Below are positions 1 to 64,000 of a stretch of 64,000 nucleotides of DNA, piece after piece. The notes beneath the pieces are model-generated. The model made no database searches, was not told where the DNA came from, and saw only the letters and a program-made list of their open reading frames with translations. Position 1 is the first letter of the stretch. Each line of letters starts with the position of its first letter. Source of the stretch: Phycisphaerales bacterium (GTDB lineage Bacteria > Planctomycetota > Phycisphaerae > Phycisphaerales > SM1A02); contig SIAA01000005.1 in NCBI GenBank assembly GCA_009692045.1, positions 1 to 64,000 of the forward strand, written 5' to 3'. A program made the translations under genes and the position numbers.

Positions 1-2140
1 TGTTCTGCAGATTGGGATCACTGCTGGAGAGCCGCCCCGTGGCCGTCCCCGTCTGATGAAAGCTGGCATGAATCCTTCCCGTGACCGGATCGATCGCCTC
101 CTTGAGAGCGATCAGGTATGTACCCACGAGCTTGTTCAGCTGCCGGTGCTCCAGCACCAAACTCGGCAGTTGGGTGGTGACCTCTGGATCCGCCATGAGC
201 CGCTCTAGCACCTCGCTGTCGGTCGAGGCACCAGTAGTCGTTCGCTTCAGCACGCGCAGCCCCAGTCCAGGAGGACTTTGACTGGGCCGATTGAAGAGCG
301 CCGCCGCCAACTGGCGCGGACTGTCAGGATTGATGGGGTGGGGCGACGCGGCCGCGATGCGCCCGCGCAATGACTCAAGTTCGTTCTGCAATCGAGCACG
401 CTGCCTGTCGAGTTCATCGGAGTCAACTTTGATTCCAGCGATCTCCATTCGAGCCAAGACCTCGATCAGCGGCAGTTCCACCTCACTCAGGAGCGACTGC
501 ATCCCCAGCGCCTTGACTCTGGCGGCGAGCGCTTGGTGCAGGCGCAAGGCGATGTCGGCATCCTCGGCGGCATACTCCGTGGCCACGGAGAGTTCCACCT
601 GATCAAAGGTCCGTTGATGCGCGCCCGACCCGATCAACTGCGATATGGGGATGCAGCGATGATTGAGGATCGCCTCCGCCAGCGCATCCATGCCGTGGCT
701 AGACCGTTCGGGTTCCACCAAGTGGCTCTCCACCATGGAGTCGCCACCAATGCCACGCACCTGCATCCCATGCCGCGACAGCACCTGCAGATCGAACTTG
801 AGGTTGTGCGCCGTCTTGGCAACACTCGGATCTGCCAGGAACGGCCCGAGCAACTCCCGGGCGGACTCCAGAGTCAGATGCGTGCTCGGTTCGGGCGAGC
901 GAATGGGAATGTAAACCGCTTGGCCTTCCTGATAGGAGAGACTTACTCCCACCAACAGCGAGTGAACCTTTGAGAGCGAGTCGGTCTCGGTATCAAAGGC
1001 AACAGTCGCGCCTCCGCTAGCCGCGACTCGCGCTCTCATCAGATACTGCTTCAGAGTTCCCGCATCCGAGATTCGGGTGTATCCCTCAGTTCGCCTTGTG
1101 ACGGCTGAAGTGTCGTGATCGGGTTCGGTCACGGCTCCGAAGAGAGTGCCTTGACCCGCAGAATCTGCCGCGGTCTTGCGAGGGCGTGTTCGGGTGGCGG
1201 CAGCAGTTTGCCGCGGCACTTCCGGCGCCACTTGCGGCTGCGACACCCCGTCCGTCGCAGCACCGAGCAGCCGCGCCAAGTCATCGCGCAACCCGCGGAA
1301 TCCCAAGACCCGCAGCAGCTCGATTGTGCCGCTGACATCGGCTCGCTGCAGGTTGACACGGGAGTCCGCCTCAAGCAGCGAGAACTCGCAATCATCCTTG
1401 AGGCGCACCAGAGAGCGCGCCAGAGCTAGATTCTCCAGCGCCCCGGCAATCGCGTCACGGCGCTTGGGTGTGAGCTTGTCCAGGTTGGCCAGAACCCCAT
1501 CAAGCGATCCGAACTGAGTGACAAGTTGGGCGGCAGTCTTGGGACCGATCCCGACAACACCAGGAATGTTGTCAGCGGTGTCACCCATGAGAGTGAGCAT
1601 GTCCACCACTTGGCTGGGTTTCACACCCTTGGAATCAAAGAGTACCTCGGCCGATAGCGTCACATCCGTCTGCACATCGTAGAGCGCGGTCTTGTCGTCG
1701 AGCAGTTGTGCGAGGTCCTTGTCCTTGCTGATGATGCGCACCTCGGCTTGGGGATGCTCAGAGCGCACGCGCTTGACCAGAGTGGCGATGACATCGTCTG
1801 CCTCAACGCGCTCAACGGCGAGAACGGGAATGCGCAGAGTCGCCAACACCTCGAGACATCGCGCCACCTGAGGGCCGAAGTCTGCCGGGGGCGGCTCGCG
1901 GTGCGCCTTGTACTGAGGATAAATGGTGCTGCGAAATGTATCTTGGTCCCCGGCGGCATCGATCACCACCACCAACCACGCGGGATCCAGTTGCTTAAGC
2001 AACTTGAGCAGCATGTTCACAAAGCCATAGGCCATTTGCGTTGACTCACCCGTGACGGGGCTGGTCATGCCGCCGTGAATGGCGTAGTAGGCTCGAAAGA
2101 ACTGAGCGTGGCCGTCAATTATGGCGTAGGTCTGTTTCAC
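1..2140 (-). CDS. polA: DNA polymerase I, 3' part cut off by the window edge
   Basis: DNA polymerase I fills gaps and removes RNA primers in replication and repair. I translated the minus strand from the GTG at 2140. An N-terminal 5'-3' nuclease domain (about residues 1-290) is followed by an intact-looking proofreading domain, with DTET near residue 382, N-x2-FD near 447 and Y-x3-D near 522, so the 3'-5' exonuclease is probably active. The frame reaches the polymerase motif RLSSSDPNLQN at the window edge, near residue 702-713, so roughly the last 200 residues lie outside. The GTG start overlaps the stop of the upstream GlmU-like gene by 4 bp (GTGA), which suggests translational coupling. It is the last visible gene of the mreB unit. 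Confidence 0.95.
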   Translation of the reverse strand, partial: MKQTYAIIDGHAQFFRAYYAIHGGMTSPVTGESTQMAYGFVNMLLKLLKQLDPAWLVVVIDAAGDQDTFRSTIYPQYKAHREPPPADFGPQVARCLEVLATLRIPVLAVERVEADDVIATLVKRVRSEHPQAEVRIISKDKDLAQLLDDKTALYDVQTDVTLSAEVLFDSKGVKPSQVVDMLTLMGDTADNIPGVVGIGPKTAAQLVTQFGSLDGVLANLDKLTPKRRDAIAGALENLALARSLVRLKDDCEFSLLEADSRVNLQRADVSGTIELLRVLGFRGLRDDLARLLGAATDGVSQPQVAPEVPRQTAAATRTRPRKTAADSAGQGTLFGAVTEPDHDTSAVTRRTEGYTRISDAGTLKQYLMRARVAASGGATVAFDTETDSLSKVHSLLVGVSLSYQEGQAVYIPIRSPEPSTHLTLESARELLGPFLADPSVAKTAHNLKFDLQVLSRHGMQVRGIGGDSMVESHLVEPERSSHGMDALAEAILNHRCIPISQLIGSGAHQRTFDQVELSVATEYAAEDADIALRLHQALAARVKALGMQSLLSEVELPLIEVLARMEIAGIKVDSDELDRQRARLQNELESLRGRIAAASPHPINPDSPRQLAAALFNRPSQSPPGLGLRVLKRTTTGASTDSEVLERLMADPEVTTQLPSLVLEHRQLNKLVGTYLIALKEAIDPVTGRIHASFHQTGTATGRLSSSDPNLQN

Positions 2141-3279
2141 TGCGCCGCCGCGTGAAGTGTGCGCAGCCGATTCTCATCCGCAGCTGAGAGCACCTGCCCG
2201 CGCCGCGTCACAACGGCACGCGCCACCTCAAGAAACTTCTCTACCCTATAGGCACGCGAACCATCATCGGTGCACCAGGAGAAGGGAGCGATGACTCCCT
2301 TGATGGCAGTACTGGCGGCATACATTGATCCGGTTCCCACCGCGGCTCCTGTCATGATACGGGTGCCGATTGCCGTCTTGACATGATCCCCGATGAGACA
2401 GCCCATGAACTGTCTGCCGGTGCGCTCGATTGATCCGCTGCTTCGAAGACGCATCACCACTTCTCCGTAGGTGTTGAGCAGATTGGAGTTGAGAGTTCCC
2501 GCACCCAGATTCACCCACTCTCCTACGAGCGCGTCACCCAAGTATCCGTCGTGAGCCTTGTTCGAGTAACCCTGGAACACCGTGTTGCTGATCTCGCCAC
2601 CGACTTTGCAGTGTGGCCCAACTGAGGTGCCAGGGCGAATGATGGCCCGCGGTGAAACCACCGAGCCTTTCCCAATCGATGCTGGACCGCAGATCACTGC
2701 CCCAGCTTCGACCGAGGCGCCCTGCTCTATCAGTACGGGGCCGAGCCTGGTGTCGAAGATCACCCCGGCCCCAATATGGGCATCAGGCGCCACCAAGACC
2801 TTGTGGGAGCCCTCGTCAGCGGCGCGCGTTTGCAGTCCGCCTAATCGCTCCCGCAGTGCGATATCCAAGGTGATGCGCTCACTCAGGGCACCCAACAGAT
2901 CCCACGGCCGCTCCAGCAGCCGCCAGTTGTCAGGGATCGATCCGGGAGCGCCGTCGTCACTGCCACTCAGCAGAGCCTCGGCCTCCTGGCCTGTGCAGCG
3001 AGCAGCCGCCAGGCGCCCTTCAAATGTTCGAAGAGAACTGCCACGGGCCATTTCAAGAATGCCCGCGCCGCAAAGAAGCGCGCCGTTGACGAGGAGCAAG
3101 TCCTCGCTGCGGGGAACCTCTGTTGAGCCTGCACTGATGATGCCGGGAGCCGACCCAGTCATCAGCAAGATTCGTTCGATCATGGTGAGCGCGCCAGTCC
3201 GCTGCTGAAAAGAACTGCGCAAATCGCTGAGTGGTCCCAAGTCGAGTCGTCCGTCATCAAAGAGCACGACCTCAGGCAT
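2137..3279 (-). CDS. GlmU-like sugar nucleotidyltransferase/acetyltransferase (alternative GlmU family)
   Basis: 380 residues. The N-terminal part (LFDDGRLDLGPL...TGALTMIERIL) resembles the divergent GlmU-like family of Bacteroidetes and planctomycetes, and not classical GlmU with its LAAGxGTRM motif, which I do not see. Residues about 165-330 form a left-handed beta-helix of hexapeptide repeats (runs such as IGKGSVVSPRAIIRPGTSVG), typical of acyltransferases. The inferred role is UDP-GlcNAc precursor synthesis for peptidoglycan, which fits its place directly after mreD. Which of the two GlmU half-reactions it catalyses cannot be read from the sequence. It starts 10 bp after mreD and overlaps polA by 4 bp. 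Confidence 0.8.
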   Translation of the reverse strand: MPEVVLFDDGRLDLGPLSDLRSSFQQRTGALTMIERILLMTGSAPGIISAGSTEVPRSEDLLLVNGALLCGAGILEMARGSSLRTFEGRLAAARCTGQEAEALLSGSDDGAPGSIPDNWRLLERPWDLLGALSERITLDIALRERLGGLQTRAADEGSHKVLVAPDAHIGAGVIFDTRLGPVLIEQGASVEAGAVICGPASIGKGSVVSPRAIIRPGTSVGPHCKVGGEISNTVFQGYSNKAHDGYLGDALVGEWVNLGAGTLNSNLLNTYGEVVMRLRSSGSIERTGRQFMGCLIGDHVKTAIGTRIMTGAAVGTGSMYAASTAIKGVIAPFSWCTDDGSRAYRVEKFLEVARAVVTRRGQVLSAADENRLRTLHAAAQ

Positions 3280-3289
3280 GGGAGTAAGG

Positions 3290-3853
3290 CTACCGCCGTC
3301 CCCAAGAGCCCACCGAGGGGAACCCCCACATCGGGAAGGAGCGGATCAACAGCCATCCCAGCGGAAGTGCCAGCAGGGATGAGAGAACCCCCGATAGCGC
3401 AAGAGACCACAGCATGCTCCGAGCCCCACTTGAGTCCCACGGCACCGGTGGCCCCACGATCCAGAGTCGGGCTGACCAGACGAAGACCACTACCACCGCG
3501 GCGGCTGCGGCGAACAGAAGTGTGGCAACCGCCATCGCCAGAACGCTTCGCTTCAGAAGTACGCCCCGAAGCGATCCCAGGAGTTGAGCCCCGAACAGGA
3601 ATCCCAGAAGGTTCGGCCCGACTACATAAATGCTGGGCGCGCCACTGAGAACAACGGGATTGGATAGATCGAGGCTCAATCCCCCGGCGATGGCCGCCCA
3701 CTTGGCCGCATCTCTTTCGCCGCAAAGGCAGACAAAAACCACGAGCACGAGCAAAACACTGGGTCTGACCCCACCAACCTCGAGTACTGGCACGAAGCTC
3801 GCGTCGAGTACCAGTCCGATCAGCATGGCTGCGATGAACACCAGTCGATGCAT
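3290..3853 (-). CDS. mreD: rod shape-determining protein MreD
   Basis: 187 residues, highly hydrophobic with about five membrane segments. The N-terminal segment carries a conserved-looking LVLDASFVPVLEVGGVRP stretch and is followed by LVFVCLCGERDAAKWAAIAG, in the style of MreD. Its position directly after mreC, with start and stop sharing one base (TAATG), supports the call more than sequence identity does, because MreD diverges fast. It is an inner-membrane partner of MreB and MreC in the elongasome. Confidence 0.8.
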   Translation of the reverse strand: MHRLVFIAAMLIGLVLDASFVPVLEVGGVRPSVLLVLVVFVCLCGERDAAKWAAIAGGLSLDLSNPVVLSGAPSIYVVGPNLLGFLFGAQLLGSLRGVLLKRSVLAMAVATLLFAAAAAVVVVFVWSARLWIVGPPVPWDSSGARSMLWSLALSGVLSSLLALPLGWLLIRSFPMWGFPSVGSWGRR

Positions 3854-4719
3854 TACGGTGGCTGCTCCTGCGGCGGGTTGGTGCGGATGACAACTTGGGC
3901 GACCCGGGAGGAATCCAGCGCAGGCCGCACCAATATTTGACCTCGAAGCGGCTGCTCATCCTTTCTTCCGATCCACGCTACGGCTCCTAGACGCAGCCCT
4001 CGGGCGCTTGCGGGCCAAGTTGGGTCGTCGAGGCGAACTTCATCCCCAAGGTCCACCTCCGAGCCCGCATCGATGTCACCTGCCCAGAATCCATCACTAT
4101 CAACGGCAAGTTGCACTCGTATCGAACGCCGCCGGGAAGCGCTGGCCATGCCGCCTGCCTCCGATGGGGTGATCACAGCCTCGATGCGCCCGATGGATGG
4201 TGAGTTAATAGGCTCCATGATGCAGGACCAGCGATCGGGATTGGCAGCCACTCGGCCTAGCAGCACCTCCCCCAGGGCAATCACAGGGTTTCCACCCTGC
4301 ACTCCATGGGCCGTGCCGGCGTCGATCAGCGAAGCTCTGGCAGAATCTCCCTCTCGGACAACTCGTGCCACAACCAATCCCTCTTCGGAGCCAGACCGCT
4401 GGCTGAGAGTGGCGACTAGGCGGAGTTGCGACTCCAAGTCAGCAACACGCAGGCGCTCGGAATGCCAGAGTCCGCGGTAGTGATCGCGCTCCTCCTGAAT
4501 CCGTGCGGCTGAACCGGCGTCAATGACTCCCGGCCCCATGGGTGGTCGCAGCCAAGCCCGAGCCCCAGCAAGGACATGGGCGGCGGGCATGAGCGGTATC
4601 CACAAAATTGCTGACAGGTCGGCACTCCAGGGCGCAATCCAGCGCGCAGGCAGGAGGGACAGCACCAGAGCAACTGCTGCGGTCGCAGGCACCGCCTTTA
4701 TGTGGAAGCGAAGTGCCAT
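3853..4719 (-). CDS. mreC: rod shape-determining protein MreC
   Basis: 288 residues. One N-terminal membrane segment (about residues 10-30) is followed by a short helical coiled-coil stretch (about 70-105, ERDHYRGLWHSERLRVADLESQ) and a beta-rich periplasmic region. That region contains the MreC-type patterns DAGTAHGVQGGNPVIA and LGRVAANPDRWSCIMEPI. MreC organises the cell-wall elongation complex from the periplasmic side. It lies 15 bp downstream of mreB and overlaps mreD by one base. The length fits the family. Confidence 0.9.
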   Translation of the reverse strand: MALRFHIKAVPATAAVALVLSLLPARWIAPWSADLSAILWIPLMPAAHVLAGARAWLRPPMGPGVIDAGSAARIQEERDHYRGLWHSERLRVADLESQLRLVATLSQRSGSEEGLVVARVVREGDSARASLIDAGTAHGVQGGNPVIALGEVLLGRVAANPDRWSCIMEPINSPSIGRIEAVITPSEAGGMASASRRRSIRVQLAVDSDGFWAGDIDAGSEVDLGDEVRLDDPTWPASARGLRLGAVAWIGRKDEQPLRGQILVRPALDSSRVAQVVIRTNPPQEQPP

Positions 4720-4734
4720 CGGATCTTGAGCGCG

Positions 4735-5787
4735 TCAGTGCTCGTCCGAATCAGACTCCATGGTCGACTTCAGCAGTTCAAGGTTTTCGAGGTACATGCC
4801 AGTACCTCGGGCAACACAGGTGAGCGGGTCGTCGGCAATCTTGGTAGGAAGCCCGGTGGCCTGCTGAAGTATCTGATCAATGCCGCGCAGCAGAGCGCCA
4901 CCGCCCGCGAGCGTGATCCCATTATCCACGAGATCAGCCGACAGTTCAGGATCGGTGCGCTCGAGAGTACGAGTGACAGCCTCGGTGATGGCGCGTACCG
5001 TCTCTGAGAGCGCTTCGCGTATTTCTTCGCTGCGAATCACTGTCTTGCGGGGGAGGCCGCTGACAACATCTTGTCCGCGCACATCCATCTGCAGCTCTTG
5101 CGCGAGCGGCGCCGCCGAACCGATCTGAATCTTGATCCTCTCCGCAGTTTGTTCGCCAATGGTCAGGCTGTGCTGCTTGCGCAAGTAGGTGACAATCGCC
5201 TCATCAAGATCATCACCCGCGACTCGCACGCTCTCGCAGCAGGCAATATCAGCCAAACTCAAGATGGCGACTTCGGTGGTTCCTCCTCCGATGTCAACGA
5301 TCATGCTCGCGGTGGGCTCCATGTAAGGCAGCCCCGCGCCGATACCCGCGGCCATGGGCTCCTCGACCAGGTAGACCTTGCGAGCTCCAGCATGTTCGGC
5401 TGAGTCAAGCACGGCGCGCTTTTCCACCGCCGTGATCCCGCTGGGAATGGAGATGACAACGCGCGGTCCGAAGATGCGACTGCGTCCATTCACCTTGCGG
5501 ATGAAATACTTCAGCATCGCTTCCGTAATCTCAAAGTCGCTGATGACTCCATCCTTGAGAGGACGAATGGCGCTAATGGAGCCGGGAGTTTTTCCCAGCA
5601 TCTCCTTGGCAGCAAAGCCAACGGCAGTTCCGTTGTTGAGAACTTTGTTGGTGCCCTTGCGCACGGCAACGACGCTAGGTTCATTGAGAACGATTCCTTG
5701 ACCACGCACACACACGAGGGTGTTGCAGGTTCCGAGGTCTATTCCCATATCAACGCTGAAGAATCCGAGCAGCCTATCCAGTAGCAC
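4735..5787 (-). CDS. mreB: rod shape-determining actin homologue MreB
   Basis: 350 residues, full length for MreB. It has an N-terminal amphipathic membrane anchor (MLLDRLLGFF), phosphate-1 motif DLGTCNT (17-23), phosphate-2 motif DIGGGT (165-170) and an adenosine motif around LAGGGALLRG. MreB polymerises with ATP under the inner membrane and directs lateral wall synthesis. The start is the GTG at 5787. A very strong Shine-Dalgarno AAGGAGG sits 6 nt upstream. An out-of-frame ATG at 5791 lies between the two and would give only a 5-codon peptide. Confidence 0.97.
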   Translation of the reverse strand: MLLDRLLGFFSVDMGIDLGTCNTLVCVRGQGIVLNEPSVVAVRKGTNKVLNNGTAVGFAAKEMLGKTPGSISAIRPLKDGVISDFEITEAMLKYFIRKVNGRSRIFGPRVVISIPSGITAVEKRAVLDSAEHAGARKVYLVEEPMAAGIGAGLPYMEPTASMIVDIGGGTTEVAILSLADIACCESVRVAGDDLDEAIVTYLRKQHSLTIGEQTAERIKIQIGSAAPLAQELQMDVRGQDVVSGLPRKTVIRSEEIREALSETVRAITEAVTRTLERTDPELSADLVDNGITLAGGGALLRGIDQILQQATGLPTKIADDPLTCVARGTGMYLENLELLKSTMESDSDEH

Positions 5788-5840
5788 TCATGGCCTCCTT
5801 GGGGAGATCCGTTCCCGCATCAACCGTGCCGAGTGGCCGG

Positions 5841-6020
5841 TTACTTGTCCACGAGTGTAAACGCCCCGCCCTGCTGTCCGTCAAGTGAGGAAACCTCGAT
5901 ATTCCTTACGGCGATCAGCGCCCCTCCGCCAACCAGCAGTATTGCCGAGATGATCAGGACGACCGTATAGACATCGGCCGGACCAGCGCGACGAGCAGAA
6001 CCGCTTTGATCTAGCGCCAT
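5841..6020 (-). CDS. small single-pass membrane protein of the mre operon
   Basis: 59 residues, found by reading the frame from the ATG at 6020 to the TAA at 5841. A GGAAGGA ribosome-binding site lies about 9 nt upstream. Residues 1-16 are polar and basic (MALDQSGSARRAGPAD). Residues about 17-38 form one membrane helix (VYTVVLIISAILLVGGGALIAV), and the remainder is a short polar tail ending in FTLVDK. I recognise no family. It sits between the coiled-coil membrane protein and mreB on the same strand, with gaps of 27 and 53 bp, so co-expression with mreBCD is likely. An accessory elongasome role is only an inference from position. Confidence 0.75.
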   Translation of the reverse strand: MALDQSGSARRAGPADVYTVVLIISAILLVGGGALIAVRNIEVSSLDGQQGGAFTLVDK

Positions 6021-6047
6021 TTGCCGTGTTCCTTCCTAATTCTGGAC

Positions 6048-6920
6048 CTAGTAACCCTTGCGAGCAGTGGCGATCTGCCCCTGCTCGACTTCCGGCTGGC
6101 TGCCATCCGAAGCGCCTAGCCACTCGACATGGCCGACAGCCCGATCGACATCCACCCGGTCGATCACCAGGTCGCCAACGTAGCTCTTGCCATCGGCCTG
6201 CGCGATCGTAAAGACCCAACCTGGACGGATTCCGTCCCGGCTTCCGTGATCGACTTGGGCTAGGTACCTATCGCCATCGCGGCGCACATGGGTGATGTGG
6301 GCGCGGAGGTCACGGTCGGCGATCTGCCGAGAAACGCTCAAACCGCCCGTGGCCACGGTAGGAGCCGCCGATACGGAGGACTTGCTGGTCAGCCGAGTCA
6401 CTTCCTCCTGCAGCTGCTTGCGGGCCTCGTCGGCCACCTCAAACCGTGCTGAGAGCTCGGCGGCCCTTGCTTCCATGTCAACGCGTGACTTCTCGGCATC
6501 GACGAGGCGGTCGCGAAGACGGCTGACCTCAGTATTGAGTGTGCCTACCAGATCGGTGCGGGCGCGGTCGGTCTCAGTCAAAACCTGAATGTTGGACTCG
6601 AGTGCCGACTTGCTCAATCCCAGGGCTGACTTTTCGGCGTCCAAGACCCGGACGCGCCCCTTGTTCTCCTCCACATCAGCCGCAGCCCGCGCCAAGCGGA
6701 CCTCAGCCTCTTTCAGTTGAGTTTGTAATCCTGTCTCCACCTGAGCAGCCAGTGCCTGAGATGAGCTCAGCGCAGCCCGGACCGCCGAAGCAGAGTCTCG
6801 TTCGACGAGATACTTCTCCTTGAAGGTGGCTTCGTTCACACTCTGGACTACCACCAGGGGGACGATGCCGATGCTGAGCAGAGAAACGAGGACTACAAAT
6901 ATCTTGGTGAGAATATGCAA
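6048..6920 (-). CDS. membrane-anchored coiled-coil protein, first gene of the mre unit
   Basis: 290 residues. The N-terminal membrane segment is at about 4-26. A long helical coiled-coil follows (about 30-185, rich in E, K, R, A and L heptads such as LRDRLVDAEKSRVDMEARAAEL). The C-terminal beta-rich domain (about 205-290) includes VDHGSRDGIRPGWVF and YVGDLVIDRVDVDRAVGHVE. That layout (TM, coiled coil, C-terminal beta domain with a 'G.rdGirpG' turn) imitates MreC, but no homology is claimed. The start is the TTG at 6920, with AAGGA about 7 nt upstream. The TTANNN-type sigma-70 promoter at 6988-7016 drives it. No known family is recognised. Confidence 0.75.
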   Translation of the reverse strand: MHILTKIFVVLVSLLSIGIVPLVVVQSVNEATFKEKYLVERDSASAVRAALSSSQALAAQVETGLQTQLKEAEVRLARAAADVEENKGRVRVLDAEKSALGLSKSALESNIQVLTETDRARTDLVGTLNTEVSRLRDRLVDAEKSRVDMEARAAELSARFEVADEARKQLQEEVTRLTSKSSVSAAPTVATGGLSVSRQIADRDLRAHITHVRRDGDRYLAQVDHGSRDGIRPGWVFTIAQADGKSYVGDLVIDRVDVDRAVGHVEWLGASDGSQPEVEQGQIATARKGY

Positions 6921-6987
6921 GTGGCATTCCTTGGGGAGTCTTCAGTCATGATGCTGCAAGGCTACTGTTCTGAATCTCGGACCCCTA

Positions 6988-7016
6988 TTTTTATCCGCGA
7001 AAGGCAAAAGTGTCAA
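6988..7016 (-). promoter_or_regulatory. sigma-70-type promoter for the mre-polA unit
   Basis: Reading the minus strand, a perfect -35 box TTGACA (7016-7011) is followed by a 17-bp spacer and the -10 box TAAAAA (6993-6988). It overlaps the stop codon of the lnt-HEAT gene and lies about 70 bp upstream of the TTG start at 6920. It is one of the best consensus matches I noticed in the window. It implies that the mre-polA genes can be transcribed independently of pgk-lnt. Confidence 0.6.
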
Positions 7017-9781
7017 CGAGAAGCGGCTGAAGCGGTCGACTTAGTGCCTGCCCGCAGCAGCCCCGCGGCTGCCGCTACCTGCACCAGCGGCGACTGATCC
7101 CTAAGCAGCGGGCTCAAACGGGCTGCCGCTTGCGGCCCCCCAAGGGAGCCGAGGGTGGCGGCAGCCTGCGCCCGAATCATCGGATCGCGATCAGTAGCGG
7201 CACTCGAGGCGAACTCATAGACCTGAAGCAGTGGCCCGGAGCCGAGCTTGGCCAAGGCCGCAGCCGCAGCTAATCGAATCTCAACTGGTCGCGCCAGCGA
7301 ACCCGAAGCCTCGAGAATATTGTTGAGAATGCCGGCTGACTCTCTATCTCCGACTTCTCCGGCGATCTGGCATCCGAGTGCTATCAACTCGGCATGCTCT
7401 GCAGGCGCTAGAAGTGCTGCGCGGATGGGGTCACCCTGCGACTGGTCTCCCAGTTTGAAGAGCGCCTCGGCGCCCTGGAGCTCCACGATCTTGCTACGGA
7501 TGGGGTCGGGAGTGGCAATCGGCCGCCTCATCCCCTCACGAATGAGAACAATGGCCGAGGGGTTGCCCAACTCGCCCAGAATGATGAAAGCGTTCGCTCG
7601 CTGCGTGGGGTCGCTTCCGAGCACCATCGCCGCCAATGGAGACTGGTCGACTTTGCGCCCCATTCGAGTCAGGGCGAAGATGGCGGCGGCGCGTACCGAC
7701 GGATCAGGGTCGAGCAGCAAGGGCTCCACCAGCGGGATGAGCTTGGGATTCGCGGCTCTGCCACTCGCCATCGCTGCGACAAACCTCACACCTCGATTAG
7801 GACTGCCCAGCGATCGAGGCACGATGAGAGTGAATAGTTCCGGACGAACGGCAAGAGCCTCCAAAGCGTGAGCCCGCAGAAGTTCGTCGCTTCCTGTCGC
7901 GGCCTGGCGCAGCAGATCAATGGCGAGGTCATCTTCGCCAAGAGTCGTGGGAGCATCCAGCGGCGCCTCTCTAGTTGCTGCTAATGCAGTTGGTGCTAGT
8001 GGCTGCAAGCTTCGCTCGCGCGTACTCCACTCCGTGCCCGCGATCGAGTTGGGGAGCTGGGACTTAGAGGCATTCTGCGGCGCTGGAGTCGGCTTGGTGG
8101 TCTGCCCTTGGCGCCGCCACGAACATCCAGTCAGCGTCAGCACTAAACATAATGGGATCAGCAGCTGCGGTGACATGCGCGCCCTTCTGCGAAAACCTAA
8201 GATGGCGCAACTGAGTGCCATTAGCGGAGATGTTACATCACCGATCCGCGCAAAGAGCGGCACTTGGTCGCTGATCGACACTTGGGTGAGCATGCAGGTT
8301 TCAGTTCGTGGCGGCGCGATAGTGGATTCTCGCCCCCACGCATCCGTGCAGGAACTAGTGCCGGTGTTTACCACACGCACCATGGGTGTTCGCAACTCAA
8401 TACAACGCCAGCGGGCGACCTGCTGGTGCTGGGCTCGACCCGCATCAAATGCCCCAAACCAGCCGTCATTACTCAAGTTGATCATGACATCCGCCGCTCG
8501 CTGAGCATTTTGAAAACACATCGACCGGCAAACCTCGGCGACCGTGTCCTCAAAGCAGATTGGAGTTGCAACTCGGATGCCCCCGACTTGCAGGCGAACC
8601 GGTTGGGCTCCGGTATCAAGATCGAACTTCATCCCCTTGGCACCGAAGTCGAGCAAGGTGCTCTCCAACCAATCCCAGTTGGAAATGTAAGGCATGGTTT
8701 CGCCGAACGGAGTCAGAAACAGCTTGTCGGCACGAGCGCGAACCAGACCGTCGTCGATCAAGTAGGCACTGTTGAAGTGCTCGGACCATTCCCAGTTCCC
8801 GTCGCGCTCTGTGAGTCCTAGGTAGGCGGGGCTGCCCACAATCAGGGGGACACCGAGCGACTGCTGCAGGTTTATGGCGGCGTTAGCGAAGCGATCCCCT
8901 GGCCACCAGCCACCACTATTCAATGTTTGGAGAGCTTCTGGCTCGAGGCCGAATCCAGGGAGCATGGTTTCCGGCCAGACAACTACCTGCGCGGGCGTAC
9001 CTGCCTGCCTCGCCTCCACCGCGGCTCGAATCGTCATGTCAATAAAGTGAGAGACATCCCGTTCTTGATCTACCGGCCGCCAGCCGATCTTGTTGTCAGT
9101 TCGCAGGTTGGTCTGAACTGCAAGAACGCGCAAGGTCGAGGTCTCGCGCTTCAGCTTCGCCTCTTCCCAGAAGCCGATCGCCAGGCATACCTGCACCAAT
9201 GCCGCTGCAATCAGGACTCCGCGGCGCCATTCAAGTGGGCGCTCGCTGCTCTGGAACATCACATCTGAGATGCCTCCCGCGACTGCACCCACAATGATCG
9301 TGCCCCACACCGCTCCTAGGTGTTCGGCGCCCTGCGCCAGTAACGGCCACTCGATTAGCGGGGTTCCCGCAAAGAACCAGGGATATCCATCCAATACCAC
9401 TCGGCCTCTGAGCCACTCCATACTGGCGAGTGTGAGCGGCAAGATGATCGCAGCCGGAAGATTGGTGCGAGTCCGCAGCCGTGCCAGCAGCCAGAGAGTG
9501 GCCGGCGTCCACAGTGCCAGATAAAGGCAAAGCGAGGGATACCCGGCTGCCGTAACTAAAGCGACCCACTGCTCCAGAAACAACCATGCTGCGAAGAAGG
9601 CTACGAAACTGGCAATCCACCTTTGACGGTGCGGCATGTAGGCAAGGCGCACCAAGGGAATCGGCGCCACGAATGCCAACCACCACAGGCCGATGGGAGG
9701 AAATGACGCGGCAAACAAGAGAGCGCCGCAGATCGCGGTACCCCAGACTTCACAGGCACTCGGCGGCTTACTTCCCTGCAT
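7013..9781 (-). CDS. lnt: apolipoprotein N-acyltransferase fused in frame to a HEAT-repeat lipoprotein
   Basis: 922 residues in one open frame. Residues 1-530 are Lnt: multiple N-terminal membrane helices, then the nitrilase-like domain with the expected catalytic triad, E271 (WPETMLPG), K353 (ADKLFLTPFGE) and C409 (TPICFED). Lnt transfers the third acyl chain to lipoproteins in the inner membrane. At residue 536 a new lipoprotein signal begins, MSPQLLIPLCLVLTLTGC, followed by a Pro/Ala-rich linker and HEAT-like helical repeats to the C-terminus. AGAAGG lies about 6-8 nt upstream of the internal ATG (8176), so the lipoprotein may also be made from its own start. Ordinary Lnt ends near residue 530. 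The gene start overlaps the accD end by 14 bp. Confidence 0.85.
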   Translation of the reverse strand: MQGSKPPSACEVWGTAICGALLFAASFPPIGLWWLAFVAPIPLVRLAYMPHRQRWIASFVAFFAAWLFLEQWVALVTAAGYPSLCLYLALWTPATLWLLARLRTRTNLPAAIILPLTLASMEWLRGRVVLDGYPWFFAGTPLIEWPLLAQGAEHLGAVWGTIIVGAVAGGISDVMFQSSERPLEWRRGVLIAAALVQVCLAIGFWEEAKLKRETSTLRVLAVQTNLRTDNKIGWRPVDQERDVSHFIDMTIRAAVEARQAGTPAQVVVWPETMLPGFGLEPEALQTLNSGGWWPGDRFANAAINLQQSLGVPLIVGSPAYLGLTERDGNWEWSEHFNSAYLIDDGLVRARADKLFLTPFGETMPYISNWDWLESTLLDFGAKGMKFDLDTGAQPVRLQVGGIRVATPICFEDTVAEVCRSMCFQNAQRAADVMINLSNDGWFGAFDAGRAQHQQVARWRCIELRTPMVRVVNTGTSSCTDAWGRESTIAPPRTETCMLTQVSISDQVPLFARIGDVTSPLMALSCAILGFRRRARMSPQLLIPLCLVLTLTGCSWRRQGQTTKPTPAPQNASKSQLPNSIAGTEWSTRERSLQPLAPTALAATREAPLDAPTTLGEDDLAIDLLRQAATGSDELLRAHALEALAVRPELFTLIVPRSLGSPNRGVRFVAAMASGRAANPKLIPLVEPLLLDPDPSVRAAAIFALTRMGRKVDQSPLAAMVLGSDPTQRANAFIILGELGNPSAIVLIREGMRRPIATPDPIRSKIVELQGAEALFKLGDQSQGDPIRAALLAPAEHAELIALGCQIAGEVGDRESAGILNNILEASGSLARPVEIRLAAAAALAKLGSGPLLQVYEFASSAATDRDPMIRAQAAATLGSLGGPQAAARLSPLLRDQSPLVQVAAAAGLLRAGTKSTASAASR

Positions 9782-10604
9782 AATCGATCAGGCGGCTGAC
9801 TTCACTGCGAAGGTTGGAGCGATGCACGATGCGGTCAACGAATCCGGACTTCAGGAGAAACTCGCTCGTCTGAAAACCCTCGGGCAGATCCTGACGAATC
9901 GTCTGCTTGATCACTCGCGGCCCGGCGAACCCGATCAGCGCTCTCGGCTCAGCGAGGATCACATCGCCGAGCATGGCAAAACTTGCAGTTACACCCCCGG
10001 TGGTCGGATCAGATAGCACGGAAATGAACAAACCGCCAGCATCGTCAAAGCGCGCCAGTGCAGCACTGGTCTTGGCCATCTGCATCAAGGAGAATCCTGA
10101 CTCCTGCATACGCGCTCCACCCGAGCAGGCAACGACAACGAGCGGCAAGTCCAGTTCGGTGGCACGCCGGATTGCTGCTGCGAGTTTTTCTCCAACCACG
10201 CTTCCCATGGAGCCTGCTAGAAATGTGAAGTCCATGCAGCAGAGGATGGTGCGCCGACCCTTGATGAATGCCGCTCCCGTCTGAATGGCATCGTTCTCAC
10301 CCGTCAGTTTCTGGGCGGCAATGATGCGCTCGCGGTAGGGCTTGAGATCGACGAACTCCAGAGGATCCTGAGGGGTCACTGCCTCATTCATAGGTTCGAA
10401 TGTGTCGGGATCAGCCATCTGCAGCACGCGCTGCCGGCCTGAAATGCGCATGTGGTAGTCGCAGCGAGGGCACACGAACAGATTGGTCTCGAGCGCCTTG
10501 CGAAACAGGGTTTCCGAGCAGGCCTGGCACTGGGTCCAAAGACCATCAGGAACAGCGCGCTTAGTCGCAACCGCGTCGGCAGTATCCCAGCTTTGCTTGG
10601 CCAT
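9768..10604 (-). CDS. accD: acetyl-CoA carboxylase carboxyltransferase subunit beta
   Basis: 278 residues from the ATG at 10604. The N-terminal zinc finger (QCQACSETL...VCPRCDYHMR, two C-x2-C pairs) and the crotonase-fold core (CSGGARMQESGFSLMQMAKT, DPTTGGVTASFAMLGD) are both present. With AccA it transfers the carboxyl group from biotin to acetyl-CoA, the first step of fatty acid synthesis. The frame stays open 77 codons further upstream, but that part overlaps rpe and looks unlike AccD, so I chose the internal ATG. accA, accB and accC are not in this window. Confidence 0.95.
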   Translation of the reverse strand: MAKQSWDTADAVATKRAVPDGLWTQCQACSETLFRKALETNLFVCPRCDYHMRISGRQRVLQMADPDTFEPMNEAVTPQDPLEFVDLKPYRERIIAAQKLTGENDAIQTGAAFIKGRRTILCCMDFTFLAGSMGSVVGEKLAAAIRRATELDLPLVVVACSGGARMQESGFSLMQMAKTSAALARFDDAGGLFISVLSDPTTGGVTASFAMLGDVILAEPRALIGFAGPRVIKQTIRQDLPEGFQTSEFLLKSGFVDRIVHRSNLRSEVSRLIDYAGK

Positions 10605-10653
10605 TCTTGGTGCGAATCTTACCGCGTCCCAGTCAGGGAACAGCCAAGTCGAT

Positions 10654-11340
10654 TCACTTGGTTCCCCGCAGCCGCATCTGGGAGATGGCGAGGGCGCGGT
10701 TTGGCGCCCCAAAGAGCGCCGAGGCGGAAACCAGCACATCGCACCCGGCCTCGCGGCATGCCTGCGCGGTGATGGGCGAGACGCCGCCATCCATTTGCAG
10801 CCTTTGATCGGGGCGCAACAACTTGGACACAGCACGCACCTTGGGGAGCACTGCCGAAATAAACGCCTGCCCGGAATATCCTGGATGCACGCTCATCACC
10901 AGCACCAAATCGACCTGAGTCACATAGCGGCGAATGCGTGACACCGGCGTATCGGGATTGATTGCCAGGCCGACGCAACCACCTCGCGCATGAATGCGGT
11001 CGATCAGTTTTTGTGGTTTGGGCTGCGCCTCAATATGAAATGAAATACTGTCACACTCGGCATCGAGAAAGCGCTCGGCGTAGGTGCTGGGATCATCCAC
11101 CATCAAATGGACATCGAGAAATGCCCGAGGGAACCGCCTCCGCAGCGCTTGGCACACCACGGGTCCCATGGACAGGTTGGGAACGAAGTGGCCGTCCATC
11201 ACATCGATGTGCAGCAGATCGGCGCCCGCAGCGAGAGCTCTGGCGGCGTCTACGCCGAGTGCGGCAAAGTCGGCGGACAACACACTGGCCGCGATGAGCG
11301 GCCTACGCAGGCGGCGGCGAAAAAGATTGAGACGACTCAA
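10654..11340 (-). CDS. rpe: ribulose-phosphate 3-epimerase
   Basis: 228 residues with a TIM-barrel pattern: LIAASVLSADFAAL, LLHIDVMDGHFVPNLS (metal-binding H and D), FLDVHLMVDDP, VMSVHPGYSGQAF and QMDGGVS. It interconverts ribulose-5-phosphate and xylulose-5-phosphate in the pentose phosphate pathway, which links functionally to gnd and zwf at the other end of the window. Its start overlaps the stop of the upstream thioredoxin-like gene by 4 bp (ATGA). The usual length is about 220. Confidence 0.95.
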   Translation of the reverse strand: MSRLNLFRRRLRRPLIAASVLSADFAALGVDAARALAAGADLLHIDVMDGHFVPNLSMGPVVCQALRRRFPRAFLDVHLMVDDPSTYAERFLDAECDSISFHIEAQPKPQKLIDRIHARGGCVGLAINPDTPVSRIRRYVTQVDLVLVMSVHPGYSGQAFISAVLPKVRAVSKLLRPDQRLQMDGGVSPITAQACREAGCDVLVSASALFGAPNRALAISQMRLRGTK

Positions 11341-12437
11341 CCCTTGCTTCCGCCCGAAGGCAGACTTGCTGACGCATCGGGCTTGGCCGCGCTCTTGCCC
11401 GCCTGCTTATAGGCATCCAAGTCGCGTTTCAGCATGGGCTTTACATCCGGTGGCGCCATGCGCCAAGCCAGAGTCTGGGCCTCGATAGCCTGCGGAAGCT
11501 GACCCTTGGCCGCGTAAACGCTGGCAAGAGTCGAGTGAACCTCATAGTCCCCCTCCTGTGCCATCGACTCATACTTCTTGGCAGCAGTCAATGCACCATC
11601 AAAGTCATGCGCGGGCAGTTTGGGATCGGTAGCAAGCATCAGGGAAATCTCGCGCATGGCACCAGCGTCACCCGCTTCTTCGTACTTCTCCAGAATGCTC
11701 TTGAGATAGAGCTTGGCGCCTGCGGCATCCCTCTGATCCCGCTGCGTCATGGAGTATCGCTCCAGCGCCGCATCTAAAAACAACTTGGAGTTGAACTCGA
11801 CTGCTTGATCGTAGAACTTGCTGGCTTCGGCCCAGTTTTTTTCCTTGGCGCTGCGTCTTGCGGCAGCGACGATTGCCTCACCTTTGGGAGTCAGCTCGGG
11901 GTCATAACGGCCTCGAAGCGACCGTCGGATCACCATCTCCATTCGCTCGCCATCGGCACTGGGATGAGGGTTTCCGATAAACACAATCTTGCCGTCAGCG
12001 ACGATCACCGCGTGGGGGATGCCGCTGCCGCCGGTGGGGGTCATCAGTTTGCTCTTGGCATCCTTGGTCTTGTCGACGGCCACGAAGTAGGACATGGCGT
12101 CGCCCCGCTGATTCACGAAGGGCTCGACCTTGGCTCGCATCTCATCGGAGATGCCGACGACGACGAGCCCGCGAGACTTCAAGGACTTGTACATATCGTT
12201 GATGTGCGGGATTGATGCCTTGCATGGGGCGCACCAGGTAGCCCAGAACTCAAAGACGATCACCTTGCCGGAGTTGACCTGCCCATTGTCACCACGGATG
12301 AAGTCCAGATTGAAGTCGGTGACATTGGGGGCTGGCGACCCCAGTTTCAGCGCCTCCTGCCGAGCGGAGGCCAAGGGCGCCGCCAACAGGACACTCAACA
12401 TTGCGGTCGCTATAGCGATGGGACTGACTGCGCGCAT
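11337..12437 (-). CDS. secreted TlpA-like thioredoxin with a C-terminal helical domain
   Basis: 366 residues from the ATG at 12437, chosen because AAGGAGA lies about 8 nt upstream. An in-frame ATG at 12461 has no such site. Residues 1-26 are a signal peptide (…AAPLASA). A TlpA/ResA-like thioredoxin domain with the redox pair WCAPC follows, and it keeps a cis-Pro-type SGIPHAVIV loop. The last 190 residues are helical and TPR-like (YDQAVEF, KKYESMAQ, IEAQTLAWRMAPPDVK). The likely role is a periplasmic disulfide reductase or a related thiol function; the partner is unknown. Cys-rich proteins are encoded elsewhere in the window, but a link is speculative. Confidence 0.85.
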   Translation of the reverse strand: MRAVSPIAIATAMLSVLLAAPLASARQEALKLGSPAPNVTDFNLDFIRGDNGQVNSGKVIVFEFWATWCAPCKASIPHINDMYKSLKSRGLVVVGISDEMRAKVEPFVNQRGDAMSYFVAVDKTKDAKSKLMTPTGGSGIPHAVIVADGKIVFIGNPHPSADGERMEMVIRRSLRGRYDPELTPKGEAIVAAARRSAKEKNWAEASKFYDQAVEFNSKLFLDAALERYSMTQRDQRDAAGAKLYLKSILEKYEEAGDAGAMREISLMLATDPKLPAHDFDGALTAAKKYESMAQEGDYEVHSTLASVYAAKGQLPQAIEAQTLAWRMAPPDVKPMLKRDLDAYKQAGKSAAKPDASASLPSGGSKG

Positions 12438-12491
12438 GATCACTCTCCTTGAATGCCTCAATGATAGCGAGGTATCGAGGGCAGTCTCAAC

Positions 12492-13709
12492 TTAACCATC
12501 ATCAAGCACAGTGAAGGTATCAAATGCCCTGCCTTCGAGAAGTTCTAGGCTGGCGCCGCCACCGGTGGAGACATGGCTGAACTCTCCTGCCAAGCCCGCT
12601 TCCTCTACGGCGGCTGCAGAGTCACCTCCGCCAACCACACTGGTAGCGCCGCGCTTGGTGGCGCTGACAATGGCGCGAGCGAGAGCCATCGTTCCCTGAT
12701 CGAAGGGCTTGGTTTCGAACGCACCCATCGGTCCGTTCCACACGATGAGTTTTGCTCCGGCCACAATCTCGCTATAACGCTGCACGGTAGCGGCACCGAT
12801 GTCGAGTCCCATCCAGCCCTCGTCGATGGCGCCAGTGCAGTAGCGCAGCGGCGTGTGCGCCTCAAGTTTCTCTCCACATACATGGTCAATCGGCAGCTCT
12901 AAGGCAGTTCCTTGTCGCGATGCCAGTGCCAAGATTTCGGCTGCGGAACTCGCCATGTCCGACTGGATCATGCTGCGTCCGACGGCAATCCCCCTCGCGC
13001 TCAGCAGTGTGTAGGCCATCGCTCCTCCCACCAGAATCGTGTCCACCCGACCGATGAGGTTTCTAAGAGCCGCGAGCTTGTCAGAAACTTTTGCGCCCCC
13101 CACAATCGCCACGAAGGGATGGGAGGGACTATGAATGACGCCACTGAGGTACTGCACTTCTTTGGCAAGAAGAAGTCCAGCTACTCTCGGTTTGCCCGCC
13201 ATGGCGGCGGGAAGCGCGAACATGGAGGCATCATTTCGGTGCGAGCATCCGAAGGCGTCATTGCAGTAGATCTGGCCGCACACGGCGAGGGATGCAGCGA
13301 ATGCCGAGTCTCCTTGTTTCTCCCCTGGCTCGAAGCGCAAGTTTTCCAGCAACACCGCCTCTCCAGGACGCAGCGCCGTGACCGCAGCACGCGAGGCATC
13401 GTCAACGCAACTGTGCGAAGGGACGGTCACGGGCTTGCGCACCAAGACACCAAGAAGTTCGCTCAGTCGTCGCGCTACGGGAGCGAGGCTGAACTCGGGC
13501 TCGAATCCCTTGCCCTTAGGCCGACCGAGATGACTCGCGAGCACCAGCGAGCCTCCCCGCCGAAGGACGGACTCGATACTGGGAAGCGTCATGCGGATCC
13601 GCCGGTCATCTGCGATTGCGCCGGTAGCCGTAAACGGAACATTGAAGTCCGCACGCAGAAACACCCGCTTGCCGGAGACCTCTACATCCGCAATAGTGCG
13701 CTTTGCCAT
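12492..13709 (-). CDS. pgk: phosphoglycerate kinase
   Basis: 405 residues, full length. The N-terminus KRVFLRADFNVPF, the substrate-binding LASHLGRPKG and the nucleotide site VVGGGDSAAAVEEAG are all conserved. It makes ATP from 1,3-bisphosphoglycerate in glycolysis. It is divergent from miaA across a 91-bp gap. A TAGGCT hexamer lies 9 nt before the ATG (13719-13724, minus strand), and there is no Shine-Dalgarno, so a very short leader is possible. It is the first gene of the pgk-lnt run. Confidence 0.97.
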   Translation of the reverse strand: MAKRTIADVEVSGKRVFLRADFNVPFTATGAIADDRRIRMTLPSIESVLRRGGSLVLASHLGRPKGKGFEPEFSLAPVARRLSELLGVLVRKPVTVPSHSCVDDASRAAVTALRPGEAVLLENLRFEPGEKQGDSAFAASLAVCGQIYCNDAFGCSHRNDASMFALPAAMAGKPRVAGLLLAKEVQYLSGVIHSPSHPFVAIVGGAKVSDKLAALRNLIGRVDTILVGGAMAYTLLSARGIAVGRSMIQSDMASSAAEILALASRQGTALELPIDHVCGEKLEAHTPLRYCTGAIDEGWMGLDIGAATVQRYSEIVAGAKLIVWNGPMGAFETKPFDQGTMALARAIVSATKRGATSVVGGGDSAAAVEEAGLAGEFSHVSTGGGASLELLEGRAFDTFTVLDDG

Positions 13710-13800
13710 GGGGCAATCAGCCTACACCCCGCATTGTTGGACACGAGCACTTTGGGGCAGATGCCACCACCTGCGTGTGCCGGTGCTAGTGTTGCCCGCC

Positions 13801-14727
13801 ATGAGTGATGCGCGAGTAGTTCTGGTAGTTGGGCCGACGGCCTGCGGCAAGAGCGCCGCTGCCATGGAACTGGCTGCACTCACTGAGAGCGAGATCATCT
13901 GCGCCGACTCCATGCAGGTCTACACCGGCTTGGACATCGGAACTGCCAAGCCAAGCCTCGCCGATCGAGCGTCTGTCCCCCATCACTGCCTCGACATCGC
14001 CGACCCCTATTCATCTGGCTTCAGTGTGGAGGAGTGGCGCAAGCAAGCGGCGGCGGCCATCGAGGAGATCAACCACCGCGGGCACTTGGCCATCGTCGTG
14101 GGTGGCACCAACTTGTATGTGCGCGCCCTGACAGAGGGACTTTTCGCTGCTCCAGCTGCCAATCCAGAGTTGAGAGCCGAACTTGGTGAACTCTCGCAGT
14201 CAGCGCTCCGCGAGCGGTTGGCGCACCTCGATCCGGTGGCGATGGAACGAATTCATGCCAATGATGTGCGGCGCACGGTTCGCGCCATCGAAGTGGCAGA
14301 GACGACCGGAATGACTCTGAGCTCGCAGCAGACCCAGTGGAGCTCTGCCGGGTTGGAACTCCCCCAAGGCTGGCGGGTGCTGGGAATCGAATGCCCGAGC
14401 CCAACCAATGCCAGTCGCTCCAACGCCAGGGTTCATGCCATGATCACTGCCGGATTCGTGGCAGAGGTCACAACTCTTCTCAGCCGTGGCAGTCTGGGGC
14501 GTCAGGCTGCTGATGCCATCGGCTACCGCGAACTTACCGAGCATCTTGCTGGCTTGACGAGTCTTGAGGACGCGGTTGAAGCGATCAAGATTCGAACTCG
14601 TCGCTTGGCGAAGCAACAGCGCACTTGGCTGAAACGATTTCGACTCGCCCGAGATTCGCAGTGGTTTCAAGCCGAAACTGAGCCCGCCGCCGTTGCCAGG
14701 GCCTATCTCCGCAACCCCCAATCTTGA
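13801..14727 (+). CDS. miaA: tRNA dimethylallyltransferase
   Basis: 308 residues from the ATG at 13801. P-loop GPTACGKS is at 11-18, followed by ICADSMQVYTGLDIGTAKP (DSxQvY motif) and VVGGTNLYVRALTEGL. It adds the dimethylallyl group to A37 of tRNAs that read U-starting codons. The substrate comes from the MEP pathway, which is represented here by dxs and ispG. A TAGTGT hexamer lies 8 nt before the ATG and no Shine-Dalgarno is visible. Confidence 0.96.
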   Translation: MSDARVVLVVGPTACGKSAAAMELAALTESEIICADSMQVYTGLDIGTAKPSLADRASVPHHCLDIADPYSSGFSVEEWRKQAAAAIEEINHRGHLAIVVGGTNLYVRALTEGLFAAPAANPELRAELGELSQSALRERLAHLDPVAMERIHANDVRRTVRAIEVAETTGMTLSSQQTQWSSAGLELPQGWRVLGIECPSPTNASRSNARVHAMITAGFVAEVTTLLSRGSLGRQAADAIGYRELTEHLAGLTSLEDAVEAIKIRTRRLAKQQRTWLKRFRLARDSQWFQAETEPAAVARAYLRNPQS

Positions 14728-14752
14728 CGAAAGACTCTATTTCGTAGATAGT
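14724..14752 (+). promoter_or_regulatory. promoter for topA
   Basis: TTGACG (14724-14729), a 17-bp spacer and GATAGT (14747-14752). The -35 box overlaps the miaA stop. The -10 box ends 10 nt before the topA ATG, so the transcript leader would be only a few bases. This agrees with the other short-leader genes in the window. Confidence 0.45.
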
Positions 14753-14762
14753 CCCGCCGCTG

Positions 14763-17345
14763 ATGGCCACCAAGAAGACCAAATCACGAACCGCCACAAC
14801 TCCGGAGTTCGGCGTTGATTTGGTAATCGTCGAGAGTCCTGCCAAGGCTAAAACAATCAACAAGTATCTGGGCTCTTCATACAAAGTTTTGGCGTCAGTG
14901 GGCCACATCAGAGACCTCCCCAAGCGAGCTCCCAAGGGCGTGAAGCAGCCGGTGCCGGGGGTGGATCTGAGCAACAAGTTTGAGCCAACCTATGTGGTAA
15001 TGGAAGGCAAGACCAAGACGGTCGCCGAACTGCGCAAGGCCGCCAAGTCAGCCAAGTGTGTTTGGTTTGCCACCGATCTTGATCGAGAGGGCGAAGCCAT
15101 CGCGTGGCACTTGGCCGAGGTGCTCGGCATCGATCCTGTTCATGCCAAGCGCGTGGTGTTCAATGCCATTACCAAGGACGAAATCCTCCACGCCTTCGAG
15201 AACCCGCGCGCGATTGACCTGAACAAGGTGAACGCCCAACAGGCTCGGCGCATCATCGATCGCATCGTGGGATACCTAGTGTCGCCCTTCCTCTGGAAAA
15301 AAGTTGCGGGTGGCCTCAGTGCCGGACGAGTGCAATCGGTGGCAGTACGGCTGGTAGTGGATCGAGAGAGGCTGATTCTGGCGCACATTCCCAGCGAGTC
15401 ATGGAAGGTGCATGTCGAATTGACGCCAGAACTCGAAGCGGCGGTTGCGCTCTCCCAGCAGTGGCGAGAGTTCCGCGCCGGGCGCGATGAAAAGGGGAAG
15501 GGCCCCACTCAGCGGCAGCAAGAAGAATGGCTCGGTGAACGGGAGTGCTTTGATGCAGAGTTGGTCGAACTCGGAGGCAAGCCCTTCGAACTGGGATGCG
15601 CCAGTGATGCGCCTGCGGACCTCACCAAATCTGCCGCCAAGGTTGCCGAGGCGGTCGGCCTGGAATCAGTGTCGGCCAAGCGAACAGCAGTTCGCTCCGG
15701 CAAGGGGCCGGCAGCCCACAGTGCCCAAGTCACTGGCGTTCTTGCAAAGGGCGTCCGCTACAAGACTGCTTCAATCGAACGCAAGCGGGAGACCAGTCGA
15801 CCATATCCCCCCTTCATCACCAGCACGCTGCAGCGGGCGGGTGTGCGCTTGGGATTCACCTCAGATCGATCGATGCGGGTGGCACAAGCGCTGTATGAAA
15901 CGGGGTGGATCACCTATCACCGAACCGACTCCACCAGCATCTCGGGGGCGGGGCTCGCAATGGTGCGTACCTTTATTGAACAGGAGCACGGAGCTCGTTA
16001 TCTACCAGCTTCGCCTCGGCAGTACACCTCGAGCAACAAGAGTGCGCAGGAGGCCCACGAAGCAGTCAGACCTACTGATTGCACGCGCACTTCCACCGAT
16101 GGGCGCAACTCCCTGCCTGAAGATCAGGCCAAACTCTACGAACTCATTTGGCGCTGCTTTGTGGCAAGCCAAATGACGGATGCCGAGTTCGATCGCGCCA
16201 CCGTTCGGTTGGAGCGAAGCGATCTTGCAACCGGCGCGGTGCTGAGAGCATCGGGTCGAACCCTGGTGTTCGATGGGTTCCTCAAAGTGAATCCGCGCGG
16301 AGGTGATGATGCCATCCGCCTTCCCAGCCTGAAGCAGGGGCAAGAGACCGCCCCCATCGGCATCGCCGTGGAGCAGGTGTTTTCCAGTCCTCCCTCCCGA
16401 TTCAGTGAAGGCTCGCTGGTGAAGACTTTGGAAGAAGAGGGCATCGGCCGGCCTTCGACCTACGCCGCCATCATCAAGACCATTGTCGAGAGGGAGTATG
16501 TCGAGCGCAAAGGCTCAACTCTGCTGGCGACCGATCTGGGCATGGTTGTCACCGACATTCTGGTGGAGGCCTTCCCTCATGTGCTAGACATCGGTTTCAC
16601 CAGGCGCATGGAAGGCGAACTCGATTCCGTGGAAGAACAACACTTTGATTGGCACGAGATGGTTGCCGACTTTTACGGCCCGTTCAAAGAGGACCTCGAT
16701 CACGCGGCTGAGACCACCACCCATGCCAAGGCGGTAACTACTCCCGCCCCCTACGCCTGCCCCAAATGCGGCGCCCGCACGGTGTATCGATTCGGTCGAG
16801 CTGGGCGTTTCCTCTCCTGCGGTGCCTATCCGGAGTGCAAGTATGCCTCGCCCGTGAGCCGGGAGGGTGAGCCCATGCTGCCCGTAAAGGTTGACCTGCG
16901 GTGTCCGATTGATGGCGCCCCCATGATCCTGCGCACGGGACGCTTCGGCCAGTTCCTCACCAGCGAGAATGCGCTGACCGAGTTCATTATGAATGTGGAC
17001 AAGAAGGGGCGGCTGAAGTTTCCTGCCCCGCCTCCAGTGCTCACAGAAATCCCCTGCCCCAAGTGCGACAAACCCATGAACCTTCGCCAGGGTCTGCGAG
17101 GACCGTGGTTGGGCTGCAGTGGCTTTCCCAAGTGCCGCGGTCGCGAGGCCTGGACCAAACTCGATGAAGCACTGCGCGCGAAACTGCTCAAGTCTCTCGA
17201 TGCCGAACTAGTCGCCCACAAGCCGCTGGAGATCAGCCGGCTCGATGGCATCGCCGTGATGGCGGGCACGCCTCTGGTAGAGCTGCTCCTCGAGGGTGGC
17301 GTGCAAACTCTGGCTCTGTATGTTGATGCTGCCGCAACCGAGTGA
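14763..17345 (+). CDS. topA: DNA topoisomerase I
   Basis: 860 residues. A TOPRIM domain opens the protein (VIVESPAKAKTINKYLG, ATDLDREGEAIAWHL). The catalytic tyrosine is in GWITYHRTDS, about Tyr385. The C-terminal region carries topoisomerase zinc-ribbon repeats: CPKCGARTVYRFG…CGAYPECKY, a degenerate CPIDGAPM… copy, and CPKCDKPMNLRQG…CSGFPKCRGR. It relaxes negative supercoils through a 5'-phosphotyrosine intermediate. A charged insert around residues 230-260 (EKGKGPTQRQQEEWLGE) is normal for the family. It stands 35 bp after miaA with its own promoter. Confidence 0.97.
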   Translation: MATKKTKSRTATTPEFGVDLVIVESPAKAKTINKYLGSSYKVLASVGHIRDLPKRAPKGVKQPVPGVDLSNKFEPTYVVMEGKTKTVAELRKAAKSAKCVWFATDLDREGEAIAWHLAEVLGIDPVHAKRVVFNAITKDEILHAFENPRAIDLNKVNAQQARRIIDRIVGYLVSPFLWKKVAGGLSAGRVQSVAVRLVVDRERLILAHIPSESWKVHVELTPELEAAVALSQQWREFRAGRDEKGKGPTQRQQEEWLGERECFDAELVELGGKPFELGCASDAPADLTKSAAKVAEAVGLESVSAKRTAVRSGKGPAAHSAQVTGVLAKGVRYKTASIERKRETSRPYPPFITSTLQRAGVRLGFTSDRSMRVAQALYETGWITYHRTDSTSISGAGLAMVRTFIEQEHGARYLPASPRQYTSSNKSAQEAHEAVRPTDCTRTSTDGRNSLPEDQAKLYELIWRCFVASQMTDAEFDRATVRLERSDLATGAVLRASGRTLVFDGFLKVNPRGGDDAIRLPSLKQGQETAPIGIAVEQVFSSPPSRFSEGSLVKTLEEEGIGRPSTYAAIIKTIVEREYVERKGSTLLATDLGMVVTDILVEAFPHVLDIGFTRRMEGELDSVEEQHFDWHEMVADFYGPFKEDLDHAAETTTHAKAVTTPAPYACPKCGARTVYRFGRAGRFLSCGAYPECKYASPVSREGEPMLPVKVDLRCPIDGAPMILRTGRFGQFLTSENALTEFIMNVDKKGRLKFPAPPPVLTEIPCPKCDKPMNLRQGLRGPWLGCSGFPKCRGREAWTKLDEALRAKLLKSLDAELVAHKPLEISRLDGIAVMAGTPLVELLLEGGVQTLALYVDAAATE

Positions 17346-17385
17346 ATCGGCTAGCGCCATATTGATGCAATCCATGCGGTCTGTA

Positions 17386-17402
17386 GTTCAGGCGGCCTGA
17401 AC
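17386..17402. terminator. inverted repeat at the topA / MFS convergence
   Basis: GTTCAGG-CGG-CCTGAAC is a perfect 7-bp stem with a 3-nt loop. It includes the stop codon of the minus-strand MFS gene and lies 40 bp past the topA stop. No T-tract follows on either strand, so it is only a candidate bidirectional terminator. Confidence 0.35.
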
Positions 17403-18764
17403 CGGAATCTGTTTGCGACCCGGCATATAGAACATGATGAGCATCAACAGCACAAATAGCGAGCCCCACATGGGAATGCTGAAGAGCGTGGTGTAATCCG
17501 TCACCTGCTTGCCCTCAACCGTGCTCGTCGCCATGGTGGCGATACCCGAGGCGATCTTGCTTCCCACGATGATGCCGAACCCCACGATCACCAGATTGAA
17601 CAGACTCTGGGCGCTGGCCCGAACATCGCCGGTGCACTCCTCGTCGACGATAAGGAATGCCACGAAGATGAAGCAGCCGAAACAGAAGCCGTGCAGAGCC
17701 ACACCAGTAACAACCACGAGGATTTCCGGCAGCCCGGTCATGCTGGCCACATCGGTGAAGTAGGCGAACAGAGCCATGCGCAGCCCATATGCCACGAGTC
17801 CTGCCGCCAACAGCTGCTTGCGCGTGAAACGAACCGCCAGCACGGGCATGAAACCGAGAACGGCGATCTCACAGATCTGACCGATGGTCATCAGCCCGCC
17901 ACCGCCGACTCCGAAAATGTCGTTGAAGAACTGGGCCAGACTATCTGCCTTCTGCTGCACCGTCCCCAAGAAACCTGCGGTGTGAACGAAGTAGAACTGG
18001 TGGATGCATGAGACAGGAACCGCGAGCATGAAAAGCGTTACCAGCGGAGCCTTGCGAACCTCATCGATGGCTTCGCGCACGGCACTGGCACGAGCACCCT
18101 GCGAGGGCGGCGTTGCCGGGAGAGTCAGGCAGTACAGGCCCATGACCACTCCGAGCACTCCCGAGAGCTTGAAGGCATCAGCCATCCCCGCGAAGTGAGC
18201 GACCTGAACTGCAGCTCCGTAGGTTGCGCGCGCCGCCTCGTCCATGTTGACTGGGGCTACAGGCGTGTGCGTGCGCAGCAGCCACTGCCCGATGGTGATG
18301 CCCACAACAACCCATCCAACCGTACCCCAAACTCTGACCTTGCCGAAGTCGCGGTCCCGATCAGTAAGGTGGTGAAATGAGAGTGAGTTCGTCAAAGAGA
18401 GCGTGGGCGAGTAGATGATCGAGTAGAGCAGACTGAACCAGAAAAACCCCTCATAGGTGGTGATCGATCCCAGTTGCCATACCAGGATTCCTCCGATGAT
18501 GTGGCACATCGCCAGATACTTCTCGGTATTGAAGTAGCGATCGGCGATTTGGCCAGCGACCCACGGAGCGCAGATGGCACCTACCGCACCCAGCGCGAAC
18601 AAGTTGCCAATCTGGGAATCCCCGAAGTGAAGGTGGTTCTTCAGATATGGCCACAGCAGCGGCAGCCACGCGCCCCATATCGCATACTGCAGAAACATCA
18701 TGGCACTGAGACGGGTCTTCAAGCCAGAGGGGCTGGGAATAGTCGTAGTAGTGGCATTGATCAT
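17388..18764 (-). CDS. MFS transporter, nucleoside:H+ symporter family
   Basis: 458 residues with about 12 membrane segments. The N-terminus (MMFLQYAIWGAWLPLLWPYL, then GQIADRYFNTEKYLA) and FGKVRVWGTVGWVVVG match the pattern of the nucleoside H+ symporter branch (NupG-like) of the major facilitator superfamily. The substrate cannot be read from sequence. The ATG at 18764 has GGAGG about 8 nt upstream, and a TATGCT -10-like box lies at 18788-18793 on the minus strand. It is divergent from ispG over 47 bp and has no operon partner. Confidence 0.85.
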   Translation of the reverse strand: MINATTTTIPSPSGLKTRLSAMMFLQYAIWGAWLPLLWPYLKNHLHFGDSQIGNLFALGAVGAICAPWVAGQIADRYFNTEKYLAMCHIIGGILVWQLGSITTYEGFFWFSLLYSIIYSPTLSLTNSLSFHHLTDRDRDFGKVRVWGTVGWVVVGITIGQWLLRTHTPVAPVNMDEAARATYGAAVQVAHFAGMADAFKLSGVLGVVMGLYCLTLPATPPSQGARASAVREAIDEVRKAPLVTLFMLAVPVSCIHQFYFVHTAGFLGTVQQKADSLAQFFNDIFGVGGGGLMTIGQICEIAVLGFMPVLAVRFTRKQLLAAGLVAYGLRMALFAYFTDVASMTGLPEILVVVTGVALHGFCFGCFIFVAFLIVDEECTGDVRASAQSLFNLVIVGFGIIVGSKIASGIATMATSTVEGKQVTDYTTLFSIPMWGSLFVLLMLIMFYMPGRKQIPVQAA

Positions 18765-18799
18765 CAGAGTTCCTCCAAAGGTGCTGGAGCATAGTGCCC

Positions 18800-18811
18800 T
18801 ACAATGGGTTC
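18800..18811 (+). promoter_or_regulatory. -10 box placed for a leaderless ispG transcript
   Basis: TACAAT (18800-18805) is followed by exactly 6 nt and then ATG at 18812. In a sigma-70 promoter this spacing puts transcription start on the A of the start codon. No clear -35 box is present and there is no Shine-Dalgarno for this ATG. Confidence 0.5.
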
Positions 18812-20065
18812 ATGCATCCTCGGCGAGTCACGCGCAAAGTTGTAGTGGGAGATGATCGAGTGGGTCGCGTTGCCATAGGTGGCGATGCTCCCCTGAGCGT
18901 ACAGACGATGTGCGCCGGATATACCCACGACATAGATGCCTGTGTCGCTGAGATCAATCGCTATGCCAAGGCGGGGGCAGATTTGGTGCGCCTGGCAGTG
19001 CCAGAGCGCAAGGACACCGAGGCCCTTCATCACATTCTTCCCCAGGTGCGAGTGCCGATCGTCGCGGATGTTCATTTTCATTATCAACGGGCGCTCGAGG
19101 CCATCGAGGCCGGGGTCCACAAGATCCGCCTCAATCCCGGCAATATCAGTGATCGCGATCAGGTGAACCAGGTCATTGATGCCTGCGCGGAACGCAAACT
19201 CCCCATTCGCGTCGGGGTCAATGAGGGTTCGATCATCGAGCGCAAAGACAAACTGAAGCGCATGGAAGAGTTGGGCAAGTATTTCGCCGGTCATCACTCG
19301 GGTCACCTCATCGCGCTCATGATTGCCAAGTTGGAGGAGTACCTCGAGATATTCGAAGCCCGAAACTTTCACGAGGTGATCATCAGTGCCAAGGGCATTG
19401 ATCCCACGCTGGTCATCGACATCTACACCGAGATCAGCGCGCGCTTCGATTACCCGCTGCACTTGGGTGTCACCCACGCGGGGACAGTGGACAGTGGCCG
19501 CATCCGCTCCATCAGTGCCCTCTCCACTCTGGTAGCCAACGGTATCGGCGACACCCTGCGCATTTCCTACGCCAGCGATCACATTCACGAGGTTCAGGAC
19601 GGCATCGAAATGCTGTGCTGCTTGGGCAAGCGGGTCCGCAAGGGCGTAGAGTTGATCGCCTGCCCGACATGCGGCCGCATCCAGGTCGATCTGTTCACGC
19701 TCGTGAAGGAAGTCGAGAAGATTCTTATGCCTGAGCTGGAACTTCCCATCAAGGTCGCGGTGATGGGTTGCATCGTCAATGGCCCGGGAGAGGCGGAGGG
19801 TGCCGATGTTGCGGTATTCGCCGGCGATCGCCGGGGGATCATTTATGTGCAGGGCCAGCGGGTCGCCAATGTGCCGGAGGCCGAGATTCTTCCTCGGCTG
19901 CTGGCCGAGTGCAAGGAGTTCGAGGCGCGGGTGCGGCGTGGAGAGGCGAAACTGGGAGAGAAAGTGGTGGCAATCGTCCCGCCCGCCCCTATCGGCGAGC
20001 TCGGCTCGGGCGAAGCCCGGATCATGGCTGGTCTCGTGGAGAAAGTTACCGTAGGTGGGAGATGA
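18812..20065 (+). CDS. ispG: 4-hydroxy-3-methylbut-2-en-1-yl diphosphate synthase
   Basis: 417 residues from the ATG at 18812. A GTG at 18794 with GGAG four bases before it is an alternative start that adds 6 residues. The TIM-barrel part has VGGDAPLSVQTM-like residues, VADVHFHYQRALEAIEAG and RLNPGNI. The C-terminal 4Fe-4S cysteines are in CPTCGR and GCIVNGPGE. It catalyses the seventh step of the MEP pathway to IPP/DMAPP, downstream of the Dxs encoded at 25812. A long antisense open frame over it is a shadow. Confidence 0.95.
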   Translation: MHPRRVTRKVVVGDDRVGRVAIGGDAPLSVQTMCAGYTHDIDACVAEINRYAKAGADLVRLAVPERKDTEALHHILPQVRVPIVADVHFHYQRALEAIEAGVHKIRLNPGNISDRDQVNQVIDACAERKLPIRVGVNEGSIIERKDKLKRMEELGKYFAGHHSGHLIALMIAKLEEYLEIFEARNFHEVIISAKGIDPTLVIDIYTEISARFDYPLHLGVTHAGTVDSGRIRSISALSTLVANGIGDTLRISYASDHIHEVQDGIEMLCCLGKRVRKGVELIACPTCGRIQVDLFTLVKEVEKILMPELELPIKVAVMGCIVNGPGEAEGADVAVFAGDRRGIIYVQGQRVANVPEAEILPRLLAECKEFEARVRRGEAKLGEKVVAIVPPAPIGELGSGEARIMAGLVEKVTVGGR

Positions 20066-20111
20066 TCTACTTCGAGGAAACCTTGGCGCCGCTGCCCCGA
20101 ATGGAGTGTGA

Positions 20112-20129
20112 GGGTGCTGCTGAGCACCC
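20112..20129 (+). terminator. hairpin between ispG and the pseudopilin
   Basis: GGGTGCT-GCTG-AGCACCC forms a perfect 7-bp GC-rich stem with a 4-nt loop, followed by CTTCTG. It ends 6 nt before the pseudopilin ATG at 20136, where a ribosome-binding site would normally lie. It may terminate ispG or restrict translation of the next gene. Confidence 0.45.
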
Positions 20130-20135
20130 CTTCTG

Positions 20136-21071
20136 ATGAACAAGCTAATCCACCGACCCCGTAGCGGCTTCACTATCGTCGAGATTCTCATCGTCGTTGC
20201 CATCATCGGCATACTTCTCTCCGTTGGGCTGGCGGCGCTCACCACCGCGCAGGATCGAGGTCGCAAAACGAGAGAGTTGAATCGCCTGCGTCAGGTGCTC
20301 ATGGGTTGGACGATGTACTCCGGGCAGGCCGCTGAGCAGATCATGCCGGGGTTCGTCGATGAAGCAACGCAGCTGGCATGGCGCGTGAAGTATCGCGGTC
20401 GGGGCGGCCAGGATTTGGACCGCGCCCTGAGTCAGACTTATCCATTCCGACTCCTGCCCTTCATTGACTTCAATACGGACTCCATTCTGGGATACCGCGA
20501 TGCCAAAGAGAACAGCGTCGACACCTCCCTGTTTGATCCACTCGATAACAGTCCTAGTCCGCCTGCAAGTTTGCTCGCTGCGAGTGCGATGGCAGGAGCG
20601 GGCGCGGCCTTGCAGCCGGGGTTTGGTTACAACGCTTTTTACCTAGGCGGCTGGTGGACCGATTCCGTGTTGGAGTTTGGAGATGCCACATACCAAGAAG
20701 GTCTGACCACCCAACGGGGCAAGGTGGTCATGAGGAGCACCAGCCACCTGCGCAGACCTAGTGATATTCACGCCTTTGTCTCCAGCCACTGGCAGGGTGC
20801 GGGTCGCCTGCAGGAGCCATTCGATCATCTTCAGGGCTGGGCTTGGATCGTCCCCTCAACATTGGCAGGCACACAGATCTGGTTTCCCGGAGGCGATGTT
20901 CTTGATGTGATGCAGACGCAGGGTGTTCCCCTGCCGCGCTATGGGGGCAGCTCGACCGCCGTCGGTATGGCTGACGGCAGTTGCAAGACCACCAGTCTGG
21001 AAAACCTCGCTGACATGCGGGGCTGGATTGGCAACGCCAGCACCGCTAACTTCACTCACACCGCTAATTGA
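20136..21071 (+). CDS. orphan type II/IV pseudopilin (planctomycete-style)
   Basis: 311 residues. The prepilin signal is RSG|FTIVE with Glu at +5, followed by a hydrophobic helix (ILIVVAIIGILLSVGLAAL). The rest is a large soluble domain ending in a VGMADGSCKTTSLENL segment. That end recalls the 'ADG' close of the planctomycete DUF1559/H-X9-DG pseudopilins, but the His is not evident. It lies 70 bp after ispG, far from the secretion cluster at 42-61 kb. Its substrate or assembly partner is unknown. A hairpin sits where its ribosome-binding site should be. Confidence 0.8.
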   Translation: MNKLIHRPRSGFTIVEILIVVAIIGILLSVGLAALTTAQDRGRKTRELNRLRQVLMGWTMYSGQAAEQIMPGFVDEATQLAWRVKYRGRGGQDLDRALSQTYPFRLLPFIDFNTDSILGYRDAKENSVDTSLFDPLDNSPSPPASLLAASAMAGAGAALQPGFGYNAFYLGGWWTDSVLEFGDATYQEGLTTQRGKVVMRSTSHLRRPSDIHAFVSSHWQGAGRLQEPFDHLQGWAWIVPSTLAGTQIWFPGGDVLDVMQTQGVPLPRYGGSSTAVGMADGSCKTTSLENLADMRGWIGNASTANFTHTAN

Positions 21072-21087
21072 TCGGGATGAAGAACTC

Positions 21088-21106
21088 GTGCGCGGTCCGA
21101 GCGCAC
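21088..21106. terminator. inverted repeat between convergent genes
   Basis: GTGCGC-GGTCCGA-GCGCAC is a 6-bp GC-rich stem with a 7-nt loop. It lies in the 47-bp gap between the pseudopilin stop and the phosphatase stop. No T-tract is present. It is a candidate bidirectional terminator. Confidence 0.35.
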
Positions 21107-21118
21107 ACTCTCGTCAGT

Positions 21119-22771
21119 TCATGCCAGCGCGGTATCGGTCGGGTCTCTCCACTCAATGCTGGCTATCGTCACATCATCGGAGTAAGCGACTCCACCTGCG
21201 AACTGAGCGAGACATCGCACCAGTGCGTCGACATCCTGAGCGCTCGACTTGCACTCCCGCAGCGCTTCTATCACCCTCTCGAATCCCAACATCGCACCAT
21301 CGGGCCCCGCCTGTTCGGCAACGCCGTCACTGAAGAGCACGAGGCGATCTCCAAGCTTGAATGAATGCTCACTCATTTCATAATCAAAGTCAGGAACCGC
21401 GCCTACCGGCGGACCACCCGAGGCGGTCACCGCCACCGGGACACCATCGCCGCCGACGAGCACGGCATAACCATGGCCGGCATCGATGATGCGTACCAAC
21501 CTGTGTTCTGGGTCGAACTGAGCCACCAGCAGAGTGGCAAACTCTAATGATCCTGCGTGTGCGGTCATGTACCTGCCCAGCGCATTCAGCGAATCGGTAA
21601 TGGGAACACCCATCCGGAAGTGAGCGTCAAGATGGGCCTGAATCCCGCTCATCATGAGGGCGGGCCCAAGTCCCTTCCCCGAAACATCCCCTAGGAAAAA
21701 TGTCACCCCGTGGGAGCAATCACACTTGCCGAAGATGTCTCCTGCAACATGCAGACCGGGCGTGCTCGACATGGAGTAGCGGTACGGGAGCGCCGTTCCC
21801 GTGGTCGCCGGCATGATCCTCTCCTGCGCGGCACGAGCCTTTGCCAGTTCATCCAGCAGCGCCTTTTGCGATTGCTCTACCTCGCAGCGGCGATGATGGG
21901 AGTGAGCCAGCGAACACAGTTGTGCCACTGCGTTGCAGAATGCGGCGGAGTCAGCCTCGACATGACCGCCTCGACTCGAGTCGAGGTAAAGAAACCGCTC
22001 GGCGACCCCATCCATCATGACGGGAACACAGAGGGCGGCGACTACGCCACTAGACACAATGCTCTGAGCCTGCGCAAAGTCGGGATCGTCCTCTAGGCGC
22101 ACAACGCACCCCGGCGCTGCGGCGCGAAGCAGAGTGCGGCTGACCGCTCGGAACGCCGCGGTCGGATCGCTTTGAGGACGAGCGCACACGACTTCAACCG
22201 GCTGAGCGTCTCCAAATGATCGCAGCATCAACGCCCGCCCGAATCCCGTCGCCCTTAGACAGCCATCAAGCGCCAGCGCTGCCATGTCCGCCTCGGTACC
22301 TGCGGTGTGTACCGACGACGCGACATCAATCAGAGTCGAAAGCCGTCGCTGGGCGATGGCTTGCAGTTCCGATTGGGGAACTTCGCAAACGCGCCGATGC
22401 CCCGCGCAATCTCCCGTCTCCGCTTCGGACGAATCGGATCCCTCGCTCAGGGTGCAGGCTGATCTCTCCCCTAGGTCTACCCGCAGGCAGAAGGGTCGCA
22501 CTTCCAGTCGATCGCCGTGCGAAAGCGGTATGGGAACATTCGGTTGAACTGATGCGGAGTTGAGTCTCGTCCCGTGCCGGCTTCCCAAGTCGGTGAGAAT
22601 CCACCGCCCCTCTTGGTTGACGATCAGCGCGTGCCTTCTTGAGATCGAGGGGTCATCGAGACGGATACCGCAGCTTGGATCGCGGCCGATCTGCACTCGG
22701 GAGCCAGAGGGAAACTCGATTGGTTGCAAAGAGCCGCCCTCGATCGACACTAGGCGAAGCGCTCCGGTCAA
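21119..22771 (-). CDS. FHA-GAF-PP2C (SpoIIE-type) serine/threonine phosphatase
   Basis: 550 residues in three parts. An FHA domain (about 1-100, VQIGRDPSCGIRLDDPSISRRHAL and GSRHGTRLN) binds phosphothreonine. A GAF-like sensor domain (about 140-295) follows. After a helical linker (KALLDELAKARAAQERI) comes a SpoIIE/RsbU-like PP2C domain (about 330-545) with metal-binding patterns AGDIFGKCD, LGDVSGKGLGPALMM, FSDGVAEQ and SDDVTI. Such proteins usually dephosphorylate anti-sigma antagonists or other phosphoproteins in partner-switching pathways; the target is not in view. It is the last gene of a coupled three-gene operon, with a 4-bp overlap to the TraB-like gene. Confidence 0.9.
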   Translation of the reverse strand: MTGALRLVSIEGGSLQPIEFPSGSRVQIGRDPSCGIRLDDPSISRRHALIVNQEGRWILTDLGSRHGTRLNSASVQPNVPIPLSHGDRLEVRPFCLRVDLGERSACTLSEGSDSSEAETGDCAGHRRVCEVPQSELQAIAQRRLSTLIDVASSVHTAGTEADMAALALDGCLRATGFGRALMLRSFGDAQPVEVVCARPQSDPTAAFRAVSRTLLRAAAPGCVVRLEDDPDFAQAQSIVSSGVVAALCVPVMMDGVAERFLYLDSSRGGHVEADSAAFCNAVAQLCSLAHSHHRRCEVEQSQKALLDELAKARAAQERIMPATTGTALPYRYSMSSTPGLHVAGDIFGKCDCSHGVTFFLGDVSGKGLGPALMMSGIQAHLDAHFRMGVPITDSLNALGRYMTAHAGSLEFATLLVAQFDPEHRLVRIIDAGHGYAVLVGGDGVPVAVTASGGPPVGAVPDFDYEMSEHSFKLGDRLVLFSDGVAEQAGPDGAMLGFERVIEALRECKSSAQDVDALVRCLAQFAGGVAYSDDVTIASIEWRDPTDTALA

Positions 22772-24132
22772 GGAGCGACCCCGCTCGGTTGATCCGGCGC
22801 GCGCGCCGAACCCTGCGCGGGCTCTGTCGCCGGGCGGGGCGCGGGCTCTGTCGGAACCTGCGGCGGTGCGGCCCTGCCTGACCTTTGCTGCATGGCGTTC
22901 TTGATGGCACCACGCAGCGTCTCAATGGTCGCTTCATCAAAGCCGGCGGCCACCTGATCCGCGGTGAACACGCTCATCCATCTAGGTTCGGCGGCCTGGT
23001 AGCCAATCTCGCCGAGACGCTTGTGAAAATCAGCCATGTGAGCTGCTCCATAAAAGACCGCAATCTTTGGAGGCGAGTCGGATGGCTTGATGTGAGATTG
23101 CAGATCTCGCCAGACAACTTCGTTTCTATCTCCCAAGATCACGCTGCTTAGAGCTTCACCAGCAGAGCCAAGCCCAGCCTCCATCAGACTCGGATCCCCC
23201 AGTATCTCTGCCATTACTAGGAGCGCGATCTGGCGCACGCGTCCCCCAGTAAGGATGTCTGCCATCCGCACCAGACCCAGAATCGTTGTTGCCGTGCCTC
23301 CCTGCAGCCCACTGGTGCGAAAGGTTCCTTCGAACTCGTCGAATGAGAGCCCACGAGAATCGAACGCCGCCTTCAGTTCGTCCACAGTCATGTCGCTGCA
23401 GATCCAACTCTTTTTGCTGTAGTCGATCTCGCTGAGTTGAAAGGTCAGTCCCAGAGCTGTTGCCAGCGCTTCTTGAATCGAATCGCCGTTGGGCCCGCGC
23501 GCGATAGTGATCTGGCGCAGGCGCAAGTCGGCAGCCTCGCCCTCGCCTCCTTCAACTCCATCTGAGCCTAATGAGCGCAACCAGTATGTCCGGGTATCGA
23601 CTGGCTCATAAATGAACTTCCGACCCCAAGCATCACTGAGAACCGCTTCGATCCAGGCAGGTGCGCGCGAATCTCGGTCCGCGGCCTCATCGGCAAGGGC
23701 ATCTAGGCTGGGGGGAATCTCGGCCTCGGCAACTAGCTGCGCTTCAATCATGGAGCGGAGGAATTTCATGGTCCGCTGCGTCGACGTGACACGCTCGTCG
23801 GCCGTTGCACCACCGGGAGGGCGAACGCCCGCGGGCATCACTGACTCGTAAAGCACGATGTCATGTCCAGCCAACTCCGACTCTACTTGGTCGTAGTAGG
23901 AACTGTCCCCGATGTGCATAACCCCTGTGAGGGTAATCATCGGCAGCTTCGGATCCGCCGAGTGATAGCTGCGGCTCGCCGACTGCAGGGAGATGCGCGG
24001 CCCCTGAGAAAGCGATCGCATGAAACTCACTGGTGCGCTGATGGCCGAGGTTGGCGCCGGGACAACTTGGGGAGCCTCGAGGGTGCTCGGTGCCGCGAGG
24101 CCGACTGCCATCATCACTGCCAGCACAATCAC
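22768..24132 (-). CDS. TraB/GumN-like protein, putative membrane-associated hydrolase
   Basis: 454 residues. An N-terminal signal-like hydrophobic segment (VLAVMMAVGLAAP) is followed by TLTGVMHIGDSSYYDQVESE and HDIVLYESV near residues 65-95. A second pattern, IAVFYGAAHMADFHKRL, lies near 362. The two G-x2-H motifs and the acidic residue between them are the signature of the TraB/PrgY/GumN (TIKI-like) family, proposed to be metal-dependent proteases. The C-terminal 50 residues are Pro/Ala-rich and disordered. Stop and start codons overlap those of both neighbours by 4 bp. Confidence 0.7.
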   Translation of the reverse strand: MIVLAVMMAVGLAAPSTLEAPQVVPAPTSAISAPVSFMRSLSQGPRISLQSASRSYHSADPKLPMITLTGVMHIGDSSYYDQVESELAGHDIVLYESVMPAGVRPPGGATADERVTSTQRTMKFLRSMIEAQLVAEAEIPPSLDALADEAADRDSRAPAWIEAVLSDAWGRKFIYEPVDTRTYWLRSLGSDGVEGGEGEAADLRLRQITIARGPNGDSIQEALATALGLTFQLSEIDYSKKSWICSDMTVDELKAAFDSRGLSFDEFEGTFRTSGLQGGTATTILGLVRMADILTGGRVRQIALLVMAEILGDPSLMEAGLGSAGEALSSVILGDRNEVVWRDLQSHIKPSDSPPKIAVFYGAAHMADFHKRLGEIGYQAAEPRWMSVFTADQVAAGFDEATIETLRGAIKNAMQQRSGRAAPPQVPTEPAPRPATEPAQGSARAPDQPSGVAP

Positions 24133-24836
24133 GACTCGCGCTCCAGGAGAGCCAGTAGCTGATTCACCTCAGCCTCGCCAAGCTTGGGCGATTTCACACT
24201 TGAATCCTCCAGCCTGCTCTCAGATTGCGGCTTGAGTCCCGTCTTGGCGCTGGCGATGACGCTCTCCAGTTTGCCCATGGCGCGATCAATCTGAGCGCGG
24301 AACGCCATATAGGGAAAGACGGCGAGAATCGCCACGATCAACCCCGATGCCGTGGCAACGAGCGCTTCACCGATGCCACCCGATAGTTCGCGAGGGTCAA
24401 TCATGGTTCCTTCACCGCCCAGCAGTTTGAAACTCTTGATGATTCCCGTCACCGTCCCCAAAATTCCCAGCATGGGCGCCACGGTGATGGTGGTGGACAG
24501 CAGCCCCATGAATCGATCGATGCGGGGGCGTTGCGCCTCGACCGCGGCCACTGCCACCGCGTCGCTGGCACCGTGCTCCATCATCTCTGAGGCGACAATG
24601 CCGTAGGGGCTGGTGTCCTTGTCGACGAGCGCTCGCAAGGTGTCGCGCCGATTCTCCCGTAGCGCTTCGATCAAGCGCCGGAAGCGCTGACTCCGACCTC
24701 GACCATTGATCGACTGCCAGAAAAAGAACCGCTCGATCGAAAAGGTGACGGTGAGGATGCTGAGGATGAGCAGCGGCCACATGACAAACCCGCCGCGCTC
24801 CATCACATGCATGAACTGTCCGTAGTACTGAATCAC
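24129..24836 (-). CDS. MotA/TolQ/ExbB-family proton channel
   Basis: 235 residues with three membrane segments: about 16-36, and a pair around LLSTTITVAPMLGILGTVTGIIKSF and GIGEALVATASGLIVAILAVFPYMAF. This is the ExbB/TolQ pattern, which energises outer-membrane or periplasmic machinery with proton flow. No ExbD/TolR partner gene is adjacent; instead it leads the TraB-like and phosphatase genes. The start is the GTG at 24836. TATGAT lies exactly 6 nt upstream (24843-24848, minus strand), so a leaderless transcript is likely. The C-terminal 40 residues are polar. Confidence 0.9.
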   Translation of the reverse strand: MIQYYGQFMHVMERGGFVMWPLLILSILTVTFSIERFFFWQSINGRGRSQRFRRLIEALRENRRDTLRALVDKDTSPYGIVASEMMEHGASDAVAVAAVEAQRPRIDRFMGLLSTTITVAPMLGILGTVTGIIKSFKLLGGEGTMIDPRELSGGIGEALVATASGLIVAILAVFPYMAFRAQIDRAMGKLESVIASAKTGLKPQSESRLEDSSVKSPKLGEAEVNQLLALLERES

Positions 24837-24848
24837 GGCATCATCATA
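24837..24848 (-). promoter_or_regulatory. -10 box for the ExbB-like operon, leaderless spacing
   Basis: On the minus strand TATGAT is followed by GATGCC and then the GTG start at 24836. The spacing is exactly 6 nt. No Shine-Dalgarno is visible. Confidence 0.5.
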
Positions 24849-24870
24849 GGGGCAAGTAGCACGCCTCTAC

Positions 24871-24882
24871 TACACTCAGGAG
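24871..24882 (+). promoter_or_regulatory. -10 box for the prenyl synthase gene, leaderless spacing
   Basis: TACACT (24871-24876), then CAGGAG, then ATG at 24883. The spacer contains an AGGAG that abuts the ATG, too close to serve as a ribosome-binding site, so the 6-nt -10 spacing explains the arrangement better. Confidence 0.5.
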
Positions 24883-25761
24883 ATGCCGCTGCCGACTACC
24901 GCTCGCGCCTCTGACGAATCATGCATTACCGAGTTGCAGTCGTGCCTAGGGCAAAATCTGGACGCCGCTGGATACGCGCCCAATCTCCGTGCTGCCGTGG
25001 CATACGCACTGCTGGGAGGTGGCAAGATGGTCCGACCGCTGTTGGTGCTGCGCGCCGCCGAAGCAGTGGGCGGTGAACGGATGGACGCACTCGAGGCAGC
25101 GTCGTCCATTGAGATGGTGCACGCCTTCTCGCTCATCCACGATGATCTTCCCGCTCTCGACAATGATTCCCTCAGACGAGGGCGGCCGACTCTCCATGTT
25201 CAGTTCGGTGAGGCCATGGCGATTCTCGCAGGTGATGCCCTGCTGGCACTCGCCATCGGGACAGCAAGTGCCTCACGGCGCGAGGCTCTGGCAATCGTGC
25301 GCGAACTGGTCAATGCCACCAACGGAATGATCAACGGCCAGGTGTATGACACACTCGGGGGATTCGATGACCAAGAAACCCCGCAGCAGCGGGTTCGCCG
25401 CATCCACGAAGCCAAAACCGGAGCTCTCATCCGGGGTGCGTGTCGCATGGGCGCCATCGCGGGCGGCGCGAGTCAGCAGGAGTTCGATGCCATCGATGGA
25501 TACGGCACAGCAGTCGGGCTCATGTTCCAAGCCGTCGATGACCTGCTAGATGAGACCCAATCCGCAGAGCACATAGGCAAGGCTGTTCGCAAGGACAGAG
25601 AGGCGGGGAAACTTACCTACCCCGGCGTGTTCGGGCTGGAGGCGACCCGGCGCGAAATCGATCGCTTGTTGGCTGAGTCGCTCCGCGCACTCTCTCCTCT
25701 AGGAGAAAGACAGGAGCCACTTGCAGCATTTGCGCGAACATTGGCAGAGCGAACTCGGTAG
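24883..25761 (+). CDS. ispA: polyprenyl (farnesyl/geranylgeranyl) diphosphate synthase
   Basis: 292 residues. The first Asp-rich motif is DDLPALDND near residue 86 (short-chain DD-x4-D type), followed by LRRGRPTLH. The second is DDLLDE near residue 219. GGGKMVRPLLVLRAAEA is the IPP-binding region. It condenses IPP with allylic diphosphates made by the MEP pathway. Farnesyl versus geranylgeranyl product length cannot be fixed by eye. The next gene on the strand is dxs, 50 bp away, a common pairing. Confidence 0.9.
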   Translation: MPLPTTARASDESCITELQSCLGQNLDAAGYAPNLRAAVAYALLGGGKMVRPLLVLRAAEAVGGERMDALEAASSIEMVHAFSLIHDDLPALDNDSLRRGRPTLHVQFGEAMAILAGDALLALAIGTASASRREALAIVRELVNATNGMINGQVYDTLGGFDDQETPQQRVRRIHEAKTGALIRGACRMGAIAGGASQQEFDAIDGYGTAVGLMFQAVDDLLDETQSAEHIGKAVRKDREAGKLTYPGVFGLEATRREIDRLLAESLRALSPLGERQEPLAAFARTLAERTR

Positions 25762-25811
25762 TCCTCGTTTTGATGCAGTTACCATAGACTGCCGAGACTC
25801 GGTCACTTCCC

Positions 25812-27776
25812 ATGAGCCTTCTGAGCAATATCCATTCTCCCCACGACCTTAGAGCGCTTCCTCTGGAGGCGCTGCCCCAACTCTGCGAGGAGATTCGCAA
25901 GACCATCTATCTTCAGTGTTCTGAGTCGGGGGGTCACCTGGCTCCCAACCTCGGCGTCGTTGAACTCACCGTTGCCATGCACCGCGTATTCGACTTCGGA
26001 CACGATCGACTCCTCTTTGATGTGGGGCATCAGTGCTATACCCACAAACTGCTGACGGGCAGACAGCATCTTCTCAGCCGTCTGCGGCAGCGCGATGGCA
26101 TGTCGGGCTTCCCCGAGCCCCGGGAATCAAACTATGACCTCTTCTCCGTGGGTCATGCCGGGACCGCCATCTCCACGGCCGTGGGCATGGCTCGAGGTGA
26201 TCAACTCTCTGGCGAACATTGGACGTCGAGTAATGAATCGGGTCGCCGGGTTGTCAGTCTCATTGGTGACGCATCCATTGTGAATGGCGTGGCGATGGAG
26301 GGACTCAACAACGCCGGCACACTCGGTCGACAGTTCTTGGTGGTTCTAAACGACAACGGCATGTCCATAGCCAAGCCGCAGGGCGCGGTTGCCTCCTACT
26401 TCGAACGGGTACGCCTCAGCCAGAGCTACGCCAACTTCAAGCGCACAGCCAAGGAAGTCGCCAAGAAACTTCCTGGCGGCGGTGTGATGTCAGAGATCTA
26501 CCACCGCATGGGCGAGATGAGCAAAGCCGCCATTAGTGAGGATGCCTGGTTTGAGCACTTCGGCATTGTTGCTGTCGGCCCCATCGATGGCCACGACCTG
26601 CCTACTCTCATTGACTTCCTCAACGAAGCCAAACACTTCGATCGCCCCATGGTTCTCCATGTGAATACCCAGAAGGGACGAGGATTCGCCTCGACAGAAT
26701 CGGATCCCACCGGCACCCACTCTCCCGGGCCATTTGTCATGCCCAATGTTGAGCAGGAAGGATGCCGGATCGAAGTTCGAAAGTCGGGTCGCTCCTTCAC
26801 CGCCGCCTTCGGTGAAGCGATGTGCAAACTCATGGATCGAGACCCCAAGGTAGTGGCCTGCACCGCAGCGATGCCTGACGGCACCGGCATCAACAAGGTG
26901 CTGGCCAAGTTTCCCGACCGTTCGTGGGATACCGGCATCTGCGAGAGCCACGCTCTCGACATGATGGCGGGTCTCGCCAAGACTGGCTGGAAGCCCTTCA
27001 TGGCGGTCTATTCCACCTTCTTTCAACGCGCCTTCGATCAGGCATTTCAGGAAGCGGCACTGCAAGGATTACCGGTGCGATTGTGCTTTGATCGAGCGGG
27101 ACTAGTGGGAGGCGATGGAGCCGTGCATCATGGCTTCTGCGATATCTCACTTCTGGCAACCCTGCCCAAGAGTTGCATTCTTGCGCCCATGGATGAAGCG
27201 AGTTTGATCGAATCGCTGGTCTTCATGGCGGCATATGAAGACGGCATCTCGGCAATGCGGTATCCGCGAGAGACGGTCGACACTCGATTGGCTAAGGAAC
27301 CATGCCCCGCCTTTGAACTGGGAAAGGCGCGAGCGCTTGTCCGCCACGCGAGACCCGACTGCGCGATTCTGGCATACGGCGTAATGGCAATCGAAGCACT
27401 CGATGCCATCCGGGTGTTGGACGCTGACCACAGGGTCGAGGTGTACGACGCCAGGTTTGCCAAGCCGGTCGATGGTGAACTTCTCAGCCGCCTCCTCACG
27501 GCCGGTGTACCCGTGGTCACCGTCGAGGATCATTCTCTGCGCGGTGGATTCGGATCCTGCGTACTCGAAGCTGGCAATGAACTCGGATTAGACACCCGCT
27601 TGGTGACCCGCTTGGGATTGCCTGACTCGTGGATTTATCAAGGCGAGCGGCGGGATCAGCTGGCCGAAGCCGGCATTGATGCTGCGTCTATCGCTAGACA
27701 CGTCCGCAACCGACTAGACGATAAATCGTCAGGGTGCGATGTGCTCAATCACGATTGCGGCATCGTGACCGCCTAA
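25812..27776 (+). CDS. dxs: 1-deoxy-D-xylulose-5-phosphate synthase
   Basis: 654 residues, somewhat longer than the usual 620. The N-terminal thiamine diphosphate site (LIGDASIVNGVAMEGLNNAG near 150) is followed by GPIDGHDLPTLIDFL and a transketolase-like pyrimidine domain (VYSTFFQRAFDQ, RLCFDRAGLVGGDGAVHHG). It forms DXP from pyruvate and glyceraldehyde-3-phosphate and is usually the rate-limiting MEP step. A TAGACT box lies at 25785-25790, with the inverted repeat CCGAG-A-CTCGG between it and the ATG. Its last 48 bp overlap the convergent methyltransferase gene. Confidence 0.97.
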   Translation: MSLLSNIHSPHDLRALPLEALPQLCEEIRKTIYLQCSESGGHLAPNLGVVELTVAMHRVFDFGHDRLLFDVGHQCYTHKLLTGRQHLLSRLRQRDGMSGFPEPRESNYDLFSVGHAGTAISTAVGMARGDQLSGEHWTSSNESGRRVVSLIGDASIVNGVAMEGLNNAGTLGRQFLVVLNDNGMSIAKPQGAVASYFERVRLSQSYANFKRTAKEVAKKLPGGGVMSEIYHRMGEMSKAAISEDAWFEHFGIVAVGPIDGHDLPTLIDFLNEAKHFDRPMVLHVNTQKGRGFASTESDPTGTHSPGPFVMPNVEQEGCRIEVRKSGRSFTAAFGEAMCKLMDRDPKVVACTAAMPDGTGINKVLAKFPDRSWDTGICESHALDMMAGLAKTGWKPFMAVYSTFFQRAFDQAFQEAALQGLPVRLCFDRAGLVGGDGAVHHGFCDISLLATLPKSCILAPMDEASLIESLVFMAAYEDGISAMRYPRETVDTRLAKEPCPAFELGKARALVRHARPDCAILAYGVMAIEALDAIRVLDADHRVEVYDARFAKPVDGELLSRLLTAGVPVVTVEDHSLRGGFGSCVLEAGNELGLDTRLVTRLGLPDSWIYQGERRDQLAEAGIDAASIARHVRNRLDDKSSGCDVLNHDCGIVTA

Positions 27777-28397
27777 ATGGCGTTGCTCAAAGGCCACTAG
27801 CGGAGAGCGCCTGAGGGCCCAACTCAACCACTGGGTGGTGCTGTGTCTTCTAGCGGGGCCCAGTGCTTTGGTGAGGTGATAGGCATCCGGTTGGTCGGAC
27901 AAGAAATTGAAGGCAACTCCGACTCGCGCTGCGGTCAGGCATATCTCCATGAGCCTCTCGGCATCATCTTGATCCATAGTGTTTAGCGTTCCGGAGATGA
28001 TGACCCAGTCGACCGAACGGGCTGCGAGCGCGGTGGCATCTACTAGTGGATCTAACACCTCGAACCGATGGGATGACATCTCCCCATCTTGGGTAGTTCC
28101 CCAAATGGCCGCGCGCCCTTGCGCCACAGCTATCAACTCCGCTATGGCATCGATTCCCAGGTAACTCCGGAACTTCACCCGCCGCTTTCGCAGCCAGCCG
28201 AGCAGGTCTCCCATTCCGCAACCCACATCCAACAGGCATGAAGGCGACCGCTCCCTCAATCCTGCCAGTCGCACGAGTGTTGCAAAGCGAGCCTCCTGGG
28301 TCTCACGGGAGGCCCAGAGCAGGGAGGGAAATGTCGCACCGTGCTGCGTGATGGCTGCAAGGTAGGCCGTTAGATACTTCTGAGTCATCGCCAACAT
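27729..28397 (-). CDS. SAM-dependent methyltransferase, class I
   Basis: 222 residues from the ATG at 28397; an ATG three codons later (28388) is equally possible, and neither has a clear Shine-Dalgarno. Motif I is LLDVGCGMGDLLGWL, then LGIDAIAELI (acidic end of strand 2) and VDWVIISGTLNTM (motif post-I/II region). The substrate is unknown. The frame stays open a further 87 codons upstream, but that part is antisense to yraN and is not methyltransferase-like. The 3' end overlaps dxs tail to tail by 48 bp. Confidence 0.75.
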   Translation of the reverse strand: MLAMTQKYLTAYLAAITQHGATFPSLLWASRETQEARFATLVRLAGLRERSPSCLLDVGCGMGDLLGWLRKRRVKFRSYLGIDAIAELIAVAQGRAAIWGTTQDGEMSSHRFEVLDPLVDATALAARSVDWVIISGTLNTMDQDDAERLMEICLTAARVGVAFNFLSDQPDAYHLTKALGPARRHSTTQWLSWALRRSPLVAFEQRHLGGHDAAIVIEHIAP

Positions 28398-28464
28398 TGT
28401 CGCAGAGGAACCGCCCCTGTTGGCGGCGGCGGCGAATCTTGGGGCTACAACTGGGACCGCTCCC

Positions 28465-28857
28465 ATGAAGTTGCCGCCATTTGTCAACATTGGTGCGCCG
28501 CCGCCATCACCTCTCGCGCGCCTCGGTGAAGATGCGGCCGCAGCACACGCGGAGAGCCTTGGTTGGCTCGTTTTGGCAAGGAATGCCCGTATAGATCGGG
28601 ATGAGGCCGACTTGCTGGCGCTGGATCCCAGTGGGATCTTGGTCGTGGCAGAGGTCAAGACCAGAAAGCATGAGGGATACCGACCCGAGGATCGCGTGGA
28701 CTACCACAAGCAGCGCAATCTGATCCGTTTCGCTCGCCGCCTGAGTGGTGCGCGTCAGTTCGCTGCTCGCCGTGTTCGTTTCGATGTTTTTGCAGTGGAG
28801 GGCCTTCAAAGCGGCGAACTCGCAGTAACTCATTTTGTCAGCGCCTTCGAAGCATGA
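28465..28857 (+). CDS. YraN/UPF0102-family protein
   Basis: 130 residues from the ATG at 28465. It has the family pattern RLGEDAAAAHAESLGW, ARNARIDRDEADLLAL and LVVAEVKTR. These restriction-endonuclease-fold residues (E, D and E-x-K) suggest a nuclease-like fold, but the function is not established. It is divergent from the methyltransferase over 67 bp. Confidence 0.85.
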   Translation: MKLPPFVNIGAPPPSPLARLGEDAAAAHAESLGWLVLARNARIDRDEADLLALDPSGILVVAEVKTRKHEGYRPEDRVDYHKQRNLIRFARRLSGARQFAARRVRFDVFAVEGLQSGELAVTHFVSAFEA

Positions 28858-28969
28858 GTCCAAAGGAGAGGGGCCGGCGGCCCGCAGGGGCTGAAACCGG
28901 CGCGAACTGCTCACCTGCGCCGAACTGCGGCAGCACGCCCCGCACTTGCGCGGCAGTACGCCCCGCGGA

Positions 28970-28985
28970 TAGGTTTCGCTTCCAC
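28970..28985 (+). promoter_or_regulatory. -10-like box before purT
   Basis: TAGGTT (28970-28975) lies 10 nt before the purT ATG at 28986. A weak TTGCGC lies at 28946-28951 with an 18-bp spacer. It supports the internal start and a very short leader. Confidence 0.35.
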
Positions 28986-30293
28986 ATGACCGCTCCGCAA
29001 AGCCCGCGCTCGACATCGGTAGGTTCTGACAAACTTCGGCGGCAGCCAAAGATTCTGCTCCTCGGATCAGGTGAGCTGGGGAAGGAGTTTGTGATCTGCG
29101 CCAAGCGGATGGGTTGCCGCGTGATCGCTGCTGATCGCTACAAGGGTGCGCCAGCCATGCAAGTTGCCGATCACTTCGAGGTGCTGGACATGCTCGATGG
29201 CGATGCCATCAAGAGGTTGGTGAAACGGCACCAACCCGACTTCATAGTTCCTGAGATAGAAGCCATTCGCACCGAGGTGCTGCTCGAGGTGGAGGCCGCA
29301 GGCACAACTGTGATTCCCTCGGCGCTCGCTGTCCATCTCACCATGAATAGAGACGCCATCCGCTCCCTCGCGGCCGAGACGCTAGGACTACCCACGGCGC
29401 GATTTCAATACGCCGGCAGCGCCGCCGAGTTGCGGGCGGTGATCCTTGGAAAGGGCGCAACTCGAGCCACTGGACCACGGAGAACGAGCGTGGTCACACC
29501 GGCCGCCATCGGCCTGCCCTGTGTGATCAAACCGGTGATGAGCAGCTCAGGGAAGGGACAGTCGGTTGTTCGCACGCGAGCAGACATCGGGCGCGCTTGG
29601 AAGTTCGCCCTGAAAGGAATGCGCGGAGACACCCAGCGCGTCATTGTGGAAGAGTTCATCCAGTTTGACTATGAGATCACCCTGCTGACGGTGAAACAGC
29701 GGCGATCGGCGGGCGGGCGCACGATTTTTGTCCGGCCGCTCGGACATCGGCAGGAGCGCGGTGACTACCAAGAGTCATGGATGCCCTGCCCTATGAAGCC
29801 TCGCCTCATCAAGGACGCGCAGCGCATGGCCAAGCTCATCACCGATCACATTGCTGGCCCCGAGGGCGCCGGGCTCTTCGGCGTGGAGTTTTTCGTAAAG
29901 GGTGCTCGCGTGATCTTCAGCGAACTATCGCCCCGACCCCACGACACCGGGATGGTCACCATGATTTCTCAGGACCTCTCGCAGTTCGAGCTGCACCTGC
30001 GCGCGGTACTCGGCCTTCCCATACCTCGTATCACCTACCGCGGCCCGAGCGCCAGTGCCGTGATCCTGGCTGACTTTGAGTCTGACTCGGAGCCCGTGTA
30101 CCAAGGTGTGGATCGCGCCCTCAGAGTTCCAGGAGTACAAGTTCGCATTTTCGGCAAGCCCTCAACTCGCAAGTATCGACGCATGGGGGTGGCCCTTGCT
30201 CCGGGCAAGTCGGTGCAAGAGGCTCGCCGCAGCGCCCGTTCGGCCGCGGCTCTCATACGGGTACTCCCCCCGGCTGACGCTCAGGGCACATAG
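28986..30293 (+). CDS. purT: formate-dependent phosphoribosylglycinamide formyltransferase
   Basis: 435 residues from the ATG at 28986. An upstream ATG at 28854 overlaps the yraN stop but adds 44 unlikely residues. It shows ATP-grasp family features: ILLLGSGELGKEFVICAKRMG, PCVIKPVMSSSGKGQS, IVEEFIQFDYEITLLTV, GHRQERGDYQESW and SPRPHDTGMVT. It makes formyl-GAR from formate and ATP in purine synthesis, independent of 10-formyl-THF. A short basic insert near residues 155-170 (GATRATGPRRTS) is not in the E. coli protein as I recall it. The stop overlaps the convergent parvulin-like gene by 13 bp. Confidence 0.95.
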   Translation: MTAPQSPRSTSVGSDKLRRQPKILLLGSGELGKEFVICAKRMGCRVIAADRYKGAPAMQVADHFEVLDMLDGDAIKRLVKRHQPDFIVPEIEAIRTEVLLEVEAAGTTVIPSALAVHLTMNRDAIRSLAAETLGLPTARFQYAGSAAELRAVILGKGATRATGPRRTSVVTPAAIGLPCVIKPVMSSSGKGQSVVRTRADIGRAWKFALKGMRGDTQRVIVEEFIQFDYEITLLTVKQRRSAGGRTIFVRPLGHRQERGDYQESWMPCPMKPRLIKDAQRMAKLITDHIAGPEGAGLFGVEFFVKGARVIFSELSPRPHDTGMVTMISQDLSQFELHLRAVLGLPIPRITYRGPSASAVILADFESDSEPVYQGVDRALRVPGVQVRIFGKPSTRKYRRMGVALAPGKSVQEARRSARSAAALIRVLPPADAQGT

Positions 30294-31489
30294 CGCTGGA
30301 ATGCAATCTGCACCAGCCTTCGTTCCATCTGATCGACATCGCCGGAAATCCAGCGATTGCGCAGACTCGACAGGTAGCGGTACTGCTGCGCGCGCCGACG
30401 CATCTCCTGCAACTGCCCCCGAATCCGCAGTTGCACATCGGCGTCAAAGAGGCCGTGAAACTCGGGCGCGTGCCTCTCGATCACGCAGTACCAGACGACG
30501 CTTGACCTCATGGTTACCGGCTCGCTCAGCTTGCCTAAAGGAAGGTCGCGTATCGCCCCCTTGACATCATCGCTCAGGTCTAGCCCATCGATACCAGCCT
30601 CGGTCAGTACGAACTCACCGAGCAGTCCCCCATCCTCAACCTGAAACTCCTCGGCGATCAGGGCGAACTCGCTCTGAGCCGTCACCAACTCCCTCATTCG
30701 GTTCAACTTCAACTCATCGGTGAGCGATATGCGAATGCGGCCTAGCACGATGCGCGGCTGCTGATTGAATGCCTCACTGTTGCGGGTATAGGCGCGCTCC
30801 ACATCACGCCACGACACGATCACCCGCGGGTTCACCCTTCGCCGCAGCAGATCCTGAGCCAGTACCTCATCGCGGCGCTGCACCATGTACTCATCGATAC
30901 CCATACCGAACTGATCATTGAGCGACTGCTGGGCGCTGGCCCGACTGCCGCCGTAACCGGCGATGGTCTGCTCTTGCATATCGCGCAGAAATCCCAGCAA
31001 ACCCTCCTGCTGTTCCGGCGAGAGCATGCTCTCGGCTTCGGCGATGACGAGTTCGTTGTCAACGAACTGCTGAAAGCGCTCGGTCACGATGCGCTGCACT
31101 TCGACTCGGGCCTGCGAATGCGGCTTCTCGGCAACCACCCGCAAGATGCGATCTTCGATGGGTTCGAAGAAACGACTGGCATATATGGGGCGACCATTGA
31201 TCTGACCCACCAGGCTGTCGACAATCCAGCGACGCCCCGGCGCCATGGGCGGGGGTGCCGATGATGCAGAGCCGTCGTTGATTACGGGCAGCTCATCACT
31301 GGGATCAGGCACACCTCCCTCACTCGACGCACCTTGCACCACATCCAGCGGCTGCGCTGGCGCTCTGGCGAAGTCAGCAAGTGTGACATCGTTCACCTTG
31401 GGGCCAGCAGTATCAGAGGCGCAACTTCCGGCGATTGCGATGAGGATAGGACCTGTCGCCAGAAACATCCCTCGCCGATGAGTGCGCAT
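30281..31489 (-). CDS. parvulin-like (PpiC/SurA) peptidyl-prolyl isomerase lipoprotein
   Basis: 402 residues. The signal segment MFLATGPILIAIAGSC ends in a plausible lipobox, so the protein may be lipid-anchored. A Pro/Ser-rich linker is followed by a SurA-like helical chaperone region (IVDSLVGQINGRPIYASRFF…). A parvulin domain (about 290-365) contains EDGGLLGEFV and LGKLSEPVTMRSSVVWYCVIE. It probably acts as a periplasmic or envelope folding factor. TAGACT lies exactly 6 nt before the ATG (31496-31501, minus strand). It is divergent from the DUF1844 gene. Confidence 0.8.
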   Translation of the reverse strand: MRTHRRGMFLATGPILIAIAGSCASDTAGPKVNDVTLADFARAPAQPLDVVQGASSEGGVPDPSDELPVINDGSASSAPPPMAPGRRWIVDSLVGQINGRPIYASRFFEPIEDRILRVVAEKPHSQARVEVQRIVTERFQQFVDNELVIAEAESMLSPEQQEGLLGFLRDMQEQTIAGYGGSRASAQQSLNDQFGMGIDEYMVQRRDEVLAQDLLRRRVNPRVIVSWRDVERAYTRNSEAFNQQPRIVLGRIRISLTDELKLNRMRELVTAQSEFALIAEEFQVEDGGLLGEFVLTEAGIDGLDLSDDVKGAIRDLPLGKLSEPVTMRSSVVWYCVIERHAPEFHGLFDADVQLRIRGQLQEMRRRAQQYRYLSSLRNRWISGDVDQMERRLVQIAFQRYVP

Positions 31490-31501
31490 GCCGGCAGTCT
31501 A
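31490..31501 (-). promoter_or_regulatory. -10 box for the parvulin-like gene, leaderless spacing
   Basis: On the minus strand TAGACT is followed by GCCGGC and then ATG at 31489, a 6-nt spacing. No Shine-Dalgarno is present. Confidence 0.5.
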
Positions 31502-31515
31502 GCGACTCGCCGCCC

Positions 31516-31521
31516 TATACT
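31516..31521 (+). promoter_or_regulatory. -10 box for the DUF1844 gene
   Basis: TATACT lies 19 nt before the ATG at 31541, and GGAG (31531-31534) sits between them at normal spacing. In contrast to its divergent neighbour, this gene has a short leader with a ribosome-binding site. Confidence 0.45.
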
Positions 31522-31540
31522 GCGCCTCTCGGAGCACACC

Positions 31541-32044
31541 ATGTCAGACAACGCACCCAAGATACATGTTGACGATGAATGGAAAGCACAGGCGGAAGCC
31601 GACCGTGAGAAGTTGCGCGCCGCCGACGCCCGTTCGCAAGAGATTTCGGAAGCCCGCCCCAAGGATGCTCATGGCATGCCTCCAGCTGACTTCCGAAGCC
31701 TCATGGGAGTTCTGGCATCGCAAGCCCTAATGGGTCTAGGCGCATACGCCGACCCCGAGTCCGGTCGGGCCATGGTTGACCTCGCTGGCGCGCGGTTCGC
31801 CATCGACCTATTGAGTTTGGTCGAGACCAAGACCAAGGGCAACATCTCGGCCGAAGAGTCACAAGAGTTGAAGCAGACCATCAGCGAGTTGCGCGCGCGA
31901 TTTGTTCAGGTTGCCACACTCGTTGCTCGGCAGCAGGCTGGTGCCATGGCCGCTCCCGAGGGATCAAAGGCAGCGGCGCCTAGTGCCACGGCTGCTCCGG
32001 CGAGCCCGAGTCCAAGCAAGCCATCGATCATCATCCCGGGTTAG
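31541..32044 (+). CDS. DUF1844-domain protein
   Basis: 167 residues from the ATG at 31541. The domain (about 50-135) reads FRSLMGVLASQALMGLGAYADPESG…, then FAIDLLSLVETKTKGNISAEE…, the typical DUF1844 pattern. Function is unknown. The C-terminus is a low-complexity Ala/Pro/Ser tail ending IIIPG. No signal peptide or membrane segment. It overlaps the glycosyltransferase gene tail to tail by 14 bp. Confidence 0.85.
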   Translation: MSDNAPKIHVDDEWKAQAEADREKLRAADARSQEISEARPKDAHGMPPADFRSLMGVLASQALMGLGAYADPESGRAMVDLAGARFAIDLLSLVETKTKGNISAEESQELKQTISELRARFVQVATLVARQQAGAMAAPEGSKAAAPSATAAPASPSPSKPSIIIPG

Positions 32045-33287
32045 GGAACACCCCCGCGTAGACCATGTGCATCGACAGCGCCGCCTGGGCCGATGCCAAC
32101 ATGATCGCCCCCCCCATCAGCATTCTCTTGTCCGCGGAAGTTCTAGCGCCGACAGCCGCCATCCAGGGGAGTAGCGATAGGAGCGGCAGGTCTAAGTACC
32201 TCTCCCAGCACTGACTGTTGGCGCTACTGGCAGTGATCATCGCCAAGAGTGCTACTGCCAAGACCCTTGCCTCGAGGCCTCGCCCCGCCACACACGCCTG
32301 TCGGAACATGGCACACACGACGAGAGCCCCGATGGGAGCGAGCAGGCAGAGAAGCAGGGATCGGCCGGCGACTGTTGGTGCCAGTCCAACGGCAGACCAA
32401 AGCGGCCCTCCCCACCTGCCAGAGTCCATGGCGAACGAGGTTGGAACTGCCAGTGCCGTCACGAGACCTAGAACTGTTGCCATGAGACCGATGCTCGACT
32501 TCTGAAACATCGGGCCAATCTGGTACAGCGATGCACCGAGAAGTGGTACTCCCCACAATGCGCAGAGTGAGAGTGCGAGGGCGATGGTCGCGGGATTGGC
32601 GCCCTTGTCGTGCATGGAGCGGTAACCGGGCGGTGTAAGCCCGTTCCACATCCACACCAGCCACCCAATCACGGCTAGCGCGGGGACCAAAGCAAGAGCC
32701 ACCGCTGCGATGCCCGGAGTTGGGCTGCGGAGTCGGCGCAGATAGATGGCGAGTGCCAGCGGTGCTTCGATCCAGAGTGAGACCTGCCGGACGCCCACAG
32801 CTGCGGCCGCGCCAAGCCCAACGGGCAGCACTCGAAATTTGGCGGCCATGGCAAACGCAATTGCCGCAAGCGCCGCCAACAACGCCGGCACATCGGTCGT
32901 CACCCAAATGCTGCCCGAGAGAAAGTAGGGCGATAGCGCCAGGGGCAAAGCCAGACAGAGGGCCGCGATCGATCCGGCACTTCGCTGGGCAAATGAAGCA
33001 ACAACAACTACCAGCATCGCTCCAACAATGCAGTTGATGATGCGAAACCCCCGCTCGCCTACATCCAAGTAGCGCTCTAACGCCGCCAGTGTCAGATGCC
33101 ACAGAGGTGCGGTAGCGCTCTCATAGTTGCGCAGGTCTGGGGTGGGAAGTTGCTCCGCGAATGAGTGCGCCACCGGCAAATGGTGGTGATTCTGGTCGTA
33201 GGCCTCGCTGGTGACATCACCGGACTTTCCCCAGATGACTGCAGGCAATGTCAGTGCCAGCACCAGAAGCAGGAGGACAAGGCGCAT
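32031..33287 (-). CDS. GT-C-type integral membrane glycosyltransferase, DIE2/ALG10-like
   Basis: 418 residues with about ten membrane segments. The first periplasmic loop carries acidic and His residues (SEAYDQNHHHLPVAHSF), then APLWHLTLAALER. Later come SIWVTTDVPALLAALAAIAF and a conserved-looking RQVSLWIEAPLAL. This order (D/E..H..P loop, 'TDV', 'RQ..') resembles the ALG10/DIE2 glucosyltransferases, which use polyprenyl-phosphate sugars. That assignment is from pattern memory only. It starts 3 bp after the UbiA-type gene, so a lipid-linked sugar pathway is a reasonable inference. Confidence 0.55.
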   Translation of the reverse strand: MRLVLLLLVLALTLPAVIWGKSGDVTSEAYDQNHHHLPVAHSFAEQLPTPDLRNYESATAPLWHLTLAALERYLDVGERGFRIINCIVGAMLVVVVASFAQRSAGSIAALCLALPLALSPYFLSGSIWVTTDVPALLAALAAIAFAMAAKFRVLPVGLGAAAAVGVRQVSLWIEAPLALAIYLRRLRSPTPGIAAVALALVPALAVIGWLVWMWNGLTPPGYRSMHDKGANPATIALALSLCALWGVPLLGASLYQIGPMFQKSSIGLMATVLGLVTALAVPTSFAMDSGRWGGPLWSAVGLAPTVAGRSLLLCLLAPIGALVVCAMFRQACVAGRGLEARVLAVALLAMITASSANSQCWERYLDLPLLSLLPWMAAVGARTSADKRMLMGGAIMLASAQAALSMHMVYAGVFPNPG

Positions 33288-33290
33288 GAA

Positions 33291-34271
33291 CTAAACCACG
33301 AATGCTCGCGATAGCCACTCTTCGACCGCTGCGACATAGAGAATCGCCAGCGTTCCCAGGACAAAGGCGGCAATGCCGCTGCGCACCGACATGTCTTCGC
33401 ACAGTGCCGTCAGTGGACTATCCGACTTGCCTTCGTTGGCCCGTTTCCAAAACCTGAACACCACCAGCAATACCAACGGTGTCAGGAGCGCCAGCCCGAG
33501 ACCGCGCACTCCGAAAATGGTTTGCGCGTGCGAAGACAGGGTGTACATCAGATACATGAGCACGGTTGAACAGGCGGCGATCCCGGTAAGCCAGTCGAGT
33601 TCGCGGCGATCACCGTACCCGGCGCTCTGAACCCAGTCTTTGGCGCCGGAGTGATCCGCGCTCACCAGATCACAAGTGCGCTTGACGAACCCGAGGAACA
33701 GCGTGAGAAAGAAGACGCACAGAATCAGCCAGATCGAGAGTCGCACCTCGATCGCCATTGCTCCAGCGATGGCGCGGGCACAAAACCCCAGAGCAAGGAC
33801 CCCCACATCGACCGGGCGCGCGCGCTTGAGAGCCAGGTTGTAGGCAATCTGCAGTGCTGCATACGCGGCAGCTATGAGAAGCACATCGTTGCCGGCCGCA
33901 GCCGCCAACAACAGGCCGATGACGATCGCGAGTGTCCCGACGAATACTGCTTGCCGCGGTGCTATCGCGCCAGAAGCAACTGGCCGCAGTCTCTTGACGG
34001 GATGGCGGCGGTCCTGCGAGGCGTCCATGACATCGTTGATGGCGTAGAACCCGCTGGCGAGGCAGCAAAACGCCGCAAAGGTGCAAGCGACCGCGAGCGC
34101 TAGAGTCCACAGTTTCGACTCGCCTGAAAGCCCTTGGGGATGCAGAGCTCCCTCGAGCACGGCTCGGCCCTCTCCGGGTAACCAAAATAGCACGGGAACG
34201 AGCACAAAAACATTCTTGACCCAATCGCTCGGACGAAGGAGGCGTATCAGCGCCGTTGTCACGGAGCGCAT
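33291..34271 (-). CDS. UbiA-family prenyltransferase, decaprenyl-phosphate phosphoribosyltransferase-like
   Basis: 326 residues with about nine membrane helices. LLRPSDWVKNVFVLVP at the N-terminus and NDVMDASQDRRHPVKRLRPVASG (N-D-x3-D motif) match the branch that transfers phosphoribosyl from PRPP to polyprenyl phosphate (DPPR synthase, Rv3806c type). Such enzymes make lipid-linked pentose donors. It could also be another UbiA member. It is the middle gene of hemW-ubiA-GT, with gaps of 30 and 3 bp. Confidence 0.7.
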   Translation of the reverse strand: MRSVTTALIRLLRPSDWVKNVFVLVPVLFWLPGEGRAVLEGALHPQGLSGESKLWTLALAVACTFAAFCCLASGFYAINDVMDASQDRRHPVKRLRPVASGAIAPRQAVFVGTLAIVIGLLLAAAAGNDVLLIAAAYAALQIAYNLALKRARPVDVGVLALGFCARAIAGAMAIEVRLSIWLILCVFFLTLFLGFVKRTCDLVSADHSGAKDWVQSAGYGDRRELDWLTGIAACSTVLMYLMYTLSSHAQTIFGVRGLGLALLTPLVLLVVFRFWKRANEGKSDSPLTALCEDMSVRSGIAAFVLGTLAILYVAAVEEWLSRAFVV

Positions 34272-34301
34272 TCTACTGATTTCACGAGTTCATGCCACGC
34301 A

Positions 34302-35573
34302 TTACAGCAGCGTGCATAGCACCGAATCAGAAACGAGAAGGGCGTGAGGTGCGATGCGAAGCCGAGACTCACTCCTCTCGAGCAATCCCGAGGAGAGCGC
34401 CTCGGCGATGGCGGCTTCGCGGCGCGCTCCCCCCGGTTGCGCCAGCAACTCCGCAACGCGGGAGAGCTCCATGCCACCGATCAATCGCAAACCCAGCATG
34501 AATGCCTCGCCGGTGCGCGCGTCCGAAGCGAGCGATTCCACATCCTGAACTAGCGACCAAGGATCGCTCTCCAGCCAGTCAGTCAGTCGCGGCACATTCT
34601 TCCACCGTATCCCCGAGGCATGCCCGGAGGCGCTGGGGCCATGGGCAAACCAATCACCGTTATCCCAATAAACCAGATTGTGCTGGCAGCGCTGCTCTCC
34701 GCGGGACCAGTTGCTGATCTCGTAATGCCCGTATCCGGCGCTGGCTAGAGTGCTTCGTGCCAGTTCGTACATCGACGCCTCCAGATCCTCCTCAATCGGA
34801 AGAACCGCTCCTGTTTGACGCCGCAAGAATAGTGGAGTGTTCGGCTCATACACCAGTCCGTAGCAGGACAGGTGACTGGGCTCGAGCTTCAGAGCCGCTT
34901 GAAGATCCGCCTCCCAGTCTGCCAGCGATGATCCGGGAATGGCAAAGATCAAATCGAGATTGATGTTGTTGATCCCTTGGTTTCGCAGTCTCTCCACCGC
35001 CAAGGGAACCGACTCAGGATTGTGTGTCCGTTCCAGGGCCTTGAGCAAGTGGGGATGAAACGATTGACAGCCCATGCTCACTCGATTCACACCAGATTCC
35101 GCGAGGACGCGGGCAACCTCCTCCGTGACGGTGTCGGGATTCGCTTCCACGGTGAACTCACGAGGCTGGCTGCTGGTACCTGAGGCATTCTGCTCGCCCG
35201 GTCCAGCGCTCACTCCTGCACCCCAACCTGCCGATTCGCGCAGGGCACTCAGAGTGCGTGCTAGTAAATTCGGCCGCAGCATCGTGGGTGTACCCCCGCC
35301 TACAAACACGGATTGCAGCGGGGCTTGATAGAGCGCGGCAGCGGCGCGGCACTCCGACTCCATTCTGATCACGAATCTCTCCTGACGATCTTCACTATCT
35401 ACGAATGAATAGAAGTCGCAGTAGTGGCACTTGTGGCTGCAAAACGGGACATGGGCATACGCTGCTCGAAAGCTGGGGCGAGCCCCCTGCAGGATTCGCT
35501 CGACCGTGGGCCGGGCTGCGCCTGCTGCCGCGCCCGGGCGGGCGGCACTCGAAAGTATGGGCAGGCTTGCCAT
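34302..35573 (-). CDS. hemW: HemW-like radical SAM protein (heme chaperone)
   Basis: 423 residues. The radical SAM cluster motif is CSHKCHYCDF (C-x3-C-x2-C), preceded by AYAHVPFC and followed by FVGGGTPTML and FTVEANPDTVTEE. The C-terminal HemN_C-like domain includes FMLGLRLIGGMEL. Family members were long annotated as oxygen-independent coproporphyrinogen oxidases but act in heme delivery. An extra 40-residue N-terminal tail and an insert near 120-135 make it longer than E. coli HemW (378). TACCCT lies 6 nt before the ATG. Confidence 0.9.
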   Translation of the reverse strand: MASLPILSSAARPGAAAGAARPTVERILQGARPSFRAAYAHVPFCSHKCHYCDFYSFVDSEDRQERFVIRMESECRAAAALYQAPLQSVFVGGGTPTMLRPNLLARTLSALRESAGWGAGVSAGPGEQNASGTSSQPREFTVEANPDTVTEEVARVLAESGVNRVSMGCQSFHPHLLKALERTHNPESVPLAVERLRNQGINNINLDLIFAIPGSSLADWEADLQAALKLEPSHLSCYGLVYEPNTPLFLRRQTGAVLPIEEDLEASMYELARSTLASAGYGHYEISNWSRGEQRCQHNLVYWDNGDWFAHGPSASGHASGIRWKNVPRLTDWLESDPWSLVQDVESLASDARTGEAFMLGLRLIGGMELSRVAELLAQPGGARREAAIAEALSSGLLERSESRLRIAPHALLVSDSVLCTLL

Positions 35574-35585
35574 GCTCGAAGGGTA
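35574..35585 (-). promoter_or_regulatory. -10 box for hemW, leaderless spacing
   Basis: On the minus strand TACCCT is followed by TCGAGC and then ATG at 35573, a 6-nt spacing. No Shine-Dalgarno. Confidence 0.45.
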
Positions 35586-35596
35586 ACGCCAGCGGC

Positions 35597-37658
<2,062 letters not shown>

Positions 37659-37662
<4 letters not shown>

Positions 37663-37686
37663 CAAAACGTCTGGAAGGGCTACACT
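37659..37686 (+). promoter_or_regulatory. promoter for the Cys-rich repeat protein gene
   Basis: CTGACA (37659-37664), a 16-bp spacer and TACACT (37681-37686) lie 53 bp upstream of the ATG at 37740. The -35 box overlaps the uppS stop. No Shine-Dalgarno is evident at 37740. Confidence 0.4.
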
Positions 37687-37739
37687 TGGGGCACAGGTTT
37701 GTGTCCACGCCGCCGACCTCGAAACAGTCGTTACCGCCA

Positions 37740-40700
37740 ATGCAGTTCAGCGCCATTATCAGAAGCTTGGGTATTGGTCTTGTCTGCCTTTTAGGCCTGT
37801 CCACCCCGGCTTGGGCGCAGATGCCCGAGATCTTCATCAATGAGGTTCGCATCGACGACAGTTCCATCGATCCGGTGGGGATTGAATCAGAGCAAGACCT
37901 CCGCGAGTACTTTGAAATCAGAGGCCCCGCGGGAACGAGCCTCTCTGGATACTGGTACATCGTCATTGGTGGCCGCTACGGCGACGACGCCGGCAGAATC
38001 AATGTCTTGGCTAATCTGGCGCGAACCGGCTCCGCCACTTCAACCGCCTCCATCGCCTCCAACGGGCTCTATTGCATCCGCCCATCAGGCTCCACAGCGC
38101 CTGCCGACATCACCATGCTTGCTTCGGAGGGATTCGCGGATGAGCGGTACTCGCAAACCCACCTGATCGTGGATGGATTCAACCCGCTCATGGGGATTGG
38201 CATCGGTTCGGATCTCGATCTGGACAACGATGGGATTCTCGACACCGCGCCGTGGGTGAAAGTGATCGACTCCGTGGCGCTGGTCGGGCCGGTGAGTATT
38301 CCTGGGCTCGTCTACTCGGACACTCGCGTGGGCCCCTGGCTTGATTATGCCAATACAACCGCAGTAGCCGCAACTGCCCTCCCGCCCCAGATTCTGCGCT
38401 GCCGTGACAATGCCTCATGGTTCGTGGGAGTTCTCGCCTATCGAACTTCCGTACCTACGGTTCCTTCCCAATCCGCGTCTTCCGCCAGCGCCGCTGTCCG
38501 GGATCCGCGAACTCATGACACGCCTACTAGTCCCAATCCACTTGCCGACTGCGCCTGTGATGCGACATCGACTGCAGCCCCGGAGTTCTGCCTCTCCTGC
38601 CTAGGGGATGTGAACTACGACGGCTTGATAAACGGCAGGCTTGCACCCTCGAGCATGGCGTGCACTGGCGCAAGCGCGGATACTGACTTCTGTCTTGCCC
38701 GCACCGTTGCCAATGATTTTTCCTGCCGCGATGTTGATCGAAACGGCGCGGTCACACCTGCTGATCTCGCCCTGATTCGCGTGCCGGTTCTCGCGGGAAC
38801 TCAGGCTGCCTGCCCCACGGGGGGGACTCTGCCAGTCGCCTGCGGCACCAGTTCGCAAGTCTGCACTGTTGCATCTACTGCGATTCCACCAGCGCGCGGC
38901 TGCAGATTCCCCGCCTGCTGCGAGGTGGTATGCGCATCGCTCCCAGACTGCTGCGACATCGAGTGGGATCAGGACTGTGCTTCGCTGGCCAATGTGTCGG
39001 CTCAGTGCTTCATTCGCTGCAAGGACTGCCCCGATAGCGGAGCCACCTCCGTTTGCGGTCGCAATCCCGGCGACTGCTTCGTGATTCACGATGGCCCCGG
39101 CTGCCGCTCGGCCGATTGCTGCGAGCGCGTCTGTTCGCTCATGCCCCAGTGCTGCGAAGCGGACACCAACTGGGATGCAGCCTGTGTGGCCATGTCACTT
39201 CTTCTGGCCGAGCAGGCTCCCGTGGAGGATGATTGCGATCCCTGCCTGCGAGCGAGCGTTCTTGCAGATTGTTTCAACATCCATGACGCACCAGGCTGCA
39301 ACTTTCAGGACTGCTGCCGCGATGTTTGCGCCGATATGCCCAGCTGCTGCACCGTCACCTGGGATCAGGCCTGCGTCGACCTCGCTGAGGACCTCTGCCT
39401 GTTCTGCGATGCCCCTGCCGCAGTTACTTGCTACGCCGGCCACTCTACGCCCTATTGCACCGACACCAACAACGGCTCGGGGACCAGTTGCTGCGAACTC
39501 ATCTGCACTACTTTTGAGCCAAACTGCTGCGATGTGGAGTGGGATGCAGCGTGCGCCCGCCTCGCCGCTGAGTACTGCGTTCAATGCGGCGATCAGTTCG
39601 CCGGGGTCTGCGGCATCGCCCACATCAACCCCAAGTGCTCAGATGCCGCATGCTGCGATGTGGTGTGCATCGCTGACTCCTATTGCTGCACCATCACCTG
39701 GGATGATCACTGCGTAGAACTCGCTGCGGGGCTGTGCATCTCCTGCGGTAGCGATTGGGCCGGAGACTGCTGTACGCCCCACCAGTCTCCCTACTGCCGC
39801 GAGCTTAGGCCCGGCGAAGGTGGCGCCTGCTGCGTCACGGTGTGCGGCCACGATCCCGGATGCTGCGATATCGAGTGGGACAGTACCTGCGTTGTCCTAG
39901 CGGAGATCATCTGTGGAGCATCGTGCAGTTGCGTCGAGTCAGTCCAGGACTGCCTGATTCCTCACACCGAGCCGGGCTGCAGCCCCCAGTCGTGTTGCCT
40001 GCGCGTCTGCGAGGTTGATGCCTTCTGCTGCGATGCCGAGTGGGACACGATCTGTGCTCAGGAAGCAGGTGCGTTCTGCGCTCCATCGCAGCCTCTGTGC
40101 GGCATTTCTGGTAGTGGCAGCTGCCGAGTGGTGCATCTGTCGGTCGGTTGCGAAGATGCCGAGTGCTGCGGGCAGGTGTGCGCCAATGACCCCAGCTGCT
40201 GCGATACCGGCTGGGATGAAGACTGCGTCGCTGAGGCGGCTCTGCTCTGCGATCGATGCGGTGACCCGCAGGCTGGTGCATGCTTCGGTCAACACACCGG
40301 CGGTGGTTGCGAAGATGTTCTGTGTTGCATGACCGTCTGCCTAAGTGATGCATTCTGCTGCCAGGTGGGCTGGGATGCCGGCTGCGCCAGCCTTGCCTTC
40401 TCGCTGTGCGGGACTCCCCCAGCGATCAGTTGCGGCGACGCCGACTGTCGTCCTTGCTGGATGGACTCACCCGTGCCCGGCTGCGCCGACTTGGAGTGCT
40501 GCGAACTTGTCTGTGCTGCCGTCGATCCCTTCTGCTGCGAGGAGAGATGGGATGCCGCCTGTGCCGCCGAGTCGCTCTACCTGTGCGATGAACCCCCGGG
40601 CGCAAACGGGGTTCGCGGTTGCTTTGATGAACACCCCGGCACGGGATGCAACGATCCCCAGTGCAGCGCCGCCGTCTGCTTCGTTCTGCCCAGCTGCTGC

Positions 40701-42665
40701 GACACCGAGTGGGACTTCCCCTGCGTCGATCTCGCCCTTGACACCTGCATCCAGCGCGATCCTTGCCCCGCCGATGGTCCCTGCTTTACCGTGCACAACA
40801 ACGACACCGGCTGCAACGATCCCAGCTGCTGCAATGCGGTCTGCACCGTAGACCCCGCCTGCTGCGCGGTGGGATGGGACTCCGATTGCGTATCAGTTGC
40901 CCGCACCTACTGCCAGGCGAACCTCACCACCGATTGTCCCTGCTGGGGTAAGTGCCTCCACGCCCACTCCGGCGCTGGTTGCGAGGACGAAGCGTGCTGC
41001 ACCGCCGTCTGCCAGTACGACATTCTCTGCTGCACCGCAGCCTGGGATCAGGACTGCGCAACCCTGGCACGAAGTGTTTGCTGCGGTTCAGGGCGCTGCG
41101 GCGATAGCTGCAACGGGTCATGCCTATCCGAGCATCTCAGCCCCTACTGCGATGACCCCTACTGCTGCGACTCGGTGTGCGAGATCGATCCCACCTGCTG
41201 CAGCATTGCCTGGGATCAGCTTTGCGTGAACCATGCCTTCGTTCGCTGCAACTTTGCCGGGTTCAATGGCGCTGGCGACTGCTATGTCGTTCACGATTCC
41301 CCCGGCTGCAACGATTTGGTAATTTCCATTGGCGTGTGTGCCCTGCGTCCCGAGTGCTGCTCGGCAACCTGGGATCAGGTGTGTGTCGATGAGGTGATTC
41401 TGCAGAATGGCCCCATCGGCTGCGGCATCGGCGAAGTCGGCGCCTGCAACATGGTGCATGCTCGTCCCTATTGCAGCGAAGCCGAGTGCTGCACCGCCAT
41501 TTGCGCTGGGGATCCCTTCTGCTGCGACACCACTTGGGACTCCACCTGCGTCCAGGCGGTCTACACCACCAAGGGCTGCGAGGCATTCGATCTGACCTGC
41601 GGCGACACCTGCGCCGGGCCCTGCTGCGAGGATCATGACAATCCGTACTGCAACAACGAAGAATGCTGCCAGGAAGTGTGCGCGATCGATGCCATCTGCT
41701 GCGACCTGCGCTGGGATGCCACCTGCGCCAACGAGGCTGCTCTCTATTGTGGCGATCCCGGTGAAGAGTGCGCGCGGCTCGAATGCGGAGACACAGATGC
41801 CGAGAACTGCTGCTCTAAGCATGAAACCCCCGCCTGCAACCTTCTAGACTGCTGTCAGGCTGTTTGCCTTCTGGATACCTTCTGCTGCGAACACAACTGG
41901 GACTCGCTGTGCGTTCTGATGGCTCAGGGTCAGTGCGAGATTTGCGCCAGCACTGCCGCGTGCGGCACTCCCCTCGACGGGCACGACTGCCTAACCAGCT
42001 CCAAGTTCCCCTTCTGCGAGGCCATCGCCGGAGTCACCACAGGAACCTGCTGCACTGATGTGTGCGCGCTCCTCGGCTACGAATACTGCTGCACCGCAGC
42101 GTGGGATGACGCCTGCGTCGGAGCAGCGGTCTCGATCTGTCTGTTCCCCTCCTTCCCGCCTGCCAACGATGATTGCGGCGGGGCAACGCTCGTTACATGG
42201 AACGACGGCCAGCCGCTGGAACTGCGGGAATTCTCCAACTTCGACGCCACCAACAGCCTGCTGGCCGACGGAACTCTGTTCCCTGACCCGGCCGGTTGCG
42301 ATGAGGACGCTGCCAGCACGACCACGCCACTTCGCGGCGACATCTGGTTCAAGCTGGTTCCGCCCTGCACCGGCAGTGTGACCATCTCTACATGCCAGAT
42401 CAGCGGATCGAACACAGTGCTCGCGGTCTACCAACGGGATCCCGGCACTGATGCATCCGTACCCGACTGCGACGCCCTCATTCCCATGGGCGGGGTCTAT
42501 TGCAGTGACAACGCTCCCTACTGCAACTTCGGCGGAGCCGAGGTTACGGTGCTGACCAGTGCTGACAAACCTCTATGGGTGCGACTCGGGAGCCCCTATC
42601 AGTGCGGCCTGACTGGATGCCTCATCCAAGGCTTCGTAATGTTTGATCTACCCTGCACGCCTTGA
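37740..42665 (+). CDS. secreted 1641-residue protein with 19 Cys-rich CC/WD modules and a dockerin-like pair
   Basis: I start it at the ATG at 37740, which gives a clean signal peptide (…LLGLSTPAWA|Q). Residues about 27-250 begin with IFINEVRIDD and EYFEIRGPAG, like a lamin-tail-type domain. Around 289-340 two EF-hand-like loops (GDVNYDGLING, RDVDRNGAVTPADL) resemble dockerin repeats. Residues about 385-1470 hold 19 modules of roughly 45-60 residues, consensus C-x3-H-x4-C-x4-CC-x3-C-x5-CC-x3-WD-x2-C-x7-C. The last 170 residues form a beta-rich, PPC-like C-terminal domain (ANDDCGGATLV, DIWFKLVPPCTG). With 150-plus cysteines it must be oxidised outside the cytoplasm. No enzyme motif is seen. 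The role is unknown; a surface or extracellular structural or binding role is an inference. Confidence 0.85.
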   Translation: MQFSAIIRSLGIGLVCLLGLSTPAWAQMPEIFINEVRIDDSSIDPVGIESEQDLREYFEIRGPAGTSLSGYWYIVIGGRYGDDAGRINVLANLARTGSATSTASIASNGLYCIRPSGSTAPADITMLASEGFADERYSQTHLIVDGFNPLMGIGIGSDLDLDNDGILDTAPWVKVIDSVALVGPVSIPGLVYSDTRVGPWLDYANTTAVAATALPPQILRCRDNASWFVGVLAYRTSVPTVPSQSASSASAAVRDPRTHDTPTSPNPLADCACDATSTAAPEFCLSCLGDVNYDGLINGRLAPSSMACTGASADTDFCLARTVANDFSCRDVDRNGAVTPADLALIRVPVLAGTQAACPTGGTLPVACGTSSQVCTVASTAIPPARGCRFPACCEVVCASLPDCCDIEWDQDCASLANVSAQCFIRCKDCPDSGATSVCGRNPGDCFVIHDGPGCRSADCCERVCSLMPQCCEADTNWDAACVAMSLLLAEQAPVEDDCDPCLRASVLADCFNIHDAPGCNFQDCCRDVCADMPSCCTVTWDQACVDLAEDLCLFCDAPAAVTCYAGHSTPYCTDTNNGSGTSCCELICTTFEPNCCDVEWDAACARLAAEYCVQCGDQFAGVCGIAHINPKCSDAACCDVVCIADSYCCTITWDDHCVELAAGLCISCGSDWAGDCCTPHQSPYCRELRPGEGGACCVTVCGHDPGCCDIEWDSTCVVLAEIICGASCSCVESVQDCLIPHTEPGCSPQSCCLRVCEVDAFCCDAEWDTICAQEAGAFCAPSQPLCGISGSGSCRVVHLSVGCEDAECCGQVCANDPSCCDTGWDEDCVAEAALLCDRCGDPQAGACFGQHTGGGCEDVLCCMTVCLSDAFCCQVGWDAGCASLAFSLCGTPPAISCGDADCRPCWMDSPVPGCADLECCELVCAAVDPFCCEERWDAACAAESLYLCDEPPGANGVRGCFDEHPGTGCNDPQCSAAVCFVLPSCCDTEWDFPCVDLALDTCIQRDPCPADGPCFTVHNNDTGCNDPSCCNAVCTVDPACCAVGWDSDCVSVARTYCQANLTTDCPCWGKCLHAHSGAGCEDEACCTAVCQYDILCCTAAWDQDCATLARSVCCGSGRCGDSCNGSCLSEHLSPYCDDPYCCDSVCEIDPTCCSIAWDQLCVNHAFVRCNFAGFNGAGDCYVVHDSPGCNDLVISIGVCALRPECCSATWDQVCVDEVILQNGPIGCGIGEVGACNMVHARPYCSEAECCTAICAGDPFCCDTTWDSTCVQAVYTTKGCEAFDLTCGDTCAGPCCEDHDNPYCNNEECCQEVCAIDAICCDLRWDATCANEAALYCGDPGEECARLECGDTDAENCCSKHETPACNLLDCCQAVCLLDTFCCEHNWDSLCVLMAQGQCEICASTAACGTPLDGHDCLTSSKFPFCEAIAGVTTGTCCTDVCALLGYEYCCTAAWDDACVGAAVSICLFPSFPPANDDCGGATLVTWNDGQPLELREFSNFDATNSLLADGTLFPDPAGCDEDAASTTTPLRGDIWFKLVPPCTGSVTISTCQISGSNTVLAVYQRDPGTDASVPDCDALIPMGGVYCSDNAPYCNFGGAEVTVLTSADKPLWVRLGSPYQCGLTGCLIQGFVMFDLPCTP
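38890..42150 (+). repeat. 19 tandem Cys-rich module repeats within the coding sequence
   Basis: Each module is recognised by the 'WD-x2-C' anchor; I counted 19 such anchors, from IEWDQDC to AAWDDAC. Spacing is about 135-180 bp. Modules 11 (CNDPQCSAAVC) and 15 (CNDLVISIGVC) lack the central Cys pair. Several linkers add an extra Cys (C-x2-C). The copies diverge at DNA level, so this looks like an old expansion and not recent slippage. Confidence 0.85.
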
Positions 42666-42672
42666 GCGACTC

Positions 42673-42692
42673 GCCCCTGACAACTCAGGGGC
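42673..42692. terminator. bidirectional terminator candidate
   Basis: GCCCCTGA-CAAC-TCAGGGGC is a perfect 8-bp stem with a 4-nt loop, placed between the stop codons of the convergent Cys-rich and GspK-like genes. It includes the GspK stop. No T-tract on either side. Confidence 0.5.
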
Positions 42693-45600
42693 TGGCGCGC
42701 TCGAAGTAGAGCAACTTGGGCTTGTCATTGGGATGACGCACGCTGCTGCGATCGACGGCAAACACATAGCGAGAGTCATCAACAATCGTGGCAGGATCAG
42801 TGGCATCCCAGCGGAAGTTGATGGAGTTCTGCCGAAAGGTTCGAATGCGCATGGAGACCGTGAATGTGTCACTGCGTGTCGTCACCAGATTGGAGATGCC
42901 GCTGAACAGCATGTTGAGTTCCTCGGCATCACCTGCGGCGCGGTCGCGCTCTCGAAGCGCCGTGGTGGCGCCCGCCCCAGGATCCCATGCCACGGTGCCG
43001 TGCGTCGTATCAGTTGACAGCCGCGCATCCAAGGGCGCATCGGGAGAGCCGTACCCGCGTCCAACAGTTCGATAGGGATCGCGCCCGGCGTACTCGATGC
43101 TCGTTGATTGCAGCGCACCATAGGAAACTGGCAGACCGGCGGGCTGATTCACATAGTCGGCATCGGTACCGACCTCGAAGCCCCGAGAGAGCAGGCGCAG
43201 TTCAGCCGGTGAGGCAAACCCGCGTTCGGCGCGCATGCCGGGGCGGAAGGTGAGTGCGGTGGTCGAGAAGGTGCCGCGGTCCAGGTACCAGGGTGCACCC
43301 AAGGTGTCTGATCCGTCCGTGTAGTTGCGCTCAAATGCCAGATCGCGGTAGGCGATGATCGCCTCGGGCACTCTGACATGAACGCTCTCGTCAGGATCGG
43401 GGTACAGGCCGGGAATGTCGCCTAGTTGGCCAACAATTCCCGAGTCCGCCGCCTCGAAGTTGCGCAGCGTCACCGGCAGCGCGGAAGTGCGCCAGAGTGT
43501 TGCCGCATCCTGAATGTCGGAATCATCAGTGACGAGCCGTTCCATGTTGGGCAGGGTCCGCAGGACTTCCACCGGTGCCGTATTGATGTTCACCAGGCCG
43601 GGGACGCTGCCGCCTTCGCCATCGATGACACCACTACCTATAGCCAGCCCGAAACGGCGGCGCGCCACCACCAAGTCATCCCAGTCTGACGAAAGAGTCA
43701 CCACACTTCCCGTAGCACCCGATGGCATCACCATCACCGATGGCCATTCCAGAATCCCATCACCATCGGCATCGCTGGCTGTGATCATGCCACCCCCGTC
43801 ACAAACAAGGCGCTCGATGAAACGGGTCACTGGCGGCAGAGTCGGCTCTGCCGACTTGACGCGCGGATTCCAGGATGCCGTGCTCGCCCAGCCCACATCA
43901 GTTGATCGACCGGGATCGAGGCGGCCTAAGAAGCGAAGTCGCTCCCGAATGTCCGCCTGGGCGAAGATCGCCGCGTTCGCAGGTGTTTCCAAGGAATAAA
44001 ACGCATTGGCCGTGCGCTGCTCCATGTTGGCCCAGAAGTCCAGCTCATCGCAGATCGCTTCGCCGTAAGTGCGCGCCGTGCGCTGGTAGTTCTCCACCAC
44101 ACTGCCGCCAACGGGCGTGTTGGTTTCAACGGCGATACCCCAGGTTGCCACATCCATGGCCTCGCCCACCTGCTCAAAGTCGGCATCCTTGACACTCGGA
44201 CGCCACGCCACTGGCAGGCGGAACGCCTCGTACTTCACATTGGGATTGGTCTCGCCGGGACTGCCCTCGGCCCGCCCGCCCTTGTCACCGTATGAAATGC
44301 GGCAGACCTGACCGAACAACGGGCTCACAGATGCCAGAGCATTTGGATTCACAATCTGCGGAGTACCGGAGACAGGCGCAGCGGCATGAATGAAGGCGGG
44401 CGGATAGATCCGCCACTGCTCGGTACCAGTCCATGCCAACACTGATTGGGTTGAGAAGAACACGGGCTTGCCGCGCCGACCCGCCAGTTCGCTCGGGGAA
44501 TCCCACGGACTGCCGGTAATGGATCGGTGATAGGGATCGACCCATCCAACGGCGCGGAACCATTGGCTCGGCTGCACATCCGGTGGCACTGCTGATGGAT
44601 TCACTCTGTCCGGATCGTCAGCTGCGACCGGATCAGCGAGCGCGGGAATCGCATTGGTATTGCGATCGATGAATCCGTTGTAGACATCGCCATCGGCTGT
44701 CTGCGAACTGGAGCCGCTTCCTTCAAAGACAGCACCAGGAGCACCAGTCCCCTGCCCGGATCCCGATGCGAGCGAGCCGAAGCCCGGCGCAGTCACCTGC
44801 ACGCTGGTGGCAAGGATGAAACGCGGCGCCCGCTCCTGCGGCTGAATCACGCCGTCTGCGGCGGGAGTCGCCGTGGCACCCGAGTCTGGCGGATCCCATG
44901 ACCATGGCCGCGTCGCGTGCGCCCAAGTCATGAAGTAATCCTCGGTACCGATGCGAATGCCGTTGTACCAGTAGGGCTCAACAGGCACGTTGGGAAGATT
45001 TCCCACTACCCAGTTATCGCTCTGCCCCTGTGTTGGTGGCACAAACTTTGGATTGTCCTCTCGAAGTTCTTCCACTACTTCGGTGAATGTCATCGTTCCC
45101 AGCGGAGTGGTCGGAGGCTGATTGAACATGCGAGGCGGCGCCACCGATTCAGCGGGTGGATCGATGCGATCAACCAGAATCCAGTCAGATGCGCGCTGGC
45201 TGGGGCTCAAGGGCACACCCACAGATCGGTAAGGCAGTTTCCACTCGATGGCAATCGTTGGATGCCGAGCTGGCGGCTGCCATCCGAGTTCAAACACTGT
45301 GCCGGTGGTGCTGTTCTGCGCCGGAGTACGCACCAGTTGCGCCATGGGCTGTTCGCCGTTCGCTATCGGCTCTGGCACTTCGGGTACACCCGGCAGAGCC
45401 ATGGCGATGTAGGGCATCTCCGCTGGGAACACCAGAGTGTCATCGCCGCTAGCGATCCCGGCTGCAGAAGCCCATGCCGCGCTATCGGGGTTACCGTCAT
45501 AATCCCAGTCAGTAGTGGGATCCTGATAAACAGGAAACGCGGGCAAGAGCGCGTCCGGAGTGCGCAGAATGTCCCAGTCGTTGGAGTGCGGTGCGGCGAT

Positions 45601-48600
45601 GGGGAAGCCCGCGCCACCCCAGCTGTTGACGGCATTGCCCTGCACCTCGGCTATGTCGAGAGCATCCAACCAGAAGTCGCGGAAGAAGGGATCGTAGGAA
45701 ACAAAGTTGCGATCAGCCTGAAAGCGTGTGACCTCATTGGCATCAGCACCGCTGCCTGTGGCCGATGGCGACAACACCGAACGCGTCACCAAGAAATCCT
45801 GCTGGGCCGTGGTCAGCACCAACTGCGACGCATTGGGGCCGCCCGATGCACCTCCGGGATACTCATTGAGAGCACCCGCAGCGTGATGCTGTCGTCCCCA
45901 GACAATGGGAGGGATGGCGTAGACGATGGCAGTGCAAGGGCGCTCTTCAGTCGTCGGCCCCAGCACGGCGTTGTCGGGAAAGCGAAAGGTCCAGCCCCAG
46001 GCGTTGATGCGGAAATCCTTTAGAGGCAGCGGCGTGTCATAAGGATTGCCGATTTGGATAGCGAGCACGACGCGGGCGCGGGAGCGGCGATCAACGCTGT
46101 ACTCACCACCTCCGGGAACTACCCCGATTCCACCCGGCACACCGTTGTTGCCCTCAGGCACGCGCCAGTGGTCGGCATTCCACTCAGCAGTCAGTGGATT
46201 CTGCGCTCCGAAGGTCTGGGCGATGCGCGTCTTGGGATAGACAAAGGCCACGAAGCACTCCATCAGAAACGGATGCCGCTCTAAACCAAGGTGCCGTACA
46301 GCGTTGCTTGAACTCGTGCCGTTGTCGCGGAACCGAACCGGATGCGGCTCCAGAGGTGCCTCGAGAATCGGTATTGGCTTGCTGCGAGACTCGAACTGAT
46401 TGACGCCTGAAGTAATGTCGGTGACGATCGCCCCCTGCTCTTTCCAGGGCGAAGTGTCCAGCAGATTGTTGGGCTCGTAGGCAAGCGGCGCATCACGGTA
46501 CTGCGAGGCATTCGCCCCCCAGGAGACCGCCAATGACTCCGACTGTTCGCGCAGTCGAATCAGTTCATCCTGAATGGCTTGATTGCCATAGATAGACGGG
46601 TCAAGGATGGAGAGAGCCGAATCGGAGTAATAACTTCGACCGGCACCGAAGTCGGCAACGCCTGAGGCCGAGTATCCATTGCCGTCGAGGACATCGGGGT
46701 ACTCGAGCACACTGCTGCGCAATGCGTGAGTCAGATCAAAGCGCCACTGCTCGCCGTTCACAGCCCCGGTGTTATAGAACCCCATGATGTTTCCCTGCAG
46801 CGGATTCCCAGGGCCGACCGGCACAGACGGGAACACCTCAAACACCACTGCCGGCAGTGACTCTGCTCGCAGATCGATCTTCTGCCGCGTGTGGTCGTAG
46901 GCGCGCGGGTTGACATTCATCCACGAGGTCGGATCTGCGGGGTTGGAAGAGAGAATCCCCGTGTCAGACCCGGGAACCAGTACCGGTGTGGCTGGCTGCG
47001 GAGTCGCCATCACGGGATACCTCGTGGCGCTTCCATGACCGTACAACCTGGGCCGCACCGCCGCGGCCTGCCCCGCATCAGCGATCCAAAGACCCGTGGC
47101 AGCCTCTACTCCGGATGACAGCGGGTAGCCGGGGGAGAGCTGGAAGTCCATGTAATTCCACGCACTCGAGTAGTAGGGAGAAATCCAATCCCACGGAGGC
47201 TGCAGGTCATTAGTAGTTCCGCTGAACACCGTGAGGCGGTGGCGCATGTCGCGCACCAGTTGCCGGTTGGTGAGGCGGTCGGGTCCGTAGTCGAAGGTCT
47301 CCTCGCGACTCCAAGTAGATCGCAATACATTGGGGGCGTCCTGCCCCGCGGTTCCCAGCGGATCTCTAGTGGTATCCACGCCGAGTGCGCGCTCGAGGCG
47401 AGACATCACGGTTGGGTCATTGCGAGCCGCATTGGCGCGCAGCTCTACCTCGTCAGCCGCGCCAAATAGAGACAGGATCGGCACATCGTCGAAGGAGTCG
47501 CCCGTCACATCAGTAGGAACCAACTCATCACTTCTACGGGACTGCCGGAAGGACATGAGACGCTCAAATGGATCATGAAGCAGATCGTCGAACAGAGGCT
47601 CCGCCGATCCATTGGCGCGGATGAAGCGGCGCTCCCGCAGGAATGAGGTCTCATTCTGGGCGGGGTCGAGAGGATTGAGCGTGATGGGGCCAGCCCAGCG
47701 TCCATTGTTGAACGATGCGTCAATCGCCGGGAAATACTGGGGCGGACCATTGACGGTGAAATCGAGATTGCCTCGCGCGTTGAGCATGGCAACCGGAACA
47801 GGATCGCTGCCAGTAACGGTGCGATTGGTGTTGCTAGGGCCGAAGGCGAGATCAGCGGGAGTGTGGCCGCGCGTGCTGCGCCGATCAAATCGAGTTGCCG
47901 TGTTGACATCGAGCATCGACCCGTTGTCGACGATGGTGACGGCAACAACCTGCCGCAACCCCTTCTCCATGTTGCTGGGAACGGTGAACCAGAAGCTGTC
48001 AGTGAATCCATCGCCGTCAGCGTCCGCGAGCGTTCGCATCACATTCCATCGAGGTGAGTTGTAAGTGAACTCATCGTTGGGCTCTTCACCGATCTCACAG
48101 CGGATGCCGTCGCCATCCAGATCCGCGAGGTCGTAAAAGTTGCCGGGGGTGCGGGCACTGTCCCGGTAGGCAGCCTGATGGCGGTTGGCATTGCTCGCCA
48201 GATCGCTGCACCAGTTGTTCCACAGAATGCGCCAAGCATCGGCATCTGCCTGGGAACCGTTGCCCGGGTTTCCTGTGCCCGGCTCCACCGTTGCCAACCA
48301 CTGCTCAACGGGCACACTGAGATCAAGGAGAATGTTTGTGCCGCTTGCGTAATCGATGTTGCTGATGTCCCAGCACACGCGGAATCCGTTGTCGGGCCGC
48401 GAAATGTTGGACATGTGCAGCCACCATGCAAACCTCTCCTCGCGCGCTTCGTCGGTGGGATCAGCACTGACCAGCCGCACCGGTTCCGTGCTGCGAAGCC
48501 ACCGAGTGTCGCCTGAGCCAGGGCCGCCCGCCGGATTGCCATCGCCGATGGGAAGCGTCGCCAGAGTCGTGGTCATACCGCGCGGATTCCACTGCCCATG

Positions 48601-49194
48601 CGGATATCCGATCACGGCAGAAGCTGTAGTGTCGGGCCAGTTGGTCCAGGGAACTACCTGATACGGTGCATGATTGAAGCCATCGGCGATCCAGCCCAAT
48701 CCGCCGGTAGCCGGATACACCACGGAGTTGTTCAACTCACCGCTGGCGTTGTCGGTCATGTCAATCGGATCCATGCGAAACCTGTCCTGCAGACCAAACC
48801 CGGTCCACAGCCCATCGCTGACTTCCGCTGGCGCGTACCGCAACCTCGTGGTGTCAAGGATGTCGTGCACCGTCCCCGTCGCATCGAGGGTCGTGACAAT
48901 GGGGATCAGAGCCTGATCGATCAGACCTGTTGTCGGATCGGCGAAGACGCTGTAATCAACGGGCTTCACAAAGAGACTGTCGGAGATCATGGCCGCCAGA
49001 TCGCCGCCGATTCGTTCGGGCTGATCCGAGAGTGACTGACTCTGCTGCTGACTCGCCGCCAGAGATCGCAGAGAGCGGGCCCGACTGATGAAGGCCGTGG
49101 CAATGATGACAAAGATCACCAGCATGGCGACCACCAGGATCAGGGCATTACCGCCCCGAGAGTGAGTAGAGGTTCCAAGCGTTACCGACTTCAT
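42685..49194 (-). CDS. giant GspK-like minor pseudopilin
   Basis: 2169 residues, about six times the usual GspK length. The N-terminus (SRGGNALILVVAMLVIFVIIATAF) is the hydrophobic pilin-like helix of GspK/PilX proteins, without a +5 Glu, as usual for GspK. Near residue 1868 the hallmark GspK helix-hairpin motif LVNINTAPVEVLRTLP occurs, followed by AIIAYRDL. Between them lies a large soluble region with several DxDxDG loops (LADADGDGFTDSF, DLDGDGIRCE, ASDADGDGILEW) that look calcium-binding. GspK caps the pseudopilus tip in type II secretion. The ATG overlaps the GspJ-like stop by 4 bp. It is the last gene of the pseudopilin operon. Confidence 0.8.
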   Translation of the reverse strand: MKSVTLGTSTHSRGGNALILVVAMLVIFVIIATAFISRARSLRSLAASQQQSQSLSDQPERIGGDLAAMISDSLFVKPVDYSVFADPTTGLIDQALIPIVTTLDATGTVHDILDTTRLRYAPAEVSDGLWTGFGLQDRFRMDPIDMTDNASGELNNSVVYPATGGLGWIADGFNHAPYQVVPWTNWPDTTASAVIGYPHGQWNPRGMTTTLATLPIGDGNPAGGPGSGDTRWLRSTEPVRLVSADPTDEAREERFAWWLHMSNISRPDNGFRVCWDISNIDYASGTNILLDLSVPVEQWLATVEPGTGNPGNGSQADADAWRILWNNWCSDLASNANRHQAAYRDSARTPGNFYDLADLDGDGIRCEIGEEPNDEFTYNSPRWNVMRTLADADGDGFTDSFWFTVPSNMEKGLRQVVAVTIVDNGSMLDVNTATRFDRRSTRGHTPADLAFGPSNTNRTVTGSDPVPVAMLNARGNLDFTVNGPPQYFPAIDASFNNGRWAGPITLNPLDPAQNETSFLRERRFIRANGSAEPLFDDLLHDPFERLMSFRQSRRSDELVPTDVTGDSFDDVPILSLFGAADEVELRANAARNDPTVMSRLERALGVDTTRDPLGTAGQDAPNVLRSTWSREETFDYGPDRLTNRQLVRDMRHRLTVFSGTTNDLQPPWDWISPYYSSAWNYMDFQLSPGYPLSSGVEAATGLWIADAGQAAAVRPRLYGHGSATRYPVMATPQPATPVLVPGSDTGILSSNPADPTSWMNVNPRAYDHTRQKIDLRAESLPAVVFEVFPSVPVGPGNPLQGNIMGFYNTGAVNGEQWRFDLTHALRSSVLEYPDVLDGNGYSASGVADFGAGRSYYSDSALSILDPSIYGNQAIQDELIRLREQSESLAVSWGANASQYRDAPLAYEPNNLLDTSPWKEQGAIVTDITSGVNQFESRSKPIPILEAPLEPHPVRFRDNGTSSSNAVRHLGLERHPFLMECFVAFVYPKTRIAQTFGAQNPLTAEWNADHWRVPEGNNGVPGGIGVVPGGGEYSVDRRSRARVVLAIQIGNPYDTPLPLKDFRINAWGWTFRFPDNAVLGPTTEERPCTAIVYAIPPIVWGRQHHAAGALNEYPGGASGGPNASQLVLTTAQQDFLVTRSVLSPSATGSGADANEVTRFQADRNFVSYDPFFRDFWLDALDIAEVQGNAVNSWGGAGFPIAAPHSNDWDILRTPDALLPAFPVYQDPTTDWDYDGNPDSAAWASAAGIASGDDTLVFPAEMPYIAMALPGVPEVPEPIANGEQPMAQLVRTPAQNSTTGTVFELGWQPPARHPTIAIEWKLPYRSVGVPLSPSQRASDWILVDRIDPPAESVAPPRMFNQPPTTPLGTMTFTEVVEELREDNPKFVPPTQGQSDNWVVGNLPNVPVEPYWYNGIRIGTEDYFMTWAHATRPWSWDPPDSGATATPAADGVIQPQERAPRFILATSVQVTAPGFGSLASGSGQGTGAPGAVFEGSGSSSQTADGDVYNGFIDRNTNAIPALADPVAADDPDRVNPSAVPPDVQPSQWFRAVGWVDPYHRSITGSPWDSPSELAGRRGKPVFFSTQSVLAWTGTEQWRIYPPAFIHAAAPVSGTPQIVNPNALASVSPLFGQVCRISYGDKGGRAEGSPGETNPNVKYEAFRLPVAWRPSVKDADFEQVGEAMDVATWGIAVETNTPVGGSVVENYQRTARTYGEAICDELDFWANMEQRTANAFYSLETPANAAIFAQADIRERLRFLGRLDPGRSTDVGWASTASWNPRVKSAEPTLPPVTRFIERLVCDGGGMITASDADGDGILEWPSVMVMPSGATGSVVTLSSDWDDLVVARRRFGLAIGSGVIDGEGGSVPGLVNINTAPVEVLRTLPNMERLVTDDSDIQDAATLWRTSALPVTLRNFEAADSGIVGQLGDIPGLYPDPDESVHVRVPEAIIAYRDLAFERNYTDGSDTLGAPWYLDRGTFSTTALTFRPGMRAERGFASPAELRLLSRGFEVGTDADYVNQPAGLPVSYGALQSTSIEYAGRDPYRTVGRGYGSPDAPLDARLSTDTTHGTVAWDPGAGATTALRERDRAAGDAEELNMLFSGISNLVTTRSDTFTVSMRIRTFRQNSINFRWDATDPATIVDDSRYVFAVDRSSVRHPNDKPKLLYFERASP

Positions 49195-50924
49195 TGCTCA
49201 CCTCGGGGCAGATCCACCACGAACTGATAGGACTGACCATCGGGAATCCGACCCGCCGGATCATGCAGGCGCATGGAGATGCGCAAAGCACTGGGAAACG
49301 GGGTGAAGGGAGTCGGCGAGAACTGCAAAGTGCCGTTGGCGGCTGTTGCCGAGGGCGAATCAGAGTTGAACCCGAACAGTACGCAGTAGATGCGCACCAC
49401 CGCCACGCTGGTGCCACCGGCATCAGGTCGCCGCAACTCGTTATACCCCTCCATCGTGGCAGGCAGCATGGGGCGAAACACCGTTCCCAGACCGGGCCCG
49501 GTCAGACCATACACGGAGGAGGCGGGAGTGCCATCAATGTCCGCTGTCCCCAATGTCCGCACCCCATGATCAGGCGGACTCTTCGTCGAAGTCGGATCGG
49601 CATCAACTGGTTGCCCGGTCGGCAGGATGCTGTAAGCGGGAAGCCCGAACCACGCCTGGGCTCGGTGCACGGAGATGCGCGGAGAAAGGCCAAAGTTAGC
49701 GGCATCGGGGTCGTAGGGATTCTGGGCGAAGCCGCGCAGAGGAAAGATCTCATTGGCATTGATGGTCCCGTCGCCATCGGTGTCAAACTCCACGACCTTG
49801 TAACTGGTGGGCGAAGTGGTGCGATCAAGCTGCGCCCCCGTGCTATCAGCCCAAGTCCAATCAATCTCGAAACTACTGCAGTTGGGAGCGAGGGTAATGG
49901 CGCTCAACATCTGATCTTGCCCATCAGCAGTGGGCGCTGTGCGCTCCGCTCGTGGATAGCGAAGCTCAATGAGGCTCGCCATGTTGGCAAGGCTGGGATT
50001 AGTACCGCTGATGTCGGCGCCGAGAAGGCGGCGAAAGGCAGGTGCAACACCGCTCGCGAACCAGTACTCCGAGAGTTCTTGAGGCGACTCGGCGCAGATG
50101 TCCACTCGCCCGTTCCAGAGATTTCGATCCGACCAGATCACAGCCGAGTTGCGAGCGTTAGGATCCAGCGCGCCAGCTGTTTCATCAGCAACCGATGAGT
50201 AGTAGTCAGGTCGCCCCATGTCATCGGTGCACAGAGCCGCCTGCCTTGCGAGAACCCAGCGATTCGCCGAGGGCTGAGTGCCATCTATCTTTTGCCCCAC
50301 CACAGTCGCTTGCGGCCACCGGCGAATGTCAAGGTCTCCGGGCGATGCGTCATAGCTCCACGGCATGACCATTCCCCAGTCAAATGCCTCTGGGTCGTAA
50401 CTCGGTCTATCTCCGCCCATTGTTCCGCCGGGAAGCGCGCCTGGGTCGTTGAGCATCTGCACTCCCGGCCCTAGATAGACCCGTGACAGAGTCGATCCGT
50501 GGTTGGCGAAGGCGTCGATTCCCCCTTGCGCTACATCGTAACTGCCGGCGAATCGCTGCGAAGTTTGACGTGCCGTGGTGAAGAACACCAACTGATCTAT
50601 GCGGAGTCGCGCCTCGGGCGGCTGGGTTGGATCCAGAAGCGGCGCACTGGCAGAACCTCCCATCGCTCCAGAGAGAAGGCGGTTGATGTCGTTGCGAACA
50701 TCAACGCATCGCAGGGCCATGGGGCCAGTACGCGTAAGCCCAGCCATGTCATCGCGGATGCGCCGCTCGATGGCGACTGCCTGCTGTAGCACCGAAGAGT
50801 TGGCCTGCCCGAGACTGGCAGCGCGGGAGAACTGACCGAACATCTTGCCCACGGATGCGATGACAATCACGAGAACAAGTACCCCCACCATCAACTCGGT
50901 GAGGGTGAAGCCGCGGCGGATCAC
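49191..50924 (-). CDS. GspJ-like pseudopilin
   Basis: 577 residues; ordinary GspJ has about 200. The prepilin signal is MIRRG|FTLTE with Glu +5, then a hydrophobic helix (LMVGVLVLVIVIASVGKMF) and an amphipathic QFSRAASLGQANSSVLQQA stretch. The soluble domain includes a canonical EF-hand-like loop DTDGDGTINANE near residue 381. The assignment to GspJ rests on order (G-H-I-J-K) and on the ERRIRDDMAGL segment. Both ends overlap neighbours by 4 bp. Confidence 0.75.
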   Translation of the reverse strand: MIRRGFTLTELMVGVLVLVIVIASVGKMFGQFSRAASLGQANSSVLQQAVAIERRIRDDMAGLTRTGPMALRCVDVRNDINRLLSGAMGGSASAPLLDPTQPPEARLRIDQLVFFTTARQTSQRFAGSYDVAQGGIDAFANHGSTLSRVYLGPGVQMLNDPGALPGGTMGGDRPSYDPEAFDWGMVMPWSYDASPGDLDIRRWPQATVVGQKIDGTQPSANRWVLARQAALCTDDMGRPDYYSSVADETAGALDPNARNSAVIWSDRNLWNGRVDICAESPQELSEYWFASGVAPAFRRLLGADISGTNPSLANMASLIELRYPRAERTAPTADGQDQMLSAITLAPNCSSFEIDWTWADSTGAQLDRTTSPTSYKVVEFDTDGDGTINANEIFPLRGFAQNPYDPDAANFGLSPRISVHRAQAWFGLPAYSILPTGQPVDADPTSTKSPPDHGVRTLGTADIDGTPASSVYGLTGPGLGTVFRPMLPATMEGYNELRRPDAGGTSVAVVRIYCVLFGFNSDSPSATAANGTLQFSPTPFTPFPSALRISMRLHDPAGRIPDGQSYQFVVDLPRGEQ

Positions 50925-52312
50925 AGGTCCCTCACAGTCGAGTAAACAGGAGTAATGGTGTACTCAACTCCATTGCGGAAGGCGAAGCGCGGCAGATACC
51001 AGATTTGCTCGACTCCGCCGTAGTTGAGAGCATTGCCCGCGAACCCCGCCCGGGTGCGCTTGTCGAAAAAGTCGGGCGTGAGTGAACTGGAGGTCGTGAC
51101 TGGACCATCCTCGGTGCGATTGCGTCCGTTCACCACCCGGTGCACATGACCCTCATCATCCACAATCCACTGTTGGGGTGATTGCCACTGGTCGTAACAC
51201 TCGGAGGCGCGAAGCTGAGAGTTCGGCGTCACGGTTCCGGGGATCGGATGAGTCTTGCGAATCTGAACCTGATCACTGATCGTATTGAGGTTTCTATCGG
51301 CGCCTCCAGCCTTCCAGGGAAGCTCCGCCGATCCGGCATGCTCCGAAATGGTTTCATAGAACCGTCTGCGGAACGGGAAAGTCACCTGCTCAATGGGTGC
51401 AGCACCGGGTAGTGCTGGTGCCGAGGAGGGACCTCTTAGGTAGGGAGTCCGAATGAATGGGGGACCATCGCCGCCGCTGGGAACTGCACGGTAAACAAAC
51501 AGCGCCACTTGGATGCGGCCGCCGAAGCGACGGAACATGCAGTCCCAAAAGTACTGCGGTCGAGTGTCGAGCTCTCGCCCTGCAGGATCGGCATCGGCGG
51601 GCATGGGCCAAGTGCGTTCGTACTGTGACACGATCATCAGCGGATTGCGACCGCTGGGATCCTGACTGCCCGGATTGAGACCAGTAGTCGTGTGATCGAA
51701 GTCAGAGTCGTACAGGTACCGGTTGTAGGGAATACCCCAGAGCGAATCGGGCTGACTGACCGCGCCCACACCGCTGGGGAACTCGGTGGCAAGAATGGCG
51801 CTGGCGTAAGAGTTGGCGTCAGGTACGCCGGCCATGCGCTTGGTGAAGTAGTGGCTGAAGATGTCAATGGCGCCAGTTTCGTCAACACCATCGAGCCACG
51901 GCGCATTGGCATTGTCCAGGTCGGAATAAATCACTCCGGGGCGTTTCCATCCCCAATCACCGGGAACGGGGGTGGTCACCCAGCTGGGCGAACCGACACC
52001 GCCCGCGGTGGCATTGGAATCAGACCGACCCGAAGCGCGGTCGCTGTCAACCATTCCGGTGAACTCTTCCATCGATCCGAAGTCACTCGCATGAAGCTTG
52101 CTACGCAGAATGCTCATGGCATTCTCGGCAACTATTGGCCCGAAGATGTCATCGGCAGCGGATCGCTGCATGATGATTCCCGCGGGCAGCAGAGCGGCGA
52201 TACTCACCAAGCCTAGCCCGAGGATCATGATGGCGATGAGAAGTTCAGCCAACGAGAACGCGCGGGAGGCAGCGCGGCGCTTGCTCACGAGCATGAGCGG
52301 CCTGCAACTCAT
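50921..52312 (-). CDS. GspI/PilV-like pseudopilin
   Basis: 463 residues, several times the usual GspI size. The prepilin site is SRA|FSLAE with Glu +5, followed by LLIAIMILGLGLVSIAALLPAG. AENAMSILRSKL after the helix resembles the GspI 'A..lA.n.' region. The large soluble domain has no recognised fold. It overlaps both neighbours by 4 bp. Confidence 0.75.
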   Translation of the reverse strand: MSCRPLMLVSKRRAASRAFSLAELLIAIMILGLGLVSIAALLPAGIIMQRSAADDIFGPIVAENAMSILRSKLHASDFGSMEEFTGMVDSDRASGRSDSNATAGGVGSPSWVTTPVPGDWGWKRPGVIYSDLDNANAPWLDGVDETGAIDIFSHYFTKRMAGVPDANSYASAILATEFPSGVGAVSQPDSLWGIPYNRYLYDSDFDHTTTGLNPGSQDPSGRNPLMIVSQYERTWPMPADADPAGRELDTRPQYFWDCMFRRFGGRIQVALFVYRAVPSGGDGPPFIRTPYLRGPSSAPALPGAAPIEQVTFPFRRRFYETISEHAGSAELPWKAGGADRNLNTISDQVQIRKTHPIPGTVTPNSQLRASECYDQWQSPQQWIVDDEGHVHRVVNGRNRTEDGPVTTSSSLTPDFFDKRTRAGFAGNALNYGGVEQIWYLPRFAFRNGVEYTITPVYSTVRDL

Positions 52313-53217
52313 CGGCCCACCACCTGAGCGACACCTGTGAACCGATTGAACTCAACGCGCGAGGCGTTGCTCTCTATGAACTCGCTCTGCTGCAGGCGCA
52401 TGAGGTTTTCGCCCGAGGTCTCGTTGCCGCTGGTAGAAGTGCCGCGCCACTGTGTGGTGTCATATCGCTCGCGACACTCCTGATCGCTGAAGATTGCTAG
52501 TGACTGCACATACTGGATCGAAGGCTCATCAACATATTCGTCATACACAAAGAAGCGGGCGCCATCGGAAGTGGTTCCCACATTCTGGTTGTAGTTGGTG
52601 GTCCCCGGCACCAGATCAAAATCGACATAAGCGCTGGCATAGGTGGTACCCGCAGCGGGCGCCTGAGGATTGCGCGTGAGCACGGTTCCATCCGGCCCGA
52701 ACATGATGCCGATGGATCGCCCCCGCTCTCGCGCACCCGAGAGATTGTTGGCCAACTCTGGTTGAGTGATGAAGCGATTGGCCTGATCGAAATCGCTTCG
52801 TGGTGCTGCGACCTTGATGCCAACTGGCAAATCTAGAGGCGCGATGTTGGTCAGCGGGTAATAGGGTTCATTCCACACATCAGAGACCGGATTGCGGAAC
52901 CGTCCCGACCATCCCGCCGCGATCACCTGTGTGAGTTGGCGACTGTCGCTGAGTTGCTTGACGCGAAATGTCACCAGCACGCACTGCCTTTTTCGGATCG
53001 CCTCGGCCCGCGCCTCGCCGAGGTAACTCATCATCTGGTTGGTGGCACCGGAAATCTTCACGTCGTCACTCACGCGCTTTACCGCGAGGGCTGAGATCAA
53101 TCCCAGCACGGCGATCACGCCCATCACCACCAGCATCTCCACCAGAGTGAATCCGAGCCGCCGGCCCAAGCGGCTCTCAGGTTTTCGCTGCGAGGATTGC
53201 GGCATCGACGCACTCAC
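52309..53217 (-). CDS. GspH-like pseudopilin
   Basis: 302 residues. The prepilin site is RRLG|FTLVE, then a hydrophobic helix (MLVVMGVIAVLGLISALAV). YLGEARAEAIRKRQCVLVTF is the typical GspH/FimT pattern ('l..aRseAi.r...V.l'). The C-terminal beta-rich part includes GIMFGPDGTVL, also typical. It is coupled to both neighbours by 4-bp overlaps. Confidence 0.85.
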   Translation of the reverse strand: MSASMPQSSQRKPESRLGRRLGFTLVEMLVVMGVIAVLGLISALAVKRVSDDVKISGATNQMMSYLGEARAEAIRKRQCVLVTFRVKQLSDSRQLTQVIAAGWSGRFRNPVSDVWNEPYYPLTNIAPLDLPVGIKVAAPRSDFDQANRFITQPELANNLSGARERGRSIGIMFGPDGTVLTRNPQAPAAGTTYASAYVDFDLVPGTTNYNQNVGTTSDGARFFVYDEYVDEPSIQYVQSLAIFSDQECRERYDTTQWRGTSTSGNETSGENLMRLQQSEFIESNASRVEFNRFTGVAQVVGR

Positions 53218-53951
53218 TGCGGGCCTCCGTAGGAAAAGATGTTGTCAGCAACCTTGGGGTCGTTTGCTTCTGTCATTGCTGGAGGGTTGCCCCCCGTGGC
53301 CGGTTGACCGTCCGGCCCATTGGAGACAAAGCGGATGCGCCCGGCATCGCACGCTCCGCCCATCCCCCGCACCTGCTCGTCACCGGAACGAACCGATCCA
53401 TCCGGGTCCATGAAGGTTCCGATGGGATCGATGCGATCAACCTTTCGGCCGGGGTTGCACAGGGCGATGCGTAGTCCCCAGGGATCAATAATCTCCCTTG
53501 CTTCAGTGATGGGTACAGCGCCGGGATTGGGACCGTACGGCGCGGGCATTCCCGGTCCTGGCCACTGGCCTGTCAGATTCCCCGGGGGCAGAACGCGAAT
53601 CATGTCGGGGGGAATGCGTGCCAGCATCTCGCGACTGGTCTGGCTTTTCTGCAGCACATCGAGAAGCGGAACAATCATGTAGGCGCCGGCGGTGTTGATC
53701 TCCCAGATGTCAAAGGCTCGCTGAGGAGTTACCGAGTATGGACCACCGATGCTGAGCGGTCTGCCATTGGAAGATTCCCACTCGCGCACCGCAGCATCGA
53801 GAATCGCGAAGGTGTCTTTCATCTTCTGGCGCTCGCTGCGGGCCAGCACGGTGGTGCTGACTCCGATGCCGATAGTCGCGAGAATGATGATGATCCCCAC
53901 CACGATCATCAGCTCAAGCAGCGTGAATCCACGGGCGGCGCGTTGGTTCAT
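53214..53951 (-). CDS. GspG-like major pseudopilin (first of two)
   Basis: 245 residues from the ATG at 53951, chosen because it overlaps the upstream stop by 4 bp and places the prepilin site RAARG|FTLLE correctly. After the helix, AILDAAVREWESSNGRPL and EIIDPWGLRIAL match the GspG core ('DPWG'). GspG forms the pseudopilus shaft in type II secretion. Confidence 0.85.
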   Translation of the reverse strand: MNQRAARGFTLLELMIVVGIIIILATIGIGVSTTVLARSERQKMKDTFAILDAAVREWESSNGRPLSIGGPYSVTPQRAFDIWEINTAGAYMIVPLLDVLQKSQTSREMLARIPPDMIRVLPPGNLTGQWPGPGMPAPYGPNPGAVPITEAREIIDPWGLRIALCNPGRKVDRIDPIGTFMDPDGSVRSGDEQVRGMGGACDAGRIRFVSNGPDGQPATGGNPPAMTEANDPKVADNIFSYGGPQ

Positions 53952-55138
53952 GGGCCAACCTCCACCACATTGTCGGCGTTGTAACCGGCGACATCGACGC
54001 GGCGCGTGCGATCCCACGATCGGTCGGGTCCGTAGCTGAGAAGGGCAAACTCAGCCGCGCGCAAGCCGCGTGATGTGCTGAGGTCAGTCGCGCCATCGGC
54101 GAGTGATCCATTTACATCGTCACCAGCACTGAATCGGCCCGGGCGCAGGGCGAAGTAGTCGCCTACATCGAAGAGTCCCACCGCAGGAATCCCCGGCTCA
54201 CCGCCACTATATGGCTTGCGGTAATAGCGAATCGGTCGACCCCAGTAATCAACTATGCACTTGGGCAGCACATCAAAGTTGGGAACCTCGTCAGCGCTCA
54301 CCAGCACCGGTTCACCGGCCGCATCAAGACCGGTGATGCCACGAACCATCTTGTCGTCCTTTAGATCCATATATGGACCCAGTTGTTTGCCCCGAGCATT
54401 TTGATATCGAGGCATGTCGCGGATTCCCGACGCCGCAGTCGGCGAGGCCGGCGAGTCAAGATTGTCGGCGGGAAGATTGCGCCTACCGAAACATCCCGTG
54501 CACGGTGCGGGATAGCCAGTTGCGGAAACCGGAGCTGGTGCCAGAAGTGCACCCCACACTCCGTCCCGTCCAGGATGGCGCACGCCATTTCGCGGCGTCT
54601 CCCTAGCACCCGGCAGCGGCGTACCACCCGCAGTAACCATGGAGGCAGTGAGAATCACTCCGTAACCATCAGCGGATCGGTCGGTGCCTCCGAGCAGATA
54701 CTCCGCCGGACTGGTGAATGAGTTCCACAACTGCACATCACCGGCAAGCGTGGTGGCATTGGGAGATGGAAACAGGTCACGGCAATAACCCGGCAGAGTG
54801 GCGGGAGATCCGCTTCCGGCACCCGCATAGGGCGGACTAACTCCGGGAATGCCGCGCGGCCCGAGAATGGGCGGGTAGTAACCGGTGTCCTCATTGAAGC
54901 GCGTAATGGCCTTGACCATCTCTGTCATAAGAACCCGGGTGTTCGCCATCTGAGCCGAGCGCGCCGCCGCCGACAGTCCCACCATCAGCAGGCCGATGAG
55001 AAGGACGATGATCGCTATTACCACTAGCAACTCAAGAATGGTGAATCCGCCCGTGCCGCACCTCGCCCCCAAGGCGGAGCGTGGGCTCTGTCTCGGCGAT
55101 CTCTGGAGGTTGTCACTACGGACGAATCCCATACACAC
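53948..55138 (-). CDS. GspG-like pseudopilin (second)
   Basis: 396 residues. A long basic leader of about 30 residues precedes the site GTGG|FTILE and the helix LLVVIAIIVLLIGLLMVG. VKAITRFNEDTGYYPPILGP and CIVDYWGRPIRYYRKP match the GspG pattern, with a large insert between. It is the first pseudopilin after GspF (24-bp gap). Which of the two GspG-like proteins is the major subunit is not clear. Confidence 0.8.
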   Translation of the reverse strand: MCMGFVRSDNLQRSPRQSPRSALGARCGTGGFTILELLVVIAIIVLLIGLLMVGLSAAARSAQMANTRVLMTEMVKAITRFNEDTGYYPPILGPRGIPGVSPPYAGAGSGSPATLPGYCRDLFPSPNATTLAGDVQLWNSFTSPAEYLLGGTDRSADGYGVILTASMVTAGGTPLPGARETPRNGVRHPGRDGVWGALLAPAPVSATGYPAPCTGCFGRRNLPADNLDSPASPTAASGIRDMPRYQNARGKQLGPYMDLKDDKMVRGITGLDAAGEPVLVSADEVPNFDVLPKCIVDYWGRPIRYYRKPYSGGEPGIPAVGLFDVGDYFALRPGRFSAGDDVNGSLADGATDLSTSRGLRAAEFALLSYGPDRSWDRTRRVDVAGYNADNVVEVGP

Positions 55139-55162
55139 AAACCTTCCCGCGCCTTCACGGCG

Positions 55163-56452
55163 CTACTTTTGCTGAGACACGCTTTCGATCATGGCCACCA
55201 GCGGCAGGAAGAGCGCAAGAACGATGGTTCCTACGATTCCGCCCAATATCACCACCATGAATGGCTCGAGCAAACTCAGGAGACTTCCTACGGCAACATC
55301 GACCTCTTCGTCGTAGTTGTCGGCGATCTTCATGAGCATGACATCGAGATCGCCCGTCTCCTCACCGACATCGATCATGTTGACAACGATGGCATCGCAC
55401 ACTTTGCTCTCGCGCAGGGGCGCGGCAAACGACTCCCCCTCACGGATCGAGTCATGCACCTTGGTGAGCGCCTTCTCAAAGATGTAGTTGCCCGAGGTGT
55501 CGCGGGTGATGATGATCGCTTCCAGAATAGGCACGCCTGCCGCCACCAGAGTTCCCAGCGTTCGCGTGAATCGGGCAATGGCCGTTTTGCGAATCAACTG
55601 CCCGATCACGGGAATATTGGTTCGCAACACATCGGTGCCGGCGCGTCCCCAGTGGGTTTTTCGCAGCAGTTTGAAGAAGAGGAATATCAGGAATGGCGAT
55701 GCCAGCACCCAAATGGCTCCGGGGATTGACTGCCCCGGCTTCTGCCCCGCCACCCACTGGCTGGCATCCACCAGCCAAATGGTGAGCCCAGGAAGTTCGA
55801 CATCAAAGTCCTTGAAGATGTCCTGGAACTTCGGAATCACGAAGTACATGATGCCGGTCACAATGAGCACGGCGATGGAGATCACGACCGCCGGATAAAT
55901 CATGGCACCGATGATGCGTCGCTTCAGGCGCTGGCCCTTCTCCTGGAAGTCGGCAAGGCGCTGCAAGATCACATCGAGCACACCACCGATCTCGCCTGCC
56001 GCCACCATCTTGGCATAGAGCCGATCGAAGGCCTTCGGGTGCTTGGCCATGGCATCGGAGAGCGTCGATCCTGACTCAACATCTTCACACACCGAACCGA
56101 GGATCGACTTGAGTAGTCCCGGGCGCTGCTGCTGCTCCAAGATCTGGATCGATCGCAGCAGCGGCAGTCCGGCATCTTGCAGAGTCGAGAGCTGGCGCGT
56201 GACCAGCGTGATCTTCTTGGCACTCACACCACCGATGGCTAGAGTAAAGCCACCCTTACGCTTCTTCTTGATTTGCCGCACGCTGCCGGACTTGCCCTCG
56301 GCATCACTCTTGATCTTCTGCTCGCGCACTGAGGTGGGGAAAAACCCCTGCCCCTTGATGCGCTGCAGTGCCTGCTCACTGGTGGTGGCTTCAATGGTGC
56401 CCTTCTGGGTCTTTCCGGCGGCGTTCAGGGCTTCGTAGGCAAATGTTGGCAT
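55163..56452 (-). CDS. gspF: GspF/PilC inner-membrane platform protein
   Basis: 429 residues with two T2SSF domains: LVTRQLSTLQDAGLPLLRSIQIL… (about 82-205) and FTRTLGTLVAAGVPILEAIIITRDT… (about 290-420). Membrane segments lie near 185-210, 250-265 and 395-420. The N-terminus MPTFAYEALNAAGKTQKGTIEA is typical. It anchors the assembly ATPase. It lies 42 bp after gspE. Confidence 0.95.
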   Translation of the reverse strand: MPTFAYEALNAAGKTQKGTIEATTSEQALQRIKGQGFFPTSVREQKIKSDAEGKSGSVRQIKKKRKGGFTLAIGGVSAKKITLVTRQLSTLQDAGLPLLRSIQILEQQQRPGLLKSILGSVCEDVESGSTLSDAMAKHPKAFDRLYAKMVAAGEIGGVLDVILQRLADFQEKGQRLKRRIIGAMIYPAVVISIAVLIVTGIMYFVIPKFQDIFKDFDVELPGLTIWLVDASQWVAGQKPGQSIPGAIWVLASPFLIFLFFKLLRKTHWGRAGTDVLRTNIPVIGQLIRKTAIARFTRTLGTLVAAGVPILEAIIITRDTSGNYIFEKALTKVHDSIREGESFAAPLRESKVCDAIVVNMIDVGEETGDLDVMLMKIADNYDEEVDVAVGSLLSLLEPFMVVILGGIVGTIVLALFLPLVAMIESVSQQK

Positions 56453-56494
56453 GTTCTTGACCTCTCAATCGGTACTTAGGGCACCGAGTGCCCG

Positions 56495-58237
56495 TCAGGT
56501 TTCCAAAATCGTCTCTCGTACTACCTCGTCAATCGTGGTCTGACCTTCGTAGATCCCCAGCATGCCGCACTCGCGTAGGGTCCGCATACCGCGCTTGCGC
56601 GACTCGGCGCGCAGGGCCGCCGTCGAGGCGTTGGTCATGATCATCTCGCGCAGATCGTCATCCATCACCATGATCTCGTAGAGCGCCATTCGCCCCTTGT
56701 AACCGGTCTTGTTGCAGCGCTCGCAGCCGCGCCCTCGGTAGAAGGTTCGCCCCGCCACATCAGCCGAGCGCAGATCCAACTCCATCAGTTGTTCCTCGGT
56801 GGGCTTGAATGGTTCCTTGCAGTTGGTGCAAATGCGCCGCACCAAGCGCTGAGCAATGATTCCCTCAATGGTGGCAGTGAGAAGAAAACTCTCGATACCA
56901 AGATCTAGGAGACGAAGGATGGTGCTCGGAGCATCGTTGGTGTGAACGGTGGTGAAGACCAAGTGCCCAGTGAGGCTGGCCTGGATGGCAATCTGCGCCG
57001 TCTCCAGATCACGAGTCTCACCCACGAGGATGATGTCGGGGTCCTGCCGCAGGAATGCTCGAAGCAGCCGACCGAATGTCAACTCCTGATCAAGGTTGAC
57101 CTGGCACTGGCACATGCCGTCGATGTCGTATTCGACTGGGTCTTCAGCGGTGAGCAACTTGGTGTCGGGAGTGTTCAGTTCCGCAAGTGCCGCGTAGAGA
57201 GTTGTTGTCTTGCCACTGCCGGTCGGGCCAGTGACCACCACAATGCCGTTGGGCTTATTGATGAGCAGCCGGACCGCCAGCAGATCGTCATCCCGCAGCC
57301 CCACGCGATCGAGAGAGAGTTGCACATTGGATCTGTCAAGAACACGAAGCACCACGCTCTCACCAAACATGGTGGGGAGAACGGCGACACGAAGATCGAT
57401 GGGATTGCCGCCGACATTCAGCTCGATGCGACCGTCCTGGGGAAGTCGGCGCTCGGCGATGTCAAGGTTTGCCAGAACCTTCACGCGACTCACTATGGGC
57501 ATGGCAAGGTGACGAGGCGGAGGCGTCATCTCGTAGAGCACACCATCAATGCGGTATCGCATCTTGAACTCATCCTCGAATGGCTCGAAATGAATGTCAC
57601 TGGCACGGTCGCGGATGGCCTGAAGCAGCACGAGATTCAATAGTTGCACTACCTTGTTGTCATCGGCCGCCGACTCCAATGCCGCGAGATCAATGGAGTC
57701 GCCGCGGCCCGCCAACGCATTGACCGAGTCGGACGATGCCGCATCGGCATACAGTTGGGCCACGCCGGTTGACTTGGCTGAGTAATGTTCGCGGATGATG
57801 GCATCGATCTCCGCCTCGGGTGCAATGACCGCTGAGACTTTGAATCCCATCAACATGCGCAGGTCATCGACCGCTCGGAAGTTGTCCGGGCTCTTCATCG
57901 CCACAACCAGTGACTTGGTGGCGGGATCAAACTCCACGGGAACAACCTGATAGGTCTGCACTGATTCGTTGGGAAGCGCGAGACGAGCATCTCCGGAAAT
58001 CTCAAGATCAGCCAGTGAAACACTTCTCATCCCCGCCTGCGCTGCAGTGGCCACACCAAGGTCAGCCTCGCTGCACAAACCCATCTCCAGCAGAATCGCA
58101 CCCAGATTCTGGCCCTTCTTGGTTGTCTGCTGTAGAGCCAGTGCCTCGTGCACCTGATCGCGAGTAACACGGCCCATCCTTGTAAGAATGCGACCGAGCC
58201 GGCGACCTTTCATTTCAGATATGTTCAGCTCAGCCAT
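56495..58237 (-). CDS. gspE: GspE/PilB-type secretion ATPase (first)
   Basis: 580 residues. N-terminal MshEN-like domains (about 12-150, GRILTRMGRVTRDQVHEAL), then Walker A GPTGSGKT (337-344), the Asp box around ILVGETRDLETAQIA and the His box LVFTTVHTND. A tetracysteine zinc site follows (CTNCKEP…CERCNKTGYKGR). It is a hexameric ATPase that powers pseudopilus assembly. It follows a 112-bp gap with a palindrome, so it may start its own unit with gspF and the pseudopilins. Confidence 0.95.
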   Translation of the reverse strand: MAELNISEMKGRRLGRILTRMGRVTRDQVHEALALQQTTKKGQNLGAILLEMGLCSEADLGVATAAQAGMRSVSLADLEISGDARLALPNESVQTYQVVPVEFDPATKSLVVAMKSPDNFRAVDDLRMLMGFKVSAVIAPEAEIDAIIREHYSAKSTGVAQLYADAASSDSVNALAGRGDSIDLAALESAADDNKVVQLLNLVLLQAIRDRASDIHFEPFEDEFKMRYRIDGVLYEMTPPPRHLAMPIVSRVKVLANLDIAERRLPQDGRIELNVGGNPIDLRVAVLPTMFGESVVLRVLDRSNVQLSLDRVGLRDDDLLAVRLLINKPNGIVVVTGPTGSGKTTTLYAALAELNTPDTKLLTAEDPVEYDIDGMCQCQVNLDQELTFGRLLRAFLRQDPDIILVGETRDLETAQIAIQASLTGHLVFTTVHTNDAPSTILRLLDLGIESFLLTATIEGIIAQRLVRRICTNCKEPFKPTEEQLMELDLRSADVAGRTFYRGRGCERCNKTGYKGRMALYEIMVMDDDLREMIMTNASTAALRAESRKRGMRTLRECGMLGIYEGQTTIDEVVRETILET

Positions 58238-58350
58238 GAGTTACCACTCATCCTAGACCCTATACGCATCAAAGAACGCTGCTGCATGCAGCAATCGCGT
58301 ATGGACAACTGGATTTCGGCTACTATTTGAGCCCAGTTGTGCCTGACAAG
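58238..58350 (-). promoter_or_regulatory. intergenic region with a 14-bp palindrome upstream of gspE
   Basis: TGCTGCATGCAGCA (58280-58293) is a perfect palindrome, and ATACGC (58262-58267) / GCGTAT (58297-58302) flank it as an outer inverted repeat. A CCTGA-CAAG-TCAGG hairpin at 58342-58355 covers the pilT stop. On the minus strand CTAGGATGAGTGG lies just before the gspE start. The layout suggests a terminator for pilT and an operator or promoter for gspE. Confidence 0.4.
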
Positions 58351-59466
58351 TCAGGTCGCAGCATGCTCCTCATCAAGCTCAGAACGGCCAACGGTGCCTC
58401 CGGCACGGTGCACCTTCTCTGTGAGGTCACCGGGGTTACGACTCTTGTCGATCATCTCTTCGGCGCTAATCAAACCGCGCGAATAGATGCTCCAGAGGTG
58501 GTCATCCAAGAGTTGCATTCCGAACTTCTTGCCGGTCTGGATGGCAGAATCGATGCGGAATGTCTTGTTCTCACGAATGAGGTTGGAGATGGCGGGCGTG
58601 ATGACCAGAAACTCGTATGCAGCAACACGCCCAGGCTTATCGGAACGGGCTAGCAACTGCTGGCTGAGAATGGCGATCAGAGAGGTCGACAACTGCACAC
58701 GCACCTGCTCCTGTTGGTTGGTCGGGAAGGCATCGATGACGCGACTGATGGTTCCGGCAGCGCCGGTGGTGTGCAGAGTGGCAAAGACCAAGTGGCCTGT
58801 CTCGGCAGCTCTGATGGCGGCCTCGATGGTCTCCAGGTCACGCATTTCGCCCACGAGAATCACATCGGGGTCCATGCGCAGTCCGCGGCGCAGCGCCTCG
58901 TGAAATGTCGGAACATCATGGCCGACTTCCCGTTGATTCACCACCGACCTCTTGTGGCGATGGTAGTACTCGATCGGATCTTCAACGGTGATGATGTGTC
59001 GCTCAAACCCCGTGTTGATGTAGTCGATCATCGTGGCCAGTGTCGTCGTCTTGCCCGATCCCGTGGGACCAGTTACCACGAACAAACCTCGGGGACGGCG
59101 GATGAGTTCGCGCACAATCGTCGGCAAGCCGATCTCATCAAAGGTCAGGAGCTTGTTGGGAATCTGACGAAGCACGATCGAGACATCACCGCGCTGTCGG
59201 AATACCGAGACACGGAAGCGCGCCGCCTCCCCGTAGGCGAAACCAAAGTCGGTACCGCCGACCTCCTGTAACTCTTGCTGATTCTTCTCGGAGGTGATCG
59301 ACTTCATCAGCGCGATCATGTCATCGCTCTCGAGCACCTTGGTGGCGAGGCTGCGCAGTCGACCATGCAGTCTGAGAGTCGGGGGACGCCCGACACTCAG
59401 GTGAAGATCGCTGGCGCCTTGGCGCACGACGGTGTCCAGCAGTCTGTCGATTTGCAGTGTGCTCAT
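58351..59466 (-). CDS. pilT: PilT-type retraction ATPase
   Basis: 371 residues. QGASDLHLSVGRPPTLRLHG opens the protein. Walker A GPTGSGKT is at 133-140. VGEMRDLETIEAAIRAAETGHLV and FATLHTTGAAGTISRVIDAFP follow. The PilT hallmark near the end is present as ISNLIRENKTFRIDSAIQTG. PilT disassembles type IV pili. Its presence argues that the cluster may drive a retractable pilus as well as, or instead of, type II secretion. It starts 9 bp after the second GspE gene. Confidence 0.93.
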   Translation of the reverse strand: MSTLQIDRLLDTVVRQGASDLHLSVGRPPTLRLHGRLRSLATKVLESDDMIALMKSITSEKNQQELQEVGGTDFGFAYGEAARFRVSVFRQRGDVSIVLRQIPNKLLTFDEIGLPTIVRELIRRPRGLFVVTGPTGSGKTTTLATMIDYINTGFERHIITVEDPIEYYHRHKRSVVNQREVGHDVPTFHEALRRGLRMDPDVILVGEMRDLETIEAAIRAAETGHLVFATLHTTGAAGTISRVIDAFPTNQQEQVRVQLSTSLIAILSQQLLARSDKPGRVAAYEFLVITPAISNLIRENKTFRIDSAIQTGKKFGMQLLDDHLWSIYSRGLISAEEMIDKSRNPGDLTEKVHRAGGTVGRSELDEEHAAT

Positions 59467-59475
59467 GTCTCTCTC

Positions 59476-61227
59476 TTATCCGCGCGCTTCTGAGGGCTTG
59501 AATCCTTCGATCTGCGCGTAACTGGCAATTTCCTCAGGGGTGGTCACACCCTTCATGATCTTGATGCGACCGTCCGCAACCAGACTTCGCATACCTGATC
59601 GTATGGCAGCCTGGCGCAGCCGCGAGACAGGAGCACGCTGGAATGCCAAATCGCGAAGTTCGGTGTTCATGATCATCATTTCAAATATTGCCTTGCGCCC
59701 GCGATACCCCGACTTATCGCAGTGGGGGCAACCAACCGCCTTCATGATGCACCCCTTGGCCACATCAGCAGCCTCAAGTCCAACTAGGCCCAGAGTCTTG
59801 GGATCGGGGTTGGGATCCACCACCTTGCACTTGTCGCAGAGCACGCGGGTCAAGCGCTGGGCCATGACCGCCTGAATGGAGCTGGCTACCAGGAAGGGTT
59901 TCACGCCCATGTCGATGAGGCGAGTGATGGCGCTCGGCGCATCATTGGTGTGCAGCGTGGAGAACACGAGGTGACCGGTGAGCGCCGCCTGAATGGCCAC
60001 ATCGGCAACTTCACGATCTCGGATTTCACCCACCAGAATGATGTTGGGCGCCATGCGCAACATACTCTTGAGAATCTTGCTGAAGCTGAGCCCGATGGCC
60101 TCGCGCACCTGAACCTGGTTGATGCCCTTGAAGTTGTACTCCACCGGATCCTCGGCAGTAATGATCTTGCGATCAGGCCGATTGAGGGTGTCGAGCGCCG
60201 AATAAAGCGTGGTGGTCTTGCCGGAACCGGTGGGGCCGGTCACCAGGAAAATCCCCGTCGGTCGGCGGATGATGCGATTGAAAATATCGAGATTGTCTTG
60301 CTCAAAACCAAGATTCACCAAACCGATACGCACCGAGTCCGGGCGCAAAATACGCAGCACGATGCTCTCTCCGTGCACGATGGGGCAGCTGGAGACGCGG
60401 AAGTCGATGGCCGTGCCGTCAACGGTGAACTTGATGCGACCATCCTGCGGAACGCGTCTCTCCGCGATGTTTACCCCGGCCATGAGTTTGAGCCGTGCGA
60501 GCAGCGCGCCCTGCATCCGCTTGGGCAGCTTGTCGCGGACAAAGCAGGCGCCGTCGACTCGATAGCGAAGGATTACTCCATCCTTCATGGGCTCGACATG
60601 GATATCGCTAGCCCGTCCCTTCACCGCCTCGATGATGATGCGATTCACCAGTCGAATGATGGGCGCTTCGCTGGCCGAGTCAAGATCAACGGACTTATCT
60701 ACCGAGCGATCAACAGTGGAATCCACGCTCCTGTCGACGGTGACATCCACCGAGTCGGTAACCAGCGACTGCTCTTTCTTGAGAGGATCCTTCCCGCCCG
60801 CTCCCCCATCAAGGAACTCCTGAATCTGTCGGCGACTGGCGATGGCAGTCTCCAAGTCGCCGAGGCGGAACCGAAGCATGTCCAGCATCTCCAGATCCAT
60901 AGGATCATGGATGAGAAGCTTGAGCCGACCGTTCACCTTCCCCAATGCCAATATGCAGTGCTTGCGCGCGATGTCTTCGGGAATCAGTCCACGGTCAACT
61001 CGATTGCTGTCTTCGGCGCGCTCCAGATTGAGGAACTCCATGCCAAACTGGGTTCCTAGTGCCTTGGCCACATCCTCAGCCTTGCACGCCCCCTTCTCCA
61101 CCAGCACCTCGCCGATGCGCTTGCCCGTTCCCTTGGCCGCGCTGAGAGCCGCTTGGACCTGCTGCTCATCGACAGCTTTCCAAGACACAAGGATCTCTCC
61201 TAACTTCAGTCGAACCTTACGCGCCAT
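59476..61227 (-). CDS. GspE/PilB-type secretion ATPase (second)
   Basis: 583 residues, distinct from the other GspE. An N-terminal MshEN-like domain (about 1-145) is joined to the ATPase core by a repetitive linker at about 157-182 built from SVD/TVD/RSVD units. Walker A GPTGSGKT is at 331-338, the Asp box is VGEIRDREVADVA, and the zinc site is CDKCK…CPHCDKSGYRGR. It is the first gene of the minus-strand cluster, divergent from gnd. GGAAA lies about 6 nt before the ATG. Two assembly ATPases beside one GspF suggest two related machines or alternative motors. Confidence 0.93.
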   Translation of the reverse strand: MARKVRLKLGEILVSWKAVDEQQVQAALSAAKGTGKRIGEVLVEKGACKAEDVAKALGTQFGMEFLNLERAEDSNRVDRGLIPEDIARKHCILALGKVNGRLKLLIHDPMDLEMLDMLRFRLGDLETAIASRRQIQEFLDGGAGGKDPLKKEQSLVTDSVDVTVDRSVDSTVDRSVDKSVDLDSASEAPIIRLVNRIIIEAVKGRASDIHVEPMKDGVILRYRVDGACFVRDKLPKRMQGALLARLKLMAGVNIAERRVPQDGRIKFTVDGTAIDFRVSSCPIVHGESIVLRILRPDSVRIGLVNLGFEQDNLDIFNRIIRRPTGIFLVTGPTGSGKTTTLYSALDTLNRPDRKIITAEDPVEYNFKGINQVQVREAIGLSFSKILKSMLRMAPNIILVGEIRDREVADVAIQAALTGHLVFSTLHTNDAPSAITRLIDMGVKPFLVASSIQAVMAQRLTRVLCDKCKVVDPNPDPKTLGLVGLEAADVAKGCIMKAVGCPHCDKSGYRGRKAIFEMMIMNTELRDLAFQRAPVSRLRQAAIRSGMRSLVADGRIKIMKGVTTPEEIASYAQIEGFKPSEARG

Positions 61228-61301
61228 GCATCATTTCCATTTGATCTCGAGTTCCACATCCTAGCAAGCATTGCTGAGACTTCTGTGCAGTACGGCAACG
61301 A

Positions 61302-61326
61302 TATACTCGCAGCAACTCACAAGGAG
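61302..61326 (+). promoter_or_regulatory. -10 box and ribosome-binding site for gnd-zwf
   Basis: TATACT (61302-61307) lies 26 nt before the ATG at 61334, with AAGGAG (61321-61326) at normal Shine-Dalgarno spacing. No good -35 box at 17 bp is seen. Confidence 0.45.
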
Positions 61327-61333
61327 AGAACGG

Positions 61334-62344
61334 ATGCGCATAGGGATAATCGGGCTAGGACGAATGGGTGCAAACATGGCAGCCAGGCTGATGCGTGGGG
61401 GACACTCCTGCGTCGTCTTCGATCGGTCTACGGACGCGGTGAAGTCGGCGGCGAATCAGGGCGCGATTCCCGCAACCAGCATCGCTGACCTGTGCGCCCG
61501 CTTGGACAACTGCAAGGCGGTCTGGATGATGATTCCCGCAGGATTCGTTGATGGACTGATCAAAGATGCCGCGCCCCACCTAGGGAAAGGCGACATTCTC
61601 ATAGACGGTGGTAACAGCTACTACAAGGATGACATCCGCCGCTCTGCAGAGCTGGCAGCGCGAGGGATCAGATACCTAGATGTCGGCACTTCGGGCGGCG
61701 TATGGGGCCTCGAGAGGGGGTATTGCCAGATGATCGGTGGCGACACGGATGCTGTGCGGCACCTTGATCCCATTTTCGCCACGCTGGCGCCTGGATCCGC
61801 CTCTGCGAGCGCGACACCTGGGCGCACGCGCACCGGTTCCGCTTCGGAGGGCTACCTGCACTGCGGTCCCTCCGGCGCCGGGCACTTTGTCAAGATGGTT
61901 CACAACGGCATCGAGTACGGCATGATGGCGGCTTACGCCGAAGGGCTCAACATCATCCGTCACGCCGATGTTGGCAGGCAATCTCAAGAGCATGACGCCG
62001 AGACCACCCCGCTGCGCCATCCCGAGGAGTACCAGTATCAGTTCGACATCGCAGAAATCACGGAGGTGTGGCGACGCGGCAGCGTGGTGAGCAGTTGGTT
62101 GCTCGATCTGACCGCGCAGGCGCTGGCAAGCGATCCCACCCTTGAGAAGTTCTCCGGCCGGGTAAGCGACAGCGGCGAAGGTCGCTGGACCATCAACGCC
62201 GCCGTGGACGAGGGTGTTCCCGTACCGGTTCTCTCGGCGGCGCTGTATCAGAGATTTGCCAGCCGCGGCAATGCGGAGTTTTCCGACAAGGTGTGCTCAG
62301 CCATGCGCTTCGGGTTTGGCGGACACTTGGAGAAGAAGGCGTGA
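61334..62344 (+). CDS. gnd: 6-phosphogluconate dehydrogenase, decarboxylating (short form)
   Basis: 336 residues from the ATG at 61334, chosen for its AAGGAG site. The N-terminal Rossmann motif is [55 protein letters not shown] and [20 protein letters not shown] cover substrate and catalytic regions. The length matches the NAD-preferring short Gnd family, not the 470-residue form. An Ala/Ser/Thr-rich insert near residues 155-172 is unusual. It oxidises 6-phosphogluconate to ribulose-5-phosphate. The stop shares one base with the zwf start (TGATG). Confidence 0.93.
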
Positions 62345-63723
62345 TGGCCAATGGGGCACACTCCGATGCACTGGTCTTCTTCGGCGCCACCGGAGATCTT
62401 GCTCACAAGAAGATTTTCCCCGCCCTGCAATCCCTGATCAAGCGCGGGGTTCTTGACTGCCCCATCATCGGTGTCGCCAAGAGTGGCACGGATCTCGCCG
62501 CCCTGCGCGAGCGCGCCCGCGATGGCATACACAAGTTCGGGGGCGGTGTTGATGAGACTGCCTTTGCCAAACTCTGCTCGCTGCTGCGCTATGTCGATGG
62601 CGACTACACCGATGCCGCAACATTTGCCCAACTGAAAGTAGAGCTTGGCTCCGCCCGCGCACCCACCTGCTACTTGGCTATTCCCCCCGTGCTCTTCGGC
62701 GAGGTAGTGCGCCAGTTGGGCGCCTCTGGCATCGCTCCCATTGCCCGCGTTGTCGTAGAGAAACCATTTGGACATGATCTGACATCGGCGCGCCGCCTCA
62801 ACGCCGAACTGCATGCGGCATTTGACGAGAGTCGAGTCTTTCGCATCGATCACTATCTGGGAAAGGAGGCGGTACAGAACATCCTCTACTTCAGATTCGC
62901 CAACGCGTTCCTCGAGCCCATATGGAATAGTCAACACATCCGCCAGATCCAGATCACCCTGGCAGAGAGTTTCGGCGTTGAGGGCCGCGGCCGCTTCTAC
63001 GACGAGACTGGGACTCTGCGCGATGTCGTGCAGAACCATCTGTTGCAGGTCCTGGGATTCTTGTGCATGGAACCGCCCCACTGGAGCGACATGGAGCGCA
63101 CCCGCGACGAGCAGGTCAAACTCTTCCGCGCCATTCGCACCCTGACTCCCTTGGATCTGACTCGGGGTCAGTTTCATGGCTACCGAGACGAACCCGGAGT
63201 CGCCCCCAAGTCCGCTACTGAAACCTATGTAGCACTTCGACTGACGATAGACAACTGGCGCTTCAGCGGAGTTCCCATCTTCATCCGTGCCGGCAAGTGC
63301 TTGCCCGTCTCGGCTACCGAGGTTCGCGTGGAGTTCAAGCGCGCTCCCCAGGTCGTATTCAAAGAACCGCAGCCGCCCTCGCACAACTATCTCCGCCTGC
63401 GTCTCAATCCTCGCATCGAGATCGGGCTCAATGCCCAAGTAAAGGCCGATGGCGAGTCAATGATCGGTCAACCCATTGAGTTGCTGGCCATTGATCAGCA
63501 ACCTGATGAGCAAGCCCCCTACGAGCGGCTCCTCGGCGACGCCATGCGCGGCGAGTCGACTCTCTTCGCTCGCCAGGATTCGGTGGAGGAAGCGTGGCGA
63601 ATCTTTCAGGAGGTGTTAGGCCCAGTTGTGCCGGCCTACGAATACGCCCCCGGCACCTGGGGACCTGAAGTCACGAACGATTTGATCCTGCCTCCGGGCG
63701 GTTGGCATGCGCCGAAGATGTGA
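62344..63723 (+). CDS. zwf: glucose-6-phosphate 1-dehydrogenase
   Basis: 459 residues from the ATG at 62344, one base into the gnd stop. [18 protein letters not shown] is the nucleotide-binding motif, and [13 protein letters not shown] is the active-site signature. FIRAGKCL near 330 is also conserved. It makes 6-phosphogluconolactone and NADPH. Together with gnd and rpe it covers much of the oxidative pentose phosphate branch; the lactonase (pgl) is not visible. The last 53 bp overlap the convergent RDD gene. Confidence 0.97.
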
Positions 63724-64000
63724 GTCGCCGGCGCGCCACCGTAGTTGCAGTCCAAGACTCGGGTAGACCTCGCCCCTGCGGGCGGATCACGGTGAGGAAC
63801 ACCAGAGTTGGCATGACGAGTAGCAGCAATCTCAGCCAGGCACGGATGAATATACGGATGCGACTCGGTCGGTCCTCACTTGCTGTAACGACGCGCAGGC
63901 CAAGAATCAGTTTCCCCCCGCTGCTTCCGAACACCGTCTCCACAACAGAAGAGCAGAGCAGGCACAGAAGCAGTCCCAACACAGCGGGCTCGGCCTGACT
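63671..64000 (-). CDS. RDD-family membrane protein, C-terminal part (start outside window)
   Basis: The frame is open from the window edge to the TGA at 63671 (109 residues visible). It has two hydrophobic segments ([18 protein letters not shown] and [18 protein letters not shown]) around the RDD-like stretch [14 protein letters not shown]…[14 protein letters not shown] proteins are small membrane proteins of unclear function, sometimes linked to Na+/H+ transport. The C-terminal tail overlaps zwf by 53 bp, so the exact end is less certain. Confidence 0.6.

Follow-up and report, generated by a model that had tools for sequence, protein, structure and literature searches.

A predicted secreted planctomycete protein with 19 cysteine-rich modules of an undescribed CC/WD type

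Tandem Cys-rich modules of approximately 40 residues, with several disulfides each and arranged as arrays in secreted proteins, are familiar from animals, where they include the EGF, LDLR-A, granulin and Kazal modules. To our knowledge, none of these carries the CC/WD signature of the module described here, which had no Pfam match to any of them and is helical in our model.

The myxobacterial surface receptor TraA also has Cys-rich repeats in the middle of the protein, two of which are dispensable and tolerate the insertion of GFP (PMC6626042). The array described here, as a central stretch of Cys-rich repeats, may work in the same way in a surface protein. However, library scans gave the array protein no match to any described Cys-rich repeat.

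The core of the module, C-x5-CC-x3-WD-x2-C, is shared with an unnamed CC/WD domain of Myxococcota, for example in Sorangium cellulosum So0157-2 (L068) and Corallococcus (L074), and both forms are found in multi-domain proteins of secreted type. The myxococcal form differs in its N-terminal part (C-x-H-x2-C-x2-G-x2-L-x3-C, without C16) and is usually present in one to six copies near the C-terminus.

The array gene and its product

The gene was found in a 64-kb window, by which we mean the whole stretch of DNA that was analysed. It is an open frame with its ATG at 37740, a coding region of 37740-42662 and a stop codon ending at 42665, and it contains no internal stops. The 1641-aa product consists, in order, of a hydrophobic N-terminus, a beta domain, two EF-hand-like loops, the 19 Cys-rich modules and a beta-rich C-terminus. 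The features referred to below are:

36937..37662, + strand: uppS, a conserved upstream neighbour, separate from the array protein (conserved location in relatives)
37740..42665, + strand: gene for the predicted secreted multi-module protein, 1641 aa (ATG-to-stop open frame, 19 modules, orthologues)
37740..37817, + strand: predicted signal peptide, aa 1-26 (hydrophobic N-terminus, A-x-A site, ending AWA-Q; read from the sequence)
37818..38522, + strand: lamin-tail-like (LTD-like) beta domain, approximately aa 27-235 (AlphaFold2, Foldseek, 21-row alignment)
38598..38790, + strand: dockerin-like or EF-hand-like pair, DVNYDGLIN ... DVDRNGAVTPAD (from sequence only)
38871..42140, + strand: array of 19 Cys-rich CC/WD modules (regular expression and profile matches, model of modules 8-9, co-loss disulfide map)
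40095..40418, + strand: modules 8 and 9 in tandem, treated as a single unit in modelling (AlphaFold2, 60 tandem pairs)
42150..42662, + strand: C-terminal beta-rich domain of the NDDC...A type, PPC-like (sequence comparison with orthologues)

The original prediction of a 19-module Cys-rich array was borne out. CC-x3-5-WD-x2-C occurs 19 times in the frame of the array; the rest of the six-frame translation of the window has no copy, and when the residues of the array were shuffled the mean number of matches was 0.04 and the maximum 2 (2000 shuffles). Modules are approximately 43 residues long and are separated by linkers of mostly 7-20 residues that usually include one Cys. There are 218 Cys in the protein and 198 in the array region, or approximately 10.4 per module, in line with nine core Cys and one linker Cys.

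The kept positions are less strict than had been claimed. While W, D and the second CC are present in 19/19 modules, His is present in only 16 (it is missing from modules 1, 10 and 19) and the first CC in only 17, as module 11 has CS and module 15 has neither Cys. The exact spacing C-x3-H-x4-C-x4-CC-x3-C-x5-CC-x3-WD-x2-C-x7-C, attributed to all 19 modules, fits just nine of them. Across 461 non-identical modules, W and C35 are present in every one (461/461 each), and the His position is occupied by H in 271 and by N in 73. The modules of the array share approximately 40-55% identity among themselves, keeping the core and diverging at many other positions.

By a crude hydrophobicity rule, 88 of 106 related ORFs whose N-terminus is complete have a start similar to that of the array protein, and secretion, predicted from the signal peptide, is plausible. 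The adjoining domain had been called lamin-tail-like, and this finds some support in its predicted fold (AlphaFold2 pLDDT 79, pTM 0.81, with a disordered tail to aa 261), for which the top Foldseek matches in the PDB are the tails of lamin-B1 and lamin-B2, with weak E-values (0.02 and 0.06; prob 0.97 and 0.89). The likeness to the lamin tail domain lies in the predicted fold; among 21 aligned members, there was no Pfam match to PF00932 at E up to 1. The same domain recurs in orthologues, paralogues and many other module proteins. The dockerin-like pair is less certain, as Dockerin_1 values in orthologues (0.00086-0.84) are all below the cut-off and there was no Pfam match (PF00404) in this protein. 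The C-terminal beta-rich domain, also with no Pfam match in this protein, is variable: the orthologues in genomes G015 and G002 have it and others end in a short tail.

When the whole protein was used to query Pfam, NCBIfam and PDB sequences, no families were returned at E up to 1. The best values for the 19 modules against Pfam were 0.13-0.38, which is noise, with DUF4215 and all other Cys-rich repeat models included, and Pfam matches to Keratin_B2, spider toxin and conotoxin families were rejected because they reflect Cys composition only. The module profile reached E-values of only about 0.4-1 against PDB sequences, and the module model returned one ribosomal match from the PDB (E 9.0, prob 0.01) with Foldseek, which is weak for small disulfide-rich folds; both were rejected as noise. 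Ten related proteins gave no match resembling the module in NCBIfam, and no description of the motif or of planctomycete Cys-rich repeats was found in the literature. The original prediction that this is not a named domain therefore holds for Pfam, NCBIfam and PDB sequences.

Distribution of the module and conservation of the locus

A search with a profile of the modules had been proposed, and a 43-position profile returned 31 matches in six ORFs of the same genome (best E 4e-16). The modules in the window fit the planctomycete profile, in which C26-C27, W31 and C35 are invariant. A set of 60 relatives was searched: almost every genome of the same family was positive, with 1 to 111 modules each, and the 24 genomes representing other families within the order had none. 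In a class-wide sample 54 of 298 genomes were positive, among them those of a second family (f112), which is rich in modules, and a few more, and in a thinner phylum-wide sample modules were found in the same family only.

Among the matches listed in a pattern scan of named genomes were MAGs of Phycisphaerales and other planctomycetes, many of them of lake origin, as well as Myxococcota, e.g. Sorangium, Corallococcus, Polyangium and Enhygromyxa. Homologues outside this gene are thus many, and extend to another phylum. A profile of the myxococcal form was found in 35 of 189 Myxococcota genomes and in 2 of 198 Bacteroidota genomes. Divergent CC/WD modules, four of them in one ORF, were seen in Bacteroidota proteins from a Flavobacteriales UBA4660 MAG (L056).

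The planctomycete and myxococcal profiles were aligned by hhalign over 35 columns with a probability of 98 (E 1.6e-13), and the myxococcal profile matched 21 places in the genome studied here, including this gene's modules down to 5e-8, though the shared Cys weigh heavily in both comparisons. As Cys-rich profiles share composition, homology rests on the in-register WD, V-C and A-x3-C positions. On this evidence the case that the two forms are homologous and belong to the same superfamily is convincing. No match was found in plasmids, phages or viral contigs, and a mobile-element or phage origin was rejected on this ground.

A further 21 genomes of the family have an orthologue of the long array (E < 1e-80). 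For 18 of these 21, uppS is on the same contig within 10 kb of the array (hand count from two tables), the exceptions being two genomes of one genus and one in which uppS was not detected. When module order was compared with that in the window, the agreement was above the shuffle mean in 10/10 arrays and above all 200 shuffles in 7/10. As the linkage to uppS and the module order are both conserved, we conclude that the locus of the array gene is old and fixed in position. The low identity between modules, taken with an order that is conserved between genera, likewise indicates that the array is old, and rules out a recent repeat expansion.

Downstream of the array, 42685-49194 (- strand) encodes a 2169-aa protein whose N-terminus is prepilin-like and which had no Pfam match. 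Its homologues are present in 51 of 61 family genomes and often adjoin uppS even where there is no long array. The adjacency is thus part of the family backbone, and a functional link between this protein and the array was rejected.

Predicted fold and cysteine pairing

The structure prediction suggested for a single module was run on modules 8-9 with 60 tandem pairs, and gave a confident three-helix module (AlphaFold2 pLDDT 91.7, pTM 0.63). The helices are at module positions of approximately 13-22, 25-28 and 33-42, each preceded by a conserved Asp (positions 12, 23 and 32). These Asp and the other conserved non-Cys residues, W31, V19 and A39, look structural, and none of the invariant residues looks catalytic.

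Across the 461 distinct modules, Cys are lost in pairs. C20 is lost with C27 in 7 or 8 of 8 losses and C15 with C43 in 13/13, while all losses of C10 coincide with loss of C1 and the linker Cys is lost with C16. With near-duplicates and a C18 variant removed, 328 modules remained, in which the four strongest co-loss pairs were C20-C27, C15-C43, C1-C10 and C16-linker Cys (the four p-values, from the smallest, being 1e-13, 3e-11, 6e-8 and 1e-6), with no residue shared between them. C26 and C35, which are almost never lost, are left over. As the four pairs are disjoint, C26-C35 remains as the fifth disulfide, and the pattern predicted from co-loss is C1-C10, C15-C43, C20-C27, C26-C35 and linker Cys-C16. 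The five disulfides that had been thought possible are therefore supported by paired Cys loss. In the variant, found mostly in Myxococcota, C2 and C18 together replace C16 and the linker Cys.

Module partners and possible roles

In related proteins, the modules are accompanied by subtilase, reprolysin/M43/M36, trypsin, PPC, LamG, C-type lectin, kelch, dockerin and FG-GAP domains, all of which are of a secreted kind. Many of these proteins carry a single module only, and in 48 of 114 the module is no more than 40 aa from the C-terminus. In paralogues from the same genome, modules are found with lamin-tail-like, PPC-like and dockerin-like domains, recognized mostly by sequence comparison rather than by Pfam. 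One paralogue (L191:5504-7810) combines a single module with three lamin-tail-like domains and, at its C-terminus, a dockerin-like pair. A truncated ORF at a contig end (L190:6594-8648; G000:C62) has three modules, two of which lack both C20 and C27; they sit between a prodomain-like part and what by eye is an apparent subtilase start, with no Pfam match.

We are confident that the module represents a mobile domain of extracellular proteins, hitherto undescribed. The best overall explanation, which we consider probable, is that a disulfide-locked domain is used in a stiff extracellular stalk or scaffold, and for the array protein in particular we put the chance of such a function at about even. 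Exported proteins would use the module, a three-helix mini-domain locked by five disulfides, as a stiff, protease-resistant building block. The 19 modules that follow the lamin-tail-like domain would probably form a long rigid rod beyond the cytoplasm, at the surface or within the matrix. The rod would keep the terminal beta domains at a distance from the cell, and the diverged modules could offer position-specific binding surfaces. Like the extracellular scaffold or binding protein of the original prediction, which is plausible, export, disulfide formation in vivo, the rod shape, the surface location and the binding role are what we infer. A stalk or scaffold is favoured by the combination of a fixed core, divergence elsewhere, no catalytic candidate, extracellular partners and a kept module order. 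Against it, a pure stalk would not need the many one-module proteins, and the two-module pTM of only 0.63 makes the relative placing of modules, and hence the rod, uncertain. The failure to find VKOR, which catalyses disulfide formation, in this genome and in most array-rich relatives also counts against this reading.

The lectin, LamG and kelch partners, the secreted hydrolases and the frequent C-terminal position of the module, which is common for binding modules, would also suit a carbohydrate- or surface-binding module (adhesin or CBM-like), with avidity for a polymer or for the surface of prey arising from the tandem copies, and with the protein acting as an adhesin or substrate anchor. 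This is unlikely, as a conserved aromatic patch is absent apart from a partly kept F/Y at position 25, and 19 equal binding sites are hard to square with diverged modules kept in a fixed order.

We give still less credence to a multi-domain protease inhibitor or protective decoy, in which every module, locked by disulfides, would inhibit independently through an exposed loop of its own, as in Kazal or TIL arrays, controlling proteases secreted by the same bacteria. Modules are fused to subtilases, reprolysins and trypsin, and they diverge at many positions around a kept core, but there is no demonstrated hypervariable loop and kelch, LamG and lectin domains also have modules beside them. A secreted metalloprotease-like gene with HExxHxxGxxH and, by eye, FG-GAP-like repeats lies between uppS and the array in two genera (L184:5738-8584; L182, about 8440-11460), directly upstream of the array, a position that would fit such control.

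Metal binding by Cys together with His, as raised in the original prediction, is not supported by the module set: loss of Cys follows fixed pairs, as expected of disulfides, rather than clusters, His is replaced freely (by N, S, R or G in approximately 40% of modules), and Cys and His are not conserved as a ligand set. A metal storage or uptake protein, binding Cu or Zn as metallothionein-like or MopE-like proteins do, is thus very improbable, and the compact helical fold of the model also speaks against it, even with 218 Cys, a frequent His per module and a Pfam Cu-binding_MopE motif beside the modules in three related proteins. A further point in its favour is that VKOR (PF07884), one disulfide-forming catalyst, was not found in the same genome, for which reason VKOR was also rejected as a folding partner. 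VKOR is present in 3 of 16 family genomes with at least 20 modules, compared with 13 of 21 with fewer (hand count), a scarcity that may reflect phylogeny.

That the array is a scaffoldin-like docking platform, each order-fixed module being a separate site for a secretome partner, e.g. one with a dockerin-like C-terminus, a frequent ending in that secretome, is a long shot; if true, the platform would be a disulfide-built analogue of the cellulosome scaffold.

Whichever role applies, the array raises the question of how approximately 95 disulfides form in one protein when VKOR is not found. Single genomes of one planctomycete family contain up to approximately 110 copies of the domain, which also occurs in Myxococcota yet lacks a Pfam or NCBIfam entry, so that many of the secreted proteins with it are likely to be annotated as hypothetical. 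With the module profile, the disulfide map and the conserved array linked to uppS, its role can be tested directly.
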